Assembly (NCBI RefSeq): GCF_014202635.1 | Contig: NZ_JACHHD010000014.1 | Coordinates: forward strand, 1-61,189 | Direction of reading: 5' to 3' | DNA: 61,189 bases | Source: Faecalicoccus acidiformans | GTDB taxonomy: Bacteria; Bacillota_I; Bacilli_A; Erysipelotrichales; Erysipelotrichaceae | Shown: positions 1 through 61,189 of the stretch, piece after piece | Position numbering within the stretch: position 1 is the stretch's first letter | How the letters are laid out: every line of letters begins with the position of its first letter | Program-made: the position numbers and the translations under genes | Notes under the pieces: model-generated | Told to the model about the DNA's origin: nothing | The model's database searches: none | The model's input: the letters and a program-made list of their open reading frames with translations, nothing else

Positions 1-78
1 CCGAACTCAGAAGTTAAGCACTTCCGCGGCGAAGATAGTTGGGCTTGCCCCTGCGAACATAGCTCGTTGCCGGGTCCT
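1..78 (+). rRNA. rrf: 5S ribosomal RNA, 3' part
   Basis: The window opens inside a 5S rRNA: the conserved segment CCGAACTCAGAAGTTAAGC is followed by a typical 5S domain and the 3' end GCCGGGTCC. The 5' part lies outside the window. A run of eight T follows at once, so transcription of the rRNA operon probably ends here. The exact 3' end is estimated. Confidence 0.88.
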
Positions 79-178
79 TTTTTTTTGGCTTTTTCGGTCT
101 TATGGATGGTCGGATCGGTCCGTTGTTTGTTTTTCTTGTCCCCTTCCGCTATCATGGTGTTGATAGGGAGGTGAGGAC

Positions 179-733
179 ATGACTTTTTTAAAAAGATCCT
201 TTCTGTTTTTTTTCCTCTTTCTTTTTACAGCCTGTTCTTCGGTGACTACTGTCTCTATTGAACATCGTAACGTTTCTAGTTTTGATGCACTATTCAGCGA
301 GAGCTATCAGACTTTTTCTGATTTCTATGGTCCTATTTCCTATTTTGAAATCACTGATCCTTCCAGCTTTGTTTCTTTTGATGTGACCATGTTTGAATGG
401 AAGGAATCTCAATGGATAAAATCTTTATCGCATACTATACAAATTTATGATGAACCTGTTGATTTGTTTTTTGGGATAAGTGAGTCAGACTGTGCATTAT
501 ATATTGAAATTGTAGGACCAGAACCACGTTCTACTACTTTTAATTATGATTTAGACGTTTCAGGATTGGCGTATTCCCCAGTCTCCTTTATTCAAGTAGA
601 AGAAAGTTCTTTTGTTCCTATTATGGCTTTTTATGAAGAAGATCAATCTTATTCCTTCACGGACTTCCAAAAAGATCTTGGGGACTTTTCAGGGCGATAT
701 GCCTTTTTGTGTCTGTCTTTTTCCCAAGTTTAG
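179..733 (+). CDS. Putative lipoprotein, unknown function
   Basis: A 184-residue secreted lipoprotein that I do not recognise. Residues 1-19 form a short basic start, a very hydrophobic stretch and a lipobox LFTAC, so Cys19 would be lipidated and the protein anchored outside the membrane. The rest is acidic, rich in Ser, Phe and Tyr, with no motif I can name. The start is backed by a strong AGGAGGTGA site just upstream. It lies 16 bases before a second lipoprotein gene, so the two are probably co-transcribed and may be distantly related. Confidence 0.8.
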   Translation: MTFLKRSFLFFFLFLFTACSSVTTVSIEHRNVSSFDALFSESYQTFSDFYGPISYFEITDPSSFVSFDVTMFEWKESQWIKSLSHTIQIYDEPVDLFFGISESDCALYIEIVGPEPRSTTFNYDLDVSGLAYSPVSFIQVEESSFVPIMAFYEEDQSYSFTDFQKDLGDFSGRYAFLCLSFSQV

Positions 734-749
734 AAAGGGGAGGAGCATC

Positions 750-1322
750 ATGAAAATCAAAACGATGTTTTGGGGTCTTCTTTTAGGTTGTTTTTTGGTA
801 GGCTGTACATCGCAAACTTCGCAGTCGGATCCTGAAATTTTGGAACAGTATCGCCAAGATGAAGAACAGTTTTATGAAGACAATGAAGTCATTGGTACGA
901 TGAAGCTGACAAAATTGGAAACCTTTGATTATTTCCACTTTGAAGGTTATCGCTATGATGACGATGCCTTTTCTTTATTCTTTAGTGGCACGGTTCAAGT
1001 ACCTGGATCTACGATTTTGATCAAATTTGGCAGAAACCCGGATACATCCACGTTTTCATTTTTGATTCAGGGAGACCAGTCTACATATTATGAGTTTGAA
1101 AGAGAGCCGATTTTGCTGGTGCCTGAAGACGGATCCTTCTGCGGCAGTTATCCGGAGACCTTTGAGCTCCAGTCTTCATCCCAACGACTTTTTTCCTTTG
1201 CGATGACCGAATCTTCTACTTCTTATTCGTGCAGTTTGTCTCATCCGGGACCGGGATCTTATCAAGGCGAAGGCACTTTCCTCTATTTTACGGGATATGT
1301 TTCGGATACATACAACTCTTAA
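750..1322 (+). CDS. Putative lipoprotein, unknown function
   Basis: A 190-residue lipoprotein without a recognised domain. The open frame runs upstream into the previous gene, but the ATG at 750 is chosen because GGGGAGGAGC lies just before it and it gives a clean signal peptide with lipobox LVGC (Cys19). The mature part is acidic, with many Tyr, Phe and Ser residues as in the preceding lipoprotein, suggesting a pair acting at the cell surface. An intrinsic terminator follows directly. Confidence 0.82.
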   Translation: MKIKTMFWGLLLGCFLVGCTSQTSQSDPEILEQYRQDEEQFYEDNEVIGTMKLTKLETFDYFHFEGYRYDDDAFSLFFSGTVQVPGSTILIKFGRNPDTSTFSFLIQGDQSTYYEFEREPILLVPEDGSFCGSYPETFELQSSSQRLFSFAMTESSTSYSCSLSHPGPGSYQGEGTFLYFTGYVSDTYNS

Positions 1323-1331
1323 GATTTCCTT

Positions 1332-1361
1332 AAACTCAAGGGCAAGTCCTTGAGTTTTTTT
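1332..1361 (+). terminator. Intrinsic terminator after lipoprotein pair
   Basis: Inverted repeat AAACTCAAGG / CCTTGAGTTT with a 5-base loop and a T-run. Its 3' arm also supplies the likely -35 box (TTGAGT, 1350-1355) of the next gene. Confidence 0.85.
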
Positions 1362-1384
1362 CTTTACTGGTCTAAAATCCAGTT
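1350..1384 (+). promoter_or_regulatory. Promoter of cardiolipin synthase, probably leaderless
   Basis: TTGAGT (1350-1355), a 17-base spacer and TAAAAT (1373-1378) end only 6 bases before the ATG at 1385. Transcription would start at or next to the start codon, and no Shine-Dalgarno sequence is visible. The same spacing occurs before other genes in the window. Confidence 0.6.
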
Positions 1385-2917
1385 ATGCATAAATTATTAC
1401 GTTTCGTCAAATCGAAGCCTTTTTTGATTGCAGCTTCTTTTCTGTTTCAACTGGGGCTTTTCATCTTGTTGATCACATGGTTTTCGCGACGCTTTTTCGG
1501 AATCTATTTCTTGTTGGTTCTGTTGAGTTTTTTCATCAGTGTTCAAGTTATCAATCGAGATTCTGATTCTTCTAGTAAACTGCTGTGGGTTTTAGTGATC
1601 ATGTTTATGCCTGTTTTCGGAGGCTTGTTATATATTTTGTTCGGGGCGCGAAAGATCCCGAAAGAACTGATGATCAAAGACCGTCAGGCAGCTTATGATT
1701 ACCAGCGCTATGCCAAACAGAGCATGCGGGTGATCATGCGCGAAAAAGACGATTACGTTTTGGACAAAATGGCTTCGTTGGCATGGTCCAACGGGTATTT
1801 TCCTATCTATGATCATTGCGATGTCTGTTATTTTCCAACGGGTGAGGAACAGTTCCAGGCTTTTCTTAAAGAACTCTCCAAGGCCAAATCTTTTATTTTC
1901 CTGGAATTTTTTATCATCAATAAAAGTGTGATGTGGAATACGATTTTACAGATCTTGTTGGATAAGGCAAGTGAAGGTGTCGATGTTCGCTTGATCTATG
2001 ATGATTTTGGAACGATAACATACTTGCCGGCACACTATGATCGCTGGCTCAATGAACGTGGTGTCAAGGCGCATCGTTTTAACCCCATGAAACCGCAAAT
2101 TGCGATCCAAATGAATAACCGGGATCATCGAAAGATCTTGGTGGTCGATGGCAAAGTTGCTTTTACAGGCGGCTGTAATATATCGGATGAATATATCAAC
2201 ACAAAAGAAAGGTTCGGACATTGGAAAGATATGGGGGTTTGTATTAAGGGACCTGCCGTTGAAACCTTTATCATATCTTTTTTACAGATCTGGAATTATC
2301 AATCTGAACATCCAACACAGTATGATTCTTTTGTCTTGAAGGGCAACCGCCAGGATCATTATGATCAGCCTGGGTATGTACTTCCTTTCAGTGATTCTCC
2401 GACGGATGATAATTATACGGGAAAATTCATGCATTTGAATTTATTGAATTCGTCTAGAGATTATTTCTGGATCACGACCCCATATTTGATCTTGGATGAT
2501 GAGATGGTGACAAACTTGCAGCTGGCCGTCAGCAGCGGGGTGGATGTTCGTATCGTAGTGCCGGCCATTCCAGATAAAAAAGTTGTTTATCAAGTCACAA
2601 AGGCCAATTACGATGCCTTGATCCAAAAAGGCGTACGAATCTACGAGTATTCGCCAGGTTTTATTCATGGAAAAGTTGCCTTGAGCGATGATCGAAGTGC
2701 CATCGTCGGAACGGTCAATATGGATTTCCGCTCGTATTACTTACATTATGAGTGTGGAGTTTTCTTGCGAGATACGCACTGTATAACGGATATCAAAAAA
2801 GATTTCAAAGAAATCTTTAAAGTTTCGCATGAAGTGACTTTGGAAGAATGCAAACAAGTCCATTTCTTCGTTCGCCAATTCCGTAAAGTTTTAAAAATCT
2901 TTGGACCAATGTTATAA
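1385..2917 (+). CDS. cls: Cardiolipin synthase (phospholipase D family)
   Basis: This 510-residue membrane enzyme belongs to the bacterial cardiolipin synthase family, which joins two phosphatidylglycerol molecules into cardiolipin and glycerol. Two or three hydrophobic segments lie in residues 12-88, followed by two phospholipase D domains. Each carries an HxKxxxxD motif: HRKILVVD near residue 248 and HGKVALSD near residue 430. The length fits the family. There is no ribosome-binding site before the ATG; a well-spaced promoter ends 6 bases upstream, so the mRNA may be leaderless. The gene stands alone between two terminators. Confidence 0.95.
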   Translation: MHKLLRFVKSKPFLIAASFLFQLGLFILLITWFSRRFFGIYFLLVLLSFFISVQVINRDSDSSSKLLWVLVIMFMPVFGGLLYILFGARKIPKELMIKDRQAAYDYQRYAKQSMRVIMREKDDYVLDKMASLAWSNGYFPIYDHCDVCYFPTGEEQFQAFLKELSKAKSFIFLEFFIINKSVMWNTILQILLDKASEGVDVRLIYDDFGTITYLPAHYDRWLNERGVKAHRFNPMKPQIAIQMNNRDHRKILVVDGKVAFTGGCNISDEYINTKERFGHWKDMGVCIKGPAVETFIISFLQIWNYQSEHPTQYDSFVLKGNRQDHYDQPGYVLPFSDSPTDDNYTGKFMHLNLLNSSRDYFWITTPYLILDDEMVTNLQLAVSSGVDVRIVVPAIPDKKVVYQVTKANYDALIQKGVRIYEYSPGFIHGKVALSDDRSAIVGTVNMDFRSYYLHYECGVFLRDTHCITDIKKDFKEIFKVSHEVTLEECKQVHFFVRQFRKVLKIFGPML

Positions 2918-2918
2918 A

Positions 2919-2945
2919 AAAAGAGGAGTCGGTTTGACTTCTCTT
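2919..2945. terminator. Bidirectional terminator between cls and fumC
   Basis: Inverted repeat AAGAGGAGTC / GACTTCTCTT with T-runs on both strands, placed between two convergent genes. Confidence 0.75.
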
Positions 2946-4311
2946 AAATCATTTTTTGAGGATCGACATACTGGTCAAATTCCTCTTCTGTCAAATAGCC
3001 CAATTCTAAAATAGCTTCCTTTAAAGATAGATTATGATGATAAGCATATTGACTGGCTTTTCCAGCTTTTTCATACCCGATGATCGGATTCAGACAAGTG
3101 ACCAGCATCAAGGAGTGATGCAAGTTTTGATCCATGACTTCTTTGTTTGCCTTTAGTCCCTTTAAACAGCGTTCACGGAAGGAATCCATCGCATCGGATA
3201 AGAGCTGGATGCTCTGATCGATATTATAAGCAATCAAAGGCATGAAGACGTTGAGCTCAAAATTTCCCTGACTGGCAGCGATTCCGATTGCGGCATCGTT
3301 ACCCATGACTTGAACGCATACCATGGTCAAGGCTTCGCACTGTGTCGGATTGACTTTTCCTGGCATGATCGAACTGCCTGGTTCATTGGACGGGATCTCG
3401 ATTTCATGGATTCCGCAACGTGGACCCGAGGCCAGCCAGCGAATGTCATTGGCGATCTTCATGCAGTTGGCCGCCAATCCCTTTAAAGCGCCAGATAATA
3501 AAACGGCGGCATCCTTGCTGGTAAGGGCATGAAATTTATTCGGGTCTGGCACGAACTCGATTCCGCTCTTTTCTTTGAGGATCGAACAAACTTTTTGATC
3601 AAATCCCTTCGGACAGTTGATTCCAGTTCCTACGGCAGTGGCTCCAATGGCCAGTTCACAGACATATTTTAAACTGTCCTGGATCTGCTGCAGGCTGTGT
3701 TCGATCATAGAACGATATCCGCTAAGTTCCTGGGAGAAATAAAGCGGTGTCGCATCTTGAAGATGAGTTCTTCCAATTTTGATGATTCCCTCGTTTTCTT
3801 TTTCAAGATCTCGCAAACAAGCGATCATCTTTTCAGCGCTGGGGATCAGTTCCGATATCGTCTTGTCTGCCATCATCATATGCAAGGCCGTTGGGAATGT
3901 ATCGTTTGAGCTTTGTGAACAATTGACAATATCATTGGGGTGCAAGATTGTTTCATTGGCCCACTGGTTTCCTAAAGTGGTAATGACTTCATTGAAATTC
4001 ATATTGGTTTGCGTCCCGCTTCCGGTTTGCCAAATATGTAAAGGAAATTGGTCTAAATAGTGTCCTTTCAATATTTGCGAAGTGACATGATCGATTGCCT
4101 GATACTGTTTTTCAGAGATCTTTCCGTATTCAAGATTGGCTTTAGCACAGGCTTGCTTCAGCAACGCAAAAGCATAGAGCAGACTTTCTGGCATCGTTTC
4201 TTTCCCAATCGGGAAATTTTCCAAACTTCGCTGAGTCTGGCTCTTCCAATATTTATCACAAGGAACTTTCACTTTTCCCAGGACATCTTCTTCGATTCGA
4301 TAAGTTGACAT
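2944..4311 (-). CDS. fumC: Fumarate hydratase, class II
   Basis: This iron-independent fumarase interconverts fumarate and L-malate. It is about 455 residues, the usual length. The family signature GSSIMPGKVNP is present, as are TGSGTQTNMN, which favours fumarase over aspartase, and the GRTHLQDATP helix. The start is set at the second ATG because GGAGG lies 7 bases before it; another ATG two codons upstream sits only 1 base after the GGAGG. No other citric-acid-cycle gene is nearby, so a role in aspartate/fumarate turnover or a partial reductive branch is possible. Confidence 0.95.
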   Translation of the reverse strand: MSTYRIEEDVLGKVKVPCDKYWKSQTQRSLENFPIGKETMPESLLYAFALLKQACAKANLEYGKISEKQYQAIDHVTSQILKGHYLDQFPLHIWQTGSGTQTNMNFNEVITTLGNQWANETILHPNDIVNCSQSSNDTFPTALHMMMADKTISELIPSAEKMIACLRDLEKENEGIIKIGRTHLQDATPLYFSQELSGYRSMIEHSLQQIQDSLKYVCELAIGATAVGTGINCPKGFDQKVCSILKEKSGIEFVPDPNKFHALTSKDAAVLLSGALKGLAANCMKIANDIRWLASGPRCGIHEIEIPSNEPGSSIMPGKVNPTQCEALTMVCVQVMGNDAAIGIAASQGNFELNVFMPLIAYNIDQSIQLLSDAMDSFRERCLKGLKANKEVMDQNLHHSLMLVTCLNPIIGYEKAGKASQYAYHHNLSLKEAILELGYLTEEEFDQYVDPQKMI

Positions 4312-4397
4312 ATTCATTCCTCCATTGACTGTAGTGTATCATTTTTTTGAGGTTCTATGTTAAAATATGAGTAGTTTTTGATGGTTTCAAAGGAGAG

Positions 4398-6521
4398 ATG
4401 AATCCCATGAGGATGCAGACAGTATATGAAGCATATTTTGATGATTATGATTGTTTGAAAGTGTATATGTCCAATAATTTTTTTAATGGACAATCACGAA
4501 TTTTTCATATCAAAGATTCAAAAGACCAAATCATTCCTTTACGTATTCAATCAAAACAAGATCTTCCAGGCGGATACACTAAATATGTTTTATCGATTTT
4601 AGGTGATTTAGATATCGGGGAAGAATATGTTGTTTATGATGAGCATTGCCAAAGAGCGTTTTGTCAATATGGGCATATCGTCAAAACACAGAGATTTAAC
4701 GATGAATTCACCTATTTATATTCGGATCTGGGTTGTCAATACACACCAGACAGAACCACTTTTAAGGTCTGGTCTCCTGTGGCACATAAGATCTTGTTGA
4801 AGCTTTCTATGAACGGGCAAGAAACTATTTATGAGATGTTGCGTCAAGCAAAAGGAATTTTTGCATTAGAAGTGAATCAAGATCTTTTAAATGCACATTA
4901 TACGCTGATGGTTCGTGTGAATGGTGCCTGGCAAGAAACAGTCGACCCTTATAACTGTTTTTGTGGGCCGAATACGCAATATAGTGTTGTTCAATCTTTC
5001 GATCAGGTTTCTTTGCCGCCCAAAGTCTCTTTGCCACCCTTGGATTCCAATACAGATGCGATCTTATACGAAGCCAGCATTCGTGATCTGAGTGCCGATC
5101 CCGGAATCGGTATTCAGCATCCAAAGACATTTGTCGGGTTTGTAGAGGAAAACTTGACAACACGTTCTTTGAATACGGGATTCAGTTATATCAAATCCTT
5201 AGGTGTTACACATATCCAGCTGTTGCCAGTCTTTGATTTTGGAAGTGTGGATGAAATGCATACCAAGATCTTCTACAACTGGGGGTATGATCCTGTTCAT
5301 CATCGTTGTCTGGAGGGAAGCTATAGCACCGATTGTACAAATGCGACATGCCGCATCGAAGAATTTGCAAAACTTGTCCAGGCTTGTCATCAGGCGGGCC
5401 TTCGTGTCAATTTGGATCTTGTGTTTAATCATGTCTACAATAAAGCAACCTATCCTTTAGAAGTTCTAGTTCCAAATTATTACTTTCTGATGGATACCGA
5501 AGGAAACTTCAGTAATGGATCATTTTGCGGTAATGACATTGATACGCAGCCGCCGATGGCTCGACAGTTTTTTTTGGATACATGCAGAATGATCGTAGAG
5601 CGCTATGATGTGGACGGTTTTCGATTCGATTTGATGGGGATCTTAGATTATACTTTCATTAATGAGATCGCGAAAGAATGCCGGAATTTAAAACCAGATT
5701 TCATGATCTATGGAGAAGGCTGGAACATGCCAAGTTTTGTTTCCGAAGATTTGCGGGCTTCCATGCAGAATCAGTATAAAATGCCAAATGTCGGGCATTT
5801 TAACGATCGCTTTCGCGAAACATGCCGCGGATCCAATGGCGATTTGGAAATCAAAGGCTATTCCAACGGAGAAACTTCACTGATCAATATGATGGAAACA
5901 TGCTTAGGCGGAGGCGTCTTGAATGATCTGTTTGATTCGCCGCAAAAAGCCATCAACTATGTCGAATGCCATGACAATCATACTTTATGGGATAAAAATC
6001 AAGTTTGTTGTCAAAATGAATCACGGGGAATCTTAATGCTGCGCCAATCTTTGGCAAATGCATTGGTTCTGCTGGCACAAGGAGTTCCTTTCTTACATTG
6101 CGGACAAGAATTTGGAAGAACCAAGTATAATTTGGATAACAGTTATAATCGCAGCGATCATTACAACCATATTGATTATAGTTTGCGAAATAAACATATG
6201 CCTGTCGTCGTAGATACAAAGTTGCTGATCAAGATCCGCAAAGGACATCCGTGTTTTCGTTTAAGGACCAAAGAAGAGATCTTAGAGAATGTGCGATTTG
6301 AGGAAATTGATCAAAAAGTGCTGGTCTATAAGGTCAAAAAGGATCAGGATTTCTGTATCTGCTTTTTCAATCCGACCATGCAGCATTACACATATCAAAG
6401 CTCTGAGGAATTGGAAATCTTGTTTGATAACGGGAATATTAATTCGCAATACTCTTGTTTTATCAACATTGCCCCCTATTGTGTAGTCGTCTGCAAGGCA
6501 CCGATGGCGTTTTGGTCTTGA
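4398..6521 (+). CDS. pulA: Type I pullulanase (GH13)
   Basis: A 707-residue debranching enzyme that cuts alpha-1,6 links in pullulan, glycogen or limit dextrins. After an N-terminal beta domain and a CBM48-like region (about 110-200) comes the GH13 barrel with YNWGYDP (the type I pullulanase mark), LDLVFNHVY, DGFRFDLMG with the nucleophile Asp, YGEGWNMPS with the acid/base Glu, and VECHDNHTLWD. There is no signal peptide, so it is cytoplasmic and probably works on stored or imported glucans. AGGAG precedes the start; an ATG three codons later (4407) is also possible. Confidence 0.95.
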   Translation: MNPMRMQTVYEAYFDDYDCLKVYMSNNFFNGQSRIFHIKDSKDQIIPLRIQSKQDLPGGYTKYVLSILGDLDIGEEYVVYDEHCQRAFCQYGHIVKTQRFNDEFTYLYSDLGCQYTPDRTTFKVWSPVAHKILLKLSMNGQETIYEMLRQAKGIFALEVNQDLLNAHYTLMVRVNGAWQETVDPYNCFCGPNTQYSVVQSFDQVSLPPKVSLPPLDSNTDAILYEASIRDLSADPGIGIQHPKTFVGFVEENLTTRSLNTGFSYIKSLGVTHIQLLPVFDFGSVDEMHTKIFYNWGYDPVHHRCLEGSYSTDCTNATCRIEEFAKLVQACHQAGLRVNLDLVFNHVYNKATYPLEVLVPNYYFLMDTEGNFSNGSFCGNDIDTQPPMARQFFLDTCRMIVERYDVDGFRFDLMGILDYTFINEIAKECRNLKPDFMIYGEGWNMPSFVSEDLRASMQNQYKMPNVGHFNDRFRETCRGSNGDLEIKGYSNGETSLINMMETCLGGGVLNDLFDSPQKAINYVECHDNHTLWDKNQVCCQNESRGILMLRQSLANALVLLAQGVPFLHCGQEFGRTKYNLDNSYNRSDHYNHIDYSLRNKHMPVVVDTKLLIKIRKGHPCFRLRTKEEILENVRFEEIDQKVLVYKVKKDQDFCICFFNPTMQHYTYQSSEELEILFDNGNINSQYSCFINIAPYCVVVCKAPMAFWS

Positions 6522-6578
6522 CACTCCTTGTTCTAGACCATAAAATATTTTCAATAACTTCAAATAAGGAGGATAACT

Positions 6579-8090
6579 ATGGCGAAGTTTCTTAAAGAAC
6601 CATCTCGAACTTTTAGTGAGTATTTATTGATTCCGGGTTATACATCCGAAGATTGTATCCCGGACAATGTCGATCTGTCGACGCCGTTAGTCAAATATAA
6701 AAAAGGAGAGCAACCTTCTCTGCATTTGAACATCCCTATGGTTTCTGCCGTCATGCAGGCGGTCAGCGGTGAAGAGATGGCTTGCGCTTTGGCCCGTGAA
6801 GGAGGCGTGAGCTTCATCTATGGATCACAGTCCATTGAATCACAGGCCGCCATGGTCCGCAAAGTCAAGGCGACCAAATCCGGATTTACAGGCAGCGATT
6901 CCAATGTCAGTCCAGATGCTACATTGGCTGATGTTTTGGCTTTGAAAGAGAAAACAGGACATTCTACGATGGCTGTGACTGAAAATGGAGAAGCAGATGG
7001 AAAACTGGTGGGAATCGTAACAAGCCGCGACTATCGTGTGAGCCGTATGGATCTTTCTACACCGGTAAAAGAATTTATGACGCCATTTGAAAAATTGATC
7101 GTAGGCAAAGAAGATATTTCATTGAGTGAAGCCAACGACCTGATTTGGGATCATAAACTCAACCAGCTGCCCATCGTCGATGAGAATCAAAGACTGAAAG
7201 CGTTTGTGTTCCGTAAGGACTATGCCAGCCATAAAGATAATCCGAAAGAATTGTTAGATGAACAAAAACGTTATATCGTAGGAGCCGGGATCAATACTCG
7301 TGACTATGAACAGCGTGTTCCTGCCTTAGTCGAAGCCGGTGTCGACATTCTCTGCATCGATTCCAGCGAAGGCTATTCTTGCTGGCAAGCAAAGACGTTA
7401 CAATGGATCCGAGAAAAGTATGGCGATACAGTCAAAGTGGGAGCGGGGAATGTTGTTGATGAAGATGGATTCCGCTTCTTGGCAGAAGCCGGGGCGGATT
7501 TTGTGAAGATCGGAATCGGTGGCGGTTCCATCTGTATTACTCGTGAACAAAAAGGAATTGGCCGCGGGCAAGCGACTGCAACCCTTGATGTAGCTCGTGC
7601 GCGCGATAAATATTTTGAGGAAACTGGAGTGTATATCCCTATTTGCAGTGACGGGGGGATCGTACATGATTACCACATCACATTGGCTTTGGCCTTCGGG
7701 GCGGATTTTGTGATGTTAGGGCGTTATTTTGCGCGCTTTAAAGAAGCACCAAACAACCTTGTATCCATTAATGGAAACTATATGAAAGAATATTGGGGCG
7801 AAGGAAGTGCCCGTGCTCGTAACTGGCAGCGTTATGATGTCGGTGGCGAAGGCAAGATGAGTTTTGTCGAAGGGGTGGATTCCTATGTGCCATATGCAGG
7901 AACACTGCATGAAAACGTAGGTTTGACTTTGTCGAAGATTTCGCATACCATGTGCAACTGCGGGTGCTTAAGCATTCCGGATCTGCAAAAAAATGCCAAA
8001 GTCACACTTGTCTCCAGCACCAGTATCGTAGAGGGCGGAGCTCACGATGTTGTAGTTCGAGACGAGAGTTTTGATGCCAAACCGCATTAG
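6579..8090 (+). CDS. guaB: IMP dehydrogenase with CBS domains
   Basis: Oxidises IMP to XMP with NAD+, the committed step to GTP. It is 503 residues with a CBS pair around 95-220 inside the barrel. The active-site loop is [12 protein letters not shown] instead of the common GxGPGSICTTR, and the mobile flap carries RARNWQRYD. Both match, from memory, the enzyme of the protozoan Tritrichomonas foetus, which is also 503 residues. AGGAGG precedes the ATG and a strong terminator follows, so the gene is monocistronic. Confidence 0.96.
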
Positions 8091-8094
8091 ATCT

Positions 8095-8119
8095 AAAAAA
8101 GGGCGAGAGCCCTTTTTTT
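8095..8119 (+). terminator. Intrinsic terminator after guaB
   Basis: Hairpin AAAGGGC GAGA GCCCTTT followed by T's. Confidence 0.85.
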
Positions 8120-8145
8120 GTATGGATGCACTTTCAGGGGGAGTT

Positions 8146-8160
8146 TGTTATAATGGGGGC
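8146..8160 (+). promoter_or_regulatory. Extended -10 promoter directly before the ATG
   Basis: TGTTATAAT (TATAAT at 8149-8154) is a consensus extended -10 element. Only 6 bases separate it from the ATG at 8161, so the message should start at the start codon. No good -35 box is seen, as is common for extended -10 promoters. Confidence 0.6.
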
Positions 8161-9309
8161 ATGAATGAGTCGAACAGTACCGATCTTTTATTGGACATCA
8201 GTATTCTTTATCGAAGTACCCAAAAATATTATGATAAAATGCTTCAATCGTTATCTTTGACTTATGCACAATTGCCGATCTTGATTCTGATCTATGAGCA
8301 TGAAGGGATATCGTTACAACAGATTGCTTATGAAGGCGGCTATGATAAAGGAACGATCACTAAACAAGTCCAGAAGCTGCAGGAAACGGGCTATATCCGT
8401 GTCCAGTCTTCGAAGCGGGATAAGCGTGCCAAAGAGCTTTATACAACACAGAAGGCGCGTTCGATCATGAATAAGATCTACGGCATACGGGCATCCTGGT
8501 GGCAACATATCAGTGCTTCGATCCCGGAAGAGGATATGCAGAAGTTTTCGACCTTTTATAAGACTATGGTGGTTTCTGCTCGGGAATTTGCACAAAAGGA
8601 TCAGGAGGATATCGTTTTTTTCGATCATCAGAAATTGAATGTCGAGATCGATCCTGGAAAAATGTCGACGATCGTCTGGACTGGAGGCTGCAATTTTCGC
8701 TGTCCTTTCTGTGATCGCAGCCGGTTTATTTTCTTGAAAGAAGATTCTCGTGTAATTACCGGGGCAAAGATCCTCCAATATTTAAAAAAACGACAAAACG
8801 TTTTAGATCAGTTGGTGATCACTGGCGGAGAGCCTTTGATGCATGCACAGCTGGATCCTTTTTTGCGGGAAGCTAAAAAGATGGGGTATCAAATCCGGAT
8901 AGAGACCAACGGATCGTATCCTCAACATCTGCAAGATCTGATCAAAGCAAAATTGGTCGATCAAGTGGTCATGTCTTTAAAAAACACACCAGAAAAATAT
9001 GGACAATCGATAGGGGTAGGTCAAACGGAGATCCAAAAGATCCAAAGATCGGTTGATATTTTATTGCACTGTGATTTGGATGTGCGCTTTACGATCCTTC
9101 CCATTAAAGAGTTTCATTCGCAAAAGGATCTGATCGAAATGATTTCTTGGCTAAAAGATGCTGCTTCTATCGAGCTGCGGACATACCATGAATCTATGGA
9201 ATCGATTCAAAAAGATTTGCATGGGTATACTTATCAAGAGTTACAAAGTCTATTACCGAAACTTCAAGAAATTACACCTAATATCAAACTAAAGGGGGGA
9301 TCTTTGTGA
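8161..9309 (+). CDS. MarR-type HTH domain fused to NrdG-like radical SAM activase
   Basis: A 382-residue two-domain protein. Residues 1-150 read as a MarR-family winged helix: a helical dimer arm, the recognition region YDKGTITKQVQKL and a wing SSKRDKRAKELY. Residues 160-382 are a radical SAM domain with the cluster motif CNFRCPFC (Cys177, 181, 184) and the SAM-binding GGEP, as in activators of anaerobic ribonucleotide reductase. It overlaps the downstream glycyl radical gene by 4 bases, so its activase half most likely serves that protein. The fusion is unusual: normal NrdG has no DNA-binding domain. The start at 8161 follows an extended -10 box with no ribosome site; the frame is also open upstream, but those residues would lie in the guaB terminator. 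Confidence 0.85.
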   Translation: MNESNSTDLLLDISILYRSTQKYYDKMLQSLSLTYAQLPILILIYEHEGISLQQIAYEGGYDKGTITKQVQKLQETGYIRVQSSKRDKRAKELYTTQKARSIMNKIYGIRASWWQHISASIPEEDMQKFSTFYKTMVVSAREFAQKDQEDIVFFDHQKLNVEIDPGKMSTIVWTGGCNFRCPFCDRSRFIFLKEDSRVITGAKILQYLKKRQNVLDQLVITGGEPLMHAQLDPFLREAKKMGYQIRIETNGSYPQHLQDLIKAKLVDQVVMSLKNTPEKYGQSIGVGQTEIQKIQRSVDILLHCDLDVRFTILPIKEFHSQKDLIEMISWLKDAASIELRTYHESMESIQKDLHGYTYQELQSLLPKLQEITPNIKLKGGSL

Positions 9310-11324
9310 AAGTTGAAAAACGAGATGGTACGATCGTTGATTTTGATATGACCAAGATCATTCATGCGATCCAAAAAGCGTTTGATTCTTGTAAGATCAC
9401 ATCGGATCCTCAGATCTTTGAATTACTGGTCTTGCGGGTAAGTGCAGATTTCCAGCCGAAGATCCAAAATGGGATCGTCTCGGTGGAGGATATTCAGGAT
9501 AGTGTTGAACGGATTCTTTCTCAATCCGGCTACATACAAGTTGCCAAATCTTATATCTTGTATCGTAAACAGCGGGAAAATGTACGGCGTATTGAAAATA
9601 CTACACTAGATTATAAAAACATCGTCGATAGTTATTTGAATGATACTGAACGTACGCACCAAAGTGATCAACCTTCCTTGTATTCCGTCGGAGGACTGAT
9701 CTTATCGAATTCAGGAGCCATCACGCGAAATTACTGGATGAGTGAAGTCTATGATGAACCCATTGAAAAAGCGCACGACAGCGGAATGATCCATATTCAC
9801 GATCTTGATATGTTGACAGGAGACAGTGCCAGCTGGAGCTTGTTGTCGCTGATCCAAAAAGGAATCAAGACTCAGCCGGGACAGATTGTTTCTCGTCCGG
9901 CCAAACACTTGATGACCTTGTGCAACCAAATGGTCAATGTATTAGGAATCTTGCAGAATGAATGGGCGGGGGCTCAAAGCTTTTCAGGATTTGATACGTA
10001 TTTGGCACCTTACATCCGCAAGGATTGCTTGGATCGTCTGGAAGTAAAAAAGGCTTTGGAAGCCTTTATTTATGGAGTTAATATTCCTTCGCGATGGGGA
10101 TCGCAAACTCCCTTTGGCAATGTTTTGTTTGATATGAAAGTTCCTGCGGATTTGGTCAGTAAAAAGGCTTGGATCGGCAACCAGCAGTTGGACTTTACTT
10201 ATGGAGATTGTCAGGAAGAGATGAAATTACTGCAAGATGTCTTCTTTGAAATCTTGTGTGAAGGAGATGAAGCGGGAAATGGATTTCCATTTCCGATTCC
10301 GACTGTGATGATTCAGGATGACTTTGATTTTGAAAATGAAAGGTACCAAAACATTTTTCGCTGTGCCGGGAAATATGGTTCCGTTTATTTTGTTCATCAA
10401 GATTTGGAAAACGATCATCGAAAGGTCGATGAACACCTATGGAATCAAAAGCCGGGATTTTATACTTATACGGAAAATTCAGGGAGCATTGGAACCGTCA
10501 CCATCAATTTGGTGCGCTTGGCCTATCTCGCAAAAGACGAAGCAGATTTTTTCAGACAGCTGCAAGAAATCCTGGAGCTTTCTTGCCGGTCTTTACAAAT
10601 AAAAAGACAAGTCTTGAATAAGCTTTTCAAAAGTGGATTGTATCCTTGTAGCGCCCAGTTCATCTCTAATTTAGATTCGCATTTTTCAACGATTGGAATC
10701 GTCGGCATGAACGAGGTGGGACTCAATGCTGCCTGGCTGGGCAAAGATATGTCTGATCCGGATACACAGGCTTTTGCGGTCCGAGTTCTGGATTTTATTC
10801 GTCAACATTTGATTCTTCAACAAGAAAAGACACATTGTCTTTATAATTTAGAGGCGACGCCGGCTGAGAGTGTTTCGGTCCGCTTTGCGGCTAAAGACCA
10901 TGAATTGTATCCCGATATGCCGACCAGTTCCATCGAACGTTATACGAATTCCACCCAGCTCCCATTAGAAAATGAAGAAGATTTGTTCACATCTTTGGAG
11001 ATCCAACAAAAAATTCAAAAATTTTACAATGGAGGCACTTATTTTTCGATTGTTTTAATGCAGGAAATTGAGGATTGGAAGGCGGTTCGCTCTTTGGTTC
11101 AAACGATTATTCGATCCTTTTCATTATATGATTTTGTTTTTTCTCCTGTTTATTCGGTCTGTCCGGAACATGGCTATCAGAAAGGGCAGGTACTTCGTTG
11201 TCCTCAATGCCAGAAAGAATGTACCATCTGGACCCGTTTGGCAGGATATTATCATCCGTTTCCGGCATCAAAGATCCAAAATCATGCGGAGATTTTTAAA
11301 CAGAATCCTTTTGATATCGATTAG
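9306..11324 (+). CDS. NrdD-like glycyl radical protein lacking the usual catalytic cysteines
   Basis: A 672-residue homologue of class III ribonucleoside-triphosphate reductase: ATP-cone at residues 1-90, NrdD core with HIHDLD, LQNEWAGAQSF, PSRWGSQTPF and HFSTIGIVGMNE, a C-terminal zinc site (CPEHG and CPQC), and the glycyl-radical motif RLAGYY (Gly647). Two expected features differ. The conserved YCAGWSL reads DSASWSL, so Ser174 replaces Cys, and the stretch before GSIGTVTI (371-391) lacks the MCCRL-type cysteine segment of the Thermotoga-like branch. It may not reduce ribonucleotides in the normal way. The GTG start overlaps the activase gene and follows AAAGGGGGGA. Confidence 0.85.
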   Translation: MKVEKRDGTIVDFDMTKIIHAIQKAFDSCKITSDPQIFELLVLRVSADFQPKIQNGIVSVEDIQDSVERILSQSGYIQVAKSYILYRKQRENVRRIENTTLDYKNIVDSYLNDTERTHQSDQPSLYSVGGLILSNSGAITRNYWMSEVYDEPIEKAHDSGMIHIHDLDMLTGDSASWSLLSLIQKGIKTQPGQIVSRPAKHLMTLCNQMVNVLGILQNEWAGAQSFSGFDTYLAPYIRKDCLDRLEVKKALEAFIYGVNIPSRWGSQTPFGNVLFDMKVPADLVSKKAWIGNQQLDFTYGDCQEEMKLLQDVFFEILCEGDEAGNGFPFPIPTVMIQDDFDFENERYQNIFRCAGKYGSVYFVHQDLENDHRKVDEHLWNQKPGFYTYTENSGSIGTVTINLVRLAYLAKDEADFFRQLQEILELSCRSLQIKRQVLNKLFKSGLYPCSAQFISNLDSHFSTIGIVGMNEVGLNAAWLGKDMSDPDTQAFAVRVLDFIRQHLILQQEKTHCLYNLEATPAESVSVRFAAKDHELYPDMPTSSIERYTNSTQLPLENEEDLFTSLEIQQKIQKFYNGGTYFSIVLMQEIEDWKAVRSLVQTIIRSFSLYDFVFSPVYSVCPEHGYQKGQVLRCPQCQKECTIWTRLAGYYHPFPASKIQNHAEIFKQNPFDID

Positions 11325-11346
11325 AGGTCTAATGACCTCTTTTTTG
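11323..11346 (+). terminator. Intrinsic terminator after the glycyl radical gene
   Basis: Hairpin AGAGGTC TAAT GACCTCT followed by T's. It overlaps the stop codon and separates this operon from the ABC transporter genes. Confidence 0.85.
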
Positions 11347-11361
11347 TGCTTTTTATGAGTG

Positions 11362-11399
11362 TTGATGTATCTTCTATCCTATGTTAGGATAGGAATACT
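11362..11399 (+). promoter_or_regulatory. Promoter with palindromic operator before ABC exporter genes
   Basis: TTGATG (11362-11367), a 17-base spacer and TAGGAT (11385-11390) form a plausible promoter. A perfect inverted repeat TATCCTA-TGT-TAGGATA (11375-11391) covers the -10 box, where a bound repressor would block RNA polymerase. The size and symmetry suit a small winged-helix repressor such as MarR, but the regulator is not identified. Confidence 0.5.
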
Positions 11400-11420
11400 T
11401 GTGTGAACCAAGGAGGTTTT

Positions 11421-13151
11421 ATGCGACTGATTTTACACTATATGAAAGCGTATAAGATACTTGTATTTTTAAATATCTTATCCGTTTTTGGCTTTGCCTT
11501 GGCAGAGCTTGGGATTCCTACACTGATTTCGAACATGATCGATGAAGGGGTGCTTCGCCAAGACAGTGCGTACCTGATCCACACCGGACTGATCATTGCC
11601 TTGATTTCGGTGATTGGCGTCTTAGGAACGATTTTATTAGGGTATTGTTGCGCTAGAATCTCTACATCTGTGACACGTGACATCCGCAATGATGTCTTTC
11701 GAAAGATTCAGAGTTTCTCGCACGCCCAAATGAATGAGTTTGGAGTTTCTAGTCTGATTACCCGAACTAATAACGATGCTTTCCAAATCATGACGTTTTT
11801 GAATGTGATCTTGCGTACGGCTTTATTGACGCCGGTGATGATCTTTGTCAGTTTTACTTTGACCATTCGTTCAAACTTCAATTTGTCTTTGATCATTGCC
11901 TCGACAGTACCTGTCATTGTTTTGGGTGTGTTTCTAGTCGGAAAGTTTTCTTCGCCAATCAGTGAAAGGCAGCAAGCATCTTTAGATCGTTTGAATCGTA
12001 TCTTCCGCGAAAACTTGACCGGTATCCGTGTCATTCGTTCGTTTAATAATGATGCATATGAAAGTGAGCGCTTTGATAAAGAGAACCGCTACTTTATGAA
12101 GCAGTCCCGGTCGTTGTTTAAGCTGATGTCCAGTACAGAACCCATCTTCTTTTTTGTGATGAATTTGGCAGCTTTGGCAATCTATTATGTGGCAGCAGGT
12201 ATGATCAATGCCAATACTTTACAGGTGGGTATGTTGATCGCATTTATGGAATATTTGTTCCATGCGATGTTGTCCGTGATGTTGTTTTGTACCGTGTTTA
12301 TGATGTATCCTCGAGCAGCGGTTTCTGCGCGAAGGATTCAAGCAGTATTTGATTCTTCTTCGATGATTCTGGATCCTGAAAATCCGCAAGACTTAACTGA
12401 TATTGAATCTTTGGTTTTTGATGATGTGACTTTTGTCTATCCGGATGGAGAAGAACCGGTATTGGAACATATTTCGTTTGAAGTGAAAAAAGGCGAGACC
12501 ATTGCGTTTATTGGTTCTACCGGTTCAGGGAAGAGTACCTTGATTGGTCTGGTTCCTCGTTTTTATGATGTGTCGGATGGGTCGATTCGAATCAATGGAA
12601 AAGATATACGAGAATATTCTTTACAGGATCTGCGATCCAAGATCGGTTATGTTTCGCAAAAGGCATTCTTGTTCAGGGGATCGATTGCGGATAATATTCG
12701 TTTCGGAAAAAAAGATGCCAGTCAAGAAGAGATAGAACATGCCTCTAAAGTGGCTCAGGCTTATGATTTTATTCAGGAAAAGCCGGATCAGTTTGAAGAA
12801 AGAATCGTAGAAGGGGCAACCAATGTATCTGGGGGCCAAAAACAGCGCTTATCGATTACAAGGGCATTGGTTCGCCATCCCCAGATCTATATTTATGATG
12901 ACTCGTTTTCGGCTTTGGATTTTGCGACAGATGCTCGTTTGCGGAAGGCTTTAAAGCCAGAAGTGAAGGATGCGGTCATGATGATCGTAGCACAGCGAGT
13001 TTCGACGATTATGGATGCGGACCATATTTTAGTTTTAAACGAGGGCAAAGTGGCCGGATATGGTACGCATAAGGAGTTATTAGAGAATTGTTCGATCTAT
13101 CGGGAGATCGCATTATCGCAGTTGAGCGAAAAGGAGCTTGCCTATGCTTAA
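11421..13151 (+). CDS. ABC exporter half-transporter, degenerate-site subunit
   Basis: About 576 residues: six membrane helices in the first 320, then an ATPase domain with Walker A GSTGSGKST, signature VSGGQKQR and Walker B IYIYDDSFSALD. In Walker B the catalytic Glu is Asp, as in the non-canonical partner of heterodimeric exporters such as TM287/288, BmrCD and LmrCD. It overlaps the next gene, which supplies the intact Glu. Such pairs export drugs, lipids or peptides; the substrate here is unknown. The ATG at 11421 is chosen because AAGGAGG precedes it. Confidence 0.92.
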   Translation: MRLILHYMKAYKILVFLNILSVFGFALAELGIPTLISNMIDEGVLRQDSAYLIHTGLIIALISVIGVLGTILLGYCCARISTSVTRDIRNDVFRKIQSFSHAQMNEFGVSSLITRTNNDAFQIMTFLNVILRTALLTPVMIFVSFTLTIRSNFNLSLIIASTVPVIVLGVFLVGKFSSPISERQQASLDRLNRIFRENLTGIRVIRSFNNDAYESERFDKENRYFMKQSRSLFKLMSSTEPIFFFVMNLAALAIYYVAAGMINANTLQVGMLIAFMEYLFHAMLSVMLFCTVFMMYPRAAVSARRIQAVFDSSSMILDPENPQDLTDIESLVFDDVTFVYPDGEEPVLEHISFEVKKGETIAFIGSTGSGKSTLIGLVPRFYDVSDGSIRINGKDIREYSLQDLRSKIGYVSQKAFLFRGSIADNIRFGKKDASQEEIEHASKVAQAYDFIQEKPDQFEERIVEGATNVSGGQKQRLSITRALVRHPQIYIYDDSFSALDFATDARLRKALKPEVKDAVMMIVAQRVSTIMDADHILVLNEGKVAGYGTHKELLENCSIYREIALSQLSEKELAYA

Positions 13152-14934
13152 TCGAAAAGCAAGCACGAAAAACTGTATCAAGGGGTTATTGTCTTTTATG
13201 CGCCCGTATCGCACAAAAGCCATCATTGCCCTCGTCATGATCGTGATCACACAAGGGGCTTTTGCCCTCAATCCGATGGTGGAAGGAATGATTACTTCTC
13301 AATTGACGGAGGATGCGATTGCGATCTTAGACCAGGTTCCTGGAGCACACGTTCATTTTGATGTGATTTTTCGCATCATGATGATCTTGATGGGGCTTTA
13401 TCTTTTAAAGACGGTTTCTCAATTGATCACGACATTCTTTTTGACCGATGCGATTCAGGGGACGATGCACGATTTAAGAAATGCTTTGCAGAAAAAGATC
13501 CAGCGATTGCCGGTCCGTTATTTTGATGACCATCCGTTTGGGGATCTTTTAAGTAAGGTGACCAATGATGTCGATGCCTTAAGCAATGCTCTTCAACAAG
13601 CGCTGACTCGCGTTTTTGGCGGTATATTGACGTTTATCTTTGTGATCACAATGATGTTGCGGATCAATATATGGATGAGTGTCATTGCCTTGTTGATCAT
13701 TCCATTCTCATTGATCATAACTAAGTTTGTTGTCGGTCATTCACAGCGTCTTTTTGAAAAACAACAGGCAACCTTGGGAGAACTGAATGGAACGATTACT
13801 GAAATGTATGGCGGATTCAACGAAATCATCCTTTATGGCAAGCAAGAAGATGCCATCAAACGATTCGAGGATGTCAATGAGAGAATGTGCAATGCCAGTT
13901 TTAAGGCCCAATTTGTTTCGAGCTTGATTGCACCGCTGATTTCTTTATGCACTTATCTGGCGATTGGCGGGGTAGCTGTATTAGGTTGTATTTTTGTGAT
14001 ACAGGGAGTCATCACGGTAGGAAACTTGCAGGCATTTATCCGGTATATCTGGCAGATCAATGAGCCGCTTTCTTCGATTTCGCAATTATCCGGTCAAGTG
14101 CAGTCTGCTTTTGCGGGCATGGGGCGAATCTTCGGTATGCTGGAAGAGGAAGAAGAGGTTTTGGAAAATCCGAATCCAATCGTACTGCATGATGTGAAAG
14201 GCATGGTAAAATTTGAACATGTTCAGTTTGGCTATGATGAAGAGCTTTTGATGCACGATGTCAATATTGATGTCAAACCGGGACAGATGGTGGCCATTGT
14301 GGGCCCGACAGGGGCAGGAAAGACCACATTGATGAATCTGTTATTACGCTTCTATGATGTCAAAGGCGGAGCCATCAAGATCGATGGTGTAGATATTCGG
14401 GATATGCCTCGAGAAAGCTTGCGCTCTTTGTTTTCTTTGGTGTTGCAGGATACTTGGCTGTTTAATGGTTCGGTCTATGACAACATCCGATACGGGCGAA
14501 GAGATGCCCGGAAAGATGAAGTGATCGAAGCCGCCAAGATGGCCAATGTTCATCATTTCATTCGCACATTGAGTCAGGGCTATGATACACAGCTGAACGA
14601 AGAAGCAAACAATATCTCACAAGGGGAGAAACAGTTATTAACCATTGCCCGGGCTATTTTAAAAGATCCGCAGATCCTGATTTTAGATGAAGCGACCAGT
14701 TCTGTGGATACGCGTTTAGAGAAGATGCTTCAGGAAGCGATGCAGCGTGTCATGGCCAATCGTACCAGCTTTGTGATTGCACACCGGTTATCGACGATCA
14801 AAAACGCTGACCTTATCCTTGTACTGCAGCATGGAAATATCATCGAGCAAGGAACGCATGAATCTTTATTGGCAAAAAAAGGATTCTATGAAAAGCTCTA
14901 TCATTCCCAATTTGCCAATCAGGAATCCGCATAA
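13144..14934 (+). CDS. ABC exporter half-transporter, catalytic subunit
   Basis: A 596-residue partner of the preceding gene: N-terminal membrane domain with six helices, then Walker A GPTGAGKTT, a diverged signature ISQGEKQL and a canonical Walker B ILILDEATSSVD. Together the subunits would give one working and one degenerate ATP site, the usual arrangement of heterodimeric exporters. The ATG at 13144 lies 7 bases after AAGGAG and overlaps the upstream gene by 8 bases, consistent with translational coupling. A strong terminator follows. Confidence 0.92.
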   Translation: MLNRKASTKNCIKGLLSFMRPYRTKAIIALVMIVITQGAFALNPMVEGMITSQLTEDAIAILDQVPGAHVHFDVIFRIMMILMGLYLLKTVSQLITTFFLTDAIQGTMHDLRNALQKKIQRLPVRYFDDHPFGDLLSKVTNDVDALSNALQQALTRVFGGILTFIFVITMMLRINIWMSVIALLIIPFSLIITKFVVGHSQRLFEKQQATLGELNGTITEMYGGFNEIILYGKQEDAIKRFEDVNERMCNASFKAQFVSSLIAPLISLCTYLAIGGVAVLGCIFVIQGVITVGNLQAFIRYIWQINEPLSSISQLSGQVQSAFAGMGRIFGMLEEEEEVLENPNPIVLHDVKGMVKFEHVQFGYDEELLMHDVNIDVKPGQMVAIVGPTGAGKTTLMNLLLRFYDVKGGAIKIDGVDIRDMPRESLRSLFSLVLQDTWLFNGSVYDNIRYGRRDARKDEVIEAAKMANVHHFIRTLSQGYDTQLNEEANNISQGEKQLLTIARAILKDPQILILDEATSSVDTRLEKMLQEAMQRVMANRTSFVIAHRLSTIKNADLILVLQHGNIIEQGTHESLLAKKGFYEKLYHSQFANQESA

Positions 14935-14940
14935 ACTATG

Positions 14941-14967
14941 AAACGCAACTTGTGTTGCGTTTTTTAG
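14941..14967 (+). terminator. Intrinsic terminator after ABC exporter operon
   Basis: Hairpin AAACGCAAC TTGT GTTGCGTTT with a T-run. Confidence 0.88.
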
Positions 14968-15088
14968 TTTCCAACCAATAAAAGTATGCTGTTTCATGTT
15001 CTTAAGAAAATCTTTAGGTTAAGATTTCGTTAAGTGGGTAAAATGGGGTTTATAATAAGAGTAACTGATTTAGAAAGGAATGAACGGA

Positions 15089-15802
15089 ATGCAAGCAAAA
15101 GAATTCTCTCAAGTGATAAAGCAAAATTTGATTCAAGAATACAAACAGCACTATACGCAAGGAATCTATGGTCAGATCCAGATTGAGTTTGCCTATCATT
15201 CTAACCGTCTTGAAGGCGGAGGACTCTCGCTAGAACAAGTGCGCTCGCTGTTTTTAGACGGACTTATTTTACCAGATGTGAAACCAGTGCATCTATTGGA
15301 TGTTGAAGAGATCACTGGTCATTTTCAAATGTTTGATGAAATGTTGATGACGATATCGAATTCTTTATCACATAATCTGTTAAAGAAGTATCATCTTTGT
15401 TTGCGTAACGGGGTAACCCGCACGCTCAATTTTGCCGGGGAATACAGTAATATCAATCAAAAGGAGGACTCGCTGCCAGAAGAACTGGTTAAGACGATGG
15501 AGTCTTTGATTCGGAATTATAATGAGAAAGATTCGCATTCTTTAGAAGATATGGCACGCTTTCATGTGCAAATGGAAAAGATTTTGCCATTTTTTCAAGG
15601 AAACAGCCGGATCGGTCGGATCGTTCTCTTCAAAGAATGTCTAAAGAATGAAAGAATACCGTTTTGGATTCACAATGAAAATGAATCGGTTTATCATTTT
15701 GCTCTGCAAAAAGGAAAAGAAACAGGAGATATCGAAGATTTGGTTTGCTTGTTCAAAAAAGAACAAGACGCTTTCTATGAGAAATTCAAAGATCGAATTT
15801 AA
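15089..15802 (+). CDS. Fic-domain protein with altered active-site motif
   Basis: A 237-residue protein of the Fic (AMP-transferase) fold. An N-terminal SNRLEG fits the inhibitory (S/T)xxxE(G/N) motif that blocks ATP placement in self-inhibited Fic proteins. The core motif, usually HPFxxGNGRxGR, reads LPFFQGNSRIGR here: the catalytic His is Leu and the second Gly is Ser. Normal AMP transfer therefore seems unlikely; it may bind nucleotide only, or do different chemistry. AGAAAGGA lies 10 bases before the ATG at 15089, and TATAAT is seen at 15051. It is flanked by terminators, so it stands alone. Confidence 0.8.
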   Translation: MQAKEFSQVIKQNLIQEYKQHYTQGIYGQIQIEFAYHSNRLEGGGLSLEQVRSLFLDGLILPDVKPVHLLDVEEITGHFQMFDEMLMTISNSLSHNLLKKYHLCLRNGVTRTLNFAGEYSNINQKEDSLPEELVKTMESLIRNYNEKDSHSLEDMARFHVQMEKILPFFQGNSRIGRIVLFKECLKNERIPFWIHNENESVYHFALQKGKETGDIEDLVCLFKKEQDAFYEKFKDRI

Positions 15803-15843
15803 TTCGTTGACCGGTTCACTTTTATAAAAAAACACTAAACAAT

Positions 15844-15880
15844 AGCCAGGCAACTCAGAGACAGAGCGGCCTGGCTTTTA
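15844..15880. repeat. Hairpin repeat, copy 1 (possible terminator)
   Basis: AGCCAGGC / GCCTGGCT with a 17-base loop, followed by TTTTAG. A near copy stands at 28979-29009: both begin AATAGCCAGG and continue AAxTCAGxG. It lies between convergent genes and could end transcription from either side, though the T-runs are short. Confidence 0.55.
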
Positions 15881-15939
15881 GTACCTGTTCGCGCATGATC
15901 GATTCACAATAGCAGTCTTATACCCTTTTCATGATCAGT

Positions 15940-16353
15940 CTATTCACTGGTATAAGAGAATACAAACTGATCTCCATCGCTGATTTCTAAATCTTGTACA
16001 GCCGGACACATTCCTGCTTCTTTACAAGTTTCATTGGTTTCACTGGAGTACAGCCACCATGGACCTTTATCAAAATCTTGTTTTAAACCTAACATGGAAT
16101 CAATGTATGCACCATAGCTTCCGTCTTCAAATACAACTTCTAATTCATCGCATTCAGACAAAAAGTCATACAAGTTTTCAATATTTCCTTCTTTGGTCAA
16201 TGTTTCATTAAACAATTCTTTGTCGTTGACCTCATCTTTTACGACAATGTCTAAAGACACTTCCTTTACAGAAGAATCTGTATCACTTTGTGAAGAACAG
16301 CCGGTTAAAATCATTCCGGCACACAAGCTCATTAATAAAATATTCTTTTTCAT
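15940..16353 (-). CDS. DUF4430-type lipoprotein in a cobalamin operon
   Basis: A 137-residue lipoprotein: signal peptide with lipobox LTGC (Cys19), a Ser/Asp-rich linker, then a compact domain. GPWWLYSSETNE and the ending DGDQFVFSYTSE fit the DUF4430 / transcobalamin C-terminal-like family, from memory of that family. It is the third gene behind a B12 riboswitch, after an adenosyltransferase and an ECF S-component, so a role in capturing or passing on a corrinoid at the cell surface is a reasonable inference. AAAGGA precedes the ATG. It lies 60 bases after the S-component gene. Confidence 0.8.
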   Translation of the reverse strand: MKKNILLMSLCAGMILTGCSSQSDTDSSVKEVSLDIVVKDEVNDKELFNETLTKEGNIENLYDFLSECDELEVVFEDGSYGAYIDSMLGLKQDFDKGPWWLYSSETNETCKEAGMCPAVQDLEISDGDQFVFSYTSE

Positions 16354-16413
16354 AAGTAAAATCCTTTCGTTTGCGGCAGAAAACCGCTGCCTTTAGAGGA
16401 TGAGGAGTTGACA

Positions 16414-16908
16414 TCAATATCTCCTCTGTAATTTTTCTAAAAATTCAACTAATTTATTTCCAATCAAGGAATATTCAACGCCGCTGATTAGTCCCTGTGG
16501 AATTGAAACCTGTAACCCCAAGATCAAATATAAAACTGTAACTTGTTTAGAGAACAATAGGAATGGTAATTGTAAGAGCTGTCCGGTTAAAAAGGAAAAA
16601 AATCCACATAACAAGATCGGATAGATCTTTCTTTTTACGAGTCTATTTTTATTCAGACCTATGATCAAACTATAGCTTGGATACACCAAAACATACATGG
16701 CATTCCAGGGATTTACGCCTTTGATGAACATATTTATCACAGTAAAGATCAAAGATCCGATTACCGCTTGCCTGGTTGAAAAGCTCATTGCGATCACAAA
16801 AGTACATAAAGTGATGACCTCAAGATACATCACGAAAGAAAGGGAGGTAAAGGCAATAAATTGAATCGCCCCCAGGATAGCACACAATACCATGTCACGT
16901 GTTGTCAT
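16414..16908 (-). CDS. ECF transporter S-component, probably for cobalamin or a precursor
   Basis: A 164-residue, very hydrophobic protein with five or six membrane helices, the size of substrate-binding S-components of energy-coupling-factor transporters. Expression would be controlled by the B12 riboswitch upstream, and its ATG overlaps the adenosyltransferase stop codon (ATGA), so the likely substrate is a corrinoid. It would use a shared EcfA/A'/T module encoded elsewhere. It could be related to the B12 S-component CbrT, which I cannot confirm by eye. Confidence 0.8.
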
Positions 16909-17396
16909 GAAACAACCTCATACGACTTAGAGACAAACACCTTTTCTTCAAATCCTTCTTGTTCATTTTCATACAGAGCCATATAGAAAAACAGATTGGC
17001 CAAAAGATTAAATAGATCATAGATCTTTTTATCCACCTGTTTTTCAGCTTCGATCTTCACGATCCAGCGAACGATATTTTTACATTCACTTCTAAGTACA
17101 TGAAGATAACTTGCCCCAATGCACCCAATCGGCAGATAGAATTCCTTAAATGGTCTTTCATACTTTTGATAGATCTGTTCTACTTGTAGAAATCTTTTAT
17201 CATCAATCGCATTTTTACCACGGATCGATCCATTGGCATGATAGATCGTTTCACATAAAAATAAGAGTTCCTTTTGATCAATATGCTTGATATAGTGCAT
17301 AGACAAACCTAGAAAACTTGCCAGACGATCGGTCATGATTTCATAATCGCACTGACTCGATCTTTCTTTTAGAAAACTGTAAGCACAATAATCCAT
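16905..17396 (-). CDS. Cob(I)alamin adenosyltransferase, PduO-like
   Basis: About 163 residues. It resembles PduO-type ATP:cob(I)alamin adenosyltransferases, which attach the adenosyl group to make coenzyme B12: the region [17 protein letters not shown] matches the family's LPGG...AxLHxARxxCRRAER helix, and [15 protein letters not shown] matches the LNRLSDxLFxxAR helix. It is diverged, and some ATP-binding arginines are not obvious. It is first behind the B12 riboswitch and overlaps the transporter gene. The ATG at 17396 lies 8 bases after AGGAGG; in-frame GTG and ATG codons just upstream are too close to it. Confidence 0.78.
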
Positions 17397-17410
17397 TTTC
17401 ATCACCTCCT

Positions 17411-17437
17411 AAAAAAATCTGCCTTTTGGGCAGATTA
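17411..17437 (-). terminator. Riboswitch-controlled terminator before the cobalamin operon
   Basis: On the minus strand AATCTGCC CAAAA GGCAGATT is followed by seven T's and then immediately by the AGGAGG of the adenosyltransferase gene. It is the expression platform of the B12 riboswitch. Confidence 0.85.
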
Positions 17438-17473
17438 AAAGAAATCTCTTTTTCTTGAGCCCAGAAGAAAAAA

Positions 17474-17620
17474 CTGTTTATAAGAAAGCAGGTCTCCCGA
17501 CTTCATTTCATCCTCTGATCGCCTTCCCGTATTTCCACAGTGGCTTTGATCATCGTCCATATCACGGTTGCTGGGGCAGTTAAAGCTTTTACTTTATTCC
17601 CTTGACTTCCTTATAAGTGA
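17474..17620 (-). ncRNA. Cobalamin (B12) riboswitch
   Basis: Read on the minus strand, the region holds the B12 aptamer landmarks in order: ACTGCCCCAGCAACCG, AGCCACTG, GGGAAGGC and the B12 box GAAGTCGGGAGACCTGC. It is followed by a terminator right before the operon, so cobalamin binding should shut transcription. The ends given are approximate. Confidence 0.93.
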
Positions 17621-17627
17621 TTCAATT

Positions 17628-18473
17628 TTATTGTTCTTCGATCTTCATGGTATTCATCTTCTTGAATTGACCAGGTGTTATAGAATAGATTCGTTTAAAC
17701 GCCTTATAAAGCACAATATCCGACTTAAATCCGCAACTTTGCGCAATTTCTTCAATTGTCAATCGATCCTCTAACAACAAGCTCTTTACTTCTGTCAGTC
17801 TTCTTCGAACGATGAAATCATGCACCGAAAGTTCCATGACTTCTTGGAAAACATGTAAAACATAATATTTGCTGTAACCAAGAAATTTACAAATATCATC
17901 CAGACAAATATCTTCTTTGAAATGATCTTCAATATACTCTACAGCTTTTTTAACCAATATAGATTTCTTATTGTCTTTATCTATATTCAGATGGATCACA
18001 TCTGAATAGAAGCGATACACACTGGAACTGTTCATAAAGATATCACAAGTTTTATATTTCGTTAAGCTGGAATAGATCGAGTTAAAGAAATAATTCACTT
18101 TTTTATACGCAGTTGAATCCAGAACATAAAAATCTTTCTCAAAAACACTGGACATCTTCTTGCCCTTGATCAAGCAGTATTCCAACTCGACATCATTAAG
18201 ATTCAATTCAATCTTATGCCTTCTCAACAAGATCAATGTTGTATTGATATCCGGTGATATTCGTTTATCATCTATCGTAACGATACCTAAGTTTTCATAC
18301 CAGGAAATGACCAAACAATCCTCTTTGCCTAATTCAATAGAGTATAAAATATGTTTTTTAGTACGAATTCGACCAATCTCAACAGCTAAATGAAGAGCAT
18401 GTCTTAAAGGATGTTCAGACTCTAATAGATAGTGTTTCTTATGTTCTGCATACTCTGTCTCAAACATAGTCAT
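17628..18473 (-). CDS. AraC-family transcription regulator
   Basis: A 281-residue regulator. The C-terminal third (about 180-280) is a double helix-turn-helix AraC domain with LDDICKFLGYSKYYVLHVF and IEEIAQSCGFKSDIVLYKAF. The N-terminal 170 residues are not a clear cupin and may sense a small molecule. It sits 8 bases after a broken corrinoid-activator gene and just upstream of the B12 riboswitch operon, so it may have controlled a corrinoid-dependent pathway. A second ATG at 18467 has better spacing to AAAGAG and may be the true start. Confidence 0.85.
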   Translation of the reverse strand: MTMFETEYAEHKKHYLLESEHPLRHALHLAVEIGRIRTKKHILYSIELGKEDCLVISWYENLGIVTIDDKRISPDINTTLILLRRHKIELNLNDVELEYCLIKGKKMSSVFEKDFYVLDSTAYKKVNYFFNSIYSSLTKYKTCDIFMNSSSVYRFYSDVIHLNIDKDNKKSILVKKAVEYIEDHFKEDICLDDICKFLGYSKYYVLHVFQEVMELSVHDFIVRRRLTEVKSLLLEDRLTIEEIAQSCGFKSDIVLYKAFKRIYSITPGQFKKMNTMKIEEQ

Positions 18474-18480
18474 TCTCTTT

Positions 18481-19146
18481 CTATAAAATACATATTATCA
18501 ACAAAGTATTCAAAAAAAAAGAATTCTCCATTAAAGAAATCGTTTTAGACTTTCCTTGAATTTCTTCGATCTTTTTTCTATTCTGCAAAAGCGCATATTG
18601 ACATATGCCTCTTAAAGCGGTATTGCCGGAAATAGAACTTTTATCCTTCCAGGTATGACTAAATAAACCTAATCGTATACAGTCTTCTATATCGATGCTT
18701 TTTGAAAAACCACCCGATAAATAAACTCTGTCAACTTCTTTATCTTGTAAAAGACAATCAAGAGTAGCAATGATGGCTGATTTTGAAAGTTGAAATTCAC
18801 GAATATCCTTTTTAGTTAATACGATATCGCCGCATAAATAAGAATCATGCTCCATATAACCGCTTTTCTGCAAGACACCTTTCTTTAACAATGTCGCAAG
18901 CCAGGAAATATACCCATTTCCGCAAACACCAACTGCTTGTTGATCTTGAAGCGAATGGTATTTCAGACATTGATCAAACCATACTTTATCCACAGCTCCA
19001 ACTACAGCACCGATTCCACATTTCATGTGTCCCCCTTCAAAAGCCGGTCCACAAGCAGCGCTGGTCACGATATAGTGATTCTGATCACTATAGACCATTT
19101 CTCCATTCGTACCTAAATCAATTAATAATTCTTTTTCTTTTTGTTA
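18481..19146 (-). pseudogene. Remnant of a RamA-type corrinoid-protein activator (DUF4445)
   Basis: The C-terminal ASKHA-like half of a reductive activator of corrinoid proteins. Typical pieces include LLIDLGTNGE, TSAACGPAFEGG, CGIGAV, LTKKDIREFQLSKSAI and VYLSGGF. The reading frame meets a stop at about 19146 in an A-rich run, just before KELLIDLGTNGE. The usual N-terminal ferredoxin domain and first half are not found upstream. An ATG inside (19098) would give a 205-residue fragment lacking the phosphate-binding start, so I treat it as broken. It adjoins the AraC gene. Confidence 0.75.
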
Positions 19147-19274
19147 AAAAAACATATTTAGCCAGTTCATAAATTTTATGAAAAGAAATTTGATTTTTTA
19201 AAACCAATATGTAAACATTCATTATGTAAGAGGACGCTATTTTGATACATGAATTAAAAAAGAAGGATGCCGAT

Positions 19275-20045
19275 ATGAAAATAAAAGGAATTTTTTTTGA
19301 TGTAGATGGAACTTTGGTTTGTCATGATCTTGGAAGAATTTCAGAGAACACTCTTAAAGCTTTATATGCTTTAAAGGAAAAAGGAATTCGGCTGTTTCTG
19401 GCAACGGCGCGACACATTACAGAATTAAAAGAACTCCAGATTGATTTTCCTTTTGATGGCTATGTCTTGTTGAATGGTCAATTATGCTTGAATGCACAAA
19501 AACAGATCCTCTTAGCCAATCCGATCGAAGGGCACGATCAAAAACAGCTAGCTTCTTTGTTTTCTACATGCGCATTCCCGATGGTTCTTGTTGAAAGAGA
19601 TAGATTGTATATCAATACAGTAACGCCGCAAGTGATACAGGCCCAAACGGCAATATCCAGTAAAGTACCTCCTGTTTCTTCTTACAACAATGATCCGTTT
19701 TATCAATGTACGGCATTTATTGATGAAGAACAGGCCCATAGACTCTCACAGACATTAGAAGATTGTACGATCACGCGATGGAATCCATATGGCGTGGATA
19801 TCATCAGTGCCCAAGGCGGCAAATTTAAAGGGATTCAGGCGATGCTGGCGTATTATGATATTGATGTTTCAGAAACAATGTCATTTGGTGACGGTCAAAA
19901 TGATATGGAAATGCTCCAATATACAAAAGTCGGTGTAGCTATGCAAAATGCAGATCCTGTCGTTTGTCAAGTTGCGGACTTTGTGACCAAGAGTGCCGGA
20001 GAAGATGGAATCGTTTATGCGTTAAAAAAATATAAGCTTATATAG
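19275..20045 (+). CDS. HAD-superfamily phosphatase, Cof type
   Basis: A 256-residue hydrolase of the Cof / IIB branch of the HAD family, which removes phosphate from small metabolites such as sugar phosphates or cofactors. Motif I is FFDVDGTL near the N-terminus and motif IV is SFGDGQNDMEML near the C-terminus, with the IIB cap between. The substrate cannot be read from sequence. The ATG at 19275 follows AGAAGGA at 7 bases; a TTG farther up is less likely. Confidence 0.9.
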   Translation: MKIKGIFFDVDGTLVCHDLGRISENTLKALYALKEKGIRLFLATARHITELKELQIDFPFDGYVLLNGQLCLNAQKQILLANPIEGHDQKQLASLFSTCAFPMVLVERDRLYINTVTPQVIQAQTAISSKVPPVSSYNNDPFYQCTAFIDEEQAHRLSQTLEDCTITRWNPYGVDIISAQGGKFKGIQAMLAYYDIDVSETMSFGDGQNDMEMLQYTKVGVAMQNADPVVCQVADFVTKSAGEDGIVYALKKYKLI

Positions 20046-20159
20046 AAGGAACACGAAAAAATTGTATTCGAGAATTAGCTTTGATTGCGTATAAAATGAC
20101 TATGGGTATACAATTTGCCAAAAATACTGAATTGTATGCGGATTGTTCCGGGTGGTTAG

Positions 20160-20513
20160 TTATCGGTTTTCGATGCAGAAGGAAATCGGATTGAAACATG
20201 GTAATTGATCGAAGAAGCTCAAATGATTCGGGGATTGAAGAGCGATGAAGAATATACTCTGCATGAAGATTTTGCCTTTATTGATTACACTATGACATCC
20301 GATATCACTTTTACTATTGATGATAGCGACAAGCCAGCTAAGGTAGTTAAGAAAGATGAGATCACAAAAGTAAAGATTTCAAAAGCGGATGCGACAACTG
20401 GTGAAGATCAGAAAGTCATCATGGAAGATACAGGAAAACCCAATGAAACAGTAGAAACCGGAACGGATCATCTTCTGCGAGGTGTTATACAGGATAATGG
20501 AAGAATTGATTGA
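20160..20513 (+). pseudogene. Fragment of a pilin/adhesin-type (SpaA/VaFE repeat) surface protein
   Basis: The frame encodes parts of two Cna-B/SpaA-like repeats: LSVFDAEGNRIETW, a stop codon at 20202, then AQMIRGLKSDEEYTLHED, SDITFTIDD and TKVKISKADATTGED. Such repeats belong to large wall-anchored proteins with isopeptide bonds. There is no start, signal peptide or sorting signal and one repeat is cut short, so this is a relic. A 102-codon open stretch (from TTG at 20205) is not a credible gene by itself. Confidence 0.75.
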
Positions 20514-20769
20514 CGAGAAATATCCGGAAACAGAGATAGTATAAAACGATATAAGAGGAATGGTTCATAGATGGATCATTCCTTTTCTTTTCAAAAAGTT
20601 TTTATCGAAAATAAGTAAAAACTTTTTTATATACCTGTTTTTTTAGTGCAATGATTATGGAGGTGCATAGTTCAAAAGTTTTTCGGAAATTGGAGCTTTT
20701 AGGGTTTAAAGTTTTTCGATTTTTATCCCTTGGGTTAAAACCGCCCATGTAAAAGTTTAAATTAAAGCG
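20514..20769. other. Intergenic AT-rich stretch
   Basis: No gene or named element is visible. A GGAATGGTTC / GGATCATTCC inverted repeat near 20556-20583 could end transcription. The rest is AT-rich with several AAAAGTTTTT runs. Confidence 0.4.
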
Positions 20770-20797
20770 TTTACATTCATTGTTTTAATGGTATCAT
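20770..20797 (+). promoter_or_regulatory. Promoter of FMN riboswitch transcript
   Basis: TTTACA (20770-20775) and TATCAT (20792-20797) are 16 bases apart and lie just before the riboswitch aptamer. Confidence 0.55.
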
Positions 20798-20814
20798 ATA
20801 ACTGCATAAAATAA

Positions 20815-20920
20815 ATCTTCAGGGCAGAGTGAAATTCTCGACCGGTGGTACAGCCCACGAGCCGAAAGGCAGATTCGGTGCAACTCCGAAGCCGACAGTA
20901 TAGTCTGGATGGAAGAAGAT
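20815..20920 (+). ncRNA. FMN riboswitch (RFN element)
   Basis: Near-consensus FMN aptamer: closing stem ATCTTC / GAAGAT, GGCAGAGTGAAATTC, ACCGGTGGTACAGCCC, ATTCGGTGCAACTCCG, GCCGACAGTATAGTC and GGATGGAAGA. It precedes a RibU-type transporter. A GACGC...GCG hairpin at about 20948-20994, next to the ribosome site, is the likely expression platform. Confidence 0.96.
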
Positions 20921-21011
20921 GCTTTTTTTGTACATTTTTATAGACAAAAGACGCACCTGAACTGGAAGAGTTATTTTAGGCGCGTTTTCTTTGTTTATGG
21001 AGGTGTATATC

Positions 21012-21659
21012 ATGAATAGTCGCACAAAGAAAATTACTACCATCGGAATGATGTGTGCCATGGCAATGGTTGTGAATCTGCTGATTCATTTTCCCATCAT
21101 TCCTTCGGTATCATTTCTAAGTTACGATCCTAAGGACATAGTGATCGTAATTGCTGGTTTTATCTATGGGCCTTTCAGTGCATTTGCCATGAGTGCTATT
21201 TGTGCCGTGCTGGATATCATGTTTCGTGGAGGAACGATTCTTGATATTTTGATGAATATGATATCAACGTGTATGTTTGCCTGTGTTGCAGGAGCGATAT
21301 ACAAAAAAGAACATACGAAAAAAGGTGCTTTGATTGGATTAGGAGCAGGAGTTGTATTGACTACCTTGAGCATGCTTTTATGGAATTATATAATTACTCC
21401 GATCTATTTTGGAATTCCAAGAGAAGCTGTAGCAGCTATGTTAATTCCCGGTATCCTGCCATTCAATTTGATCAAATATGGAATCAATGCTGGTGCCAGT
21501 TTGCTGTTGTATAAGCCGGTCATAACCGCATTAAGAAGTTCTCATTTAGTTACTTCATCAGAGACGGTACATGAGAAATCAAATGAAATGGTTATTTTAG
21601 GTGGATTTATTGTAATAACATTGATTTTTTTGATGTTAGGATATCAAGGCGTGATTTAA
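21012..21659 (+). CDS. ribU: Riboflavin ECF transporter S-component
   Basis: A 215-residue membrane protein with about six helices that binds riboflavin for an ECF transporter. The segment FLSYDPKDIVIVIAGFIYGP is close to the family's conserved YDPxD...GP pattern. Control by an FMN riboswitch strongly supports the assignment. GGAGGT lies 7 bases before the ATG. A gene for an FMN-type protein follows after 15 bases, making a two-gene operon for flavin uptake and use. Confidence 0.94.
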   Translation: MNSRTKKITTIGMMCAMAMVVNLLIHFPIIPSVSFLSYDPKDIVIVIAGFIYGPFSAFAMSAICAVLDIMFRGGTILDILMNMISTCMFACVAGAIYKKEHTKKGALIGLGAGVVLTTLSMLLWNYIITPIYFGIPREAVAAMLIPGILPFNLIKYGINAGASLLLYKPVITALRSSHLVTSSETVHEKSNEMVILGGFIVITLIFLMLGYQGVI

Positions 21660-21674
21660 AGAAGGAGGAACATT

Positions 21675-22130
21675 ATGGAGTTTACAGAAGCTAAAAAAAT
21701 CATGGATGAAAAACTGGGAGATTGGAAAATCATGGCACTGGCTAGTTGCGTAGACAACTATCCAATGGTGCGAAATGTTAGTTGTATTTTTTACAACGAT
21801 AAGATCTATTTTAAAACGGATAAAAATTTTAGAAAAACACAGCAGCTATTCAAAAATGCTCAAGTTGCAATGTGCTTTAATGGTGTACAGGTAGAAGGAA
21901 AAGCTATAAATAAAGGGTTAGTTGTTGATGAACCGGGAAAAGTTTTTGAAAAGAAATATAAAGAATTTTTGTGGCAGAGTTACAATGCCTATTCACATGA
22001 GGATACGGAAATTTTAATTGAAGTGACTCCAGAATTTGTCGAAATCTGGGATGAAGATGAAAATCGTAATGCATTTCAATTGTTTATAGATTTTAGGAAT
22101 CGCAGTGTCGAATATAAGCCTTATGATTAA
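21675..22130 (+). CDS. PNPOx-like FMN-binding split-barrel protein
   Basis: A 151-residue protein of the pyridoxamine-phosphate-oxidase-like split barrel, typical of small FMN-binding proteins. The pattern KIMALASCVDNYPMVRNVS, YFKTDKNFRKTQQL and AQVAMCF fits the family. The exact reaction is unknown. Co-transcription with RibU behind an FMN riboswitch supports flavin binding. AAGGAGGAA precedes the ATG. Confidence 0.85.
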   Translation: MEFTEAKKIMDEKLGDWKIMALASCVDNYPMVRNVSCIFYNDKIYFKTDKNFRKTQQLFKNAQVAMCFNGVQVEGKAINKGLVVDEPGKVFEKKYKEFLWQSYNAYSHEDTEILIEVTPEFVEIWDEDENRNAFQLFIDFRNRSVEYKPYD

Positions 22131-22207
22131 TGTTGAAGTGTAAATTATCATAGGCTATCTTTTCCTATTGATTGAGAGTAAGATATTTATAGCCAATTTG
22201 GAATGGA

Positions 22208-22492
22208 GTGTTAGAAATATTAACAAAAAAAGATTTGATTGAAGCGGTTAAAGACGCACAGGCTACAACTATTGCAGATGCTACAGTTGCAGTAAATACG
22301 GTGTTGGAAGAAATTACCAAAGCCTTATCGGAAGGTGAAAAAGTTTCTATCTCTGACTTTGGAATCTTCCAAATTACAGAAAGAGCCGCCAGAAAAGGAA
22401 TCAATCCAATGACGAAAGAAGAGATTGATATTCCAGCTTCTAAGGTTGTGAAGTTTAAATCAGCTAAAAAATTAAAAGAACAAATTCAATAA
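22208..22492 (+). CDS. HU-family DNA-binding protein with unclear start codon
   Basis: A complete HU/IHF fold of about 90 residues: LTKKDLIEAV at the start, VSISDFGIF and GINPMTKEEIDIPASKVVKFK as the DNA-binding arm. The only standard start, GTG at 22208, overlaps the GGAG that should be its ribosome site. The codon correctly placed for that GGAG is an ATA at 22217, just before LTKKDL, where HU proteins normally begin. Either ATA or GTG is used weakly, or the gene is decaying. It stands among mobile-element remains and ends in a terminator. Confidence 0.8.
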   Translation: MLEILTKKDLIEAVKDAQATTIADATVAVNTVLEEITKALSEGEKVSISDFGIFQITERAARKGINPMTKEEIDIPASKVVKFKSAKKLKEQIQ

Positions 22493-22517
22493 AAATCGTT
22501 TAAAAGAATTCATGAAT

Positions 22518-22552
22518 AAGGTCATAAGTTGAAAAGCTTGTGGCCTTTTTTT
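22518..22552 (+). terminator. Intrinsic terminator after HU gene
   Basis: Hairpin AAGGTCATAAG / CTTGTGGCCTT (with G-U pairs) followed by T's. Confidence 0.75.
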
Positions 22553-22599
22553 CGCGAAAATGGTTTATCTAAATCATCGTAACCCAGGAGGTGAAAGGA

Positions 22600-23490
22600 A
22601 TGTTTATTGAGTCAGAGAAATTAGCAGAACTGAAAAAAATTGATCTGTTATCTTACCTGCTTCAGACAGATCCGGATCGATTAAAATAGATTTCTCGAAA
22701 TACGTTTTGTATTCGGGATCATGATAGTCTTCATATTTCCAATGGACTTTGGCACTGGCAATCTGTTGGTATTGGTGGAAGATCTGCATTGGACTTTTTG
22801 ATCAAGGTCGAAGGGTTTTCTTTTAAAGAAGCGGTCAAACATCTGCAAAATCTTTCAAAAGATATTGTATGGGAAGATATAAAAGATCATCCAAAACCAA
22901 AAGAACGAAACCTTCTTTTTCCACAAAAAGATGAAAACGATTTTGAAGCTGTTGTCTATTTAAAAAGACGGGGGATTGATGAAGAATTGATCCAAAACTG
23001 TATCCAAAAAGATTTGATTTTTCAATCTGTTTTTAAAAATATAGACACGGGCCATGTATATAAACAGGTTGCCTTTGTTGGTTTTGATCATCAAAAACCA
23101 ATTCCAAAATATATCAATTTACGAGGAATCCATAACGACTATAAAGGTGATTCGTTTGGAAGCAATAAGGCATTTTCTTTTCTTTTACAGGCTAAAAATC
23201 CAACGAATGCTGTTCATGTTTGTGAAGCATCCATTGATGTATTGTCTTATGCTTCTTTGATGAAGTTGTATCAAAAAGATTATGAAACGATTCAAAGATT
23301 TCCTGTAAAACACCGATAGCGTTGGAACAGTTTTTAAGAGATTTTCCGGAAGTGAATTCTATAGTTTTGCATTTGGATAATGATCGAGCCGGACGATTAG
23401 CAACGAAAACGATTCAGAACATATCAGGGATTCTCCACCAAAGTATGGAAAATATGTAAACGATGATCTGAAAACAAGATTAGGGATTGA
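22600..23490 (+). pseudogene. Broken DUF3991/Toprim primase-like gene from an integrative element
   Basis: The frame starts well (AGGAGGTGAAAGGA then ATG: MFIESEKLAELKKIDLLSYL) but has a TAG at 22687, after which the same frame continues (ISRNTFCIRDHDSLHISNG, GGRSALDFLIKVEGFSFKEA). It reaches a Toprim part (VHVCEASIDVLSYASL), shifts frame near 23300 (IVLHLDNDRAGRLAT) and again near 23440 (PPKYGKYVNDDLKTRLGI). This is the DUF3991/Toprim_2 protein of conjugative elements of the Tn1549 type, inactivated by at least one stop and two frame changes. Confidence 0.85.
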
Positions 23491-23842
23491 AAAATATCCT
23501 CGTAATCCCTGTCCAAAAAGAATTCAAACACGGTGATTTTTTTGAGAAGGTCAAGAAAACAGATCATAAATTCAAAGAAGATACCAGGAGCGATACACTA
23601 TCTTAGCAAGCAATGGATTCGGATAGCCTCGTCCCACTCAGGGAATCCCTGGAACCCACTATGTTCTAATATTACGTGAGAAAAAATATTTTTGATGGCA
23701 ATAGATGATCAGACATAAAAAATAAAACAGGTATCTATATTTTTTAAGAAAACGGTAATCCATACTACTCTAGAAAAAAATATATAATCGATAGATTTTT
23801 TTCAATGATATAATATAGTCACTAAAAACACGGAAGGTCAGT
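23491..23842. other. Intergenic remains downstream of the broken primase-like gene
   Basis: Short, interrupted frames only, with no intact gene. The end of the element is not marked by a repeat I can see. A promoter-like TATAAT near 23810 precedes the response regulator gene. Confidence 0.4.
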
Positions 23843-24499
23843 ATGCGTATTTTAATAGTAGAGGATGATAAAAACTTAGCTTTGACATTGAAAGAAGTTG
23901 TCGAACCTAAAGGGTTTGAGACAACAGTATGTTTCAATTTTCGACAAGCCCTTAATGAGATTGAAAAAGCTTTTGATCTGTATCTTTTGGATGTACGATT
24001 ACCGGATGGAAATGGGTTAGATTTATGTGAAAGAATCCGGGAGACATCAGAGAATCCAATACTGTTCATTTCTTCCGATACTTCAGAAACCAGCATCTTG
24101 AAAAGTTATTCTTTACAGGCGGATGATTATATTGAAAAGCCGGTTCGCTTAAACATTCTTTTAGCTAAAATAGAATCAATTTTGCATCGTTCAGGAAAAT
24201 ATAAAGAAATATACCAGATTGGCTCTGCAACCTTAAATTTAAAAGAGCACTTATTAACGATTCAACAAAACATCTATGAACTTTCCACTGTGGAGCTCAG
24301 TATCTTGGAAGGAATGTTTAAGGTGTATCCTGATTTTATCACTCGTGAGAATTGCTGTCGCCTGATTTTCAGTCATACTTCTCATTATCCTTCTTTATCG
24401 ACGCTGAGCGTGCGTATTTCTGAATTAAAGAAAAAATTAGATCATGATGCTTATCATATAGAAAGTTTTAGAACATTAGGATTCAGGTGGAAGCAGTGA
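23843..24499 (+). CDS. Two-component response regulator, OmpR type
   Basis: A 218-residue regulator: receiver domain (1-120) with the acidic pair VEDD, phospho-acceptor Asp in LYLLDVRLPDG and the conserved Lys in EKPVR, then a winged-helix DNA-binding domain (125-218). It is followed by a sensor kinase (4-base overlap) and an ABC transporter, so it most likely controls that transporter. The ATG is preceded by GGAAGG. Confidence 0.93.
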   Translation: MRILIVEDDKNLALTLKEVVEPKGFETTVCFNFRQALNEIEKAFDLYLLDVRLPDGNGLDLCERIRETSENPILFISSDTSETSILKSYSLQADDYIEKPVRLNILLAKIESILHRSGKYKEIYQIGSATLNLKEHLLTIQQNIYELSTVELSILEGMFKVYPDFITRENCCRLIFSHTSHYPSLSTLSVRISELKKKLDHDAYHIESFRTLGFRWKQ

Positions 24500-25620
24500 A
24501 AAAAAATTTAATTTATATTTTGATAGGATTTGGTGCTTTTTTTGCAGCCTTTGTTTTTTTATTTCATGAACTGTTTCAGGGATTTCTGAATCAAACCGTT
24601 GTTTTGGCCACATCAGATAATCCGATTCACTATCTTTTTAATCAAGCCGATGGTGTGCAAATTGATCATGCATGGAGGCAACTGGTCTTAAATGGATATG
24701 GAGAAACGGGGCAACAATATCTTTATTCTCATTTGTACAGAAATACTTATGTCATATTGATTTTTCTTCTCTTACTATGTTTTATCGGCGTTGGAATTGC
24801 TCTGTATGTATATAAGAAGAAAAAAGAGAAGAAGCAGAATGAATGGATTTTACAATCTATCAAAAATGGAAGATTTGATTATGACAATGAAATTCTGTAT
24901 TCCGTATTTCAAATCCACCAGCAATATAGAAATAAAATAGAAACTCTTATAAAGGATATAGCGGTACAAAATGAAGAGTATGAGAATATTGCGCATCAAC
25001 TTAAATCTTCTTTATCTACTGTTATATTAAACACAGATTTAATCAAAGAAGATGAAGATACGATCAAATATAAGAAACGAATCATTGAAGAACTGGAGCG
25101 TTCCAATAAACTGTTGAACCAATTTTTGAGTGGCTATAAAATTCGTAATCATCAAAAATATTTAAGTTTTCAGGTATCTGATTTGCAGCAAGTCATCCAT
25201 TTAGCAGTTGACTGTGTTAGAGAAGATGCTAAGACAAAAAACATACACTTTGTAAAAGATATCCAAAGTTGTTATTTAGCCATGGATAGTTTTTGGATGC
25301 AGGAAGTGATAGAAACAATTTTAAAAAACTGTATTGATTTTGCAGATAAAAATTCCAATATCCAAATCATCTTAAATCACGTGGATAATCGTATACTGTT
25401 AGAAATCTCTGATACAGGAATACCTTTAGATCCATCGGTTGATATTTTTTCCAGGTATGAAACAGCAAGCTGCGCTAAGGAGCATTATGGTATTGGACTT
25501 CACATGGCTAAGCAGATCATTGAACAACATTTTGGTACCATACATGTTGAATCAAAGGGCAAACAAGTTAAATTTTTTATCCATTTACCTCTACATCAAC
25601 TGGAAACATTCACATATTAG
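24496..25620 (+). CDS. Sensor histidine kinase
   Basis: About 374 residues. Two membrane helices (about 5-27 and 85-108) enclose an outside loop of roughly 55 residues, followed by a dimerisation helix with the phospho-His in NIAHQLKSSLS and an ATPase domain (N-box ETILKNCIDFA, LEISDTGIP, HYGIGLHMAKQI). The outside loop sets it apart from BceS-type kinases, which have almost none, so it may sense its signal directly. The GTG at 24496 overlaps the regulator's stop (GTGA). Confidence 0.92.
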   Translation: MKKNLIYILIGFGAFFAAFVFLFHELFQGFLNQTVVLATSDNPIHYLFNQADGVQIDHAWRQLVLNGYGETGQQYLYSHLYRNTYVILIFLLLLCFIGVGIALYVYKKKKEKKQNEWILQSIKNGRFDYDNEILYSVFQIHQQYRNKIETLIKDIAVQNEEYENIAHQLKSSLSTVILNTDLIKEDEDTIKYKKRIIEELERSNKLLNQFLSGYKIRNHQKYLSFQVSDLQQVIHLAVDCVREDAKTKNIHFVKDIQSCYLAMDSFWMQEVIETILKNCIDFADKNSNIQIILNHVDNRILLEISDTGIPLDPSVDIFSRYETASCAKEHYGIGLHMAKQIIEQHFGTIHVESKGKQVKFFIHLPLHQLETFTY

Positions 25621-25692
25621 TTTCCAGTTTTTGTTTTGTAAAGATTTTGTAATATAAGAATTGATAAGATAGGAATATAAGGAGGACTACTT

Positions 25693-26373
25693 ATGGATGC
25701 CATTGTCAAACTTCAAAATGTTAATAAAGTTTATAAAGGAGTTACAAAGGGGACAAAAGCTTTAAAAGATTGTTCCCTGGAAGTTAAACCCTCTTCTTTT
25801 ACTTCGATCATTGGAAAAAGTGGATGTGGGAAATCAACATTATTAAATGCGATCGGAGGATTGATAGAGGTAGATTCTGGTTCAATCTGTGTAAAAGGTA
25901 CGGAATTAACAACAATGACACGAGGAGAAAGAGCTGCCTTTCGACGAAATCATATAGGTTTTATTTTTCAGTTTTTTAACCTTCTCCAAGAATTGACCGT
26001 TATAGAAAATTTGATGATCCCATTTGATTTAAATCAACAAAGGGTAGATAAAGAGTTTATGGATGGTGTATTACAATATTTGGAATTACAGGATGTACTG
26101 AAAAAGTTTCCTTATGAACTTTCTGGAGGAGAGCAACAAAGAGTTTCTATTGCGCGGGCCATTATACGTAAGCCATCGATTATATTAGCCGATGAACCAA
26201 CGGGGAATCTGGATAGAAAAAACGCAAAACAGGTTGTTTCCCTTTTGAGAGAATGTCAAAGACTCTATTCTCAAACTATTATCATGGTTACTCATGATAT
26301 GGATCTGGCTAAAAAAGCAGATACGATGCAGTATATGGAGGATGGGCAGGTGATGTCTTATGAAACGACATAA
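25693..26373 (+). CDS. ABC transporter ATPase, MacB/LolD type
   Basis: A 226-residue ATPase: Walker A GKSGCGKST, signature LSGGEQQR, Walker B IILADEPTGNLD and the switch His in MVTHDMD. It belongs to the group that powers FtsX-type permeases in peptide resistance, lipoprotein release or cell-wall control. It overlaps the permease gene by 14 bases and follows the two-component genes. AGGAGG precedes the ATG. Confidence 0.94.
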   Translation: MDAIVKLQNVNKVYKGVTKGTKALKDCSLEVKPSSFTSIIGKSGCGKSTLLNAIGGLIEVDSGSICVKGTELTTMTRGERAAFRRNHIGFIFQFFNLLQELTVIENLMIPFDLNQQRVDKEFMDGVLQYLELQDVLKKFPYELSGGEQQRVSIARAIIRKPSIILADEPTGNLDRKNAKQVVSLLRECQRLYSQTIIMVTHDMDLAKKADTMQYMEDGQVMSYETT

Positions 26374-28783
26374 ATTCCATTATTATTCCCGTAATAAGAA
26401 GTTGATTCTTTATCTTACTGCCATTCTTGCGGTTTCAGTGCTCATTTTATTATTTACATTATATTCACAATACCATATTTATGAGATCACAAAAGATGAA
26501 AATGAGAAATGGTATGGCTCATGGCAGGGTGTAGTTGTGGATGTTTCATCTGAAAATGAGGATCTTCTACAGGAACATGAATTGATGGAAAAAACAGGGA
26601 CTACAGGAATTTATGGAAATATATTGAGCGATGATCGATCGATAGGTTTAGTTGGGTACGGGGATACTCAATTCTTTGACATGGCGAATTTAGATTTGGT
26701 TAAAGGACATTGGCCTAAGAAAGAGGGTGAGATCGTTGTTGAATCTCAGATTTTGGATCAATTGCGAAAAAGCTATGATCTGCAACTAAAAATTTCAGCG
26801 ACCGTACAAACTACAGAAGGACATGTTACAAAAGATTTTACTGTTTGTGGAATTATAGATAATTACTCTTCAACGTGGGCCATTCAAAGAGATTTTCCGA
26901 ATGCCTTTATTGCCCAAAGTCCCGGTTTAATAGAACAATCAAAAAATATCTACTTGATTCCTCAAAAAGGGTATGAAAATATTTTAAATGAAATTCATTT
27001 AGAAAAGAATCAAGAGATTTTAGAAAATACGGCAATTGAGGTTAACTATAATCCATTCTCTACCAGTAACTTATCTTATACAGTTATTGGATTGTTTGCC
27101 ATCGTCAGTTCTATTTTGTTGGTGTCTTATACATTCTTTCAATGGACCAGAAAGCATTATAAAGAGATTCAGATACTGAAGTCACTTGGAGCGGATCATA
27201 AGATTTTGATTAAAGATCTACTTCACCTTTACAGTAAGAGCATGATTTTGCCACTTTTTATTTTTCCTATCAGTTGTTTATGGATGAAACTGCCAGGGCA
27301 GATGTATTTATTTGCAGTCATATTGTTTTTGATTTCTTTAGTGCTGTCCATTTTATTATCAATGATTCAGGTTTTTAGAATTCCAGAAAATATCAATACG
27401 TATACGGAGGCTATTCTTATTCGCACAAGGAGATTGTCCGTTAAACAATATAAAAAAATGTCACCATTTAGAATGGCTATACGAAATATTCGCTGGAACT
27501 TAAAAAGAAAAATAGTTCAAATTCTTTTGACATCTTCTCTTTTAGTTAGCCTATTATTGACTCTAACTAGTTTTAACGAAAGTCGTTTTATGGAAAACTA
27601 CTATAATGGATTTTCGGATTTTTTGATCCAGGCAGAATATGATTCTCAGGGAAATATTAAAACTATAGATCCTTCAATCGTCACAAAATTAAGTTCTATA
27701 CAAGGAGTAAACTATTTTGAAAGTTTATATTTGAGCAGTGGTCAATTTTCAGTAGCCTGGAACGATCAAAGTCAGGCAGTGTTTAATAAAGATTTTATTG
27801 ACTATCCAATTTTTCAAATAGGTGATAAAGGGATCAATCAAGTCTTTCCTAATGTTTTGTATGTTTCTTCTTCCAGATTTAAGGATAGAATATTTACTGA
27901 TATTGATGAAGGAAGCTTCAATGAAGATACATTTAACAGCGGTGAAGAAGTGATCTTATATCTTCCTGCATTTTGTTATAGTGAAGCAAAAAATGAATTA
28001 GATGCGAGTCAAATATATCCTCTCGATAATAAGGAGGATTCAACAAATAATGTATGTACTGAAATATATGAAGAAAACTCTATTAAAGTTGGCGATGAAG
28101 TAACGATACAAAATAGAGACGGACAACAACATCAAGCTAAGGTACAGGGGATCATACGAAGGCCACTCAATGATTCTTCTAAATATGATTATACAGATTC
28201 ACTACTTTTACAGGCATTTACCTTACCTTATACAGTCATTGCTTCTGATTCCTTTTTTGAATTAGAGGATCCGGTATCACATATTTCTATTTGGCTGGAT
28301 TCCGATATGAATAAGGCACCGATAGAAGAAACGATTTCCACGATTTGTTCTAATGAGGGATTACAACTGATCAATAAAAGTACTGAAAAGAGAATCGAGG
28401 TAGAAAAATATGAAAGAAGGGTGTTGATCTATGCGATCATTACTGCATTATTAACGTTTGTGTCTGTGATGTTTTTATATTATTTCTTTAAGCAAGATGA
28501 TTTAGTCAGGATGCAAAGAAATGAAATATTGAGTCAGTTAGGTATTCAGAGAAGGAAAATTCGTGCTATCGACAATTATGAACTCGGTATCCATCTTTTC
28601 TGTATATTATGCTTGTCGATATTATTATATGTCATCTTATTTTTTGGATCACATTATCAAATGAATTCTGTGGTACCTTGGATGGATTCTTCGTTTAATT
28701 CAATAAATATGATTTCATACCCATTGTTGATTCTGTTGTTTGTAGGTATTTATGTGTTGTTGGCTAAAATTGGTCGAAAATAG
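26360..28783 (+). CDS. FtsX-type ABC transporter permease
   Basis: An 807-residue permease: one N-terminal helix (15-35), a large outside domain (about 40-245), three or four helices in the FtsX region (250-365), another helix near 390-405, a second outside domain (410-695) and three helices at the C-terminus. This double FtsX layout is found in transporters that remove or sense antimicrobial peptides and in peptide exporters. With the ATPase and two-component system it forms a four-gene response module, perhaps for envelope stress; the substrate is unknown. Confidence 0.9.
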   Translation: MKRHKFHYYSRNKKLILYLTAILAVSVLILLFTLYSQYHIYEITKDENEKWYGSWQGVVVDVSSENEDLLQEHELMEKTGTTGIYGNILSDDRSIGLVGYGDTQFFDMANLDLVKGHWPKKEGEIVVESQILDQLRKSYDLQLKISATVQTTEGHVTKDFTVCGIIDNYSSTWAIQRDFPNAFIAQSPGLIEQSKNIYLIPQKGYENILNEIHLEKNQEILENTAIEVNYNPFSTSNLSYTVIGLFAIVSSILLVSYTFFQWTRKHYKEIQILKSLGADHKILIKDLLHLYSKSMILPLFIFPISCLWMKLPGQMYLFAVILFLISLVLSILLSMIQVFRIPENINTYTEAILIRTRRLSVKQYKKMSPFRMAIRNIRWNLKRKIVQILLTSSLLVSLLLTLTSFNESRFMENYYNGFSDFLIQAEYDSQGNIKTIDPSIVTKLSSIQGVNYFESLYLSSGQFSVAWNDQSQAVFNKDFIDYPIFQIGDKGINQVFPNVLYVSSSRFKDRIFTDIDEGSFNEDTFNSGEEVILYLPAFCYSEAKNELDASQIYPLDNKEDSTNNVCTEIYEENSIKVGDEVTIQNRDGQQHQAKVQGIIRRPLNDSSKYDYTDSLLLQAFTLPYTVIASDSFFELEDPVSHISIWLDSDMNKAPIEETISTICSNEGLQLINKSTEKRIEVEKYERRVLIYAIITALLTFVSVMFLYYFFKQDDLVRMQRNEILSQLGIQRRKIRAIDNYELGIHLFCILCLSILLYVILFFGSHYQMNSVVPWMDSSFNSINMISYPLLILLFVGIYVLLAKIGRK

Positions 28784-28975
28784 GTTCTGTAAGACTTTTG
28801 TCATGTTGTTAGTTATATACTTCTGAATAAATAAATATGAAATAGATTTAAACTGTTGATAGAAATTTTATTTTTAGGGGAGTAAAATTACCTCTGATGG
28901 TTTTAAAGAGTAAACTCACTAAAACTCATTTAATTTTGAACCGTCCATTTAGTTATGATTTTCAAATTTTTAAAA
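28784..28975. other. Long AT-rich intergenic region
   Basis: No gene is visible from 28784 to the tRNA at 29367, apart from a hairpin repeat at 28979-29009. On the minus strand near 29020-29050 an AAAGGAG with a correctly spaced ATG opens only a five-codon frame (MHSFK), possibly the start of a deleted gene. The rest is AT-rich. Confidence 0.4.
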
Positions 28976-28978
28976 AAT

Positions 28979-29009
28979 AGCCAGGTAATTCAGTGTGAAG
29001 TACCTGGCT
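28979..29009. repeat. Hairpin repeat, copy 2
   Basis: AGCCAGGTA / TACCTGGCT with a 13-base loop. It shares the AATAGCCAGG start and the loop TCAG with the hairpin at 15844-15876, while both stem arms change together. It may be a terminator or a small repeat family. Confidence 0.55.
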
Positions 29010-29366
29010 TATTTGAAAGAATGCATAGATATCTCCTTTAATTATAGACAATATGGATATTGTATTACTTTATATGAGCGGTCATCAATATATTGTTTAG
29101 CTAAAAGTTTTATCAAAAAAAGACGTTAAAAATGTAAGAAAATGAACTTTTTAAATATTCAAGATACCTTAAAAATTATAAGTCAGAGGTATTTTAGAAA
29201 CGTTTTTTTGAGAAAGTTGGAGGTATTTTCAAGATGAAAAACAACCGATAGTCCTAGTAGTGCAAAAGTAAAAAAATAAAAAGTCAAAAGTAGATATTAT
29301 CAAAAAGCCTTTATATAAAGCATAAATAAAAAAAGAACAGAATATATCTGTCCATTTTTTCCTGAT

Positions 29367-29450
29367 TGGTGCGGGCGAAGGGACTCGAACCCCCACGCCA
29401 AAGGCGCCAGATCCTAAGTCTGGTGCGTCTGCCAATTTCGCCACGCCCGC
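29367..29450 (-). tRNA. tRNA-Leu (TAG)
   Basis: On the minus strand a complete long-variable-arm tRNA begins GCGGGCGTGGCGAAATTGGC. The anticodon stem-loop CAGA-CTTAGGA-TCTG gives anticodon TAG, and the T-arm is GGGTTCGAGTCC. The 3' end is CGCCCGC plus an encoded ACCA. Confidence 0.95.
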
Positions 29451-29489
29451 AAGACTGCCCTAATATAATAGCGTACCTTGCGAAAAAAA

Positions 29490-29735
29490 TCAATGTAAAA
29501 CTGTCGGTTTGTGTTTCATTTCGATCTGCTCTTGTAAATAGAGTTCTACTTCATGCAAGAGTTCGTCTGTCAGCTCGATGTCGCCTATCATTATGGGGCC
29601 ATCATGATTGCGCTCCAGCACAAAGCGAATCTCAGGTAAAGCGCGGATCTTATCATTTCCGACAAGATTTTCATATTTTTCCAACTGTTCTAAAATGGGT
29701 TGGGCAATTTGTTTGATCAATTCATCATTTTTCAT
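29490..29735 (-). CDS. Small conserved-looking protein, unknown function
   Basis: An 81-residue acidic, helix-rich protein (starts MKNDELIKQIAQPILEQLEK) that I do not recognise. The frame is open far upstream, but the ATG at 29735 is preferred because a strong promoter, TTGTCA-17-TATAAT, ends exactly 6 bases before it. No ribosome site is present, so the message is probably leaderless. It is divergent from the coiled-coil membrane protein gene and followed by tRNA-Leu. Confidence 0.65.
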   Translation of the reverse strand: MKNDELIKQIAQPILEQLEKYENLVGNDKIRALPEIRFVLERNHDGPIMIGDIELTDELLHEVELYLQEQIEMKHKPTVLH

Positions 29736-29770
29736 AATTTCATTATAAACATCCCTTTTTCCTTTGACAA
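29736..29770 (-). promoter_or_regulatory. Strong promoter, leaderless start on minus strand
   Basis: Minus strand: TTGTCA (29770-29765), a 17-base spacer, TATAAT (29747-29742), then 6 bases to the ATG. This is the best promoter match in the window and the clearest leaderless candidate. Confidence 0.65.
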
Positions 29771-29836
29771 GCCAGTGACTCTTTTCTTTATTTTGTGAAA
29801 GGGATTTGTTATGATATACACAAATGGAGGAATACC

Positions 29837-31129
29837 ATGGACAAAAAAAACCAACAGCCAAAAAAAGGGGAAATCGATGATTTTGCCAAGGCTTTATTAA
29901 ATAAAAAAACAGATATGGCAATTTATGCCGATGAACAAAAAAAGGAAGATGCGGATGAGGATCAAAGTGTAATTGATCGCAAAGAAGCTGAACAGACTCT
30001 TTCTTCGGCATTGGATCTTTTGCGTAAAGAAAGAGGACAGTCTACCATCGCGGAAGAAGAAAAAAGATTCTATTATTCACAGCTGGAAGAAAATGACGGT
30101 TGGGAAGAAGAGGATGACGATTTTACCACATCTTCTATTGAGGATCTTAAAACACAATCTTTTGATGTGGAAAGTGTGGCCAAAGCTCTAAGCGATTACG
30201 ACCAAAACCAGGAAGTAAAAGCTAAACTCAAAGTCGATTTGAATAAATCCAATGCGAAGGGAATTGCGCATAAAGAGGAAGAGAAGCCAAAAAAGAAATC
30301 ACGCTCAAAAAAGAAATCTCGAAAGCTATTACCCTGGATCATTTTAGTGATTGTGTTAGGACTGGGATGTTTAGGCGGCTATGCCTATAAAGTCTATGTA
30401 TGGAATCCTGCTCATATTGTAACGGAAGACATGGAAAAGGCATATGATCGATTAGTTGCCTATGCGGATGAATACGGCAGTGATCTCGATAGCTCGGCTA
30501 CTCTGATGTCTGATTCTGAGCGCTTGGAACTCTTGAATATGAAAGAGGATTACGAGATGCTCAACGAGACGCAAAAATCTGCAATCAATGAGTATTTCCA
30601 GGAACAAACAAAGATGACCTATCTAGAGTTAGTAGATGAGTTAGAAACATTCCAGGAACAAGTGTCGGATCCTGAAAACGAAAGTTATAAAACGATTTCT
30701 GATCTTTTAAGCAAGTGGAGTTCGTTGACAGCCAGTCAACAGTATCAGATCATCGACTTGGAAGCAGGATATCAGGATCTTCCGAAAGTTTTACAAGATC
30801 GGATTGATGAACTGGCTTCATCCAATGCAAATACGAAATTTGAAAAGTTAGTGTCTCAGCTGCGTGAATCCAGAGATGCTTCTGCTCAGCAACAGCAGCA
30901 GCAACTTTCTAGTTTACAGTCTCAGCTTTCCAGTCTGCAAAGTCAGTTGGCTACCAACCAACAATATGCGAGCACATTAGAAACAGAACTGCAGACGGCA
31001 CAAGCGTCCGGAGACAGCGAGACGATTGCGGATTTGAATACGGCCATTGCATCAAACAACGATACGATTTCCAATTTAGAAAAACAAATCGAAACAATTC
31101 AGGCCCAGATCAATCAACTCAATCAATAA
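29837..31129 (+). CDS. Membrane-anchored coiled-coil protein, unknown function
   Basis: About 430 residues. The N-terminal 160 are charged and acidic and end in a very basic patch (KKKSRSKKKSRK). A single membrane helix (about 163-185) follows, then an outside part with helical segments. The last 90 residues are a Gln/Ser/Leu coiled coil with the heptad LSSLQSQ exactly doubled. It would sit with the long charged head in the cytoplasm. No enzyme motif is seen; a scaffold role in division or the envelope is a guess. The ATG at 29837 follows TGGAGGA; a terminator follows the gene. Confidence 0.85.
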   Translation: MDKKNQQPKKGEIDDFAKALLNKKTDMAIYADEQKKEDADEDQSVIDRKEAEQTLSSALDLLRKERGQSTIAEEEKRFYYSQLEENDGWEEEDDDFTTSSIEDLKTQSFDVESVAKALSDYDQNQEVKAKLKVDLNKSNAKGIAHKEEEKPKKKSRSKKKSRKLLPWIILVIVLGLGCLGGYAYKVYVWNPAHIVTEDMEKAYDRLVAYADEYGSDLDSSATLMSDSERLELLNMKEDYEMLNETQKSAINEYFQEQTKMTYLELVDELETFQEQVSDPENESYKTISDLLSKWSSLTASQQYQIIDLEAGYQDLPKVLQDRIDELASSNANTKFEKLVSQLRESRDASAQQQQQQLSSLQSQLSSLQSQLATNQQYASTLETELQTAQASGDSETIADLNTAIASNNDTISNLEKQIETIQAQINQLNQ

Positions 31130-31130
31130 C

Positions 31131-31156
31131 AAGAGCGTTTTGACGCTCTTTTTTTA
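31131..31156 (+). terminator. Intrinsic terminator after coiled-coil gene
   Basis: Hairpin AAGAGCGT / ACGCTCTT with overlapping T-run. Confidence 0.85.
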
Positions 31157-31234
31157 TAATGAATGATTCAAACTCTCATTTTTTTAATTTTATGTGTACA
31201 TTTTAAAAAAGTATGATATTATATTTGAGCAGTT

Positions 31235-31310
31235 GCCGACATAGCACAGTTGGTAGTGCAACGCACTCGTAACGCGTAGGTCGCAAGTTCGAGTCTTGCT
31301 GTCGGCACCA
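31235..31310 (+). tRNA. tRNA-Thr (CGT)
   Basis: Full cloverleaf: acceptor GCCGACA / TGTCGGC, D-arm, anticodon loop CTCGTAA with anticodon CGT, T-loop GTTCGAGTC and encoded ACCA. Confidence 0.95.
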
Positions 31311-31363
31311 GTTGAATCAAGAATGTCTGAGCAATCAGGCATTTTTTTATAGGAGAATTTTTT

Positions 31364-32056
31364 GTGAAACGGAAAAGAATGGTGAAGATACGTCTTTCTT
31401 TGGCACTTTTACTTTGTGCGGGAACATTTTTGAGCTTTGTTTTAGGGATAGGGCTGGCTTCCGGCGCCTTTGTAAAAGAGAGAGTTGTCACAAAGACAAA
31501 AGAAATCAAACAAATCGATGCAAATAATGTTTTTTTAGGAGACTCTTTGACAGACTATTTTGATTTGGATGCAGCCTTTCCAGATTATTCAGTAGTCAAC
31601 AGCGGTGTGGCGGGCAACACCACAGATAATGTCCTGGCAGATTTAAACAATCGAGTCACGATCTACAATCCCTCTCAAGTCTTTGTTTGGTTAGGGACCA
31701 ACGATTTAATAGACGGAAAAACACCGCAGCAAACAATAGAATCTCTTCAAGAAATCATTGGTCAAATACAGACGGAACGCTCGTTGGCAAAAATCACTTT
31801 GATCTCTTTGATCCCGGTCAATGCGCAAGTAAATCCAGCTACAGTCGGATTGTGCTCCAATGACCATATCCAGGAAGTGAATCAAGGTTTGCAGGAAATA
31901 GCCAAAGAACAAGAATTAGATTATATTGATTTGTTTTCAGAATTAAAAGATGAGCAAGGAAATCTCAAGTCAGAATATACAGTCGATGGACTGCATTTGA
32001 GCGATGCGGGATATCAAGTGGTTCTGGGCATCATCGAACCCTACTTGGATGCTTGA
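31364..32056 (+). CDS. Secreted SGNH/GDSL hydrolase
   Basis: A 230-residue esterase-like enzyme. An N-terminal membrane/signal segment (about 8-35) is followed by the SGNH blocks: FLGDSLTD with the nucleophile Ser, SGVAGNTT, LGTNDL and DGLHLSDAGY with the catalytic Asp and His. It probably removes acyl groups from a cell-wall or surface polymer. The GTG start follows AGGAGA. The O-antigen-ligase-like gene starts within or just after its end, suggesting a shared envelope task. Confidence 0.9.
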   Translation: MKRKRMVKIRLSLALLLCAGTFLSFVLGIGLASGAFVKERVVTKTKEIKQIDANNVFLGDSLTDYFDLDAAFPDYSVVNSGVAGNTTDNVLADLNNRVTIYNPSQVFVWLGTNDLIDGKTPQQTIESLQEIIGQIQTERSLAKITLISLIPVNAQVNPATVGLCSNDHIQEVNQGLQEIAKEQELDYIDLFSELKDEQGNLKSEYTVDGLHLSDAGYQVVLGIIEPYLDA

Positions 32057-32079
32057 AGTCAGAGATAAGATTGGATAGA

Positions 32080-33276
32080 ATGAAAACAATGAAAGAATGG
32101 ATATTGAATATAAAATCTTTGAGAGGCTATGATGCTCTTTTTATAGGATTGATCGTTTCCTTGTTTTGTACCCAAGCAATCACCGCAGTTTATCTGATGA
32201 TCGTTTTAGGAATCTCACTTTATAAGAAAGAATTGATCCCAGCTCTTCGCAAACAACCCGGAGCCCTTTGGATCTACGGCTTTATTGGGCTGCAGATCGT
32301 TGTTTCGGCCTGGGCTTCGAACATGGTTGGTCTCGTCAATGCCTTGGGGATGGGGCTGGTCATGGTGTGGCTGGCTCTTTATCGGGATAAGATCCATCCC
32401 AAGACGTTGATTCTGGGAATCGATTTGATGCTCGTGCTTTCTATTTTGACAGGTATTTATGCCCTCTTTCAATTTCAGGCATTTTCGCAAGCCGAAGGCT
32501 ATTCTTTTTGGGAATTTCATATTCAGAATTCTCCCAAACGAAGAATCATGGCGACTTTTGGAAATGCCAATCTTTATGCCACGATGTTGGAAATGTGGAT
32601 TTTTTTAGCGGTCTATCGATTTACGCAAAATAAGAGGATTTCTTATCGGATTTTTGTCGTACTTGTTTCTTTGTTTAATTTTGGACTGCTGCTTTTGACA
32701 GGATGTCGGACAGCTATCTTGCCATTTGTGATCGTCATTCCTTTGTTCTTATGGCTGGCTAAAGAAAAAGGCTGGTTTTGGGTTTCGATGATTGTGATCG
32801 GGATAGGTATCCTATTTGTATGTCTGGATCCGACCAAGATTCCGCGGATTACCGACATGAGCACTTTAGAATCACGTTTTAAGATCTGGCGGTGCGCCTG
32901 GATCGGCTTTTGTGCCTTCCCTTTGTTTGGCTTAGGGCCACAATCGTACGGCCTGTATTATCGGATATTTGACGGACATAAAGCCCCTCATTGCCATAAT
33001 ATCTATATCGATGCCTTTGCTTCTTATGGAATCGTGGGAGTCGTGCTACTTGTGGTTTATGCTTTCCGATTCTTATTGCCAGAAATTTTTTCGATGCGAA
33101 AAAAAGATTCGGCTGTCTTTGGCTTGATGGTCGGGATGATCGGCATCTTTTTGATTCATGGGCTTTTGGATGTGACGATGAATGTGCTTGCGACATCGCT
33201 TGTCTTCTTGATGATTTTAAATGCGGCCCCTCTCTATAAAAAGATTGAAAATCCATCAGAATCTATGATAAGCTAA
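32080..33276 (+). CDS. O-antigen ligase / polymerase family membrane protein
   Basis: About 398 residues with ten or more membrane helices. The Wzy_C-like core is visible: LLTGCRTAILPF, then a loop with RFKIWRCAWIGF and GLGPQSYGLYY and the conserved HCHNIYIDAFASYG. This family joins or polymerises sugar chains at the outer face of the membrane. The start is uncertain: ATG at 32080, or a TTG at 32053 overlapping the hydrolase stop; neither has a strong ribosome site. It neighbours envelope genes. Confidence 0.85.
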   Translation: MKTMKEWILNIKSLRGYDALFIGLIVSLFCTQAITAVYLMIVLGISLYKKELIPALRKQPGALWIYGFIGLQIVVSAWASNMVGLVNALGMGLVMVWLALYRDKIHPKTLILGIDLMLVLSILTGIYALFQFQAFSQAEGYSFWEFHIQNSPKRRIMATFGNANLYATMLEMWIFLAVYRFTQNKRISYRIFVVLVSLFNFGLLLLTGCRTAILPFVIVIPLFLWLAKEKGWFWVSMIVIGIGILFVCLDPTKIPRITDMSTLESRFKIWRCAWIGFCAFPLFGLGPQSYGLYYRIFDGHKAPHCHNIYIDAFASYGIVGVVLLVVYAFRFLLPEIFSMRKKDSAVFGLMVGMIGIFLIHGLLDVTMNVLATSLVFLMILNAAPLYKKIENPSESMIS

Positions 33277-33309
33277 GGGCGAAGAAAACAGACAGTAGAA
33301 GGAGATTTT

Positions 33310-34506
33310 ATGCGAATTTCTCAATTCTTGGTCTGCTTTTTTTTGCCTTTTTCTTTTGGAAGCGCACCCGTACAAACGGATTGGTGGGCACGACTTCATA
33401 CCCTTGAAACGCAAGCAGAAACTTGTGATATACACCATGCATCTTCGGTTTCCAAAGATCTTTCCAAGTTATATCAAGAGATTCTATCTCAAAAAGAAAC
33501 GATCCAGATTCAAAAAGATCAAATCGAAGATCAGCTTCAAGAACAAAAGAATGATTTGCTTCAACAAAAGAAAAAAATACAACGTCAAAAAGATCAGATT
33601 GCGATCGAGCTGTTAAAGAATCAAAGGACATACCCTGTTTTTTCAAATGATCTGCAAAACCCGCTGCAAAGTCTGGTGACACAATGCGGTCAATATCAAT
33701 CGCTTCAAGAACAGGTTCAGAAGCTGGAAAAACAATGGGAATCATTTCAAACGACTAGCCAAGATATGGACAAGATCCAAAAGCGAGTCGAATCAGCTCA
33801 AAAGGATTTGTGGCTTCGTTTTGGAAAAGGCCAAACACCAGAGTTTAAAACCGGACAGACATTTGATTCTTTTCAGATCATTCAAGGCACGCAAGATCTT
33901 CCGGTATTTGGCGGAGTCCATGCCAACGACTGGCAAGTTCCGTATACTTGTTTGAGTCCGCAAGCTTCAATTGCACAGACAAGTCCATTTTTTCAAAACA
34001 TGATCTCAGTCAGTACGATATCCGCTGGTACTTGGCAGTATCCGCAAGGAGGACTGCATCTGGGGATGGACCTGGCATCGAATCTGTATTCTGAAGTTTC
34101 AGCACCGGCTAACGGAATCATCCTGTATGCGGATACTCCTTGTGATTCTGTTGGCGGCTATTTAGGCAACTGGGAAGGGTGGCCATATGGAGGCGGCAAC
34201 ACGATCTGTATGATAGTCTCTGTCCAAGAGCAGCTTTATGCGATCTCTTTGGCACATCTTTCCAATGAATTCTATGTACAAGCCGGCCAGCAAGTGCATC
34301 AGGGGGATGTATTGGCACTATCGGGAAACAGTGGAAACAGTTCAGGGCCGCATACCCATGTTGAAGTTTTTGAAATACATGTTTCTTTAGAAGAGGCGGT
34401 AACCTATTTTATGAATCAGGCTGATTTTGCTTTTGGCTGCGGATGGGATGCGCCGGCGACTTCCAGTGCAATTGCGACACGCCTTCGCCCAGAAACTGTA
34501 CTATAA
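33310..34506 (+). CDS. Secreted M23 metallopeptidase with coiled coil
   Basis: A 398-residue protein with a signal peptide (about 1-22), a long coiled coil rich in Gln and Lys (about 45-160), a linker, and an M23/LytM domain (about 240-370). Zinc-binding signs are GLHLGMDLA (His and Asp) and GPHTHVEVF (HxH). The layout recalls EnvC-like proteins that cut, or activate cutting of, peptidoglycan during cell separation. AGGAG precedes the ATG. Confidence 0.9.
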   Translation: MRISQFLVCFFLPFSFGSAPVQTDWWARLHTLETQAETCDIHHASSVSKDLSKLYQEILSQKETIQIQKDQIEDQLQEQKNDLLQQKKKIQRQKDQIAIELLKNQRTYPVFSNDLQNPLQSLVTQCGQYQSLQEQVQKLEKQWESFQTTSQDMDKIQKRVESAQKDLWLRFGKGQTPEFKTGQTFDSFQIIQGTQDLPVFGGVHANDWQVPYTCLSPQASIAQTSPFFQNMISVSTISAGTWQYPQGGLHLGMDLASNLYSEVSAPANGIILYADTPCDSVGGYLGNWEGWPYGGGNTICMIVSVQEQLYAISLAHLSNEFYVQAGQQVHQGDVLALSGNSGNSSGPHTHVEVFEIHVSLEEAVTYFMNQADFAFGCGWDAPATSSAIATRLRPETVL

Positions 34507-34519
34507 TAAGAGAGAGAAT

Positions 34520-35863
34520 ATGGAAACACTTTTTTTAGAACGGATGAAAAATGAATTGAAAGAAGACTATGAAGCCTTTGTGGACAGTTTGTCTTCTCCT
34601 TTGCTTCGAGGACTGCGGTATGATCCTCGCAAGCTCTCAAGGGAAAAGCTGGAAGCCAACGTGCCTTTAGGAAAACCGAGTCCTTTTTGTTCGCAAAGCT
34701 TTTATGTAGATCGCCCGCTGGGCAATCATCCGTATCATTTGGCAGGAGCCTTTTATTTACAAGAACCCAGTGCATCCAGTGCCGTACAGATCTTGGATGT
34801 TCAACCGGAAGATATCGTATTGGATCTTTGTGCGGCCCCTGGCGGCAAGAGCACCCAGATTGCTTCACACCTTGATGACGGCATTCTGGTCTGCAATGAA
34901 TATGATTCGAAACGAGCGATGGTCCTATTGTCAAATCTGGAACGGATGGGGGTCCAGAATTTTGTCTTGACCCAAGGCGAAGTTGGTCCTTTATGCGAAG
35001 AACTTCACGATTGCTTTGATAAAGTTTTGGTGGATGCGCCTTGTTCTGGTGAAGGGATGATGAAAAAACACGATGCGGCCATGCAGTCATGGTCTTTAGA
35101 ACATGTTCAAGCTTGTGCTCGCCGGCAAAAAGAGATCCTGTCTTGTGCTTATCGGGCTCTTAAAAAAGATGGAATCCTGGTCTATTCCACCTGTACCTAT
35201 TCTAAAGAAGAAAATGAAGAAGTGATCGCAGCCTTTTTAAAAGAGCATCCGGATATGATCCAGATCGATCCTGATTGTTCGTTTGGACGAAGAGGAATTC
35301 CCACTTTAGGAATGGATGCGCAAAAGGTTGTCCGAATTTATCCGATGGATGGAGGCGAAGGCCATTTTGTCTGCAAGATGCAGAAGACGGCAGGGACAAA
35401 AAGAGCGCTGCCTATTCAAAAACTTAAAAAGAGAGATAGGAAGACAGAAGAAGCCTTAGGCCAATGGATCCGTTCGATTCCAAAACAGATCCTCGTTCAA
35501 AAAGATCATGTGTATGTCATGGATCATCCGTTCTTGAAATTATCTCAAGTTCGTGTTTTGCGTCAGGGCGTCTTGGCAGGGACTTGGATCAAAAACCGTT
35601 TAGAACCGGCGCATGCCTTGTTTCAGGCATTTTCTAAAGAGAATTATGTTCTCACCCAGGAATTAAGCCTGGAGCAAATGGATGAAGTGATGCACGGAGC
35701 CCCGATCGTATCGCAAGTTTCAAAAGGGTATGTGGCTTATTGTATTGACGGATTGCCTTTTGGCTTTGGGAAAAGCGATGGACACCGCATCAATAATAAG
35801 ATTCCCAAAGGATTGCGCCTTTTGCCAGGCAGTCATGTAAAAAAGGAGATCGAAAAAACATGA
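34520..35863 (+). CDS. rsmF: 16S rRNA cytosine-5 methyltransferase, RsmF/YebU type
   Basis: A 447-residue RNA methyltransferase of the NOL1/NOP2/Sun family: the SAM site DLCAAPGGKSTQ, motif IV VDAPCSGEGMM with one catalytic Cys and motif VI YSTCTYSKEENE with the other, then a C-terminal PUA-like part typical of Gram-positive RsmF. It should methylate a cytosine in 16S rRNA. The ATG at 34520 gives the conserved start; the ribosome site is weak and a TATAAT lies 12 bases upstream. It overlaps the YitT gene by 4 bases. Confidence 0.92.
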   Translation: METLFLERMKNELKEDYEAFVDSLSSPLLRGLRYDPRKLSREKLEANVPLGKPSPFCSQSFYVDRPLGNHPYHLAGAFYLQEPSASSAVQILDVQPEDIVLDLCAAPGGKSTQIASHLDDGILVCNEYDSKRAMVLLSNLERMGVQNFVLTQGEVGPLCEELHDCFDKVLVDAPCSGEGMMKKHDAAMQSWSLEHVQACARRQKEILSCAYRALKKDGILVYSTCTYSKEENEEVIAAFLKEHPDMIQIDPDCSFGRRGIPTLGMDAQKVVRIYPMDGGEGHFVCKMQKTAGTKRALPIQKLKKRDRKTEEALGQWIRSIPKQILVQKDHVYVMDHPFLKLSQVRVLRQGVLAGTWIKNRLEPAHALFQAFSKENYVLTQELSLEQMDEVMHGAPIVSQVSKGYVAYCIDGLPFGFGKSDGHRINNKIPKGLRLLPGSHVKKEIEKT

Positions 35864-36717
35864 AAGATGAAGTCATGAAGTATATCAAAGTAATCGCTGG
35901 AAGTTTCTTGTTTTCTCTGGGAATCTATTTGTTCATCACACCCAGCGGTCTGAACTCGGGAGGCGTTGTAGGGGTGGCACAGATCTTGAACCTTGTCTTG
36001 CGCCCGTTAAATCCGAATCCTGAGAATTTAGATTTGACCGGATTTATGAACTTATTGTTGAATGTACCTCTCTATATTTTGGCCCTGCGTTCCATCTCGA
36101 AATCTTTTTGTATCCGAACCTTGATCAGCATTTTGATCCAGATGGTCACGTTGTCTTTGTTGCCGCCGATTCACGAAGCTGTGATGCCCGATATGCTCAG
36201 CAATTGCGCTTTCGGGGCATTGATGAGCGGTGTTGGAGTAGGCCTTTGTCTTCAGAGCAGTTCATGTGCCGGAGGAATCGATATTTTGGGGGTCTATTTT
36301 TCTAAGACCAAGCCGGATTTTTCAGTCGGGAAGCTTTCGATTCTCTTGAATATCTTTGTTTTTGTGATTTTCGCCTATATCGTCGATGTTCAAAGCGCTC
36401 TTTACTCCATCATCTTTGTTGCCCTGATGTATACGGTAGCGGATCGTGTTCACTATCAAAATATCAATATTTCGGCTATGATATTTACAAAGAACCCGGA
36501 TTTAAAAATGGAGATCTTGCAGCGCCTCCATCGTGGTGTGACACGCTGGGATGGAACTGGAGTTTATACCGGAGAGCACGAAGATATCTTAGTGGTTGCT
36601 TTGAATAAATATGAGATTCGCCGTTTAGAGAAAATCATACATGAAATAGATCCAAAGGCTTTTGTGATTTTGAACGAAGGACAAAAGATTCATGGAGGAT
36701 TTGAAAAGCGGTTATAA
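35860..36717 (+). CDS. YitT family membrane protein
   Basis: A 285-residue protein with five or six membrane helices (PSGLNSGGVVGVAQIL and SSSCAGGIDILG are typical) and a C-terminal soluble domain of the DUF2179 type (GVTRWDGTGVYTGEHEDIL). The family is common in Bacillota, often in several copies, and its function is not settled. The ATG overlaps the rsmF stop (ATGA) and follows AAGGAG, so translation is coupled. Confidence 0.9.
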   Translation: MKDEVMKYIKVIAGSFLFSLGIYLFITPSGLNSGGVVGVAQILNLVLRPLNPNPENLDLTGFMNLLLNVPLYILALRSISKSFCIRTLISILIQMVTLSLLPPIHEAVMPDMLSNCAFGALMSGVGVGLCLQSSSCAGGIDILGVYFSKTKPDFSVGKLSILLNIFVFVIFAYIVDVQSALYSIIFVALMYTVADRVHYQNINISAMIFTKNPDLKMEILQRLHRGVTRWDGTGVYTGEHEDILVVALNKYEIRRLEKIIHEIDPKAFVILNEGQKIHGGFEKRL

Positions 36718-36727
36718 GGAGGATAAT

Positions 36728-37444
36728 ATGAAAAAAATCGCAAGCTTATTTATGGTTCTTGCCTTATGCGGCTGTGGTTCGCAAGAAATCGAATCAATCC
36801 GCCTGTCTTGTGATCAAAAAGAGGTGGAACCTGATGAAACGATTCAGATCGAAGTCCAAGTGGAACCAGATTCCATCGAACTTTCCGAAGATGCTTTCCA
36901 TGCGACAAAGGATCCTGATTTGAAATGGGACGGAGAAATTCTTCGCTTCACAGCCGACGAGGCAGGAGATTATCAGATTACGGCCAGCCAGGATGGCATT
37001 TCCAGCAATACTTTGATCTTAAGTGTGAAAGAAGATACAGAATCTTCCAAAGAGCCGGAAGAAACAGAAGAAACAGCCAATCAGGAAGCATCAGAAGACC
37101 AAGAAGAATCAAACCCTGCAGCCCAACCTTCTACGCCAGAAGAGAGTGATGATGAATATTTAGTTTCCTGGTCACAAAATGACCCGCTTCGTGTGGATGA
37201 AGTTTGGCAATATGGAGATGTGCTGGTGAATACGGATCAAGATGTCTGGGTGCGTGGCCAGCTTCCGCAAACGATCCGTGATGAAAAAGAAGGCATGATC
37301 TTGTGGAATGAGGATCAGTCCGTCATGATCCAGATTGAAGACCCGGATCATCAGATCCAACAAGGAAATCAAGCCATCACTCTTGTCGGTCCGATTTCGA
37401 AAACAGATTCTGGTTATAAGATTACAGTAAAACGCGTATTTTGA
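36728..37444 (+). CDS. Lipoprotein with Ig-like and OB-like domains
   Basis: A 238-residue lipoprotein with lipobox ALCGC (Cys16). Residues 20-110 look like a bacterial Ig-like domain (repeated Thr/Glu strands, NTLILSVKE). A Glu/Ser-rich linker (112-150) is followed by a C-terminal part with an OB-like pattern (DVWVRGQLPQ, MILWNEDQSVMIQI, AITLVGPI). Function is unknown. AAGGAGGA precedes the ATG; a terminator follows. Confidence 0.82.
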   Translation: MKKIASLFMVLALCGCGSQEIESIRLSCDQKEVEPDETIQIEVQVEPDSIELSEDAFHATKDPDLKWDGEILRFTADEAGDYQITASQDGISSNTLILSVKEDTESSKEPEETEETANQEASEDQEESNPAAQPSTPEESDDEYLVSWSQNDPLRVDEVWQYGDVLVNTDQDVWVRGQLPQTIRDEKEGMILWNEDQSVMIQIEDPDHQIQQGNQAITLVGPISKTDSGYKITVKRVF

Positions 37445-37470
37445 TCAGAGTGTTTCTCTGATCTTTTTTT
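37443..37470 (+). terminator. Intrinsic terminator after lipoprotein gene
   Basis: Hairpin GATCAGAG TGTTT CTCTGATC followed by seven T's. Confidence 0.9.
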
Positions 37471-37498
37471 CAAGATAATAAGATGAGGAGGAATGAGC

Positions 37499-38701
37499 AT
37501 GAAAGAAATCCGTTGTCCCAACTGCCAGACGATCATACCGATCGATGACTCGTTATATATTGAAATCTTGAAACAAGTTCGGGACGAACAATTCGAACTG
37601 GAAAAAGAGAAGTTAGAAAAGTTGGATCAAGAAAAACGAAAAGCCCAGCTTTCATTGATGGAGAAAGAATATCAGACCAAACTGGAGAAATTGAGTTCAC
37701 AGGCGGAGTTTGAAAAGTTGACGCTTGTCCAAAAACAACAGTCACTTCTTCAAAAGAAAGAGCAGGAAATTGAACAATTAAAAAGTCAACGAGCGATCGA
37801 TCTTGCCAAAGCAGAACTGGCATTTAAAGAAAAAATCCAAGATTTGGAAAACCAAAAAAATCAAATCGAGACGCAGAAACAAGAACTGCTTTTGAATATG
37901 AACCAAAAGCTCAAGGATAAAGATGAGATGATCGAATATTATAAGGATCTGAAACTTCGATTATCCACTAAAATGTTAGGAGAGACTTTGGAGAAACACT
38001 GCGAAAATCAATTTAATCAGTTGCGGGCGACCGGTTTTAAAAACTCTTATTTTGAAAAAGATAACGATGCCTCTTCCGGCAGCAAGGGCGATTATATCTT
38101 TCGTGAGCTGGATGAAGAGGGCAATGAACTGGTCTCCATTATGTTCGAGATGAAAAATGAAGCCGATCAGACGACTACGAAAAAAACAAATGAATCTTTC
38201 TTTAAGGAATTGGATAAGGATCGACGAGAAAAGAAATGCGAATATGCGATCCTGGTCTCTTTGTTGGAGCCAGAGAGTGAACTCTATAACGGAGGGATCG
38301 TAGATGTCTCTTACCGTTATGAGAAAATGTATGTGATTCGTCCGCAATTCTTTATTCCGATGATCACCATTCTTCGCAATGCGGCTTTAAAAAATGCACA
38401 GCTCAAGAAGGAACTGATAGAAATTCGTCAGCAGAATATTGACGTGACTCACTTTGAAGAAAAAATGATGGATTTCAAGGATGGTTTTACCAAAAATGTC
38501 GAACTGGCAAGTCGCAAATTCCAAGGGGCGATCGATGAGATCGATAAGACGATCAGCCATCTTCAAAAAGTTCGTGAAAATCTGGTAGCCAGTGATAGAC
38601 AGCTGCATCTGGCAAATAAGAAGGTCGATAATCTCAGTATTCGCTCATTGACATATAGAAATGAAACAATGACGAAATTGTTTAAGAAAAATAAAAAATA
38701 G
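37499..38701 (+). CDS. DUF2130 domain protein
   Basis: A 400-residue protein: a zinc-ribbon-like start (CPNCQTIIP), a coiled coil (about 20-150) and the DUF2130 region (about 170-300) with SGSKGDYIFRE, FEMKNEADQTTTKK, FFKELDKDRR and VIRPQFFIPMI. The pattern of D, E and K resembles PD-(D/E)XK nucleases, so DNA or RNA binding or cutting is possible but unproven. The ATG at 37499 follows GAGGAGG at 8 bases; an upstream ATG is too close. Confidence 0.88.
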   Translation: MKEIRCPNCQTIIPIDDSLYIEILKQVRDEQFELEKEKLEKLDQEKRKAQLSLMEKEYQTKLEKLSSQAEFEKLTLVQKQQSLLQKKEQEIEQLKSQRAIDLAKAELAFKEKIQDLENQKNQIETQKQELLLNMNQKLKDKDEMIEYYKDLKLRLSTKMLGETLEKHCENQFNQLRATGFKNSYFEKDNDASSGSKGDYIFRELDEEGNELVSIMFEMKNEADQTTTKKTNESFFKELDKDRREKKCEYAILVSLLEPESELYNGGIVDVSYRYEKMYVIRPQFFIPMITILRNAALKNAQLKKELIEIRQQNIDVTHFEEKMMDFKDGFTKNVELASRKFQGAIDEIDKTISHLQKVRENLVASDRQLHLANKKVDNLSIRSLTYRNETMTKLFKKNKK

Positions 38702-38739
38702 AATGCTATACTAAAAATAAAGAAAGCGTAGGTTTGATT

Positions 38740-39378
38740 ATGTTGTGTCAAAATTGTCAAAAAGAAAATCCTGAGAGTGCCAAGGTTTGTGTACATTGCG
38801 GAAAACCGCTCCATGATACACCGCCGGCTTTTCATCCGCCAAAGGAAGAGGAAGATGTTGTTTTAAAAATGGAGAAACAGCCATCGGATGCTCCACGGCC
38901 CAATCACTCTAAAACACCAATGATCGTTGCGATCGTTCTGGGTGGACTGATCGTTTTAGGGATCGGGTTTGCCGTGCTCTTTGGTCTGCAATATTCGCAG
39001 CAGATGGATCAGAAAGACGATCAGATCCAAGACTTGATGGAAGAAAATGATCAAGCTTGGGAAAGCCTTCAGGAAGAGCGGGAAGCCCGACAGGATGCCG
39101 AAGAAAAAGCGCAAGAAGACGATTTATGGGATCAGGAAGACCCATGGGAAGATTCCGTTCCTTTTGATCCGGGAACATATGTGGCCAATTATAATATGGT
39201 TTTGCGAAAAGGGCCAGACTATGATGCAGATCGGGTCGGGTCTTTAAAGAAAGATGAATCAGTAGTGATCCAGAGTGTGCAAGAAGGGGCTTCGCAGAGC
39301 TATTGGGGAAAGACAAGCTCGGGAAGTTTTGTCTGCATCCAGGATCCGGATTATACATATTTAAGAAAGAGTGACTAA
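38740..39378 (+). CDS. Zinc-ribbon membrane protein with SH3-like domain
   Basis: About 212 residues: a zinc ribbon (CQNC and CVHC) at the N-terminus, a Pro/Glu linker, one membrane helix (about 66-88), a short acidic coiled coil (about 90-135), and an SH3b-like domain (YNMVLRKGPDYDADRVGSL). Such proteins often bind cell-wall material outside while the zinc ribbon stays inside. The ribosome site is weak. It is followed 2 bases later by the VanY-type peptidase gene. Confidence 0.82.
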   Translation: MLCQNCQKENPESAKVCVHCGKPLHDTPPAFHPPKEEEDVVLKMEKQPSDAPRPNHSKTPMIVAIVLGGLIVLGIGFAVLFGLQYSQQMDQKDDQIQDLMEENDQAWESLQEEREARQDAEEKAQEDDLWDQEDPWEDSVPFDPGTYVANYNMVLRKGPDYDADRVGSLKKDESVVIQSVQEGASQSYWGKTSSGSFVCIQDPDYTYLRKSD

Positions 39379-39380
39379 CG

Positions 39381-40238
39381 ATGGCAAAATCCAAAAGAAA
39401 GCTGACCGTTTTTGGAAAAGTGCTCATCACAATGATCGGGATTCTCTTTTTGGTCTTGTGTGTTCTGCTCAGCCAGCTGGTCATCCAGCTCACAAAACCA
39501 GAAGAGAAGGCGCCGTCTGAACAAGAAAAAGTTGCTCAAGAAGAAACAAAAAAGATTGAATTCAGCGACAGAGAAAAAGCCTATGCCGATGCGCACCCGG
39601 AATTATCCGAAGAGGAAGTCATCAAACGAGTAGCGATGAACTTAGATCAAGAACCATATTCAAATCTTCAAGAGGTTCAGGATCTGGATTCGGATCTTCA
39701 GCTGGTCAATAAATATTATTCTTTGCCATCGGATTATGAGCCTGCGGATTTGGTTCCCGTTTCCAGCAGCGGCGAAAACGGGACGGTTATGATGCGCCAG
39801 AAGGCAGCGGCCGCATTTGAAGAACTTGTCCAAGCCAGCGCCCAACAAGGTTTTATCTTGAATGCTTGTTCTGCCTATCGCAGTTATTCTTATCAGGAAG
39901 GACTCTATAACAACGGGGTAGTCAATTATGGACAAGACTATGCCGATGCCTATTGGACAAGACCAGGAAGCAGTGAGCATCAGACCGGACTGAGCGTTGA
40001 TATTCGTATGGATAATGATCTCAGTGATTTGGATGCGGTCCGCAGCCATCCTCAGTATGATTGGCTTTTAGAACATTTGGCAGATTATGGTTTTATTTTA
40101 CGATATCCCGATGATAAACAAGATTATACTTTGATTGCTCCAGAAAGTTGGCATCTTCGCTATGTAGGCAAGGAAGCTGCTCAAGAGATGGCGGATCAGA
40201 ACTGGTGTTTGGAAGAATACATCTTTTATAAAAAATGA
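39381..40238 (+). CDS. D-alanyl-D-alanine carboxypeptidase, VanY/M15 type
   Basis: A 285-residue membrane-anchored peptidase. One N-terminal helix (about 10-35) and a charged linker precede the M15 domain with SAYRSYSYQ, the zinc motif SSEHQTGLSVDI (SxHxxGxxxD) and ESWHLRYVG (ExxWH). It trims the terminal D-Ala of cell-wall peptides. Co-transcription with the SH3-like protein suggests the two act together on peptidoglycan. Confidence 0.92.
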   Translation: MAKSKRKLTVFGKVLITMIGILFLVLCVLLSQLVIQLTKPEEKAPSEQEKVAQEETKKIEFSDREKAYADAHPELSEEEVIKRVAMNLDQEPYSNLQEVQDLDSDLQLVNKYYSLPSDYEPADLVPVSSSGENGTVMMRQKAAAAFEELVQASAQQGFILNACSAYRSYSYQEGLYNNGVVNYGQDYADAYWTRPGSSEHQTGLSVDIRMDNDLSDLDAVRSHPQYDWLLEHLADYGFILRYPDDKQDYTLIAPESWHLRYVGKEAAQEMADQNWCLEEYIFYKK

Positions 40239-40254
40239 CATAAATAATGGCAAA

Positions 40255-40291
40255 ATGAGGTCTATCCTACCATTAGGAGGTGGACCTCATG
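40255..40291 (+). promoter_or_regulatory. Hairpin hiding the ribosome site and start codon
   Basis: ATGAGGTC (40255-40262) pairs with GACCTCAT (40283-40290). Inside it, CCT can pair with AGG of the AGGAGG (40275-40280). The structure would cover the ribosome site and the first bases of the start codon of the next gene. It also holds TATCCTA...TAGGA, similar to the operator-like repeat at 11375. It could be an RNA switch or a DNA operator. Confidence 0.5.
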
Positions 40292-40513
40292 AAACCTATG
40301 GATGAAATTCGCTTTATTCTTCTCTGTCTTGGATGGATTGCTCAAATCCAACATTTGTCGATCGATCAGACATTAGATCTTTTCAACTCTCATCATCTGA
40401 TTGAAAACTATATCTTGCCGTGTTTCTCAATATTGAAAAATCAAAGCCCGATCACGATTCAAAATGAATTGTTGGCGACCTTAAATCAAAATGAAAATAA
40501 TTTACATTTATGA
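40289..40513 (+). CDS. Small DUF3791-like protein
   Basis: A 74-residue protein that looks like the DUF3791 family (helical; SIDQTLDLFNSHHLIENYI). The function of the family is not known; it is sometimes found next to DUF3990 toxin-like proteins, but none is present here. AGGAGG at 8 bases supports the ATG, and a hairpin may control translation. It lies just before the histidine operon promoter. Confidence 0.65.
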   Translation: MKPMDEIRFILLCLGWIAQIQHLSIDQTLDLFNSHHLIENYILPCFSILKNQSPITIQNELLATLNQNENNLHL

Positions 40514-40531
40514 AATTAATTTACATTTATG
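40498..40531 (+). repeat. Direct repeat upstream of the his promoter
   Basis: TAATTTACATTTATG occurs twice (40498-40512 and 40517-40531), 19 bases apart, ending just before the -35 box of the his promoter. It may be an UP-like element or an activator site, or a recent duplication. Confidence 0.6.
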
Positions 40532-40560
40532 TTGACATTTAGCCACACATTGCTTATGCT
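40532..40560 (+). promoter_or_regulatory. Promoter of the histidine operon
   Basis: TTGACA (40532-40537), a 17-base spacer and TATGCT (40555-40560). The transcript would begin near 40567 and carry the T-box. Confidence 0.65.
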
Positions 40561-40564
40561 TAAG

Positions 40565-40812
40565 ACAGATGCAACGATGGGAAAGAGTAAGATAAGTTCC
40601 CGTTTCAAAGAGACTTTCTGTTTGGTGAAAAGAAAGAGCGGTCTTATTTGAACACATCCCGGAGCACTCGGACGAAATCGCAGTAGTCTGGATCGGGTAC
40701 ACCCGTTATCGTGTTAGAGTATGTCAGTACTTGAAGAGGTCTTGATCGCGAGATCAGGATGAAGTAAGGTGGAACCACGTTGAATACGTCCTTATCAGGA
40801 CGTTTTTTTTGT
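40565..40812 (+). ncRNA. T-box riboswitch, histidine-specific
   Basis: The leader holds a stem I with a GAAAGAGTA kink-turn region, the T-box AAGGTGGAACCACG (40765-40778) and a terminator ACGTCCT / AGGACGT with a T-run (40784-40812). In the likely specifier loop, between the two arms of stem I, the triplet CAC (40653-40655) is a His codon, matching the histidine genes that follow. Uncharged tRNA-His would stop termination and turn the operon on. Confidence 0.92.
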
Positions 40813-40829
40813 ATAGGAGGGATGGCAAG

Positions 40830-41942
40830 ATGCAGATCCATACACCCTTGGGCATGCGAGATCTGATCAAGGATGAAGTCCAGAAAAAAGAAGCGCTCAA
40901 AGAGCGCGTTGAAAATGTTTTTTGTGCTTACGGCTATCAAGAAGTGATCGCTCCTACGATCGAATTCCTGGATACTTATCAGAAGGCATTTTCAAACCTG
41001 CAAGTGGAACAGATGTATAAGTTTTTTGATGCACAAAGCCAGATTCTGGCATTGCGAATGGATATGACCGTTCCCATTGCCCGAATTTGTGCTTCCAAGT
41101 ATAAAGACGCATTGCCGCCTTATCGTTTCCGCTATTGTTCCAACGTCTTTAAAGTTCGCGAAAGCTTTGCCGGCCGGCGCAGTGAAGTGACCGATTGCGG
41201 TGTGGAATTGATTGGCTTGGATGAGCAAAGCGATCTGGAAGTCATCGCATGTGCTCTGGATACTATGGCAGCTTTTGAGATGGATCACTATACACTGGAA
41301 ATTGGAAACAGCTCCTTTTTCAAGGTCGCTTGTCAATGTGCCAAGATCCCGGAAGACAAACGAGAAGAACTGGCTCAGAAAATCGATCAAAAAAGTCTGG
41401 TGGATTTAAAAGCGTTATTAGATTCAATGGATTTGGATCCGGAAATCTGTTTGTTTTTTGAAAAGCTTCCTTTGTTGAATGGGGAAGCAGAAGTCTTTGA
41501 AGAAGCCTGGCGCATCAGTTTTGATCCCAAGCTTCAAAAAATCGTGCGTGAGTTACAGAAACTCTACGATAATCTTCAAACATTAGGTTATATGGATCAT
41601 ATCAGCTTTGATTTTGGGAAGGTTCCGCATCTAGACTACTATACGGGAATCTTGTTTGAAGGATTTGTTCAAGGTGTCGGAGTCAGTGTGTTAAGCGGCG
41701 GGCGTTATGATTCTTTGTTGAAAAAATTTGGAAGAGATCTTCCTGCCTGCGGGTTTAGTGTAAAGCTGGATTATCTTCTTGAATCTTTGAAGGCTCCTTC
41801 AAAAAAAGTCTTGCGGTTATATTATCCGCCAAACAAACAACTGGAAGCGTACCAAAAAGCACAGATCTTGCGACAAGATCATGAAGTATCATTGATTCCT
41901 TCTGAATCCAAAGAGATTCGAATCGAGGAGGTCTCGCTATGA
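40830..41942 (+). CDS. hisZ: ATP phosphoribosyltransferase regulatory subunit
   Basis: A 370-residue HisRS-like protein without the anticodon domain. Class II signs are YRFRYCSNVFKVRES (motif 2 region), GRRSEVTDCGVELIG and GVSVLSGGRYDSLL. It pairs with the short HisG to form the first enzyme of histidine synthesis and provides feedback control. AGGAGG lies 9 bases before the ATG. It is the first gene behind the T-box. Confidence 0.94.
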   Translation: MQIHTPLGMRDLIKDEVQKKEALKERVENVFCAYGYQEVIAPTIEFLDTYQKAFSNLQVEQMYKFFDAQSQILALRMDMTVPIARICASKYKDALPPYRFRYCSNVFKVRESFAGRRSEVTDCGVELIGLDEQSDLEVIACALDTMAAFEMDHYTLEIGNSSFFKVACQCAKIPEDKREELAQKIDQKSLVDLKALLDSMDLDPEICLFFEKLPLLNGEAEVFEEAWRISFDPKLQKIVRELQKLYDNLQTLGYMDHISFDFGKVPHLDYYTGILFEGFVQGVGVSVLSGGRYDSLLKKFGRDLPACGFSVKLDYLLESLKAPSKKVLRLYYPPNKQLEAYQKAQILRQDHEVSLIPSESKEIRIEEVSL

Positions 41943-42595
41943 GTTTGAGTATTGCCTTGACCAAAGGTCGTTTAGAGAAGAAGACCGTGGCCATGCTGGA
42001 AAGAATGGGCTACGGAACAGAAAATCTGAAAGATAAAGGTAGAGCGCTGGTGTTTGAAGATACCAAGAAGGATATCCGTTATTTTTTAGTCAAATCCAAC
42101 GATGTGATCACTTATGTCAATCATGGGGTAGCAGATATTGGTGTTGTGGGGAAAGATACACTGATGGAAAGAGGAAATCAAAATTATGAATTGCTCGATC
42201 TGGAATTCGGAAAGTGTAAATTCTGTGTTGCTTCATTACCCGATCAAGATGTGTTTCAAAAAGTCGGACATGTCAAGATCGGCACCAAATATCCCCAAGT
42301 CGCTCGCGAATATTTTTTGAGCCGCGGGATCGATGTAGAAGTGATCAAGATCGATGGGTCTGTGGAATTGGCTCCCATCCTCGGTTTGGCAGACGGCATC
42401 GTTGATATCGTGGAAACAGGGACAACGCTCAAAGAAAATGGTTTGGTCATTTTAGAAGAAGTGTGCGAAATCAGCGCCCGTGTCATCGTCAATAAAGCAA
42501 GTTTTAAGTTAAAAAGAAATGAAATCATGGCAGTGGTCCGTGATCTGGAAAGTGTGGTGAAGGAAGATGCTCACAAGAATGGATTCGAAGGATAA
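41939..42595 (+). CDS. hisG: ATP phosphoribosyltransferase, short form
   Basis: Joins ATP and PRPP, the first step of histidine synthesis. At 218 residues it is the short form, which lacks the C-terminal regulatory domain and needs HisZ, encoded directly upstream. Family signs are ALTKGRLEKK at the start, the ADIGVVGKDTL loop and the PRPP-binding GLADGIVDIVETGTTLKEN. It overlaps hisZ by 4 bases (ATGA). Confidence 0.96.
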   Translation: MSLSIALTKGRLEKKTVAMLERMGYGTENLKDKGRALVFEDTKKDIRYFLVKSNDVITYVNHGVADIGVVGKDTLMERGNQNYELLDLEFGKCKFCVASLPDQDVFQKVGHVKIGTKYPQVAREYFLSRGIDVEVIKIDGSVELAPILGLADGIVDIVETGTTLKENGLVILEEVCEISARVIVNKASFKLKRNEIMAVVRDLESVVKEDAHKNGFEG

Positions 42596-43856
42596 AGAGC
42601 AGCTGGCAAATTTTGTCGCCAGCCGGCATCAGGAGATTTCGTCCGATGTTTTATTCAAGGTTTCAAAGATCTTAGAAGATGTTCGCAAGCAGAAAGACCA
42701 GGCGTGCAAAGCCTATACAAAACAATTCGATGGAATCGAGATGGATACTTTTAAGGTCAGTGCAGAAGAAGTCAAAGAGGCTATACAGTCTTGCGATCCT
42801 GAATTTATCCAAGCATTGAAAAAAGCCAAAGAGAATATTGAATTCTTTCATCGGGCACAGCTTCAACAAGGGTATTGTCTTCAAAAAGAAGATGGAGTCT
42901 ATTTGGGACAGCGCGTTCTTCCTTTACAGAGCATAGGGATCTATGTGCCAGGCGGAAGAGCACAATACCCAAGTTCTGTTTTGATGAATACGATTCCTGC
43001 CAAGATTGCCGGCGTACGCAAGATCGTGATGGTCACACCGCCGAATCCGCAAGGCAAGATCCATCCCAATATTGCGGCAGCAGCCCAGATTGCCGGCGTG
43101 GATGAGATCTATAAAATTGGAGGGGCGCAAGCGATCGCAGCATTGGCTTATGGGACCCGGCAGATCCCCAGGGTGGATAAGATTGTGGGACCCGGCAACA
43201 TCTTTGTGGCAGCGGCCAAAAAGTTGGTATTCGGTACGGTCGATATCGATATGATTGCAGGCCCCAGTGAGATTCTGGTGATTGCCGATGAAGAAGCAAA
43301 TCCATCTTTTGTGGCGGCCGATCTTTTAAGCCAGGCTGAACATGACCCGATGGCCAGTGCCATCTTGGTTACGACCAGCGAAAGCATGTTAGAGTCTGTC
43401 AATGAAGAGCTGGCCATACAAAGTGTCCGCTTGCCTAAACAGGAAATCGTCAAGGCATCCTTGCGTGATTACGGAAAAAGCGTGCTTTGCGACTCACTGG
43501 AAGAATGTGTAGAGCTGTCTAATGCGATTGCACCGGAACACTTGGAATTGATGGTCAAAGATCCAGAAAAACTCTTAGAGAAAGTAACCAATGCCGGTTC
43601 TGTCTTTATGGGGTATTACACTTGTGAGTCGATTGGCGACTACTTTGGCGGAACCAATCATGTTTTACCCACTTCCGGTACAGCGCGTTTTTCCAGTGCC
43701 TTAGGCGTAGATGCTTTTATTAAAAAGAGCAGCTTTTTGCACTATTCCAAAGAAGCCTTATGCCACTTTGCGGATCAGATTGAAGTCATGGCTCGCCAGG
43801 AAGATCTCGAAGCGCATGCCCGTGCGGTATCGGTTCGCAAGGAGGAATGCCGATGA
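42567..43856 (+). CDS. hisD: Histidinol dehydrogenase
   Basis: Oxidises histidinol to histidine in two NAD-dependent steps. It is 429 residues with the conserved [26 protein letters not shown], the zinc region [17 protein letters not shown] and [15 protein letters not shown]. The start overlaps hisG by about 29 bases at ATG 42567; ATG 42579 is an alternative. Confidence 0.96.
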
Positions 43857-44869
43857 GTCAATTTGTATATGAAACCCATTCACAAAGCGGGATCTTGTTG
43901 AATGCCAATGAGAATCCATGGAATCTTCCTGATTCGATTCGTCAAGAGATCAAAGATGCTTTGGATACGATTGCGTTCAATCGCTATCCAGAAGATAGTT
44001 ATCAGGAACTTTGTGAAGCCTACAGTCAAATCGTTCATATTCCGGCCAGTCAAATCCTGGCAGGAAATGGTTCCGATCAGCACTTGGGATTTTTGATTGG
44101 AACATTCTTAGGCAAAGGCAAGAATCTGCTGACGCTTTCTTTGGACTTTGGCATGTATGATTATTACGCCTCCAGCTATGATGCCGGTATTATAAAATAT
44201 CCCGTGGATCCTTTTTCAAAAATGGATGTCGATGATTTTATTCATTTTATGCAAGATCAAGATCCGGACATGGTCTTGTTCAGCAATCCGAATAATCCAA
44301 CCGGTAATTTTTTGGACCTGGCAGAGATCCAAAGAATCTGTGATGCGGCTTCTTGTCCAGTTGTGGTCGATGAGGCTTATATTGAGTTTGCTCAAGGGTC
44401 GGCCCTGTCATTGTTAGATCGCTGTGATCATCTCTATGTGACAAGAACACTCTCGAAGGCTTATGGATTGGCTGGTGTTCGAATCGGTTTTTTACTGTCG
44501 AGCCAAGCCAATATGGATGCCTTGCGGCCGCTGCATGTCCCTTATGCAGTCAATTCGATTTCCGCCAAGATCGGCGCTATTGTATTGAAGCATGCGGATT
44601 TATTCGATGAACAGATCGAAAATATAAAAAAGGAAAGAGATCGGTTTGCCATGTTATCGCTGCAACGCTGCCGGATCAAGCCTTCCCAGGCTAACTTTAT
44701 ATTGATTCAGACACCGGCGATCCAGGCACTGACCCAAGCTTTTAAAGAGAATGGATTAACGATTCGTGAATACAAAGGGAAAGATTATTGCCGGGTAACA
44801 ATAGGGACCCCAGAAGAAAATCAGATCGTCAAAGATGTTTTAATATCTTTTGATAAGGAGGAACAATGA
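43853..44869 (+). CDS. hisC: Histidinol-phosphate aminotransferase
   Basis: A PLP enzyme, 338 residues, that makes histidinol phosphate from imidazole acetol phosphate and glutamate. The PLP lysine lies in TRTLSKAYGLAGVRIG; also seen are LNANENPW at the start, NPNNPTGN and VVDEAYIEF. The ATG overlaps the hisD stop and follows GGAGG at 7 bases. Confidence 0.95.
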   Translation: MSQFVYETHSQSGILLNANENPWNLPDSIRQEIKDALDTIAFNRYPEDSYQELCEAYSQIVHIPASQILAGNGSDQHLGFLIGTFLGKGKNLLTLSLDFGMYDYYASSYDAGIIKYPVDPFSKMDVDDFIHFMQDQDPDMVLFSNPNNPTGNFLDLAEIQRICDAASCPVVVDEAYIEFAQGSALSLLDRCDHLYVTRTLSKAYGLAGVRIGFLLSSQANMDALRPLHVPYAVNSISAKIGAIVLKHADLFDEQIENIKKERDRFAMLSLQRCRIKPSQANFILIQTPAIQALTQAFKENGLTIREYKGKDYCRVTIGTPEENQIVKDVLISFDKEEQ

Positions 44870-45450
44870 GAACAGGAATTTGTGACAGAACGACAAAGGA
44901 AACCAAGATCTCGTGCTCGATCGATCTGGATGGAAAAGGAAGAGCCGAAATTGAGACAGGTATCGGATTTTTTGATCATATGTTAGATCTTTTGGCGTTT
45001 CATTCCCAGATGGATATTCGCTTGCGTGCTGCAGGAGATCTGGAAGTTTGTGATCACCACACGATTGAAGACTGCGGCATCGCTTTAGGAGCTGCATTCA
45101 AGGAAGCTTTAGGCGATAAAAAAGGAATTGAACGGTACGGCTCTTTTCGCCTTGTCATGGATGAAGCGCTGGCCGATGTGATCTTGGATATCAGCGGGCG
45201 TCCGTATCTAGTCTTTGATGCGACATTCAAGCGGGAGACCATTGGCAACTACAGTGTAGAGATGACCAAAGAATTCTTTTATGCTTTTGCGGTGGCCAGC
45301 GGTTTGAGTTTGCATATCCATGTTCCTTATGGCGAAAATGATCATCACAAGATCGAAGCGATCTTTAAAGCGTTTGCACGCGCCTTGAAACAAGCCTTCG
45401 CCATCACATCGGATATCTTGCCTTCCAGTAAAGGAAGGATCGAAGGATGA
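44866..45450 (+). CDS. hisB: Imidazoleglycerol-phosphate dehydratase
   Basis: A 194-residue dehydratase of the single-domain type, with no phosphatase fused as in E. coli. Manganese-binding signs are GFFDHMLDLLAFHS, CDHHTIEDCGI and ENDHHKIEAIFKA. It overlaps hisC by 4 bases and follows AAGGAGGA. Confidence 0.96.
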   Translation: MRTGICDRTTKETKISCSIDLDGKGRAEIETGIGFFDHMLDLLAFHSQMDIRLRAAGDLEVCDHHTIEDCGIALGAAFKEALGDKKGIERYGSFRLVMDEALADVILDISGRPYLVFDATFKRETIGNYSVEMTKEFFYAFAVASGLSLHIHVPYGENDHHKIEAIFKAFARALKQAFAITSDILPSSKGRIEG

Positions 45451-46046
45451 TCGGGATCATCGACTATGGCATGGGCAATCTGTACAGTGTCCAGAATGCC
45501 GTCAAAAAATTAGGTTTTGAAACGATCACGAGTTCGGATCCTAACGCTTTGGCAGTCTGTGATAAATTGATCTTGCCCGGGGTTGGAGCTTTTGGCGATA
45601 TGATGGAAAATATCCAGGCATCTGGACTTCATAATTTTATCAAAACATGGAAAAAACCTTTATTGGGCATTTGTTTAGGGATGCAGTCGTTTTATGAAAC
45701 GAGTGAAGAAAAAGGGATCCATCAGGGATTCGGGTTCTTGAAAGGTCATATTCGATTTATCGAAGATCCAAATGTGCGGATCCCGCATATTGGCTGGAAT
45801 GCCTTGGAGAAAAATCAGGATCATCCGATTTGGAACCATTGTTCTTCGCAAGTCTATGTCTATTATGTGCATTCTTACTATGCCAAAGACATGGATCCCC
45901 AGGATCTTGTCGGAGTTTCTGAGTATGGAAGGATGAAAATTCCAGGCCTCGTGATCAAAGATAATTGGATGGGATGTCAATTTCATCCGGAAAAGAGCGG
46001 CAAAGACGGACTGGAGATCTTACGTTACTTTTTGGAGGAATTTTAA
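45447..46046 (+). CDS. hisH: Imidazole glycerol phosphate synthase, glutaminase subunit
   Basis: A 199-residue class I glutamine amidotransferase that feeds ammonia to HisF. The nucleophile Cys lies in LLGICLGMQSF, and the His and Glu in CQFHPEKSG. It overlaps hisB by 4 bases. Confidence 0.96.
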   Translation: MIGIIDYGMGNLYSVQNAVKKLGFETITSSDPNALAVCDKLILPGVGAFGDMMENIQASGLHNFIKTWKKPLLGICLGMQSFYETSEEKGIHQGFGFLKGHIRFIEDPNVRIPHIGWNALEKNQDHPIWNHCSSQVYVYYVHSYYAKDMDPQDLVGVSEYGRMKIPGLVIKDNWMGCQFHPEKSGKDGLEILRYFLEEF

Positions 46047-46772
46047 ATGTTGATACTACCTGCCATTGATATCATTGACGGAAAACCCGTACGCCTTTAC
46101 CAGGGAGACTATGGGCAAAAAGAAGTGGTTGGCCAAAGTGTGCTCGAGATCGCCAAGACTTTTGTACAAGAAGGGGCCCAGTTTCTTCATATGGTCGATC
46201 TGGATGGGGCAAAATCGGGCAATAAAGAAAATGCCAAACTGATCTGTCAGGTGGCCCAAGAGATCCCGATTCCTGTCGAAGTCGGGGGCGGCATACGCAC
46301 TTTGAAAGATATTCAAATGTATCTGGAAGCCGGAATAGCACGCGTGATCTTAGGAACGGTGGCCTTATCGGATCCGGATCTGTTAAAAGAGGCCGTTCAG
46401 CAGTATTCCAATCAAATTGCGGTTGGGATCGATTGTAAAGAAGGAAAGGTCTGCGGATCCGGCTGGCTTTCTACGAGTACGATCGATTATTTGGATTTTG
46501 CGAAAGAAATGGAAGAAATCGGCGTACAGACGATCATCTTTACGGACATCTCCAAAGACGGCACGTTAGAAGGCCCCAACTTAGAAATGTTGAAAAAGCT
46601 CAAAGAAACCGTATCGATCCAGATCATTGCCTCCGGAGGCATCAAAGATCTAAGTCATATCAAAGCTTTAAGAGAATTGGGTGTGTATGGTGCTATTACC
46701 GGCAAGGCCATGTATGCACATACACTGGATCTCAAAGAGGCAATACAAGAAGGGAAGCGAGCTTCATGTTGA
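46047..46772 (+). CDS. hisA: ProFAR isomerase
   Basis: A 241-residue TIM-barrel enzyme that opens the ribose of ProFAR to PRFAR. Phosphate-binding signs are [10 protein letters not shown] and [10 protein letters not shown]; the catalytic Asp pair is in AIDIIDG near the start and TDISKDG in the second half. The ATG follows the hisH stop directly, behind TTGGAGGAA. Confidence 0.96.
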
Positions 46773-47527
46773 CCAAACGAATCATTCCTTGTTTAGATGT
46801 CAAAGATGGCAAGGTTGTCAAAGGAATCAATTTTGTCGGACTCAAAGAAGTGGGCGATCCAGTCACATTAGCCAAAGAGTATTATGAACAAGGAGCCGAT
46901 GAACTTGTCTTTTTGGATATCACGGCAACGCATGAACAAAGAGATACGATGGTCCAGGTTGTCCAGGAGGTGGCCTCTGAGATCTATATGCCTTTTACGG
47001 TCGGCGGCGGACTTCGCTCCATTGAAGATATCAAACGGATGCTTCGGGCGGGAGCCGATAAAGTCAGTTTAAATTCGGCGGCCGTCAAAGATCCCGATCT
47101 GATTGCCCAGGGAGCCCAGATCTTTGGAAATCAATGTATTGTTTTAGCGGTTGATGCCAAAAAACGCGACGATGGCTCCGGCTGGAATGTCGTGATCCAC
47201 GGTGGCCGTATCGATACCGGAATGGATCTGTTAGAATGGGTCCAAAAAGGAGTAGAACTGGGAGCTGGCGAAATCCTGTTGACATCGATGGATACCGATG
47301 GGGTGAAACAAGGCTATGATCTGGAGATGTTGGAGGCGGTCCGCCAGGTGGTCAATGTGCCTATCATCGCTTCGGGCGGTTGCGGCTCCTTAGACCATTT
47401 TGCCCAAGTCTTTGAAAAAGATTGTGCGGATGCAGCCCTTGCCGCCAGCCTTTTCCATTATGGAGAATTGCGCGTACAAGATGTGAAGATGTATTTAAAA
47501 CAGAAAGGGATCCCGGTGCGTTTATGA
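46766..47527 (+). CDS. hisF: Imidazole glycerol phosphate synthase, cyclase subunit
   Basis: A 253-residue TIM barrel that, with HisH, makes imidazole glycerol phosphate and AICAR. Signs are [37 protein letters not shown] and [13 protein letters not shown]. It overlaps hisA by 7 bases. Confidence 0.97.
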
Positions 47528-47853
47528 TCAAACTTGATTTTTTAAAACAAGGAGGCTTAATTCCTTGTATCGTTCAAGAAGAAAAGACCAATGAGGTCTT
47601 AATGTTGGCGTATATGAATGAAGAAAGCCTGGAAAAAACAATCGAGACCGGGTTGGCGACATATTGGTCTCGTTCCCGAAATGAACTCTGGGTCAAAGGA
47701 GAAACCAGCGGACACGTCCAGCACGTAAGTCAGATCTTGGTGGATTGTGATCAGGATACGCTTTTGATCAAGGTCCGACAAGAAGGGGCCGCCTGCCATA
47801 CGGGAAAACATTCTTGTTTTTATCGCACGATCCAGGGAAAGGAGATCCTATGA
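47524..47853 (+). CDS. hisI: Phosphoribosyl-AMP cyclohydrolase
   Basis: A 109-residue stand-alone cyclohydrolase that opens the purine ring of PR-AMP. Signs are [43 protein letters not shown] and the zinc cysteines in [13 protein letters not shown]. The ATG overlaps the hisF stop; the frame is also open upstream, but inside hisF. Confidence 0.96.
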
Positions 47854-48173
47854 ATGAATTTGAACAGCTCTACCAGACAGTACTAGAGCGTAAAGAACAT
47901 CCGGAAGAAGGAAGCTATACCAGCTATCTTTATGAAAAAGGGCTGGAGAAGATCTTGAAAAAGGTCGGGGAAGAAAACACAGAAGTTATCATCGCGGCCT
48001 TATCCCAAAAGAATGAAGATCTCATCAATGAACTGGGCGATCTTTTTTATCATCTCTTTGTCTTGATGGTGGAAAAAGGGGTCACACTTTCCGAAGTGCA
48101 GGAAGAATTGGCGCGTCGTTCGCAGAAAAAACATAATTTAAAGGCAGAAAGAAAGCCAATCACAAACTATTAA
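47850..48173 (+). CDS. hisE: Phosphoribosyl-ATP pyrophosphatase
   Basis: A 107-residue all-helical MazG-like enzyme that cuts PR-ATP to PR-AMP. Signs are [21 protein letters not shown] and [14 protein letters not shown], with the Glu/Asp metal site. It is the last gene of the operon and overlaps hisI by 4 bases. No histidinol-phosphatase gene is in the operon. Confidence 0.95.
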
Positions 48174-48221
48174 AACCAAAAAAGCCAGTATCATGACCGA
48201 ACAATCCAGATGGCTTGTATA

Positions 48222-48248
48222 AGTGAGATCTTGTGTTATGATACAAGT
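48222..48248 (+). promoter_or_regulatory. Promoter of small RNA copy 1
   Basis: TATGAT (48237-48242) lies 6 bases before the conserved first base of the RNA; a weak TTGTAT is 16 bases farther up. The second RNA copy has a -10 box (TATACT) at the same distance. Confidence 0.5.
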
Positions 48249-48437
48249 GAACAAAGGGTTGATAACTTAGAGATGGTCTAAGTTTGATAGAAAATCCATG
48301 GTGATCTGAAAAAAAAGGAAAATAAAAGAAGAAAAAAAGCAGATCGAAAAAGCTATGGTAAAAAGGAATCCAAAGATGAACCTTGGAAAAAACAATAATG
48401 AAAAAGCGAAAGGTTCGGAGATTGGATTCTTTTTTTG
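48249..48437 (+). ncRNA. Candidate structured small RNA, copy 1
   Basis: A gene-free stretch with three paired regions: AACTTAGA / TCTAAGTT with a 5-base loop (48264-48284), CCATGG...GATCTG / CAGATC...CTATGG (48296-48358), and a long terminator stem with GGAATCC...AACCTT / AAGGTT...GGATTC and T's (about 48363-48437). The first 50 bases are about 90% identical to the RNA at 50196. The later stems differ in sequence but still pair. I recognise no known RNA class. It converges on a minus-strand operon. Confidence 0.6.
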
Positions 48438-48440
48438 TGC

Positions 48441-48986
48441 TTAAAGCAGACGGTTTTTGAAAGAGGATGGCAAACGTTCTGTCACGCGTTGAGTGATCCA
48501 TAGCCCCAGCAAGCGGTCGGCATAATCGGTGATCCCCTGTACAATAAAACAACTCAGCATCAGTCCTAAAGGTGTCTTGGCGAGGATCTGTACGAAAATC
48601 GTCATTCCTGAAGAAGTCAATCCTCCAAAAAGAAAAGCCGTGATGCAGGCGCTGACAAGCGAGGTCGGCAAAGAAACAAGAAGAGCAAATAAGAATAAGT
48701 TCATGCGCGGCTTTTTTTCAAAGATCAGACCAGTGATCAGACCCAATAAAATACCAACAGGAGCATAGTACAAAGCATAGATGTCGCTTGTCATTCCAAG
48801 GATCAATCCGCTGAGAAGATTGGGCAACATTCCGTAGACCGGGCCGCATAAACTGGCAGTTAAGAAAGTGCCGATGCTGTCGAAATAGAGGGGAAGATGT
48901 AGCCATAAGGCAATATTGGCTCCTACGATATTGATCACGATCGCCAGTGCAACCATGCAGATAGAAAAAGGGCGAAATTTAGTCAT
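48441..48986 (-). CDS. ECF transporter S-component, possibly for a nucleobase/queuosine precursor
   Basis: A 181-residue membrane protein with about six helices: LPLYFDSIGTFLTASLCGPVYG and LGLITGLIFE fit the ECF S-component fold. It overlaps the upstream nucleoside hydrolase gene by 8 bases, and GGAGG precedes its ATG. A nucleoside hydrolase plus S-component pair is the arrangement of queuosine salvage (QueK and QrtT) described in Clostridioides difficile. That substrate is inferred, and another purine or pyrimidine derivative is possible. Confidence 0.75.
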   Translation of the reverse strand: MTKFRPFSICMVALAIVINIVGANIALWLHLPLYFDSIGTFLTASLCGPVYGMLPNLLSGLILGMTSDIYALYYAPVGILLGLITGLIFEKKPRMNLFLFALLVSLPTSLVSACITAFLFGGLTSSGMTIFVQILAKTPLGLMLSCFIVQGITDYADRLLGLWITQRVTERLPSSFKNRLL

Positions 48987-49968
48987 GGGAATCCTCCTTG
49001 AGAAGTGCCGGTAAACGCAGTAGTTCTTCCGTTTTTTTGTTTAGGATCGTCGAAAGAAAGAGTTCAAAGAATCCTAAAACATTCACTTTTGTTAAGATAT
49101 AGGCATTGGGTTTGTGGCGATAAAAATCATAGGCATCGACCACACTTTGACCGCGACACAGCCCATCTGTCTCTATTTGGACATACGATAAAAATCCTTC
49201 ACAGAGATCGGGTTTCAATAAATAAGCAATCGCCAAAGGATCGTTGATGACGCATCCGATCAGATTTTCTTGTTTGAGATGGAACTCAAAATAAAACTTT
49301 GTGATCTTTTCGATGAAATCTCCTTCTTTTGGATCTAATTCTGTGATGTAGGCTAGTATTTCAGGAGTCAGAACGATTTTGCGGGTGACATCCAAGCCGA
49401 CCATATGAAGAATTCGATTGGTTTGATCACAAGTCTCAAAGACAAGCCTGGCGGCTTCGGGATCTTCCCAGTAATTGTATTCGGCAACCGGTGAACAGTT
49501 GCCTTGGGCTTTGTAGCTGCCGCCCATGGAAATGAGCTGATCAATGGATCGAAAGGCCTCCAAATCTTGTTGGATCAGCTGGGCAAGATTTGTTAAAGGG
49601 CCAATCGCAATCACCGAGCATTTTTCTTTTTTGAGGGTTCGTGATAGAAAAGAAAGAGCACTTTCTTCTTGAAAGTAGTCGGGGATCGGCTCTAAAAAAC
49701 TTTCTCCTAAACCGTCGCTTCCATGGGTATCGAGGGCATTGACAAATTCTTTTTTTAGCGGTTGAGAAGCTCCGCAATAGACAGGGATATCTAGACGATG
49801 AATATGAGCTAATATCTTTTTTGCGTTTTCAAAACCCATCTCTACGGGTGAATTGCCGGCCACAATTGTGATGCCTAAAACTTCGATCTTGGAAGATAAT
49901 AGAGAAAAGAGGATGGCCAGACTATCGTCAATCCCCGGATCACAATCGATGATGATTTTTTGAGACAT
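48979..49968 (-). CDS. Nucleoside hydrolase, IunH family (QueK-like candidate)
   Basis: A 329-residue hydrolase that splits the base from a ribonucleoside. The family's calcium site is IIIDCDPGIDDSLAILF near the N-terminus, and IAIGPLTNLA is also typical. The family acts on inosine, uridine and other nucleosides; its neighbour, an ECF S-component, suggests salvage of an imported nucleoside, perhaps queuosine. The ATG at 49968 is chosen because AAGGAAAAGAAAG precedes it; 26 more codons are open upstream but run through a terminator hairpin. Confidence 0.85.
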   Translation of the reverse strand: MSQKIIIDCDPGIDDSLAILFSLLSSKIEVLGITIVAGNSPVEMGFENAKKILAHIHRLDIPVYCGASQPLKKEFVNALDTHGSDGLGESFLEPIPDYFQEESALSFLSRTLKKEKCSVIAIGPLTNLAQLIQQDLEAFRSIDQLISMGGSYKAQGNCSPVAEYNYWEDPEAARLVFETCDQTNRILHMVGLDVTRKIVLTPEILAYITELDPKEGDFIEKITKFYFEFHLKQENLIGCVINDPLAIAYLLKPDLCEGFLSYVQIETDGLCRGQSVVDAYDFYRHKPNAYILTKVNVLGFFELFLSTILNKKTEELLRLPALLKEDSHD

Positions 49969-49988
49969 AACTTTCTTTTCCTTTCTAT

Positions 49989-50023
49989 AAAAAAAGTGCC
50001 TTGCCCGATCATAGACAAAGCAC
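49989..50023 (-). terminator. Leader terminator (attenuator) before the nucleoside hydrolase gene
   Basis: On the minus strand GTGCTTTG and CAAGGCAC form a hairpin followed by seven T's. It lies inside the roughly 80-base leader, between the promoter (TATAAT at 50060-50055) and the start codon. Upstream, ATAACTTTTTTCTTTT could pair with AAAAGAAAGTTAT around the start codon. This looks like a switchable attenuator; no known aptamer was recognised. Confidence 0.6.
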
Positions 50024-50054
50024 GATAAAAGAAAAAAGTTATCCATTGCCTATT

Positions 50055-50083
50055 ATTATACTGGGAGAGCAAGAAACCAGTTG
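50055..50083 (-). promoter_or_regulatory. Promoter of nucleoside hydrolase operon
   Basis: TATAAT at 50060-50055 on the minus strand. The -35 region is weak. The transcript would start near 50048 and include the attenuator. Confidence 0.5.
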
Positions 50084-50195
50084 TTCATGTTATAACATAG
50101 AAAGAAGATCTTGACAATAGACGATTTTTTCCAAATATCTTTCCGCTTTTTCCACAGAAGCCAACCTTTGAAAAATATTATGATATACTGTAAAC

Positions 50196-50410
50196 GAACA
50201 AAGGGATGATAACTTAGAGAAGATCTAAGTTAGATAGAAAGCCATAAGACCAAAGAAGGCAAATCAAAAAAACAAAGAAGACATCCTAGAGGAAAGGGTG
50301 AAGAAAAAAGGTCTTATGGAACAGAAAAAGAAAAGAGTTCATCAAGACCCGCTAAGCAAACAATAAAGAAGGTTAGAAAGGGATCGATTAAGATGAGCTC
50401 TTTTCTTTTG
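50196..50410 (+). ncRNA. Candidate structured small RNA, copy 2
   Basis: Second copy of the RNA at 48249. It shares GAACAAAGGG, the AACTTAGA / TCTAAGTT hairpin (50211-50231) and GATAGAAA. Then comes a perfect 10-base stem CCATAAGACC / GGTCTTATGG (50242-50319) and a terminator stem whose 18-base arms (50326-50343 and 50392-50409) pair at 17 of 18 positions and end in TTTTCTTTT. TATACT lies 6 bases before the first base. It ends at the stop codon of the minus-strand ZIP gene. Confidence 0.62.
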
Positions 50411-50412
50411 GC

Positions 50413-51192
50413 TTATCCTAAGGCAACATCCAAGATCATCATCAACACAAAGCCAATTCCGACCCCGATTGTGGAAATGTTCGAATGTTGACCGCTTTGG
50501 GCCTCCGGGATCAGTTCTTCGACAACGACATAGATCATGGCTCCGGCCGCAAAGGATAAAAGATAGGGAAGAATCGGCGTCAGGACCGCTGTCAGCCGCA
50601 TCGTCAACAAGGCCCCTAAAGGTTCCACGATGCCCGAAAGTGTTCCATACGCAAAAGCGCGCAGGCGGGAACATCCTTGGGTTTTTAATGGTAAAGAGAC
50701 AATCGCTCCTTCCGGGAAGTTTTGAATCATGATCCCAATAGACAACGCAAATGCTCCGGCCAGCGTGACGATGCCTTCTTGCGAAAGCATGCCCGCAAAG
50801 ACCACCCCGACTGCCATCCCTTCGGGGATGTTGTGCAAGGTGATGGCCAAGACCATCTTGGTGGAGTTTTTGAGAGAAGAGGGCAAACCTTCGGGCTGAT
50901 CGGTGTTCAAATGCAGGTGAGGGATCAGGGTATCTAAAAGCAATAAAAAGAAGATTCCGCCTAAAAAGCCGACGGCTGCCGGAATCCAGGCGATGACCGA
51001 TTGGGTCTTTGCCATTTCTAAGGAAGGAACGATCAAAGACCAGATCGATGCCGCTATCATGACACCGGAGGCAAACCCTAATAATAATTTTTCAAGCCGT
51101 TTATGCATCTGGTGTTTAAAGAAAAAGACCATGGCTGAACCTAGCAGAGTTCCTAAAAACGGCAATAAGAGTCCTATCGCAATTGTTTCCAT
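50413..51192 (-). CDS. ZIP-family metal transporter
   Basis: A 259-residue membrane protein with about eight helices. The metal-site motifs HNIPEGMAVG and QNFPEGAIVS are those of ZIP transporters (ZupT-like), which import zinc, iron or manganese. No ribosome site is seen: TATGAT ends 11 bases before the ATG, so the leader would be very short. Its end meets the terminator of the second small RNA. Confidence 0.92.
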   Translation of the reverse strand: METIAIGLLLPFLGTLLGSAMVFFFKHQMHKRLEKLLLGFASGVMIAASIWSLIVPSLEMAKTQSVIAWIPAAVGFLGGIFFLLLLDTLIPHLHLNTDQPEGLPSSLKNSTKMVLAITLHNIPEGMAVGVVFAGMLSQEGIVTLAGAFALSIGIMIQNFPEGAIVSLPLKTQGCSRLRAFAYGTLSGIVEPLGALLTMRLTAVLTPILPYLLSFAAGAMIYVVVEELIPEAQSGQHSNISTIGVGIGFVLMMILDVALG

Positions 51193-51273
51193 ATTACCAA
51201 TCTATCATATCTTGTTTCAAAATGCTTGTTGAAAGCTCTCGATTGTATTAGCGTTTTGTCTATAGAACAGCTG

Positions 51274-51290
51274 TGGTATAATCTATATCG
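51274..51290 (+). promoter_or_regulatory. Extended -10 promoter just before murI
   Basis: TGGTATAAT (TATAAT at 51277-51282) ends 8 bases before the ATG at 51291, leaving a leader of zero to two bases. A TTTGTC-like -35 is 16 bases upstream. No ribosome site is present. Confidence 0.55.
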
Positions 51291-52082
51291 ATGAAAGAAA
51301 TGAATTTGTTTAAAGAAAATCCCATCGGTGTCTTCGATTCGGGCTTGGGCGGTATCAGTGTCTTGCATACGATCCAGAACCTGATGCCTAAAGAGGATCT
51401 GATCTATTTTGGAGATTCTAAATACAATCCGTATGGAACGAAGACGAAAAGCGAGATCACAAAGCGTTGCATAGAAATCTGTGATCATCTGATGGAAAGA
51501 GGCTGCAAGGCTATCGTGATCGCCTGCAATACGGCAACCAGTGCCTGTGTTCCGCTATTAAGAGAGCGGTATCCGGTGGATATCATCGGCATGGAGCCGG
51601 CCTTAAAAGTAGCTTGTTCTTTAGGTGAAAATCAGACGGTTGCTGTCTGGGCCACGCACTTTACATTGGTTGAAGAAAAGTTTGCGCATTTGATGGAGCG
51701 CTTTGATCAGGAACATCGGATTGTCAAGGTTGCTTGCCCTAAACTGGTTCAACTTGTGGAAGAGGATCGGCTGGATCAGAAAGAAACGATCCAGAAAGTT
51801 TTACAAGGCTATATTGAACAGGGGCCGATGGATTCACTAAACAGTATCGTTTTGGGCTGTACCCATTTTGTGTTTTTCAAAGAACAGCTTCAGTCGATTC
51901 TTCCGGCTTCTGTCTCTTTGGTTGATGGAAATCTGGGCACAGCGATGCATCTGCAGGAATTGTTAAAGGAAAAGGAACTCTTGAATGAGCATGGGGGTTC
52001 TTTGATCTTGTTTGAAAATACATTAGAAGAAAAAATCGAACTTTCCAAGAGATTGTTTCAAAAAATAGGAGGTATGTTATGA
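51291..52082 (+). CDS. murI: Glutamate racemase
   Basis: Makes D-glutamate for peptidoglycan. It is 263 residues with IGVFDSGLGGISVL, catalytic Cys in VIACNTATSA and in LGCTHFVFF, and the GDSKYNPYG strand. The leader appears very short or absent. It overlaps the aminopeptidase gene by 4 bases. Confidence 0.96.
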   Translation: MKEMNLFKENPIGVFDSGLGGISVLHTIQNLMPKEDLIYFGDSKYNPYGTKTKSEITKRCIEICDHLMERGCKAIVIACNTATSACVPLLRERYPVDIIGMEPALKVACSLGENQTVAVWATHFTLVEEKFAHLMERFDQEHRIVKVACPKLVQLVEEDRLDQKETIQKVLQGYIEQGPMDSLNSIVLGCTHFVFFKEQLQSILPASVSLVDGNLGTAMHLQELLKEKELLNEHGGSLILFENTLEEKIELSKRLFQKIGGML

Positions 52083-53455
52083 AAAACGCATGGATCCAAT
52101 ATGATCAAGAACAGGTCCAAAAAGTCTTTTCTTTCAATGAAGACTATATGAACTGGATCACAAAAGCGAAGACGGAGCGTCTTTTTGTCCAAGATGCACT
52201 TGCCTTGGCTAAGCAGAAGGGCTATCAGGATCTTAAGGATGTTATCTGTCAACAGAAAACCTTGAAGCCTGGGGACAAGGTGTATATGAATCAGATGAAT
52301 AAATCGCTTGTCTTGATGAACATTGGAACAAAACCGCTCGAACAGGGAATGAATATTCTGGGGGCGCATATTGATTCGCCGCGTCTGGATGTCAAACCCA
52401 ATCCCCTTTATGAAGACGGAAATCTGGCTATGCTGGATCTGCACTATTACGGGGGAATCAAAAAGTACCAGTGGGTCACAGTTCCTTTGGCGCTTTTGGG
52501 CGTGGTTTGTTTAAAGGATGGAACGACTTTGGAAATCTCGATCGGAACCAAACCTGGAGAACCGGTGTTTGTGGTCAGTGATCTTTTGATCCATCTGTCG
52601 CAAGAGCGTATGAAAGAGAATGCGGAAAAGGTGATTCCGGGAGAAAACTTAAATTTAACTTTTGGAAATATTCCCTTACAGAATGAAGAAAAAGAATCGA
52701 TCAAAAAGAATTGTTTACAGATCTTAGAAAAGCGTTACGGATTTACAGAAGAAGATTTCTTTAGTGCGGAATTGGAGCTTGTTCCGGCCGATGCTGCCCG
52801 AAGCTGTGGTCTGGATGAAAGCATGGTCATTGGCTATGGACAAGATGATCGTGTTTGTGCCTATACTTCGCTGATGGCCCAGCTGGATTGTGAAAATGTT
52901 GAAAGAACCAGTGTGACTTTGTTGGTGGATAAAGAGGAAGTGGGCTCGCAGGGCGCTACCGGTATGCATTCGCAATTCTTTGAAAACTTTGTTCGTGAAG
53001 TTTTGTATGCGATGCAAGAAACGGAAGAGAGAACGTTGCGTCGAGCTCTGATGAATTCTTGTATGTTGTCCAGCGATGTAACGGCAGGGCATGATCCAAA
53101 TTATCCGGAAGCAAGTTCCCCAAATAATCAGGCTTATTTGGGTGCTGGTGTGGCAATCTTAAAATATGTCGGATCCAGAGGAAAATCTGGCAGCAATGAT
53201 GCGAATGCAGAGTATCTGGCAAAACTTCGCCGGATCATGGAAAAAGAGAAAGTCCAGGTACAATGTGTGGAACTGGGAAAAGTGGACTTGGGTGGCGGAG
53301 GAACGATCTCCTATATCTTAGCCAACTATGGAATGCAGGTTGTGGACTTTGGTGTACCGGTACTGAATATGCATTCACCGTTTGAGGTGACTTCTAAAGC
53401 GGATGTCTATGAAGCGTATAAGGGGTATAAAGCTTTCTTAGGCGCTATGGAATAA
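52079..53455 (+). CDS. M18-family aminopeptidase
   Basis: A 458-residue zinc aminopeptidase that removes N-terminal, often acidic, residues from peptides. Metal-site regions are GAHIDSPRLDVKP, the YGGIKKYQW strand, DDRVCAYTSL, DKEEVGSQGATGMHS and NMHSPFEVTSKAD. It is coupled to murI (ATGA overlap, with GGAGG upstream) and precedes a HAD phosphatase gene. Confidence 0.93.
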   Translation: MKNAWIQYDQEQVQKVFSFNEDYMNWITKAKTERLFVQDALALAKQKGYQDLKDVICQQKTLKPGDKVYMNQMNKSLVLMNIGTKPLEQGMNILGAHIDSPRLDVKPNPLYEDGNLAMLDLHYYGGIKKYQWVTVPLALLGVVCLKDGTTLEISIGTKPGEPVFVVSDLLIHLSQERMKENAEKVIPGENLNLTFGNIPLQNEEKESIKKNCLQILEKRYGFTEEDFFSAELELVPADAARSCGLDESMVIGYGQDDRVCAYTSLMAQLDCENVERTSVTLLVDKEEVGSQGATGMHSQFFENFVREVLYAMQETEERTLRRALMNSCMLSSDVTAGHDPNYPEASSPNNQAYLGAGVAILKYVGSRGKSGSNDANAEYLAKLRRIMEKEKVQVQCVELGKVDLGGGGTISYILANYGMQVVDFGVPVLNMHSPFEVTSKADVYEAYKGYKAFLGAME

Positions 53456-54267
53456 TGGAGTCAATGATTACGCTTGTGGTTTGTGATCTGGATGAGACTT
53501 TGTTGAATGAAGAAAAACAAATCTCAGTAACGGATCGCAGGGCCATTGAGCAGTTAAAAGACAAGGGGATCTTGTTTGGTGTCATTTCCGGGCACCCTGT
53601 TGAATCTACACGAAAAAAGCTGAGAGAATGGAAAATTGAGGATTCAACCAGTTTTATTCTGGGGATGAACGGGGGAACGTTATACGATGCGCAAACGCAG
53701 AAAATAGAAGAATATCATAAATTAAAGGGTGATGTTCTGCAACGGATCTTTCATCATTTTCAAGATGTCAACTGCATTCTGCAGTTTTATCAAGGGGATG
53801 TTCGTTATGTATCCAAGTCTACGCAGCGTACCAGAAATCAGGCAGATTCTTTTTTAGAGACTGAGGTCTTGGCAGATGTGGAATCTTTGATCCTAACGGA
53901 GTCTTTTAATAAGGTTACGCTTTATGCTGAGTCCAACAGGATGCCGGAGGTACTAGAAAAAATGATCACTTTTAAAGATCCGGATTGTATGGGATTTTTA
54001 GTGGATCCCAACCGTTTTGAATTTTCGGATCCTAGAATCAATAAGGGCTATGGACTTAAAAAGCTATGTCAGCACTATGGTGTTGCGATGGAGCATATCT
54101 TGGCTTTTGGCAATGCGACCAATGACATACCGATGTTGTCCACGGCGGGCATCGGTGTCTGTGTTCAAAATGCGACCGATGATGTCAAGGCCATTTGTGA
54201 TGTGATCAGTCCTTACACGAATGATGAAAGTGCCATCGGAAATTATTTGAATGAAAATCTTTTATAG
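53455..54267 (+). CDS. HAD-superfamily phosphatase, Cof type
   Basis: A 270-residue IIB-type HAD hydrolase with VCDLDETLLNEE as motif I and LAFGNATNDIPML as motif IV. In the last motif the usual GD(G/S)xND reads GNATND, so one metal-site Asp is Asn, as in some Cof members. The substrate is unknown. It starts at the stop codon of the aminopeptidase gene; ATG 53464 is an alternative start. Confidence 0.88.
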   Translation: MESMITLVVCDLDETLLNEEKQISVTDRRAIEQLKDKGILFGVISGHPVESTRKKLREWKIEDSTSFILGMNGGTLYDAQTQKIEEYHKLKGDVLQRIFHHFQDVNCILQFYQGDVRYVSKSTQRTRNQADSFLETEVLADVESLILTESFNKVTLYAESNRMPEVLEKMITFKDPDCMGFLVDPNRFEFSDPRINKGYGLKKLCQHYGVAMEHILAFGNATNDIPMLSTAGIGVCVQNATDDVKAICDVISPYTNDESAIGNYLNENLL

Positions 54268-54278
54268 GAGGTATGCAT

Positions 54279-55151
54279 ATGTCTCAATGGGATACAATTT
54301 ATTGTGAGCTGTGTCAGAAGATCTTAGAGGAAGGAACGAGAGTCTCCAACCGAACGGGAGTGGATACGATCAAGATCCCGGCTGCTCACTTTGAGTTGAA
54401 CTTGGAAGAAGAATTTCCGATTCTGACAACCAAACAGCTTTTTATTCGTCAAGCTGTTTTGGAGATGTTGTGGATCTATCAGGCGCAATCGAATGATGTA
54501 CGCTGGCTTCAGGAAAGAAATGTACACATATGGGATCTATGGGAGATCAATGAAGCGGGAGACTGGTGTGATGAAAAGACAGGGAAGGTCTTAAAGCATT
54601 TTGATCCTTCTTTTGCCCATACGATCGGGACCGCTTATGGTTATATCGTTAAAAAGATGGGATTGATGGATAAACTGATCGATTCTTTAAAAAATGATGT
54701 CAATGACAGAAGAAGAGTAATTTCTCTTTGGCAAGATGATTATTTAGAGTCTGCCGTCTTGCCAAGCTGTGTCTGGTCGAGTGAATGGGATGTTACAAAT
54801 GGAAAGCTCAATCTGTGGGTCCATCAAAGAAGCTGCGATGTCCCTTTGGGTCTTCCTTTTAATGTGACGCAGTATGCTGTTTTATTGATGATGCTGGCTC
54901 AGGTTACGGATCTAAAACCAGGAACGATCAACTGGTCGATCAAAGATGCACATATCTATGTGAATCAGGTGGATGGAATCAAGGAACAGCTGGAACGCTA
55001 TCATACAAACGGAAGCCTTCCGGCCCCTACGTTATGGCTCAATCCGGAAATCCGTGATTTTTATGACTTTGATCATTCCAAGGAATTGAAAGATATCAAA
55101 TTACTAAACTATCAACATATGGGAAAGATCCAATTCCCATTAGCACAATAG
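54279..55151 (+). CDS. thyA: Thymidylate synthase
   Basis: Converts dUMP to dTMP with methylene-tetrahydrofolate. It is 290 residues. The catalytic Cys lies in LPSCVWSSEWDV, where most family members have PCH and a QF pair, so the neighbours of the nucleophile are atypical. QRSCDVPLGLPFN and DAHIYVNQVDGI are standard. The ATG at 54279 has the right distance to AGGAGG; an ATG two codons earlier is too close. The folate-regenerating folA follows after 9 bases. Confidence 0.95.
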   Translation: MSQWDTIYCELCQKILEEGTRVSNRTGVDTIKIPAAHFELNLEEEFPILTTKQLFIRQAVLEMLWIYQAQSNDVRWLQERNVHIWDLWEINEAGDWCDEKTGKVLKHFDPSFAHTIGTAYGYIVKKMGLMDKLIDSLKNDVNDRRRVISLWQDDYLESAVLPSCVWSSEWDVTNGKLNLWVHQRSCDVPLGLPFNVTQYAVLLMMLAQVTDLKPGTINWSIKDAHIYVNQVDGIKEQLERYHTNGSLPAPTLWLNPEIRDFYDFDHSKELKDIKLLNYQHMGKIQFPLAQ

Positions 55152-55160
55152 GAGAATCAG

Positions 55161-55640
55161 ATGAAATTGACGATGATAGCCGCTATTGGCAAAAACAACG
55201 AATTGGGAAAGGATAACAAGCTTCTTTGGCATTTGCCGCAAGATATGAAATTTTTTCGAGAACAGACCAAGGGACATACCATTATCATGGGGCGGAAGAC
55301 ATTTGAATCCTTGCCGGGCCTGCTGCCCCATCGTCATCATATCGTGATTTCGAGAAGCCATCCGGACTTGCCCAAAGAAGTGGAGATCTTTGATTCGCCG
55401 GATGCGTTTATTGAAGCATATCAGGATACAGAGGAAGAGATCTTTGTGATTGGCGGAGCCATGATCTATAAGGAGTTCTTGCCTTGTGCTTATCGTCTGC
55501 TCTTGACGGAGATCGACCAGGATTATGATGCCGATGCTTTTTTTCCAAAATTCGACCAAGAGGATTATACAAAGACGATCTTAACGGACATTACAGAAGA
55601 AGGCGTCCATTATCACCATATTGAGTATAAGAGGAAGTAA
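55161..55640 (+). CDS. folA: Dihydrofolate reductase
   Basis: A 159-residue NADPH-dependent reductase that regenerates tetrahydrofolate after ThyA. Signs are MIAAIGKNNELGKDNKLLWHLPQDMKF (shown in part), IIMGRKTFESLP and FVIGGAMIYKEFL. AGGAG precedes the ATG. It forms a thyA-folA operon. Confidence 0.96.
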   Translation: MKLTMIAAIGKNNELGKDNKLLWHLPQDMKFFREQTKGHTIIMGRKTFESLPGLLPHRHHIVISRSHPDLPKEVEIFDSPDAFIEAYQDTEEEIFVIGGAMIYKEFLPCAYRLLLTEIDQDYDADAFFPKFDQEDYTKTILTDITEEGVHYHHIEYKRK

Positions 55641-55772
55641 ACAGCTTCCTTTTATTTCTATTGGATCGTCTTAAGAAAGAGAACGCAAAAAAATGTATTT
55701 TTGATCAATTCTGTTTTTAAATCTTGGTTGCACTTTGTTTGTAATTGTGCTAATATAACTAAGCTTAGTCAT

Positions 55773-55848
55773 GGACCCCTAGCTCAGCTGGCAGAGCAAC
55801 TGACTCTTAATCAGTGGGTCTGGGGTTCGAATCCCCAGGGGTCCACCA
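55773..55848 (+). tRNA. tRNA-Lys (CTT)
   Basis: Complete cloverleaf with acceptor GGACCCC / GGGGTCC, anticodon loop CTCTTAA (anticodon CTT), T-loop GGTTCGAATCC and encoded ACCA. Confidence 0.95.
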
Positions 55849-55859
55849 TGATGAAAGAT

Positions 55860-55892
55860 AGCCTATAAGTGAAATGCTTGTAGGCTTTTTTT
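55860..55892 (+). terminator. Intrinsic terminator after tRNA-Lys
   Basis: Hairpin AGCCTATAAG / CTTGTAGGCT followed by T's. Confidence 0.85.
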
Positions 55893-56041
55893 GTGGTTGA
55901 AAGAAAACGGATAATGGCGGTTGTATCCTGTTTTATCGCATGATTTCTAATGATTTTTATAATGGAACGTGATAGAATCAAAAAGGCAGTAGTATCTGCT
56001 TTTTTAATGTGTGTAAGAGTATTTTGAAAGGAATGGATTTT

Positions 56042-56989
56042 ATGAGAAATACGACGCTTGTGATTATGGCTGCTGGAATAGGAAGTCGATTTGGCGGAGG
56101 AATCAAACAACTGGAACCCGTAGGGCTTCAAGATGAGATCATTATGGATTATTCGATCCATGATGCTATTCAGGCAGGATTTAATAAAATCGTTTTTGTG
56201 ATTCGAAAAGATATTGAGGATGACTTTAGAGAACGGATTGGAAATCGTATCGAGGCCATGGCACAAAAACAAAATGTATCTATCGAATATGCGTTTCAGG
56301 ATCTGAACAATGTGCCAGAAGGATTTGTGGTTCCAAATGGAAGAACAAAACCGTGGGGAACAGGGCAGGCGGTATTAGCGGCCAAAGAATTTCTTCATGA
56401 ACCGTTTGCGGTCATCAATGCGGATGATTATTATGGCAAAGAGGCTTTTCGACAATTACATGATTGGTTGGTATTAGACCATGAAGATAATGCCTATGCG
56501 ATGGCGGGCTTTATTTTAAAAAACACATTATCAGACAATGGTGGTGTGACTCGTGGTGTATGTAAAGTGCAAGAGGGACATACGCATATCGTGGATGTAG
56601 TAGAAACTTCTAATATTGTAAAAGTGGATGGAAACAAGGTAGAAGCTGATGGGATGGAATTGGATCCGAACTCTTATGTTTCTATGAATTTTTGGGGCTT
56701 TCCGGCTAAAGAAGGACAGTCTCCGGCCTTTATAGAAGTTTTAGAAAAAAACTTTATTGAATTTTTTAAAAAAGATGTAGTGACTAATCCATTAAAAGCA
56801 GAGTATTTACTTCCTACATTGATTGGGCATTTGTTGGAAGAGAATGAATGCACTGTCAAAGTGCTGGAAACGCATGATAAATGGTTTGGTGTTACTTATA
56901 AAGAAGACAAACCGGCTGTGATGGATAGTTTTAGAAACTTGATTGAACAGGGAATCTATAACAAGGACTTGTATTCAGATTTGGTTTAG
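56042..56989 (+). CDS. Nucleotidyltransferase family protein (sugar-nucleotide type)
   Basis: A 315-residue protein of the GT-A nucleotidyltransferase fold: MAAGIGSRFGGGIKQLEPVG at the start, WGTGQAVLAAKEF and FAVINADDYYGKEAF. Such enzymes join an NTP to a sugar phosphate; the sugar cannot be named. AAAGGA precedes the ATG by 10 bases. It lies between tRNA-Lys and the infC operon. Confidence 0.87.
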   Translation: MRNTTLVIMAAGIGSRFGGGIKQLEPVGLQDEIIMDYSIHDAIQAGFNKIVFVIRKDIEDDFRERIGNRIEAMAQKQNVSIEYAFQDLNNVPEGFVVPNGRTKPWGTGQAVLAAKEFLHEPFAVINADDYYGKEAFRQLHDWLVLDHEDNAYAMAGFILKNTLSDNGGVTRGVCKVQEGHTHIVDVVETSNIVKVDGNKVEADGMELDPNSYVSMNFWGFPAKEGQSPAFIEVLEKNFIEFFKKDVVTNPLKAEYLLPTLIGHLLEENECTVKVLETHDKWFGVTYKEDKPAVMDSFRNLIEQGIYNKDLYSDLV

Positions 56990-57044
56990 ATTTTTCAATC
57001 TTGTAATTGTTATAATTACAATAAATAATCCTTTACTTTCAGAA

Positions 57045-57187
57045 AAAGGTTTGATATCATGTATAGGCAAAGAAATGGAAAGAGTGAAGTACCCCTTCTC
57101 ACCTGATGCATTTGGATGCATAGGTCAAGAGCCAGTTCGTTATGAATTTGTCTTTTTAAATGGGTACTTTGTGTGCCCATTTTTTTA
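57045..57187 (+). promoter_or_regulatory. infC-rpmI-rplT leader with terminator
   Basis: A gene-free leader ends in AAATGGGTAC / GTGCCCATTT with a T-run (57158-57187), just before the ribosome site of infC. In Bacillota this operon is controlled by a leader that ribosomal protein L20 binds; the position suits that, but I could not match its consensus by eye. Confidence 0.6.
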
Positions 57188-57201
57188 TAGAGAAAAGGTA
57201 G

Positions 57202-57750
57202 GTGTCGAATATCAATAATCGGAAAGTGGCCCCAAACAACGTTAATACGGATTTGTTTAACGAAAAGATCCCCTTCAAAGAAGTTTTAGTTATTGATGCA
57301 AATGGTGATCAATTGGGTGTTATGTCAAAAAGGGATGCGTTGGAGAAAGCATATAGTCAGAATTTAGACTTGTTGTGTGTTGCCCCTAAGGCAAGACCAG
57401 CAGTATGCAAGATCCTGGATTATGGACGTTATCATTTTGAGCAACAGAAGAAAGCTAAGGAAGCAAAACGCAAACAACATGTTGTGGAAATTAAAGCTTT
57501 GCGTCTGTCGCCTATTATCGATACGCATGATTTTGAAACGAAGCTGAAACATGCTCAGAAGTGGATTAATGCTGGAATGAAGGTCAAAATTGATATGCGA
57601 TTCCGTGGTCGAATGATTTCTCGTCAGGAAGTGGGAAAAGAGATTATGAATCAGTTCCTGGAAAAGATGAGTGACATTGCGACAGTTGAGAAAAAGCCTT
57701 CATTAGAAGGAAATACGATGTCAACGGTGCTTGCACCTAAGAAAAAATAA
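57202..57750 (+). CDS. infC: Translation initiation factor IF-3
   Basis: IF-3 of about 180 residues with ANGDQLGVMSKRDAL, KPAVCKILDYGRYHFE-like (here RPAVCKILDYGRYHFE) and LRFRGR-type (DMRFRGRMI) segments. No ATG lies in the right place. GTG at 57202 is directly at the AGGTAGG site, whereas ATC at 57211 has the right distance. IF-3 genes often start at a rare AUU or AUC codon so that IF-3 limits its own synthesis. ATC (three codons inside the given start) is therefore likely the true start. Confidence 0.94.
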   Translation: MSNINNRKVAPNNVNTDLFNEKIPFKEVLVIDANGDQLGVMSKRDALEKAYSQNLDLLCVAPKARPAVCKILDYGRYHFEQQKKAKEAKRKQHVVEIKALRLSPIIDTHDFETKLKHAQKWINAGMKVKIDMRFRGRMISRQEVGKEIMNQFLEKMSDIATVEKKPSLEGNTMSTVLAPKKK

Positions 57751-57763
57751 GGAGGAATAGACT

Positions 57764-57958
57764 ATGCCTAAAATGAAGAGCCACAGAGGTTTGGCAAAAC
57801 GTGTTAAGAAAACTGGTTCAGGGAAATTAAAGAGAAGCCATGCTTACACTTCTCACCGTTTCCATGGAAAGACTAAGAAACAGCGTCGTCATTTGGCAAA
57901 ACCATCTACGGTACATCCAACTGACTACAAACGTATCAAAGAAATGTTAGTGAAATAA
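57764..57958 (+). CDS. rpmI: 50S ribosomal protein L35
   Basis: A 64-residue, very basic protein starting [20 protein letters not shown], the L35 signature. AAGGAGGA precedes the ATG. It is the middle gene of the infC-rpmI-rplT operon. Confidence 0.97.
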
Positions 57959-57972
57959 GGGAGGAATAAAGT

Positions 57973-58329
57973 ATGGCAAGAGTTAAAGGTGGAACTGTAT
58001 CACGCGCTAGAAGAAAAAGAGTCTTAAAACTGGCTAAGGGATACTTTGGTTCAAAACACACATTATATAAAACTGCTAATGAGCAGGTAATGCATTCATT
58101 CAAATATGCATACAATGACCGTCGTAAGTTAAAAGGAAACATGCGTAAGCTGTGGATCACTCGTATCAACGCAGCTGCTCGTATGCATGACTTATCTTAT
58201 TCTCGTTTGATGCATGGTTTGAAATTAGCAAATATCCAGATCAACCGTAAGATGTTGTCTGAAATGGCTATCCATGACGAACAAGGTTTTGCCAAGATTT
58301 GTGAAGAAGCTAAAGGCGCTTTAAACTAA
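57973..58329 (+). CDS. rplT: 50S ribosomal protein L20
   Basis: A 118-residue protein starting [19 protein letters not shown] and containing [16 protein letters not shown], typical of L20. L20 helps assemble the 50S subunit and in Bacillota represses its own operon through the leader. GGGAGGA precedes the ATG; a terminator follows. Confidence 0.97.
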
Positions 58330-58341
58330 GTATTTAAACAC

Positions 58342-58371
58342 AGGTGTGGCATTGTTTGTCACACCTTTTAA
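58342..58371 (+). terminator. Intrinsic terminator after rplT
   Basis: Hairpin AGGTGTG / CACACCT followed by TTTTA. Confidence 0.8.
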
Positions 58372-58434
58372 GTTTGCCTTAAACTTTGCATTATGATTTA
58401 ATGATAAAGATGGAAACAGAAATGAGGTTTATGT

Positions 58435-59973
58435 ATGAAAAAAGTCAGCCGTAAAAAACCAGTGAATAAGGGATACAGAATTTTTTCAATCATTTTAACT
58501 ATTCTTTTGGTTTTGATTTCTTTCTTTACAGTTTTTGAAATCTACTCCATGAATGTATTGACGCCCATGCTTACAGTCATGGTGATTGTCATCTTTATTT
58601 TGATTGATGCCATTCTAGGTTTATTGTTGATTTTCAGTGCGAAAAAAATTGTATCGAGAATCTTATTCTCCATTCTGACCGTTGTCGTTACTGTGGTATT
58701 TGCGCTGGGCGGATTTTACATGTTCCAGGCTAATTCTCTTTTGAACAATATCACAACAAGTGAGGGCGATATTAAAAACACGGTATCTTTAATTGTTTTG
58801 GATGATAGTAAATACGAAGAATTAAAGGATATTGCCGGAGAAAAGATTGGTACATTAAAGTCTATTGATACTTATGGTACTGAACAAAGCTTAGATGATA
58901 TCAGCTCTGAAGGTGTTGAAGTAGAGAATGAAAAATATGATAGCGTTCAAGCTGAAGTGAAAGCTTTATATGATGGTGATGTAGAAGCCGTAGTATTAAA
59001 TGAAACATATCGCGGCACAGTTGAAGAAATGGAAGATTATGCAGATTTTAGTTCAAAGACACGCGTCTTACACGAAACCGTTTATTATACAGATCGTGTA
59101 GAGAACACGGCCAAATCCGTTGATGATATCACATCACATGCATTTAATATTTTGATTAGCGGAAACGATACCTACGGTGATTTAAGTACTGTATCTAGAT
59201 CAGATGTCAATATGATTGTCACTGTAAACCCTGAAACAGGTGTGATTTTACTGACAAGTATTCCACGTGACTATTATGTTACTACAGAATGTGATCCGGC
59301 TTTAGGATGCCAGGTTGGTGCTTTAGATAAACTGACTCATACAGGAGTACATGGTGTCGAAACTACACAGGCTACTTTAGAGAACTTGTTAGGAATTGAA
59401 ATCAACTATAATTTCCGAGTCAACTTCTCTAGCTTAGTAGATATTGTAGATGCCTTAGGTGGAATCGATGTCACAGTTGAACCAGGTTATGCCGTACCGA
59501 ATTTGTTGCACGGAAATGGCCGTGGAGTTACAGAAGGCGTAAATCACTTGGATGGAGAACTGGCTCTAGCGTATGCACGTGAACGTTATGCTTATGAAGA
59601 AGGTGACCGTCAACGTGTTAAAAACCAGCAGCAAGTAATTATGGGAATTGTAGATAAGGCCACATCACCTGCAATTCTGACTAACTTTGCTTCCTTGATG
59701 AATGCCTTAAGCGGTGCTTTTGAAACAAATATGAGTACAGCAGAGATTCAACAATTGATTCAATATCAATTAAGCAGTTCTCCAGATTGGAAATTTGTAC
59801 AGTATTCATTAGATGGTACGGGATCAACAGAAATGTGTGCGGAACTAGGTGATGCCGCATACGTTATGATTCCGGATGAGAGCACTGTTCAAACAGCTAA
59901 AGAAAAAATTGAGGCAGTAATGAATGGGGAATCAGCGGATTCAGTTACTGGTATAGACAATTCTGAAAAATAG
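58435..59973 (+). CDS. LytR-CpsA-Psr (LCP) family protein
   Basis: A 512-residue membrane protein: three helices in residues 15-105, an outside accessory domain (about 115-225) and the LCP domain (about 235-400) with SRSDVNMIVTVNP, LTSIPRDYYV, LDALGGIDV-like (VDALGGIDV), LDGELALAYARERY and DRQRVKNQQQVI. LCP enzymes attach teichoic acids or polysaccharides to peptidoglycan. The gene lies just before a sugar-nucleotide gene, suggesting a polysaccharide cluster. AATGAGGT precedes the ATG. Confidence 0.93.
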   Translation: MKKVSRKKPVNKGYRIFSIILTILLVLISFFTVFEIYSMNVLTPMLTVMVIVIFILIDAILGLLLIFSAKKIVSRILFSILTVVVTVVFALGGFYMFQANSLLNNITTSEGDIKNTVSLIVLDDSKYEELKDIAGEKIGTLKSIDTYGTEQSLDDISSEGVEVENEKYDSVQAEVKALYDGDVEAVVLNETYRGTVEEMEDYADFSSKTRVLHETVYYTDRVENTAKSVDDITSHAFNILISGNDTYGDLSTVSRSDVNMIVTVNPETGVILLTSIPRDYYVTTECDPALGCQVGALDKLTHTGVHGVETTQATLENLLGIEINYNFRVNFSSLVDIVDALGGIDVTVEPGYAVPNLLHGNGRGVTEGVNHLDGELALAYARERYAYEEGDRQRVKNQQQVIMGIVDKATSPAILTNFASLMNALSGAFETNMSTAEIQQLIQYQLSSSPDWKFVQYSLDGTGSTEMCAELGDAAYVMIPDESTVQTAKEKIEAVMNGESADSVTGIDNSEK

Positions 59974-59991
59974 ATAGTTGATGATTTATAG

Positions 59992-60028
59992 AGCAGTTAA
60001 GATGTAATGGCGCATTTTAACTGCTTTA
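59992..60028 (+). terminator. Probable terminator after LCP gene
   Basis: Inverted repeat AGCAGTTAA / TTAACTGCT with a loop of about 16 bases and a weak T-run. Confidence 0.55.
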
Positions 60029-60068
60029 TCATGAACAATCATTTTAAATGGGAAGGATTTTGATAACA

Positions 60069-61130
60069 ATGTTATGTGCTTTGATCATGGCAGGAGGAAA
60101 GGGTACAAGATTTTGGCCCGCATCTACCGAAGAAAAACCAAAACAGTTTTTAAATCTTTTAGGCAATAGAACTATGTTACAGATGACTGTAGATCGTTTA
60201 TTACCTTTGATTCCAATGAATAGAATTTTTGTTTGTGTAGGAGAAAACTATAAACAATTGTGTTTTGAACAGTTACCAAACTTGCCGAAAGAAAATATTA
60301 TTATAGAACCAGAAGGAAAAAATACAGCACCTTGTATAATGTTATCTTCCGTTTTTATAAATAATATATACAAAAACGCTAACTTAATTGTCGTTCCTTC
60401 AGACCATGTTATAAAAAAACAGCAAGAGTTTTTAGAAGTTTTGCAAAAAGCAAACAAGTATCTTGATGAACAAGGAGAAGGCATTATAACCTTAGGTATT
60501 AAGCCAAGTAGGCCTGAAACAGGATATGGATATATTAATTATTCAAATCCAATAGATAATCAAAACTTTATTTATGAAGTAATACAATTTGTGGAAAAGC
60601 CAGATTTGGAAAAGGCAAAACAATATATTAACGATGGAAAGTATTTATGGAATGCAGGGATGTTTATTTTCAAGATTGAGTACATGTTAACTCAATTTGA
60701 TTTGCATTCTCATAATATATATAAAGCATTGGTAGACTTACCTAATTTTCATGATGCGGATTATGATTCTGTTTTAGCTGCAAAGTATTCTAATTGTGAG
60801 GCCATTTCTATAGATTATGCAATTATGGAAAAATGTAATAAACTTTATGTCATACCTGCAGATTTGGATTGGGATGATGTTGGTAGTTGGAGTGCTTTAC
60901 AAAGATATTTGAAAAAAGATTCTTTTAATAATATATCTAATCAAAATGTACTTTTCGAAAATAGTTTTAACAATGTTGTCTTTTCAGAAGACGATAATGT
61001 CATACTATTAGATGTGGATGATTTGTTTGTCATTCAGGTAGAAAACAAACTTATCATAGGAAAAAAAGAATCTATTAGTAAAGTTCATCTTTATAAGGAG
61101 ACCAGCTATGAATCTGTCAAGAAAAAATAG
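60069..61130 (+). CDS. manC: Mannose-1-phosphate guanylyltransferase
   Basis: Makes GDP-mannose from GTP and mannose 1-phosphate. About 353 residues: MAGGKGTRFWPASTEEKPKQ at the start is the GMP-transferase signature; FVEKPDLEKA, WNAGMFIFK and LDWDDVGSWSAL complete it. There is no fused isomerase domain, as in the short form. It is more AT-rich than upstream genes, which may mark transfer, and would supply sugar for a surface polymer encoded beyond the window. The ATG at 60069 follows GGAAGGA; 60048 is less likely. Confidence 0.93.
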   Translation: MLCALIMAGGKGTRFWPASTEEKPKQFLNLLGNRTMLQMTVDRLLPLIPMNRIFVCVGENYKQLCFEQLPNLPKENIIIEPEGKNTAPCIMLSSVFINNIYKNANLIVVPSDHVIKKQQEFLEVLQKANKYLDEQGEGIITLGIKPSRPETGYGYINYSNPIDNQNFIYEVIQFVEKPDLEKAKQYINDGKYLWNAGMFIFKIEYMLTQFDLHSHNIYKALVDLPNFHDADYDSVLAAKYSNCEAISIDYAIMEKCNKLYVIPADLDWDDVGSWSALQRYLKKDSFNNISNQNVLFENSFNNVVFSEDDNVILLDVDDLFVIQVENKLIIGKKESISKVHLYKETSYESVKKK

Positions 61131-61189
61131 CTGATTTTCAATAAATGTTTGTTTATCGTTGATTCCTTAAAATTGGGTATACGAAAAAC

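What the first reader, a model, noticed from the sequence alone, without database searches (positions are those of the whole stretch)
9306..11324. NrdD-like glycyl radical protein that has lost the catalytic cysteines
Seen: full-length ATP-cone plus NrdD core, zinc site and RLAGYY glycyl site, yet Ser174 sits where the Thermotoga-type branch has the Cys of YCAGWSL, and residues 371-391, just before GSIGTVTI, lack the MCCRL segment that carries the presumed thiyl cysteine. Known (from memory): class III reductases need a cysteine radical near the finger loop. Inference: the protein may use other chemistry, another cysteine, or serve a sensory role. Its own activase is encoded next door, so the radical is probably still made.
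Basis: partly seen in the sequence, partly recalled or inferred. Interest (0 to 1): 0.82.

Follow-up and report, generated by a model that had tools for sequence, protein, structure and literature searches.

The report
Dead reductase turned gene regulator
A bacterium carries a worn-out copy of the enzyme that makes DNA building blocks; it can probably no longer do the chemistry but seems to be kept, together with its DNA-binding partner, as a sensor that controls the genes of the working copy.

Summary
The 672-aa protein is an NrdDh4-type anaerobic reductase relative that lacks every catalytic cysteine: YC became D173-S174, the MCCR loop is deleted, and the glutaredoxin tail of its relatives is gone. 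31 genomes of the order carry such proteins, each with a MarR-radical-SAM fusion gene next door. Eleven of the 31 have also lost the glycyl-radical site; in two, only the ATP-cone still scores in Pfam.

Selection is strong (window gene omega 0.033, ATP-cone 0.018, MarR 0.016) and has moved from the catalytic core to the ATP-cone.

A palindrome, TAGTTG-N6-CAACTA, marks the MarR-radical-SAM promoter in relatives. The same palindrome precedes the functional nrdD in the window's genome and in all 27 of 27 dead-pair genomes with a non-h4 nrdD. Among sampled loci it precedes nrdD in 29 of 37 with the pair and 1 of 42 without (that one also has a MarR-SAM gene). NrdR: 0 of 315 genomes.

Best reading: a nucleotide-sensing regulator of anaerobic ribonucleotide reductase, built from an activase and a dead reductase. 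Regulation rests on comparative genomics; nucleotide sensing and repression are inferred. Nothing was tested at the bench.

The parts
8124..8139 (+). decayed MarR operator at the pair's own promoter (GGATGCACTTTCAGGG; relatives have GTTG-N6-CAAC here)
   Evidence: perfect GTTG-N6-CAAC core in congener G002 and in most Cys-complete relatives
8161..9309 (+). MarR-radical-SAM (NrdG2-type activase) fusion gene; likely ATG at 8161 (ORF open from TTG 8071)
   Evidence: TIGR02495 146 bits, cut-off 131; MarR, Radical_SAM
8161..8535 (+). MarR winged-helix domain, residues 1-125; omega 0.016 against congener G001
8689..8712 (+). radical-SAM cluster motif CNFRCPFC
9306..11324 (+). NrdD-like protein without catalytic cysteines, 672 aa; overlaps the fusion gene by 4 bp
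9306..9590 (+). ATP-cone, residues 1-95; nucleotide-contact residues K5 R6 Y86 R90 R94 kept; omega 0.018
9822..9827 (+). D173-S174 at the place of the Tyr-Cys pair (Tyr124-Cys125 of T. maritima NrdD)
10395..10454 (+). residues 364-383, where RSMCCRLRLDLREL of the relatives is deleted and replaced
11160..11210 (+). zinc-type site C619, H622, C632, C635 (kept)
11244..11246 (+). glycyl-radical residue G647 in RLAGYY (kept here, lost in 11 of 31 relatives); segment 611-672 has the highest omega of the protein, 0.110
6579..8090 (+). upstream IMP dehydrogenase-like gene (product named from recall of its sequence), a conserved neighbour of many dead pairs
   Evidence: window sequence used as query; ORF

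Best explanation
The protein is a catalytically dead class III ribonucleotide reductase (a pseudoenzyme). It works with the MarR-radical-SAM fusion encoded just upstream as a two-part transcription regulator of the cell's functional anaerobic reductase operon (nrdD-nrdG at G000:C2). Mechanism: the MarR domain binds the palindrome TAGTTG-N6-CAACTA that starts 45 bp before the ATG of the real nrdD. The NrdD-derived partner reads the nucleotide state through its ATP-cone (ATP against dATP) and passes it to the fusion through the old reductase-activase contact, so DNA binding follows the supply of DNA precursors. It would do the job that NrdR does in other bacteria. Shown here: loss of all catalytic cysteines, repeated further decay, strong purifying selection centred on ATP-cone and MarR, and the operator-nrdD association. 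Inferred: physical contact, nucleotide binding, repression rather than activation, and the direction of the response. In the window protein the glycyl radical may still form and add an anaerobiosis input, but it is dispensable in sister lineages.
For: (1) Cysteines lost: YC, MCCR loop and glutaredoxin tail absent. In T. [quoted passage not shown] (2) 31 of 31 dead NrdD-like loci have a MarR-SAM fusion next door. (3) Decay series: 11 of 31 lost the glycyl site; the G208/G209 proteins keep only an ATP-cone in Pfam. (4) Selection: omega 0.033 for the gene, 0.018 ATP-cone, 0.016 MarR, against 0.110 for the glycyl/Zn end and 0.094 for the SAM part. The ATP-cone is 90.5% identical between G208 and G209 while the rest is 44% and 33%. 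Among seven Cys-complete pairs the ATP-cone is the lowest or joint-lowest of six long segments in 7 of 7; among 11 dead pairs it is the highest or within 0.02 of it in 11 of 11 (pairs picked by me). (5) Operator at the fusion's own promoter in relatives and before the functional nrdD: window genome G000:C2:67876-67893; 29 of 37 loci with the pair, 1 of 42 without, Fisher p 2.9e-13. (6) NrdR over cut-off in 0 of 315 genomes of the order, 9 of 14 controls positive. (7) A separate NrdG follows the functional nrdD. (8) In the MarR-SAM tree dead/complete status changes 6 times, at least 5 forced by starred branches.
Against: No binding, expression or nucleotide data. Eight of 37 pair-bearing loci lack the operator: one (G144) was a clipped locus and has a perfect site, G009 and G027 carry a different nrdD type, and G007, G013 and G035 have near-palindromic variants at the expected place; G017 and G053 stay unexplained. 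The pair's own operator has decayed in the window. NrdR is also missing from order members that lack the pair, so the pair is not the general replacement. The palindrome also occurs in other settings (a MarR-ABC transporter promoter in group g8), and genome-wide it is not clearly commoner than its reversed control. One MarR-SAM gene (G100) stands without a partner. The NrdD-part tree puts all dead members on one side, against the MarR-SAM tree.
Confidence: 0.76

Rival explanations
1. It is still a working ribonucleotide reductase using another cysteine or a direct glycyl-radical mechanism.
For: Glycyl motif, zinc site and activase motif kept in the window protein and its neighbour. T. maritima NrdD works although no cysteine sits in its crystal active site (PMC4493059).
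Against: The very residues whose mutation inactivates T. maritima NrdD are deleted, as is the conserved YC. No new conserved Cys. The redoxin tail is lost. A complete nrdD-nrdG is present in the same genome. 11 of 31 relatives lost the glycyl site yet keep the gene pair.
Confidence: 0.04
2. A glycyl-radical protein with different chemistry or a redox role: the radical is made by the fused activase and its loss in oxygen is the signal sensed by the MarR domain.
For: 20 of 31 dead members keep a glycyl motif and 28 of 31 keep CxxxCxxC.
Against: The glycyl/Zn end and the SAM part are the fastest-changing parts in the window genus. Eleven members lack the glycyl site and three lack the cluster motif while the pair is kept.
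Confidence: 0.08
3. Only the MarR-SAM protein is the regulator; the NrdD-like protein is an inert passenger of the operon that is slowly being lost.
For: Shrinking partners; one partnerless MarR-SAM gene in G100.
Against: omega 0.033 over 672 codons and 0.072 even for the 508-aa remnants. The ATP-cone alone is kept at 90.5% identity in G208/G209. K5, R6, Y86 and R94 are present in 31 of 31. Partner adjacent in 31 of 31 dead loci.
Confidence: 0.1
4. A decaying pseudogene.
For: Lost catalytic parts; decayed own operator.
Against: Open frame in all four genomes of the genus; omega 0.033; such proteins occur in many genera.
Confidence: 0.02

Closest known systems
NrdDh4-type class III ribonucleotide reductase (NF006126/PRK08270; T. 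maritima NrdD is the solved NrdDh member)
   Same: NRDD barrel, zinc site, glycyl motif, ATP-cone as in Cys-complete relatives, neighbouring NrdG2-type activase
   Different: No YC, no MCCR loop, no glutaredoxin tail; selection shifted to the ATP-cone
NrdR, the ATP-cone repressor of ribonucleotide reductase genes (general properties recalled and from PMC11226230 passages)
   Same: ATP-cone as presumed sensor; operator before nrd genes
   Different: DNA binding by a MarR domain on a second protein, not by an NrdR zinc ribbon; different operator; the window protein has no TIGR00244 match
MarR-family repressors
   Same: Winged helix, Pfam MarR, palindromic operator near promoters
   Different: Fused to a radical-SAM activase, paired with an ATP-cone protein instead of binding a small ligand itself (inference)
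Trigger enzymes such as PutA, BirA and NadR (recalled)
   Same: A metabolic enzyme that also controls transcription of its own pathway
   Different: Here the enzyme part has lost catalysis, probably several times, while control stays; the parts are a reductase and its activase

Membership tests
Class III ribonucleotide reductase (functional NrdD) | ATP-cone plus NRDD barrel with zinc site | tested here: met
   Foldseek top hits are NrdD structures, best E 8.4e-24, on a modest model (pLDDT 67.6)
Class III ribonucleotide reductase (functional NrdD) | Glycyl-radical motif RxxGYY | tested here: met
   G647
Class III ribonucleotide reductase (functional NrdD) | Conserved active-site Cys (Cys125 in T. 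maritima) | tested here: not met
   S174
Class III ribonucleotide reductase (functional NrdD) | Thiyl-radical cysteine / SCCR-MCCR motif | tested here: not met
   deleted
Class III ribonucleotide reductase (functional NrdD) | NTP reduction | not testable with these tools
   needs protein
NrdR | TIGR00244 profile | tested here: not met
   not among the 13 NCBIfam families of the window protein at E<=0.001
NrdR | ATP-cone with nucleotide-contact residues | tested here: met
   K5 R6 Y86 R90 R94, mapped by me from P. copri NrdD K7 R8 Y83 R87 R91
NrdR | Binds operator before nrd genes | tested here: inconclusive
   an operator is there but belongs by comparison to the MarR partner; binding not tested
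MarR family (partner protein) | MarR domain and palindromic operator at own promoter | tested here: met
   in the window itself the own-promoter site has decayed
NrdG2 activase (partner protein) | TIGR02495 over cut-off and CxxxCxxC | tested here: met
   146.2 bits, cut-off 131.15; CNFRCPFC
NrdG2 activase (partner protein) | Installs a glycyl radical | not testable with these tools
   needs protein

The most novel reading that the evidence does not exclude
A ribonucleotide reductase and its radical-SAM activase have been turned, several times independently, into a dedicated nucleotide-sensing transcription regulator of the remaining reductase. It stands in for NrdR in part of an Erysipelotrichaceae-like order, with every stage preserved from working enzyme pair to an ATP-cone beside a MarR protein. 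The ancestral Cys-complete MarR-NrdG/NrdD operon would itself be a trigger enzyme in which the reductase reports its own allosteric state to its promoter.
Probability: 0.6. Interest if true: 0.92.

Novelty: new variant of a known kind. Interest (0 to 1): 0.84.

Why it matters
It gives a function to annotated 'anaerobic ribonucleoside-triphosphate reductases' that cannot be reductases by the known mechanism, names the operator and the target operon, and proposes how part of an order without detectable NrdR controls DNA-precursor synthesis. The graded series suggests which part of a reductase is enough for sensing (the ATP-cone), a directly testable route from enzyme to transcription factor. It also warns that NF006126 hits (equivalog level) include dead proteins.

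Tried and rejected
Alternative cysteines (C427, C448 and others): not conserved. Chance or pseudogene: rejected by omega. Only reductase in the genome: rejected; PF13597 finds a second nrdD, PF02867 finds no class I/II large subunit. Operator count as a genome-wide enrichment: not used as evidence, because the reversed-pattern control gives similar numbers; only the position before nrdD counts. The second exact match in the window genome (window 21743-21760) lies inside an ORF and is taken as chance. AlphaFold for the finger loop: residues 362-392 have pLDDT under 50, so the model cannot say what fills the active site. A single origin of the dead group: suggested by the NrdD-part tree (quick, support 94, long branches meet), contradicted by the MarR-SAM tree (0% of 200 bootstrap trees); I trust the latter more but the question is not closed. 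Literature: the searches listed no paper that, by title and start of abstract, describes a MarR-NrdG fusion or a dead NrdD regulator; I read passages and one section of PMC4493059 and passages of PMC11226230, nothing else; most subscription journals are not in the library.

Full report
What is there. The ORF at 9306-11324 encodes 672 aa with an ATP-cone and an NRDD barrel. It scores 754 bits on NF006126. Against Cys-complete relatives it has D173-S174 for Y-C, no MCCR loop, and no C-terminal tail, which in relatives is a glutaredoxin domain (PF00462, one relative scanned). The T. maritima study names these relatives' motif: SCCR in NrdDh, MCCR in NrdDh4; [quoted passage not shown]).

A group, not an oddity. 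A search of 315 genomes of the order found 174 with a match at E<=1e-30. I did not read all 174 residue by residue. Among 155 family rows in hand, 129 have CCR; the others are the window and 25 further loci. Five further remnants come, giving 31 dead loci in 31 genomes. All 31 have a MarR-radical-SAM fusion next door; 40 of the 129 CCR rows do, with some loci clipped. 121 of 129 CCR rows have the redoxin-like tail, 0 of the dead ones. A glycyl motif is kept in 20 of 31 and lost in 11; the SAM cluster motif is lost in 3 of 31 (L062, L252, L253).

Decay in steps. Proteins of 652-686 aa without the cysteines but with glycyl motif; about 645 aa without glycyl domain (G091, G125); 617 aa (G153), 606 aa (G134), 571 aa (G036), 508/511 aa (G033, G089), 501 aa (G270, G271); and 381/373 aa in G208/G209, where Pfam sees only the ATP-cone. 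All sit behind a MarR-SAM gene.

Selection. Window gene against congener G001: dN 0.044, dS 1.35, omega 0.033; ATP-cone 0.018, residues 96-250 0.012, 251-390 0.041, 391-610 0.030, 611-672 0.110; MarR 0.016, linker plus SAM 0.094. dS is high, so ratios are rough. The functional nrdD of the same two genomes has omega 0.005. Remnant pairs: G033/G089 0.072, G270/G271 0.115. Segment identities for 11 dead and 7 complete pairs of my choice show the ATP-cone moving from the least to about the most conserved long segment. K5, R6, Y86 and R94 are kept in 31 of 31, R90 in 26 (His in 5). They correspond to nucleotide-contact residues of P. copri NrdD (PMC11226230 passages; mapping by me).

The operator. 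Upstream of the MarR-SAM gene in Cys-complete relatives a palindrome GTTG-N6-CAAC, mostly TTAGTTG-N6-CAACTAA, lies some 30-85 bp before the MarR domain. In several dead pairs it is kept (L035, L038/L040, L049, L062, L074, L077, L078); in the window it has decayed (8124-8139), and in strongly reduced pairs it is gone. A genome search showed the same palindrome directly before the functional nrdD. In the window's own genome it is TAGTTGAACCTTCAACTA at G000:C2:67876-67893, starting 45 bp before the ATG of a 724-aa NrdD (NF006732, 943 bits) followed by a 173-aa NrdG (TIGR02491, 182 bits).

Association test. For 79 non-h4 nrdD loci (own genome, relatives, and genomes added because they carry dead pairs) the best match in the 900 bp before the NRDD domain was scored. 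At most one mismatch: 29 of 37 loci with the pair, 1 of 42 without (Fisher p 2.9e-13). Leaving out the added genomes, my count from the table is 16 of 23 against 1 of 42. The single exception, G018, turned out to have a MarR-SAM gene cut by a contig end, with the palindrome before it; G144 among the misses was a clipped locus with a perfect site. In family f2 alone: 6 of 7 against 0 of 16 genomes, p 7e-5. Sites sit at a near-constant place. G006 and G031, with the same nrdD subtype but no pair, lack it. Relatedness is not fully removed. Of the 31 dead-pair genomes, 27 have a non-h4 nrdD and all 27 have the site (26 exact, G208 one mismatch). G106 and G127 have a Cys-complete NrdDh4 with a MarR-less NrdG and GGTTGGATTTCCAACC before it; G134 showed no such site; G225 has no other NRDD in its draft.

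NrdR. TIGR00244 is over cut-off in 0 of 315 genomes of the order; 9 of 14 control genomes are positive. The weak hits that I could place coincide with reductase ATP-cones. The order also contains genomes without the pair, so something else must act there.

History. A tree of 71 MarR-SAM proteins needs 6 changes between complete and dead partner, at least 5 forced by starred branches, with no bootstrap tree having one origin. The tree of the NrdD N-terminal part instead groups all 31 dead rows on one side with support 94, with warnings of meeting long branches. Independent decay is my preferred reading because the MarR-SAM tree has no flagged long end branches and places G036 and the g31 cases next to their own relatives; it is not final.

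Partnership. In 80 of 141 genomes without an NrdD-like hit, a full-length MarR-SAM match was found in 2: G018 (contig edge) and G100, which has no NrdD-like ORF beside it.

Mechanism, with marks. Shown by sequence: dead catalysis by the known mechanism, conserved MarR and ATP-cone, site before nrdD. Inferred from established families: MarR domains bind such palindromes; ATP-cones bind ATP/dATP. Inferred only: contact between partner and fusion, repression, response to dATP. The glycyl radical in the window protein may still be formed and may add a signal.

Models. The window NrdD-like model is modest (pLDDT 67.6, pTM 0.62, finger-loop region unresolved) and matches NrdD structures. The fusion model (pLDDT 82.4) matches MarR structures in one part and radical-SAM structures in the other.

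Names. G032, of the same family code, has its gene on a contig whose length (8932) and match coordinates fit a record titled uncultured Erysipelotrichaceae (L095), hence 'Erysipelotrichaceae-like'.

Noticed in passing
window 6579-8090 and loci L033-L036, L038, L040, L049, L068, L070, L071, L074, L077, L078, L255, L256: An IMP dehydrogenase-like gene lies directly upstream of many dead pairs but was not seen beside the Cys-complete pairs; a link with purine supply is possible.
   Followed up: partly
window 8095-8160: After the upstream gene comes a GC hairpin with a T run and a TATAAT at 8149-8154 only 6 bases before the ATG at 8161: the MarR-SAM mRNA may be leaderless (read by eye).
   Followed up: no
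L335-L339 (g8 genomes): The same palindrome, as TAGTTGCGCACGCAACTA, sits before a different MarR gene followed by an ABC transporter; other MarR proteins share this operator type.
   Followed up: partly
G100:C12:49511-50632 (L393, L404): A MarR-radical-SAM gene without any NrdD-like neighbour, next to a glycosidase-like ORF: a possible last stage of the series.
   Followed up: partly
L276, L277 (G106, G127): Cys-complete nrdDh4 with a MarR-less NrdG and its own GGTTG-N6-CAACC site, while a dead MarR pair lies elsewhere in the same genome: looks like a split of enzyme and regulator after duplication.
   Followed up: partly
L341-L345 (g74 genomes): An exact copy of the palindrome in each of five sampled genomes of a group without the pair, in the two read between two ORFs of unknown function; its regulator is unknown.
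   Followed up: no

Follow-up and report, generated by a model that had tools for sequence, protein, structure and literature searches.

A MarR-NrdG2 fusion protein encoded beside a dead reductase is a candidate regulator of class III RNR operons in Erysipelotrichales

To our knowledge, NrdR is regarded as the near-universal repressor of RNR genes in bacteria. Regulators can also be built from enzymes: in the enzyme-repressors BirA, NadR, and PutA, the DNA-binding domain shares a polypeptide with an enzyme from the very pathway under its control. Within the class III RNRs, the activase NrdG acts through contact with NrdD. NrdR itself represses RNR genes when its ATP-cone holds dATP and ATP (PMC9110341). 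In StNrdD, dATP causes dimerisation of the cone (PMC12662201).

The protein that we describe here joins a DNA-binding domain to an RNR activase. It is encoded in a stretch of 61,189 nucleotides from Faecalicoccus acidiformans (the window), at 8161..9309 on the + strand, in a single unbroken frame of 382 amino acids. The original prediction, made from the sequence alone, was that a MarR-like winged helix and an NrdG-like domain with the motif CNFRCPFC share this frame, and profile searches put both domains above their cut-offs (PF01047 and TIGR02495). The MarR winged-helix domain occupies 8182..8475 (+ strand; residues 8-105). Its core at residues 33-90 matches PF01047 with 49-51 bits against a cut-off of 24.6 (Pfam profile search). 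PF12802 matches the MarR part as well (48 bits; the cut-off is 27), and the nearest solved structures are plain MarR regulators (3s2w, E = 2.8e-12). D87 and R89, which form the wing motif (D87-R89), and the region of the recognition helix are at least 95% conserved across 60 homologs. The NrdG2-type radical SAM activase domain (8653..9165, + strand; residues 165-335) scores 146.4 bits against TIGR02495, which is above the equivalog cut-off of 131.15 (NCBI), and residues 171-329 match Radical_SAM (PF04055, 74.5 bits). The [4Fe-4S] ligands C177, C181, and C184 lie in CNFRCPFC (8689..8712, + strand; residues 177-184); this Cx3Cx2C cluster motif and GGEP (residues 222-225) are both intact. By family score and by motifs, the window fusion is an NrdG2, and it may act as an activase. 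A structure prediction for the whole fusion had a low mean pLDDT of 58; all that can be read from it is that helices and strands follow one another as in MarR.

Like MarR repressors (3s2w and 3bpx), the fusion has a winged helix whose D-x-R wing is conserved, and a palindrome as its candidate site, but MarR repressors have no enzyme domain and sense small molecules or thiols inside the MarR dimer. With the described NrdG2/NrdD systems (TIGR02495; PcNrdD, PMC11226230; StNrdD, PMC12662201), the locus shares the radical-SAM motif, an nrdD operon, the ATP-cone, the Zn cysteines, and the glycyl loop. In contrast to those systems, the window adds an N-terminal MarR domain, and the partner NrdD has neither of the two active-site cysteines and no redoxin tail. 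The MarR regulator of the radical SAM mobile pair system (TIGR04472) is also tied to radical-SAM proteins, but these are separate genes, and the window protein reaches 31-34 bits against that family's cut-off of 240. Compared with BirA, NadR, and PutA, the enzyme domain of the fusion is a radical-SAM activase, and its partner would be a selected pseudoenzyme with a nucleotide-sensing cone; enzyme-repressor fusions are already known, but a dead-RNR sensor would go beyond them. The original prediction knew of no described activase with this build, and neither do we: text searches of the open-access literature found no MarR-NrdG fusion, no dead RNR as a regulator, and no description of RNR regulation in this group.

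Full-length fusions are present in 61 of the 145 genomes of the family, at identities from 89% to about 30% (genome search, with frames checked). The closest homolog is 89% identical, and the named relatives are Faecalicoccus and Holdemanella. Outside the family, a second family of the order Erysipelotrichales has the fusion, as does a single genus belonging to a third; elsewhere in the class, the NrdG2 genes that were sampled stand alone without MarR. The fusion is therefore old and restricted to a limited group. (The survey covered the family's 145 genomes and samples of the order and the class, which does not include Clostridia, a separate phylum in the taxonomy used. Contig ends shorten some of the genes, such as L253 and L051.) A search of plasmids gave no homolog of the fusion, and a search of phages matched the activase part alone, without MarR.

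The adjacent gene, pseudo-NrdD2 (9306..11324, + strand; 672 amino acids), begins with a GTG that overlaps the stop codon of the fusion, and it encodes a class III RNR homolog (446 bits for PF13597 and 77.8 bits for the ATP-cone). The original prediction called it the glycyl radical protein. It does keep the glycyl-radical loop (TRLAGYYH with Gly647; 11229..11252, + strand), but both catalytic cysteines have been lost, and it is not a working reductase. The roles of these cysteines are known from the NrdD of Prevotella copri, in which Cys416 is the radical initiator and Cys171 is the second active-site cysteine (PMC11226230). All 36 catalytic NrdD2 proteins of the family, whether their activase is fused or unfused, have an invariant RSMCCRLRLD loop as well as the second cysteine. 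In the window, the site of the thiyl-radical cysteine loop (10395..10448, + strand) reads HQDLENDHRKVDEHLWNQ, and the second cysteine is replaced by Ser174. Among 16 dead NrdD2 proteins, one of the two cysteines is present in 2 and the other in 0. Most catalytic NrdD2 of the family also have a fused C-terminal glutaredoxin/thioredoxin-like domain (residues 714-784 of L054), which is probably a built-in reductant; the glutaredoxin-like domain is absent from the window's NrdD2 and from the dead forms. The ATP-cone is retained (9306..9578, + strand; Pfam match at 1-91). Judged by its residues, then, the window's NrdD2 is a dead RNR that has kept its cone.

Catalytic residues have been lost in this way in 23 fusion-bearing genomes. 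On a tree of the fusion proteins, the dead state requires about four changes in all; even if only well-supported branches count, at least two are needed. The dead state was therefore probably reached more than once. Dead does not mean decaying: between the window and a sister species, pseudo-NrdD2 has dN of 0.045, dS of 1.35, and dN/dS of 0.033, and it is under purifying selection. Furthermore, the cone is more conserved than the body in the dead forms (96 vs. 91%, 80 vs. 67%, and 91 vs. 36% identity, the last for L239/L240), whereas in catalytic forms it is not better conserved (92 vs. 95% and 65 vs. 76%).

Class I/II RNR (PF02867) was not found in the window genome. The canonical class III operon on another contig, nrdD1-nrdG1 (nrdD1 encodes 724 amino acids and belongs to PRK09263; nrdG1 is next and belongs to TIGR02491), therefore looks like its only working RNR. 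NrdR (TIGR00244; Zn-ribbon plus ATP-cone) was not found above the cut-off in any of the family's 145 genomes, including that of the window, while 9 of 14 control genomes were positive.

A palindrome recurs 5' of the fusion genes: TAGTTGAA-NN-TTCAACTA, with the conserved operator form TAGTTGAANNTTCAACTA, or, as it reads upstream of the fusion genes, TAGTTG-A-NNNN-T-CAACTA. The same operator precedes nrdD1-nrdG1 in these genomes, mostly 16-70 bp 5' of the start. We built a weight matrix from 47 fusion-upstream sites only, then scored the sequence before the unlinked nrdD1, and called an operator above 13 bits, the 99.9% level of shuffles. Among the family's genomes with an nrdD1-like gene, the operator precedes nrdD1 in 32 of 40 that have the fusion vs. 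2 of 37 that do not (Fisher p = 9e-12, which ignores kinship and is optimistic because the genomes share ancestry). The two positives without the fusion carry another palindrome, of type TTGTTGCAAATGCAACAA. If the comparison is limited to close relatives, whose nrdD1 shares 74% identity or more with that of the window genome, then the operator is found in 28/32 genomes with the fusion and 0/8 without it. The second family, whose sequences lie outside the matrix, gives 6/7 and 0/4. Four genomes (G014, G035, G043, and G052) have the fusion and a close nrdD1 yet no operator before nrdD1. This co-occurrence of palindrome and fusion gene is in line with the DNA-binding role that was originally proposed, and we consider it very probable that the fusion is a regulator of class III RNR operons.

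In the window genome, TAGTTGAACCTTCAACTA lies 28 bp before nrdD1 (contig 2, 67876-67893). It is the sole mismatch-free operator in 1.77 Mb, and among the matches listed there is no copy with one mismatch. A second match to the core pattern (C7:87374) does not have the T/A on its flanks, and it either falls within a frame or lies 242 nt from the next start downstream; a site at 21743 of the window sits within a coding frame; we rejected both. Scattered matches in other genomes have no RNR gene behind them and were set aside as chance. One genome, G112 (L116 and L117), has the nrdD1 operon with its operator twice, 113 kb apart and apparently identical; this genome is rated as 10% contaminated. 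In family members that lack the fusion (L184-L201, for example L192, L198, and L185), TTGTTGCAAATGCAACAA is found about 50-110 bp 5' of nrdD1, and a second RNR regulator is likely there. L071 has GTTGCAATTGCGAC upstream of a stand-alone nrdG2.

Two sites near the fusion had been put forward for DNA-binding tests. One of them, the palindrome TATCCTATGTTAGGATA (11375-11391), represents another motif: it is 5' of a pair of ABC transporter genes (11403-14934), belongs with them, and is unrelated to the fusion operator. The other region, 8118-8160, does include the operator position (8123..8140, no strand), but the copy there, TGGATGCACTTTCAGGGG, is decayed, and the intact one is before nrdD1-nrdG1. 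A congener has a 17.8-bit site, TGGTTGCACTTTCAACTG, at the same position. Further upstream lies an IMP dehydrogenase gene (6579-8090); a hairpin and a T-run after it resemble its terminator. The extended -10 element TGTTATAAT (8146..8154, + strand) starts 12 nt before the ATG, with a predicted leaderless or near-leaderless transcript. The same spacing is seen across the relatives with a dead NrdD2 (window 8146-8161; L010, L014-L016, L021, L024, and L030) and predicts that their fusion transcripts are leaderless as well. Most fusion genes in the catalytic group instead have a Shine-Dalgarno-like sequence.

At most fusion promoters, the palindrome lies on the -35 region (the -10 starts 24-28 bp after the start of the palindrome) or on the start site (the -10 starts 10-18 bp ahead of the start of the palindrome). 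At several nrdD1 promoters, it is just 3' of the transcription start. (Automated picking of the -10 was noisy at nrdD1 promoters; the window genome's was read directly.) These are positions for a repressor, and by analogy with NrdR, repression is considerably more likely than activation.

Which operon carries the operator depends on the state of NrdD2. All 28 genomes with a catalytic NrdD2 have the operator before the fusion's own operon. With a dead NrdD2, it is there in just 9 of 23, and it precedes nrdD1 in all 22 in which nrdD1 was located. (Ten other fusion genomes are unclassed.) In other words, by its placement, the operator tracks the working enzyme. In G051 (L068), the fusion is paired with a dead NrdD2, and a further operon encodes a stand-alone NrdG2 and a catalytic NrdD2; this further operon carries the operator too (20.3 bits).

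The genomes thus record the fusion, the distribution of the operator, the loss of catalytic residues, purifying selection, a conserved cone, and the absence of NrdR. We propose that MarR-NrdG2 represses class III RNR operons as a substitute for NrdR, with pseudo-NrdD2 as its partner, and we put the probability of this whole explanation at roughly 60%. The MarR domain would bind TAGTTGAANNTTCAACTA, overlapping the promoter or immediately after it, and the fusion would stand in for NrdR in Erysipelotrichales. Ancestrally, the fusion would have controlled its own operon, which encoded a true activase and a true NrdD2. In the window's lineage, NrdD2 would have lost catalysis and persisted as a partner whose ATP-cone still works, and the pair would control the genome's sole working RNR, nrdD1-nrdG1. 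Pseudo-NrdD2 would dock on the NrdG2 domain, as NrdD does on NrdG; its cone would read dATP/ATP and report to the MarR dimer; and high dATP would favor a complex in which the MarR dimer stays on the operator, which would turn dNTP synthesis off, much as dATP does with NrdR. We infer DNA binding and repression here, and complex formation, nucleotide sensing, and the sign of regulation are modelled on NrdR and on NrdD-NrdG. That the cone of pseudo-NrdD2 is a nucleotide sensor seems to us a little better than an even bet.

Like NrdR (PMC9110341), this system would be specific to RNR, with palindromic sites at RNR promoters and an ATP-cone, and it would control several RNR operons including its own, as NrdR often does. 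Unlike NrdR, which combines a Zn-ribbon with an ATP-cone, its DNA-binding fold is MarR, its cone is on a separate dead-RNR partner, its operator is different, and the regulator contains an activase domain.

Alternatively, the fusion might repress RNR genes but receive its signal through the radical-SAM domain (oxygen or iron at the [4Fe-4S] cluster, SAM, or titration by unactivated NrdD) rather than from the cone. The original prediction named as one option a DNA-binding domain that responds to the state of an oxygen-labile iron-sulfur enzyme, and as the other an activase sent to DNA. Neither the cluster cysteines nor GGEP are broken in the window, and the same holds for most homologs; the window's MarR domain has no cysteines of its own, and many dead NrdD2 retain the glycyl-radical loop. 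Since the window has kept both the activase motif and the glycyl loop, radical chemistry may still play a role there, and sensing by the cluster is possible in this genome. However, the radical-SAM motif is broken in eight fusions, all of which pair with a dead NrdD2 and keep their MarR parts. L066/L067 have lost the cluster ligands and L030 has lost two of the three, yet their MarR domain remains and their nrdD1 operators are perfect or strong, so sensing by the Fe-S cluster is not general. A signal through the radical-SAM domain would also leave unexplained why dead NrdD2 is under selection and preserves its cone. We consider this alternative unlikely.

It is still less probable that pseudo-NrdD2 acts on other proteins (it might, for instance, pair with NrdD1 as an inhibitor or allosteric subunit) and that MarR-NrdG2 regulates transcription independently of it. 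Dead paralogs do frequently turn into subunits of the live enzyme, and pseudo-NrdD2 is found together with nrdD1 in 22 of 23 genomes, but NrdD1 and NrdD2 are distant from each other, and pseudo-NrdD2 remains adjacent to the fusion in the same operon. Moreover, some dead NrdD2 are much reduced: L063 has 646 amino acids and no glycyl loop, L064/L065 have about 510, L066/L067 have 501, and the smallest, L239/L240, have 373-381. These smallest forms have no recognisable NRDD body with which to dimerise with NrdD1, and L239 matches the ATP-cone alone in Pfam.

For the 28 checked genomes that have a catalytic NrdD2 and the operator at the fusion's own operon, the locus is adequately described as an ordinary second operon for anaerobic RNR whose activase is autoregulated. 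For the window, this reading is very improbable because of the loss of both catalytic cysteines and of the redoxin tail, and the window's own operator is decayed while a strong one is at nrdD1. Finally, an assembly or sequencing error that joined two genes, which the original prediction had named as a risk, or a functionless chance fusion, has no point in its favor and can be dismissed, given full-length homologs in 61 of 145 genomes and dN/dS well below 1.

If our proposal is correct, then the principle of NrdR was invented a second time, independently, and from RNR itself. We lean slightly towards the view that an RNR and its activase were converted more than once into a dedicated regulator of another RNR, with the cone as sensor, the activase as docking piece, and MarR as the head. 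In practical terms, the gene beside the fusion is annotated as an anaerobic RNR, and it should not be counted as an RNR in metabolic models of these genomes. More broadly, this order of gut anaerobes includes a family that, as surveyed, lacks NrdR and has a clear candidate for its replacement, drawn from the RNR machinery. The family also offers a natural series, from an active, autoregulated enzyme to a dead enzyme to a minimal partner with just the cone, which makes it possible to test directly how a pair of enzymes turns into a gene switch.

Follow-up and report, generated by a model that had tools for sequence, protein, structure and literature searches.

A cobalamin riboswitch operon of Faecalicoccus acidiformans that pairs a CbrT-like ECF S-component with a lipoprotein of the transcobalamin beta-domain family

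Descriptions of ECF importers assign substrate binding to the membrane S-component. We analysed a 61,189-nucleotide stretch of Faecalicoccus acidiformans DNA (the window), which carries on its minus strand, between positions 17625 and 15940, an operon whose order from 5' to 3' is riboswitch, terminator, AGGAGG, PduO-like gene, S-component gene and lipoprotein gene. In our view it probably serves corrinoid uptake under repression by cobalamin: the lipoprotein would capture corrinoids and supply them, or hand them over, to the CbrT-like S-component for import by a shared ECF module. The preliminary description of this DNA had already proposed a B12-regulated corrinoid uptake operon, and that proposal is supported by the riboswitch, by the CbrT-like character of the S-component and by the placement of the lipoprotein in the transcobalamin beta-domain family.

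Results

Riboswitch, terminator and surroundings of the operon

The operon opens with a cobalamin riboswitch aptamer (17470 to 17625, minus strand) that matches Rfam family RF00174 over its full length (positions 1-189 of 189) and scores 76.7 bits (gathering score 31.5), and a genome-wide search of the 1.77-Mb genome found this copy alone. Between the aptamer and the first ribosome-binding site lies an intrinsic terminator (17416 to 17436, minus strand) with an 8-pair stem, a 5-base loop and a T-run, as the expression platform; terminator-like sites are by count near chance (2 found versus 2.0 expected), and the position of this one is the expected one. Folding of the riboswitch leader was no better than that of shuffled sequences (z -1.62), so the riboswitch call rests on the Rfam match. 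Both the B12 riboswitch and the terminator of the preliminary description are thus present, on the minus strand, which that description had left unstated. A simple scan of the minus strand from the riboswitch to the lipoprotein gene found no promoter-like site.

Directly upstream of the riboswitch is a gene for an AraC-type regulator (17628 to 18473, minus strand), and further upstream a 5'-truncated gene for a RACo-type corrinoid-protein reactivator (18481 to 19098, minus strand). The closest named relatives of the operon are in Faecalitalea cylindroides ATCC 27803 and in an uncultured Faecalitalea MAG (L001 and L002; S-component identity 95% and 87%, respectively); in the MAG the position of the regulator gene is kept and the reactivator has 474 aa. 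Each of the three genes shows purifying selection, with dN/dS values across the three relatives of 0.05 (PduO-like gene), 0.02-0.04 (S-component gene) and 0.06-0.13 (lipoprotein gene).

The S-component is CbrT-like

The start codon of the S-component gene (16414 to 16908, minus strand; 164 aa) overlaps the stop codon of the PduO-like gene in an ATGA (16905 to 16908), just as the preliminary description had it. The protein matches Pfam PF12822 below threshold (22.5 bits, cut-off 30.7) and has no NCBIfam family, and PDB searches with the single sequence of the S-component or of the lipoprotein gave nothing useful. Since the Pfam matches of both proteins fall below the curated cut-offs, we built profiles from their relatives. 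Profile A1 consists of 25 S-components that adjoin DUF4430 genes, 9 of which are matched by PF12822 at 0.001. Searched against the PDB at E of 1 or less, it found one chain, 6fnp_A (4.3e-30), and this chain is CbrT, the cobalamin S-component in the structure of ECF-CbrT. A narrower profile of 13 S-components from the operon's own clade (A10, which leaves out L112, where the S-component is absent) had the same chain as its sole match, at a weak 0.07, and a profile of only four S-components (A7) found no CbrT or 6FNP in the PDB and touched CbiM at 0.46. Leave-out profiles were also made from which the F. acidiformans operon, L001, L002 and L017 had been excluded (21 S-component and 17 lipoprotein sequences). 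Among all open reading frames of at least 60 aa in the window, the leave-out S-component profile found only the frame at 16908-16414 (5e-14), and in a small panel it did not pick up the window's other S-component-like proteins. The assignment of the operon's S-component as CbrT-like is supported by these profile comparisons. CbrT itself was reportedly predicted in a 2009 study by Rodionov.

Two other assignments were considered. A riboflavin- or folate-type S-component was rejected: that kind, according to Pfam, is encoded at 20991-21659, which the leave-out profile does not match. This second S-component of the window sits behind an FMN riboswitch. A CblT-type alpha-ribazole transporter was set aside, with nothing in its favour in the Pfam, NCBIfam, PDB and CbrT-profile comparisons above.

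The genome has one CbiQ/EcfT-type gene, which lies with two adjoining ATPase genes in a ribosomal-protein cluster (L048), and the S-component therefore most likely uses this shared module. Plasmid searches with the operon's S-component and with that of L095 gave no matches.

A lipoprotein of the transcobalamin beta-domain family

The last gene (15940 to 16353, minus strand) encodes a 137-aa protein and is separated from the S-component gene by 60 bases, a gap that is one base in two close relatives. A motif search found a lipobox, LTG followed by the predicted lipidated cysteine at residue 19 (16297 to 16299, minus strand), and found one in 12 of the 14 lipoproteins of the operon subtype described below, this one included; the protein is thus predicted to be exported and tethered at the cell surface.

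Its match to the Pfam DUF4430 family (PF14478) is below the cut-off (17.4 bits, cut-off 23.8, E 0.0062), and a relative that is 41% identical (L017) passes it with 23.9 bits. A PF14478 search of the F. acidiformans genome at E of 0.001 or less gave no match. This blank is a failure of sensitivity, since profile A2, built from 21 small DUF4430 proteins, finds in the same genome the operon's lipoprotein, itself a member of the profile, and a second one on contig C7; PF14478 alone therefore undercounts, and misses most carriers of the operon subtype. The leave-out lipoprotein profile, run against the same set of window reading frames, found only the one at 16353-15940 (8.8e-13).

Against the PDB, profile A2 matched 3u7z (6.3e-23), transcobalamin-1 (3.7e-7), the beta domain of transcobalamin-2 (6.9e-4) and, only weakly, intrinsic factor (0.3). 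The first of these is RUMGNA_00854, annotated only as a putative metal-binding protein. Three further comparisons were less productive: profile A3, from 11 strong DUF4430 domains, had no transcobalamin match at E of 1 or less; a profile of lipoproteins of the operon's own clade (A9) did not reach transcobalamin either, and found only 3u7z, at 0.018; and hhalign of profile A4 against A3 gave a probability of only 9%. An AlphaFold2 model of the lipoprotein, made from three close sequences, was poor (mean pLDDT 56, TM about 0.4). The top Foldseek match of this poor model was nevertheless 5np4, the transcobalamin beta domain with cyanocobalamin (6.8e-4), and 15 of the top 16 rows were transcobalamin, haptocorrin or intrinsic factor. 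A second look at the model with VIA gave 3u7z a Z of 6.5, transcobalamins 5.6-6.2 and other ubiquitin-like folds up to 6.0; this comparison is less sharp than that by Foldseek, in that unrelated ubiquitin-like folds score nearly as high. Family profile and modelled fold together support membership of the lipoprotein in the transcobalamin beta-domain family, which agrees with the transcobalamin-like DUF4430 domain that had been proposed for it. Vertebrate transcobalamins carry a C-terminal DUF4430 domain (PMC4350170), and the isolated beta domain of human transcobalamin is reported to bind cyanocobalamin and cobinamide (PMC5599065).

An operon subtype with a PduO-like protein that lacks the ATP segment

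The first gene is listed from a GTG at 17405; by our reading of the sequence the better start is the ATG at 17396, directly 3' of the AGGAGG, which gives a protein of 163 aa (16905 to 17396, minus strand). It matches PF01923 with 40 bits (cut-off 24), aligned to profile positions 32-170 of 171, and TIGR00636 with 56.1 bits (cut-off 108.45). A search with this protein found relatives in 14 of 95 genomes of the family Erysipelotrichaceae, with three matches at 26-29% identity left uncounted (among them L122, 26%). This leaves 14 operons of the subtype, 13 of them intact (F. acidiformans and L110-L121) and one a broken copy elsewhere in the F. acidiformans genome (L109). The lipoprotein is present in all 14 and the S-component in 13 (it is absent in L112 and cut to 92 aa in the broken L109), and a riboswitch was found in 11, L109, L116 and L119 being the exceptions. 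The lipoprotein carries a clade-specific motif, GPWWLYSSETNETCKEAGMC (16006 to 16065, minus strand); in the subtype alignment its CxxxxxC pair, together with a GPWWL stretch, is invariant in the 13 full-length lipoproteins of A9, and the lipoprotein of L114, which is cut by the contig end and so left out of A9, retains the Cys pair.

The TKxGDxG, ER and NRLSD residues of PduO serve in ATP and corrinoid binding. PF01923 matches all 15 proteins of the alignment of PduO-like proteins (A8) at 0.01 or less, two ordinary PduOs included. The N-terminal TKxGDxG segment is missing from the F. acidiformans protein and from its 12 intact relatives and present in L038 and L044, where a normal PduO gene follows the DUF4430 and S-component genes behind a riboswitch. 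In the subtype ER is replaced by VR, IR or LR (VR in F. acidiformans) and NRLSD by NLLAN, NLLSN or similar (NLLAN in F. acidiformans), NR being kept in L119; in their place the subtype has a conserved motif of its own, CAYSFLxE...CDYEI.TD.LAS...YHANGSIR. With these residues lost or replaced, we do not file the protein as an adenosyltransferase, and adenosylation by it appears doubtful. Of the PduO-like adenosyltransferase of the preliminary description the family assignment therefore stands, and the residues expected of the enzyme are wanting. The step of adenosylation inside the cell that it had added is likewise doubtful: besides the loss of the PduO residues, a MetH-like methionine synthase (L049, an open frame of 804 aa) is the one protein of the genome that passes the cut-off for the B12-binding domain PF02310, and MetH requires methylcobalamin, not adenosylcobalamin.

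CbrT-like and DUF4430 genes are paired in other Bacillota

PF14478 is present in 15 of the 95 family genomes; an S-component-like reading frame adjoins the DUF4430 gene in 11 of these 15 loci (those that contributed rows to A1), and an EcfT-like frame does so in two more, as judged by reading the frames. In a phylum sample of 392 Bacillota genomes PF14478 was found in 61, and an independent run of profile A1 on the same genomes had a match in 112. When the two were set side by side for the 61 genomes, with no rows dropped, a CbrT-like gene lay within 300 nt of the PF14478 gene, and on the same strand, in 37, and it lay within 2.5 kb in 48 and within 6 kb in 54; all 38 places at which the two genes are within 1 kb have them on the same strand. 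Among the 48 genomes that had contributed nothing to A1, a CbrT-like gene is within 1 kb of PF14478 in 25.

The same 392 genomes were also counted with A2. Weak matches were dropped first: a limit of about 3e-15 for S-component places left 104 of 122, and one of about 1e-5 for the lipoprotein profile left 107 of about 147, to which 18 PF14478 places were added. A DUF4430 gene lies within 300 nt of the CbrT-like gene in 73 of 104 places, always on the same strand (73/73), 5' of it in 59 and 3' in 14; it is within 100 nt in 65 of the 104, and 22 of the 104 have none within 6 kb. Many of these 22 unpaired places are in genomes with several in-frame TGA codons, which are probably Mollicutes-like. 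Most of the sequences in profiles A1 and A2 came from adjacent pairs, which favours this kind of S-component; the count accordingly describes this kind as usually paired and does not extend to every CbrT. Within that scope the pairing of CbrT-like and DUF4430 genes is not accidental, and its tightness suggests a direct partnership of the two products. The preliminary description had recognized that a separate promoter and unrelated neighbours in other genomes would speak against its reading; this is not what we find, as the pair is conserved in many genomes and co-directional when close, and the scan in F. acidiformans found no promoter-like site between riboswitch and lipoprotein gene.

Pairs occur outside the order, for example in Enterococcus raffinosus (L127) and Subdoligranulum variabile (L128), the latter preceded by an AdoCbl riboswitch. 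More generally, where short flanks were searched, a cobalamin-class riboswitch was found at 3 of the 15 family loci and at 9 of 29 loci from the phylum; it was found in 11 of 16 longer stretches, a set that shares loci with the former and does not count as independent.

Discussion

We picture the operon as follows. When intracellular cobalamin is low the riboswitch would prevent termination, as its family and position imply, and the three genes would be expressed. The lipoprotein, on the outer face of the membrane, would capture cobalamin or cobinamide in its transcobalamin-type beta domain, and would either raise the local corrinoid concentration for the CbrT-like S-component or pass the corrinoid to it. 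The S-component would then dock on the single EcfA-EcfA'-EcfT module, the genes of which are encoded elsewhere in the genome, and this module would drive import. The PduO-like protein, made together with the importer, would most likely receive or bind the imported corrinoid, whose likely consumer is MetH. Binding by the lipoprotein and hand-over to the S-component are among the steps that we infer.

The idea that surface proteins of this kind scavenge B12 is not new, for Burroughs, Balaji, Iyer and Aravind predicted it in outline in 2007: they defined a transcobalamin-like clade of SLBB domains, noted signal peptides, toroid fusions and CbiO/CbiQ operons, and proposed B12 scavenging by these surface proteins in Gram-positive bacteria (PMC1796856). 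Their systems resemble the present one in that a secreted or surface beta-grasp domain is encoded together with ECF-type transporter genes. They differ in that their operons contain CbiO and CbiQ, frequently along with alpha/alpha toroid fusions, whereas F. acidiformans has a lone-domain lipoprotein and a CbrT-like S-component, with no CbiO or CbiQ genes next to the operon. CbiO and CbiQ do accompany DUF4430 in, for example, L023, L026, L036 and L037, and in the related Bacillota loci L081 and L083-L087 a separate toroid gene adjoins the DUF4430 gene; no toroid gene was found in the F. acidiformans genome, with a query that had no positive control there. S-components and riboswitches receive no mention in the accessible part of the 2007 article (PMC1796856). 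What our analysis adds to it is the CbrT partner, the riboswitch and the shared ECF module. In the open-access PMC literature we found no tie to a CbrT-type S-component, no riboswitch context, no pairing count, no stand-alone lipoprotein with a shared ECF module and no PduO-like subtype.

Among characterized importers the nearest is ECF-CbrT of Lactobacillus delbrueckii (6FNP), which likewise has a CbrT-like S-component, a shared ECF module and a neighbouring pduO-like gene. Its cluster is nrdJ-cbrS-cbrT-pduO, and the accessible part of the report neither discusses an outside partner of CbrT nor states the product of cbrS (PMC5997447). According to that map, cbrS occupies the position that is usual for the DUF4430 gene. 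BtuF-BtuCD too combines an outside binding protein with a B12 ABC importer, although both transporter type and binding protein are unrelated to those discussed here (PMC5997447). The human carriers transcobalamin, intrinsic factor and haptocorrin share the beta domain, homologous by profile and similar by fold, but the bacterial lipoprotein is predicted to be membrane-tethered and has no toroid half. The PduO-like protein, finally, matches the family of PduO-type ATP:corrinoid adenosyltransferases over its C-terminal part and, unlike them, has no TKxGDxG.

The lipoprotein might instead bind corrinoid with no hand-over at all, and store, protect or ready it at the surface (for instance by removing the upper ligand with the CxxxxxC pair), while the S-component takes up free corrinoid. 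In liposomes ECF-CbrT of L. delbrueckii transports both cobalamin and cobinamide, and CbrT alone binds them with high affinity (PMC5997447), so an outside binding protein is not strictly needed in this family; moreover, the B12 protein BtuM is known to carry out a cysteine-mediated decyanation (PMC6072759), and the Cys pair and GPWWL are invariant as described above. Yet most DUF4430 partners lack the Cys pair, which therefore cannot explain the pairing in general, and genes packed as closely as these suggest proteins that act on one another; we regard storage or processing without transfer as rather unlikely.

It is improbable, in our estimation, that the domain binds cobalt or some other small ligand and that supply of cobalt or of a precursor is what lies behind the B12 riboswitch. 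The metal-binding annotation of 3u7z, the nearest solved relative, and the faint CbiM match of the four-sequence S-component profile point that way, but the wider profile A1 matches CbrT alone, and the lipoprotein family matches transcobalamins by both sequence and fold. We give hardly any credence to the idea that the operon is a decaying passenger that a recent transfer brought into the genome. Truncation of the upstream reactivator gene and the broken state of an older copy on contig C7 speak for it; against it, the three genes are intact and constrained relative to those of relatives, with riboswitch and terminator likewise intact. Corrinoid capture by the lipoprotein for a CbrT-like importer is the reading that we prefer.

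A more far-reaching version is possible, and we advance it tentatively: that Erysipelotrichaceae have a three-protein corrinoid relay, in which the Cys-pair lipoprotein would deliver to the ECF S-component and a PduO descendant without its ATP site would be the acceptor or chaperone inside instead of an adenosyltransferase, and that CbrT importers of Bacillota normally have a transcobalamin-like partner. Were this so, the CbrT importers studied so far would have been studied without that usual partner. The absence of the ATP segment from the PduO-like protein is a puzzle in its own right. If most CbrT-like S-components of Bacillota do have a transcobalamin-like partner at the surface, as the proportion of close pairs in our sample may indicate, the B12 branch would be an exception among ECF importers. 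The B12 carriers of animals would then have a link to an extant bacterial system with a beta domain on its own, and the arrangement may be relevant to the competition for B12 among gut bacteria.

Origin of the cobalamin operon

The proteins of the window operon (minus strand, 17625-15940) are very similar to those of Faecalitalea cylindroides ATCC 27803, which carries a different genus label (g42) from the window genome; by sequence comparison, identity is 95% for the S-component, 94% for the PduO-like protein and 90% for the lipoprotein. EcfT of the genome's single EcfA/EcfA'/EcfT module, on the other hand, is 79% identical to that of the F. cylindroides genome, as against 84-86% to those of congeners. 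Since the operon proteins are 90-95% and EcfT only 79% identical to their F. cylindroides counterparts, the operon (compared over 15940-19100) looks to have been acquired horizontally. Beside the operon lies a gene for a RACo-type corrinoid-protein reactivator (18481-19098) whose 5' part is truncated; in an uncultured Faecalitalea MAG this protein has 474 aa, and a corrinoid-protein-like ORF precedes it.

An older, broken second copy of the operon is present on another contig of the genome (positions 2348-3541 of locus L109, G000:C7:23500-30000). Its PduO-like frame is interrupted by a stop, only 92 aa of its S-component remain and its lipoprotein is intact; a search of L109 for a cobalamin riboswitch found none at gathering score. 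The intact counterpart of L109 is L119 in congener G029, where this other version, about 50% identical, is the sole one, and a search of family genomes for the PduO-like protein gave no match in congener G074. Judged from these sequences, the native copy looks like it was replaced by the transferred one.

Neighbouring genes and related layouts

Adjoining the operon, on the opposite strand, is a gene for a Fic-domain protein (15080-15802). The window has another ECF S-component, which Pfam places in the riboflavin type; its gene comes after an FMN riboswitch, and the two together span 20811-21659. One relative of the operon (L112, genome G052) has the riboswitch, PduO-like gene and lipoprotein, with no S-component between the latter two. 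Other loci (L092-L095; minus strand in L095) have the order B12 riboswitch, longer lipoprotein with DUF4430-like domain(s), small DUF4430 protein, S-component. In six Bacillota loci (L081, L083-L087) a separate gene for an alpha/alpha-toroid surface protein, with a profile match to squalene-hopene cyclase (2.7e-10), directly precedes the DUF4430 gene, which in most of them is followed by the CbrT-like gene; a riboswitch lies upstream in L083-L087. The toroid and DUF4430 genes of these loci form a split bacterial counterpart of transcobalamin.

Follow-up and report, generated by a model that had tools for sequence, protein, structure and literature searches.

The window, the whole stretch of 61,189 nucleotides from Faecalicoccus acidiformans that we analysed, contains two putative small RNA genes on the plus strand, RNA B (48249-48437) and RNA A (50196-50410). 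RNA B follows its conserved upstream neighbour, a hisIE-type gene (HisE part; 47850-48173, plus strand). Between the two RNAs lies a local insertion on the minus strand (48441-50046), which encodes an ECF transporter S component (48441-48986) and a nucleoside hydrolase (48979 to about 49968). A ZIP transporter gene separates RNA A from murI (glutamate racemase; 51291-52082, plus strand), which was assigned by its Pfam Asp_Glu_race domain and by synteny, and whose place downstream of RNA A is conserved among relatives. A first-pass annotation had described the two RNAs as copies of one structured RNA bracketing a salvage operon, both oriented against minus-strand genes, and the gene map of the window agrees with that orientation. 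Read from their sequence, 48249-48437 and 50196-50410 are genuine paralogous small RNA genes.

The two copies share 41 of the 45 bases that we counted at their 5' ends, so the high identity noted earlier stands, while the figure given then (46 of the first 50) was slightly generous. The repeat extends ungapped upstream into the promoter (66 nt at 80%), and a 23-base core occurs at exactly two sites in the whole genome when up to three mismatches are allowed (reversed control: 0). The first hairpin, P1, is common to both copies as proposed, with arms that read AACTTAGA/TCTAAGTT in RNA B (48264-48271/48277-48284) and RNA A (50210-50218/50224-50232) alike. The second stem, the long-range P2, indeed differs in sequence yet pairs in both: CCATGG/CTATGG in RNA B (48296-48308 with 48340-48345 and 48352-48358) and CCATAAGACC/GGTCTTATGG in RNA A (50242-50251/50310-50319), where an inner module, ACATCC...GGGTGA, lies at 50281-50301. 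Each copy closes with its own terminator hairpin and T-run, in keeping with the private terminators described before. In RNA B, the terminator stem (48360-48373/48422-48435) encloses an inner stem and an apical loop containing ACAATAA (48392-48398); the RNA A stem (50326 to 50409) also carries ACAATAA in its loop. These hairpins have long loops, which explains why a simple terminator scan did not report them. Compared with dinucleotide shuffles, RNA B folds with a z of -5.3 and RNA A with a z of -7.7, and none of 200 shuffles folded as well. No conserved ORF, start, frame or ribosome site was found in RNA A or RNA B. Both are predicted to form their own transcription units with a terminator and no conserved coding content; type D and the small members described below have mini-ORFs.

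All four Faecalicoccus genomes (the own genome, G000, and G157, G158 and G159) carry such RNAs, nine copies in total. Type B is represented by the copy at 48249, two copies each in G157 and G158 and one in G159, and type A by the copy at 50196 and one each in G157 and G159. Identical motif sites are present on records of F. pleomorphus DSM 20574, the strain of G157, and of an uncultured Faecalicoccus. G159 has the arrangement hisIE-B-A-murI, which looks ancestral, with about 220 nt from B to A and without the window's insertion between them. G157 has an ABC transporter pair between two near-identical B copies (L062, 7678-9350), and G158 has a toxin-antitoxin-like cassette in the same setting (G158:C52, 6419-7553); the second G158 copy has lost its promoter and first bases. 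Duplication or insertion seems to occur at the RNA gene. The window does show the salvage operon bracketed by the two RNAs, but this is incidental and reflects one of several local insertions, as relatives carry B and A in tandem or with other cassettes between them.

Two narrow models, R1 and R2, run over 273-316 genomes, found nothing convincing outside Faecalicoccus. Fourteen R1 matches outside the genus (E 0.01-0.5) were examined and resembled chance or coding sequence, and R2, even with filters off, was too narrow to recover the RNAs of sister genera. These were found by reading hisIE/murI intergenic regions, which revealed divergent relatives, 160-700 nt long, in at least three further genera, mostly at this locus. 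Family members vary more than fourfold in length (147-700 nt). The G100 relative spans about 700 nt in the hisIE to murI interval, those of G160 and G161 precede murI and measure about 310 nt, with an additional short copy in these genomes, and the G001 relative follows hisIE and measures 254 nt as delimited, its 3' end being uncertain. In the divergent relatives, P1 reads AACAGAGA/TCTCTGT, AACATAGA/TCTATGT or AACAGAGG/CTCTGT, and P2 keeps its AUCCA...UGGA ends around a variable middle that still pairs. Over P1 and P2, a hand-built alignment of eight sequences, with the unalignable G159_B and the short copy of G160/G161 omitted (a choice that favours structure), contained 12 double-changed cells versus 3.2 in shuffles and at most three in slid versions, with 95% of cells paired. 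In most Faecalicoccus copies and in G100, G160/161, G143 and G263, the pairing of P2 exceeds that of nearly all shuffles; in G159_A and G142, and in the short copy of G161, it does so only weakly, and in G001, G204 and G202 P2 is unsupported against shuffles. The earlier proposal of covarying stems holds, but it rests on P2 and on the relatives, since P1 is almost invariant between the two window copies. With homologues in further species and genera, the two copies belong to a real RNA family, as had been suspected.

The inner ACATCC...GGGTGA hairpin module recurs in type A, in G001_b and three times in G100, where it sits in repeats spaced about 172 nt, and an ACAATAA loop is found in or near the terminator of many members. 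Exact-pattern scans gave only chance-like matches in GTDB outside Faecalicoccus and matches unlike the RNA in viral contigs. BLAST searches of RNA A against phages and of RNA B and type D against plasmids returned nothing convincing, and type D had no match in viral contigs. The spread is so far confined to one bacterial family. Within it, G202 (C23:213500-224000) contains two almost identical 354-nt family RNAs 6 kb apart, each preceding a gene whose large product looks secreted; transposase-like genes lie between the copies. A purine-rich stretch of about 400 nt that precedes murI in G004 (about 1080-1440 of L113), with a terminator at its end, may be a further, highly diverged member.

Upstream of both window copies, we identified a pair of CCA boxes 21 bp apart. 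In the RNA B promoter (48182-48208), these are located at 48185-48187 and 48206-48208, with an ACC between them at 48196-48198, and are followed by a core promoter (48214-48242) composed of a weak -35 (CTTG, 48214-48217) and an extended -10, TGTTATGAT (48234-48242). The RNA A boxes (50127-50154) lie at 50131-50133 and 50152-50154, upstream of the extended -10 TGATATACT (50181-50189). The -10 elements TATGAT (48237-48242) and TATACT (50184-50189) end six bases before the first shared base, exactly as first annotated. That a simple sigma-70 scan did not include either promoter is probably due to the combination of an extended -10 with a weak -35. A third model, R3, combines promoter and P1; we applied it to 316 genomes of the order and then again to 27 genomes. 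About 40 loci in some ten genera share the promoter, including two further RNAs of the own genome, types C and D. The promoter defines a set of many such RNAs, which the first-pass annotation had no means of seeing. As R3 and a promoter matrix were trained on the promoters they describe, and most of the 40 loci were found through R3, we repeated the spacing count with 40 promoters aligned on box 2 alone, omitting G160_C and G161_C, in which the boxes are absent. Box 2 was CCA (C in 38, C in 40 and A in 40 promoters), and an NCA-type box stood exactly 21 bp upstream in 39/40, compared with at most 8/40 for any other distance. Single C residues at -26 and -5 (the latter in 38/40) are likewise 21 bp apart. 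Downstream of the boxes follow a -35 TTG, a 16-bp spacer and TGnTATnnT. In a matrix scan of about 602 kb, a set biased in that most of its loci were fetched through R3 and used to train the matrix, matches clearly above the shuffled maximum were starts of such RNAs; the exception, one site within a gene, scored at about that maximum.

Type C was recovered as an R3 match on the minus strand (G000:C9:261-352) and corresponds to an RNA of 165 nt (about 141-305 of G000:C9:1-2000). It lies between a GAF-domain-like gene and an apparent rRNA operon leader at the contig end, reading towards the leader. Its orthologues in G160/G161 keep this position and lack the CCA boxes. Type D, also an R3 match on the minus strand (G000:C10:31591-31667), is an RNA of about 440 nt (about 1181-1621 of G000:C10:30000-33000) that is conserved in G100, G169, G170, G202, G204 and G263. 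Its core, GCGGTGRGAANATGACAATA, is kept in G204 and G202 as well, while G263 deviates after ATGACA; CTATGGAGARAAGRCTCCAAA also occurs in most type D members. The core is associated with ORFs of 4-12 codons; that of the own genome has an MTIQ-type start. Small relatives with the same promoter in G162, G165 and G001 contain AAAGGAG followed by tiny ORFs (MKNKFIS, MNRFIS, MKKRFDFSINRATI). The stop codon of these ORFs falls at the terminator stem, and G001 has several such putative transcripts close together. Because of these mini-ORFs, some members may be dual-function.

The first-pass annotation knew of no RNA class with this consensus, a view borne out by Rfam. At the gathering threshold, neither A and B with their relatives nor C or D matched Rfam 15, and at permissive thresholds (E up to 10) RNA A and B returned only chance-level matches. 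The window does contain known elements, namely a T-box leader (40565-40796), an FMN riboswitch (20811-20924) and a cobalamin riboswitch (17470-17625). A 6S identity was rejected, as the only 6S-like match of the genome lies elsewhere (G000:C13:39615-39773). CCA boxes are absent upstream of this 6S RNA and of the G143 tmRNA. We also rejected a riboswitch or other cis leader, as both window copies converge on minus-strand genes and end in terminators; in G157, a terminator likewise stands between type A and murI. In the open-access papers searched, we found no description of such regulatory RNAs in these common gut bacteria.

The 21-bp spacing pointed to a class of regulator. LytTR regulators bind two 9-bp repeats with a 12-bp separation (PMC2766830), which gives a 21-bp period as in the RNA promoters. 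The Clostridium perfringens VirR motif, CCAnTT-N15-CCAGTT, lies in front of VR-RNA, which VirR drives (PMC4963840), and its two CCA elements are also 21 bp apart. VirT and VirU are further regulators of the VirR network (PMC4963840). The GTT of the VirR/AgrA consensus (CCAGTT or ACAGTT) is not conserved in the 40 promoters; the CCA core is common to both. A LytTR gene was thus expected, and one was then found beside type D: in five genomes (the own genome, G100, G169, G170 and G263), the gene directly upstream encodes a protein with a Pfam LytTR match at E 1e-15 to 1e-17. PDB relatives of this protein include ComE, and no receiver domain was recognisable by Pfam in two full-length D-linked proteins. 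In the own genome and G100, the order is a murA-like gene (by eye), the LytTR gene, D, a HAD phosphatase and cdaA; type D of G202 and G204 lies among different genes. The LytTR gene adjoins D and not A or B. Another gene, at G000:C9:78032 after a weak R3 match, looked like LytTR by eye but has no Pfam domain and was set aside.

Taken together, these observations lead us to favour, with some confidence, a reading in which A, B, C and D are regulatory RNAs activated by a LytTR regulator and acting in trans, as RNAIII does under AgrA and VR-RNA, VirT and VirU do in the VirR network. A signal would reach the D-linked regulator, the best candidate, which would bind the paired CCA repeats and jointly switch on the weak -35/extended -10 promoters of all four RNAs. 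These would accumulate, ending at their intrinsic terminators, and might act either by base-pairing through exposed segments rich in purines or by retaining a protein at the repeated module. The genes, their structure and phylogenetic spread, the common promoter and the LytTR gene next to D are shown by the sequences; that this regulator works on these promoters, and that the RNAs are expressed and function in trans, we infer. A bolder extension, which we put forward only tentatively, is that Erysipelotrichaceae possess an RNA-dominated regulon, in which one LytTR regulator would control several RNAs with structurally capped ends and a hypervariable interior (150 to over 600 nt) along with mini-ORF transcripts, and that the covarying end-stem and repeated ACAUCC...GGGUGA modules define a new class of modular scaffold RNAs. 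One promoter signature retrieves about 40 RNA genes and names a candidate regulator, which turns the repeat pair into a testable regulon. If true, the RNAIII/VR-RNA principle would extend to a commensal lineage, in an RNA family that retains its ends and promoter around an almost freely evolving interior.

LytTR-driven regulatory RNAs are a known principle; the family, its size variability, the promoter signature and the host lineage appear new. One of the closest parallels is the VirR network, where VR-RNA, VirT and VirU likewise have CCA-CCA 21 bp apart upstream of their promoters and several separate RNA genes answer to one regulator (PMC4963840), as proposed here. VR-RNA, of 386 nt, has 5' and 3' ends that are predicted to pair (PMC4963840), resembling P2 of our family. 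In contrast to that network, the RNAs here have no Rfam match or shown sequence relation, their boxes lack GTT, the candidate is an orphan with no recognisable receiver domain, and the host is a commensal from a lineage of the Erysipelotrichaceae. In Staphylococcus aureus, RNAIII of the agr system is also long and structured, and is activated by a LytTR regulator via two direct repeats; type D adjoins its LytTR gene as RNAIII adjoins agr. Unlike RNAIII, however, agrBCD was not seen beside type D, A and B have no delta-haemolysin-like ORF, and Rfam has no match. The CiaR csRNAs, the Qrr RNAs and RsmX/Y/Z are sets of sibling small RNAs, each under one regulator. Their members, too, are paralogues that share one promoter signature and are conserved in part, but the present family varies more than fourfold in length and its promoter type differs. 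OLE, ROOL and GOLLD (PMC12286853) and raiA/ModT (PMC11706538) are likewise long, structured and non-coding with their own transcription unit; compared with these, the family lacks an Rfam match, has a mostly unconserved interior and is spread in one family so far.

The RNAs and their promoter could be real and yet depend on an activator that is not a LytTR protein, such as an OmpR-type regulator that recognises a CC at each helical turn, with the RNAs serving mainly as scaffolds or sponges for a protein that binds the ACAUCC...GGGUGA module and A/G-rich loops. Halfway from one box to the other, CC does occur again (C at -5 in 38/40), giving a phasing of about 10-11 bp, and a hypervariable interior with up to three modules in G100 suits a scaffold better than base pairing. 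The C residues at -26 and -5 are themselves 21 bp apart, however, fitting two direct repeats, and the LytTR gene that adjoins D in five genomes would be left unexplained, so that we consider this combination unlikely, though the most serious rival to activation by a LytTR regulator.

The remaining explanations appear far less plausible. A very short peptide gene, carried by the RNAs or ancestral to them, with the peptide or its translation as output, would account for AAAGGAG with MKNKFIS or MKKRFDFSINRATI and a stop at the terminator stem in the small relatives of G162, G165 and G001, and for the 4-12 codon ORFs at the GCGGTGRGAANATGACAATA core of type D; as A and B show no conserved start, frame or ribosome site, it is very improbable as a general account. 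Even less credible to us are repeats that act as attachment or recombination sites of mobile cassettes, their RNA-like features being secondary. Covarying stems, conserved promoters and terminators, and the presence in other genera of one copy at a constant locus would be unexpected for such sites, and phages, plasmids and viral contigs had no convincing match, despite the B copies that flank cassettes in G157 and, with a promoterless second copy, in G158. Least probable of all is that the RNAs serve neighbouring genes, either murI or those on the minus strand, as cis-acting leaders or terminator decorations: type A does stand immediately before murI in G157 and G159, but each RNA has its own terminator, both window copies oppose the next gene, and members in G202, G204 and G263 have other neighbours or occur as tandem copies.

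We further observed a likely promoter, TTGTCA-17-TATAAC, for the nucleoside hydrolase operon in the inserted segment (49968-50117, minus strand). Its leader contains, immediately ahead of the start codon, a terminator-like hairpin (50023-49996) and may be an attenuator or riboswitch. The -35 of this minus-strand promoter adjoins the RNA A boxes, so one bound regulator could affect transcription in both directions.
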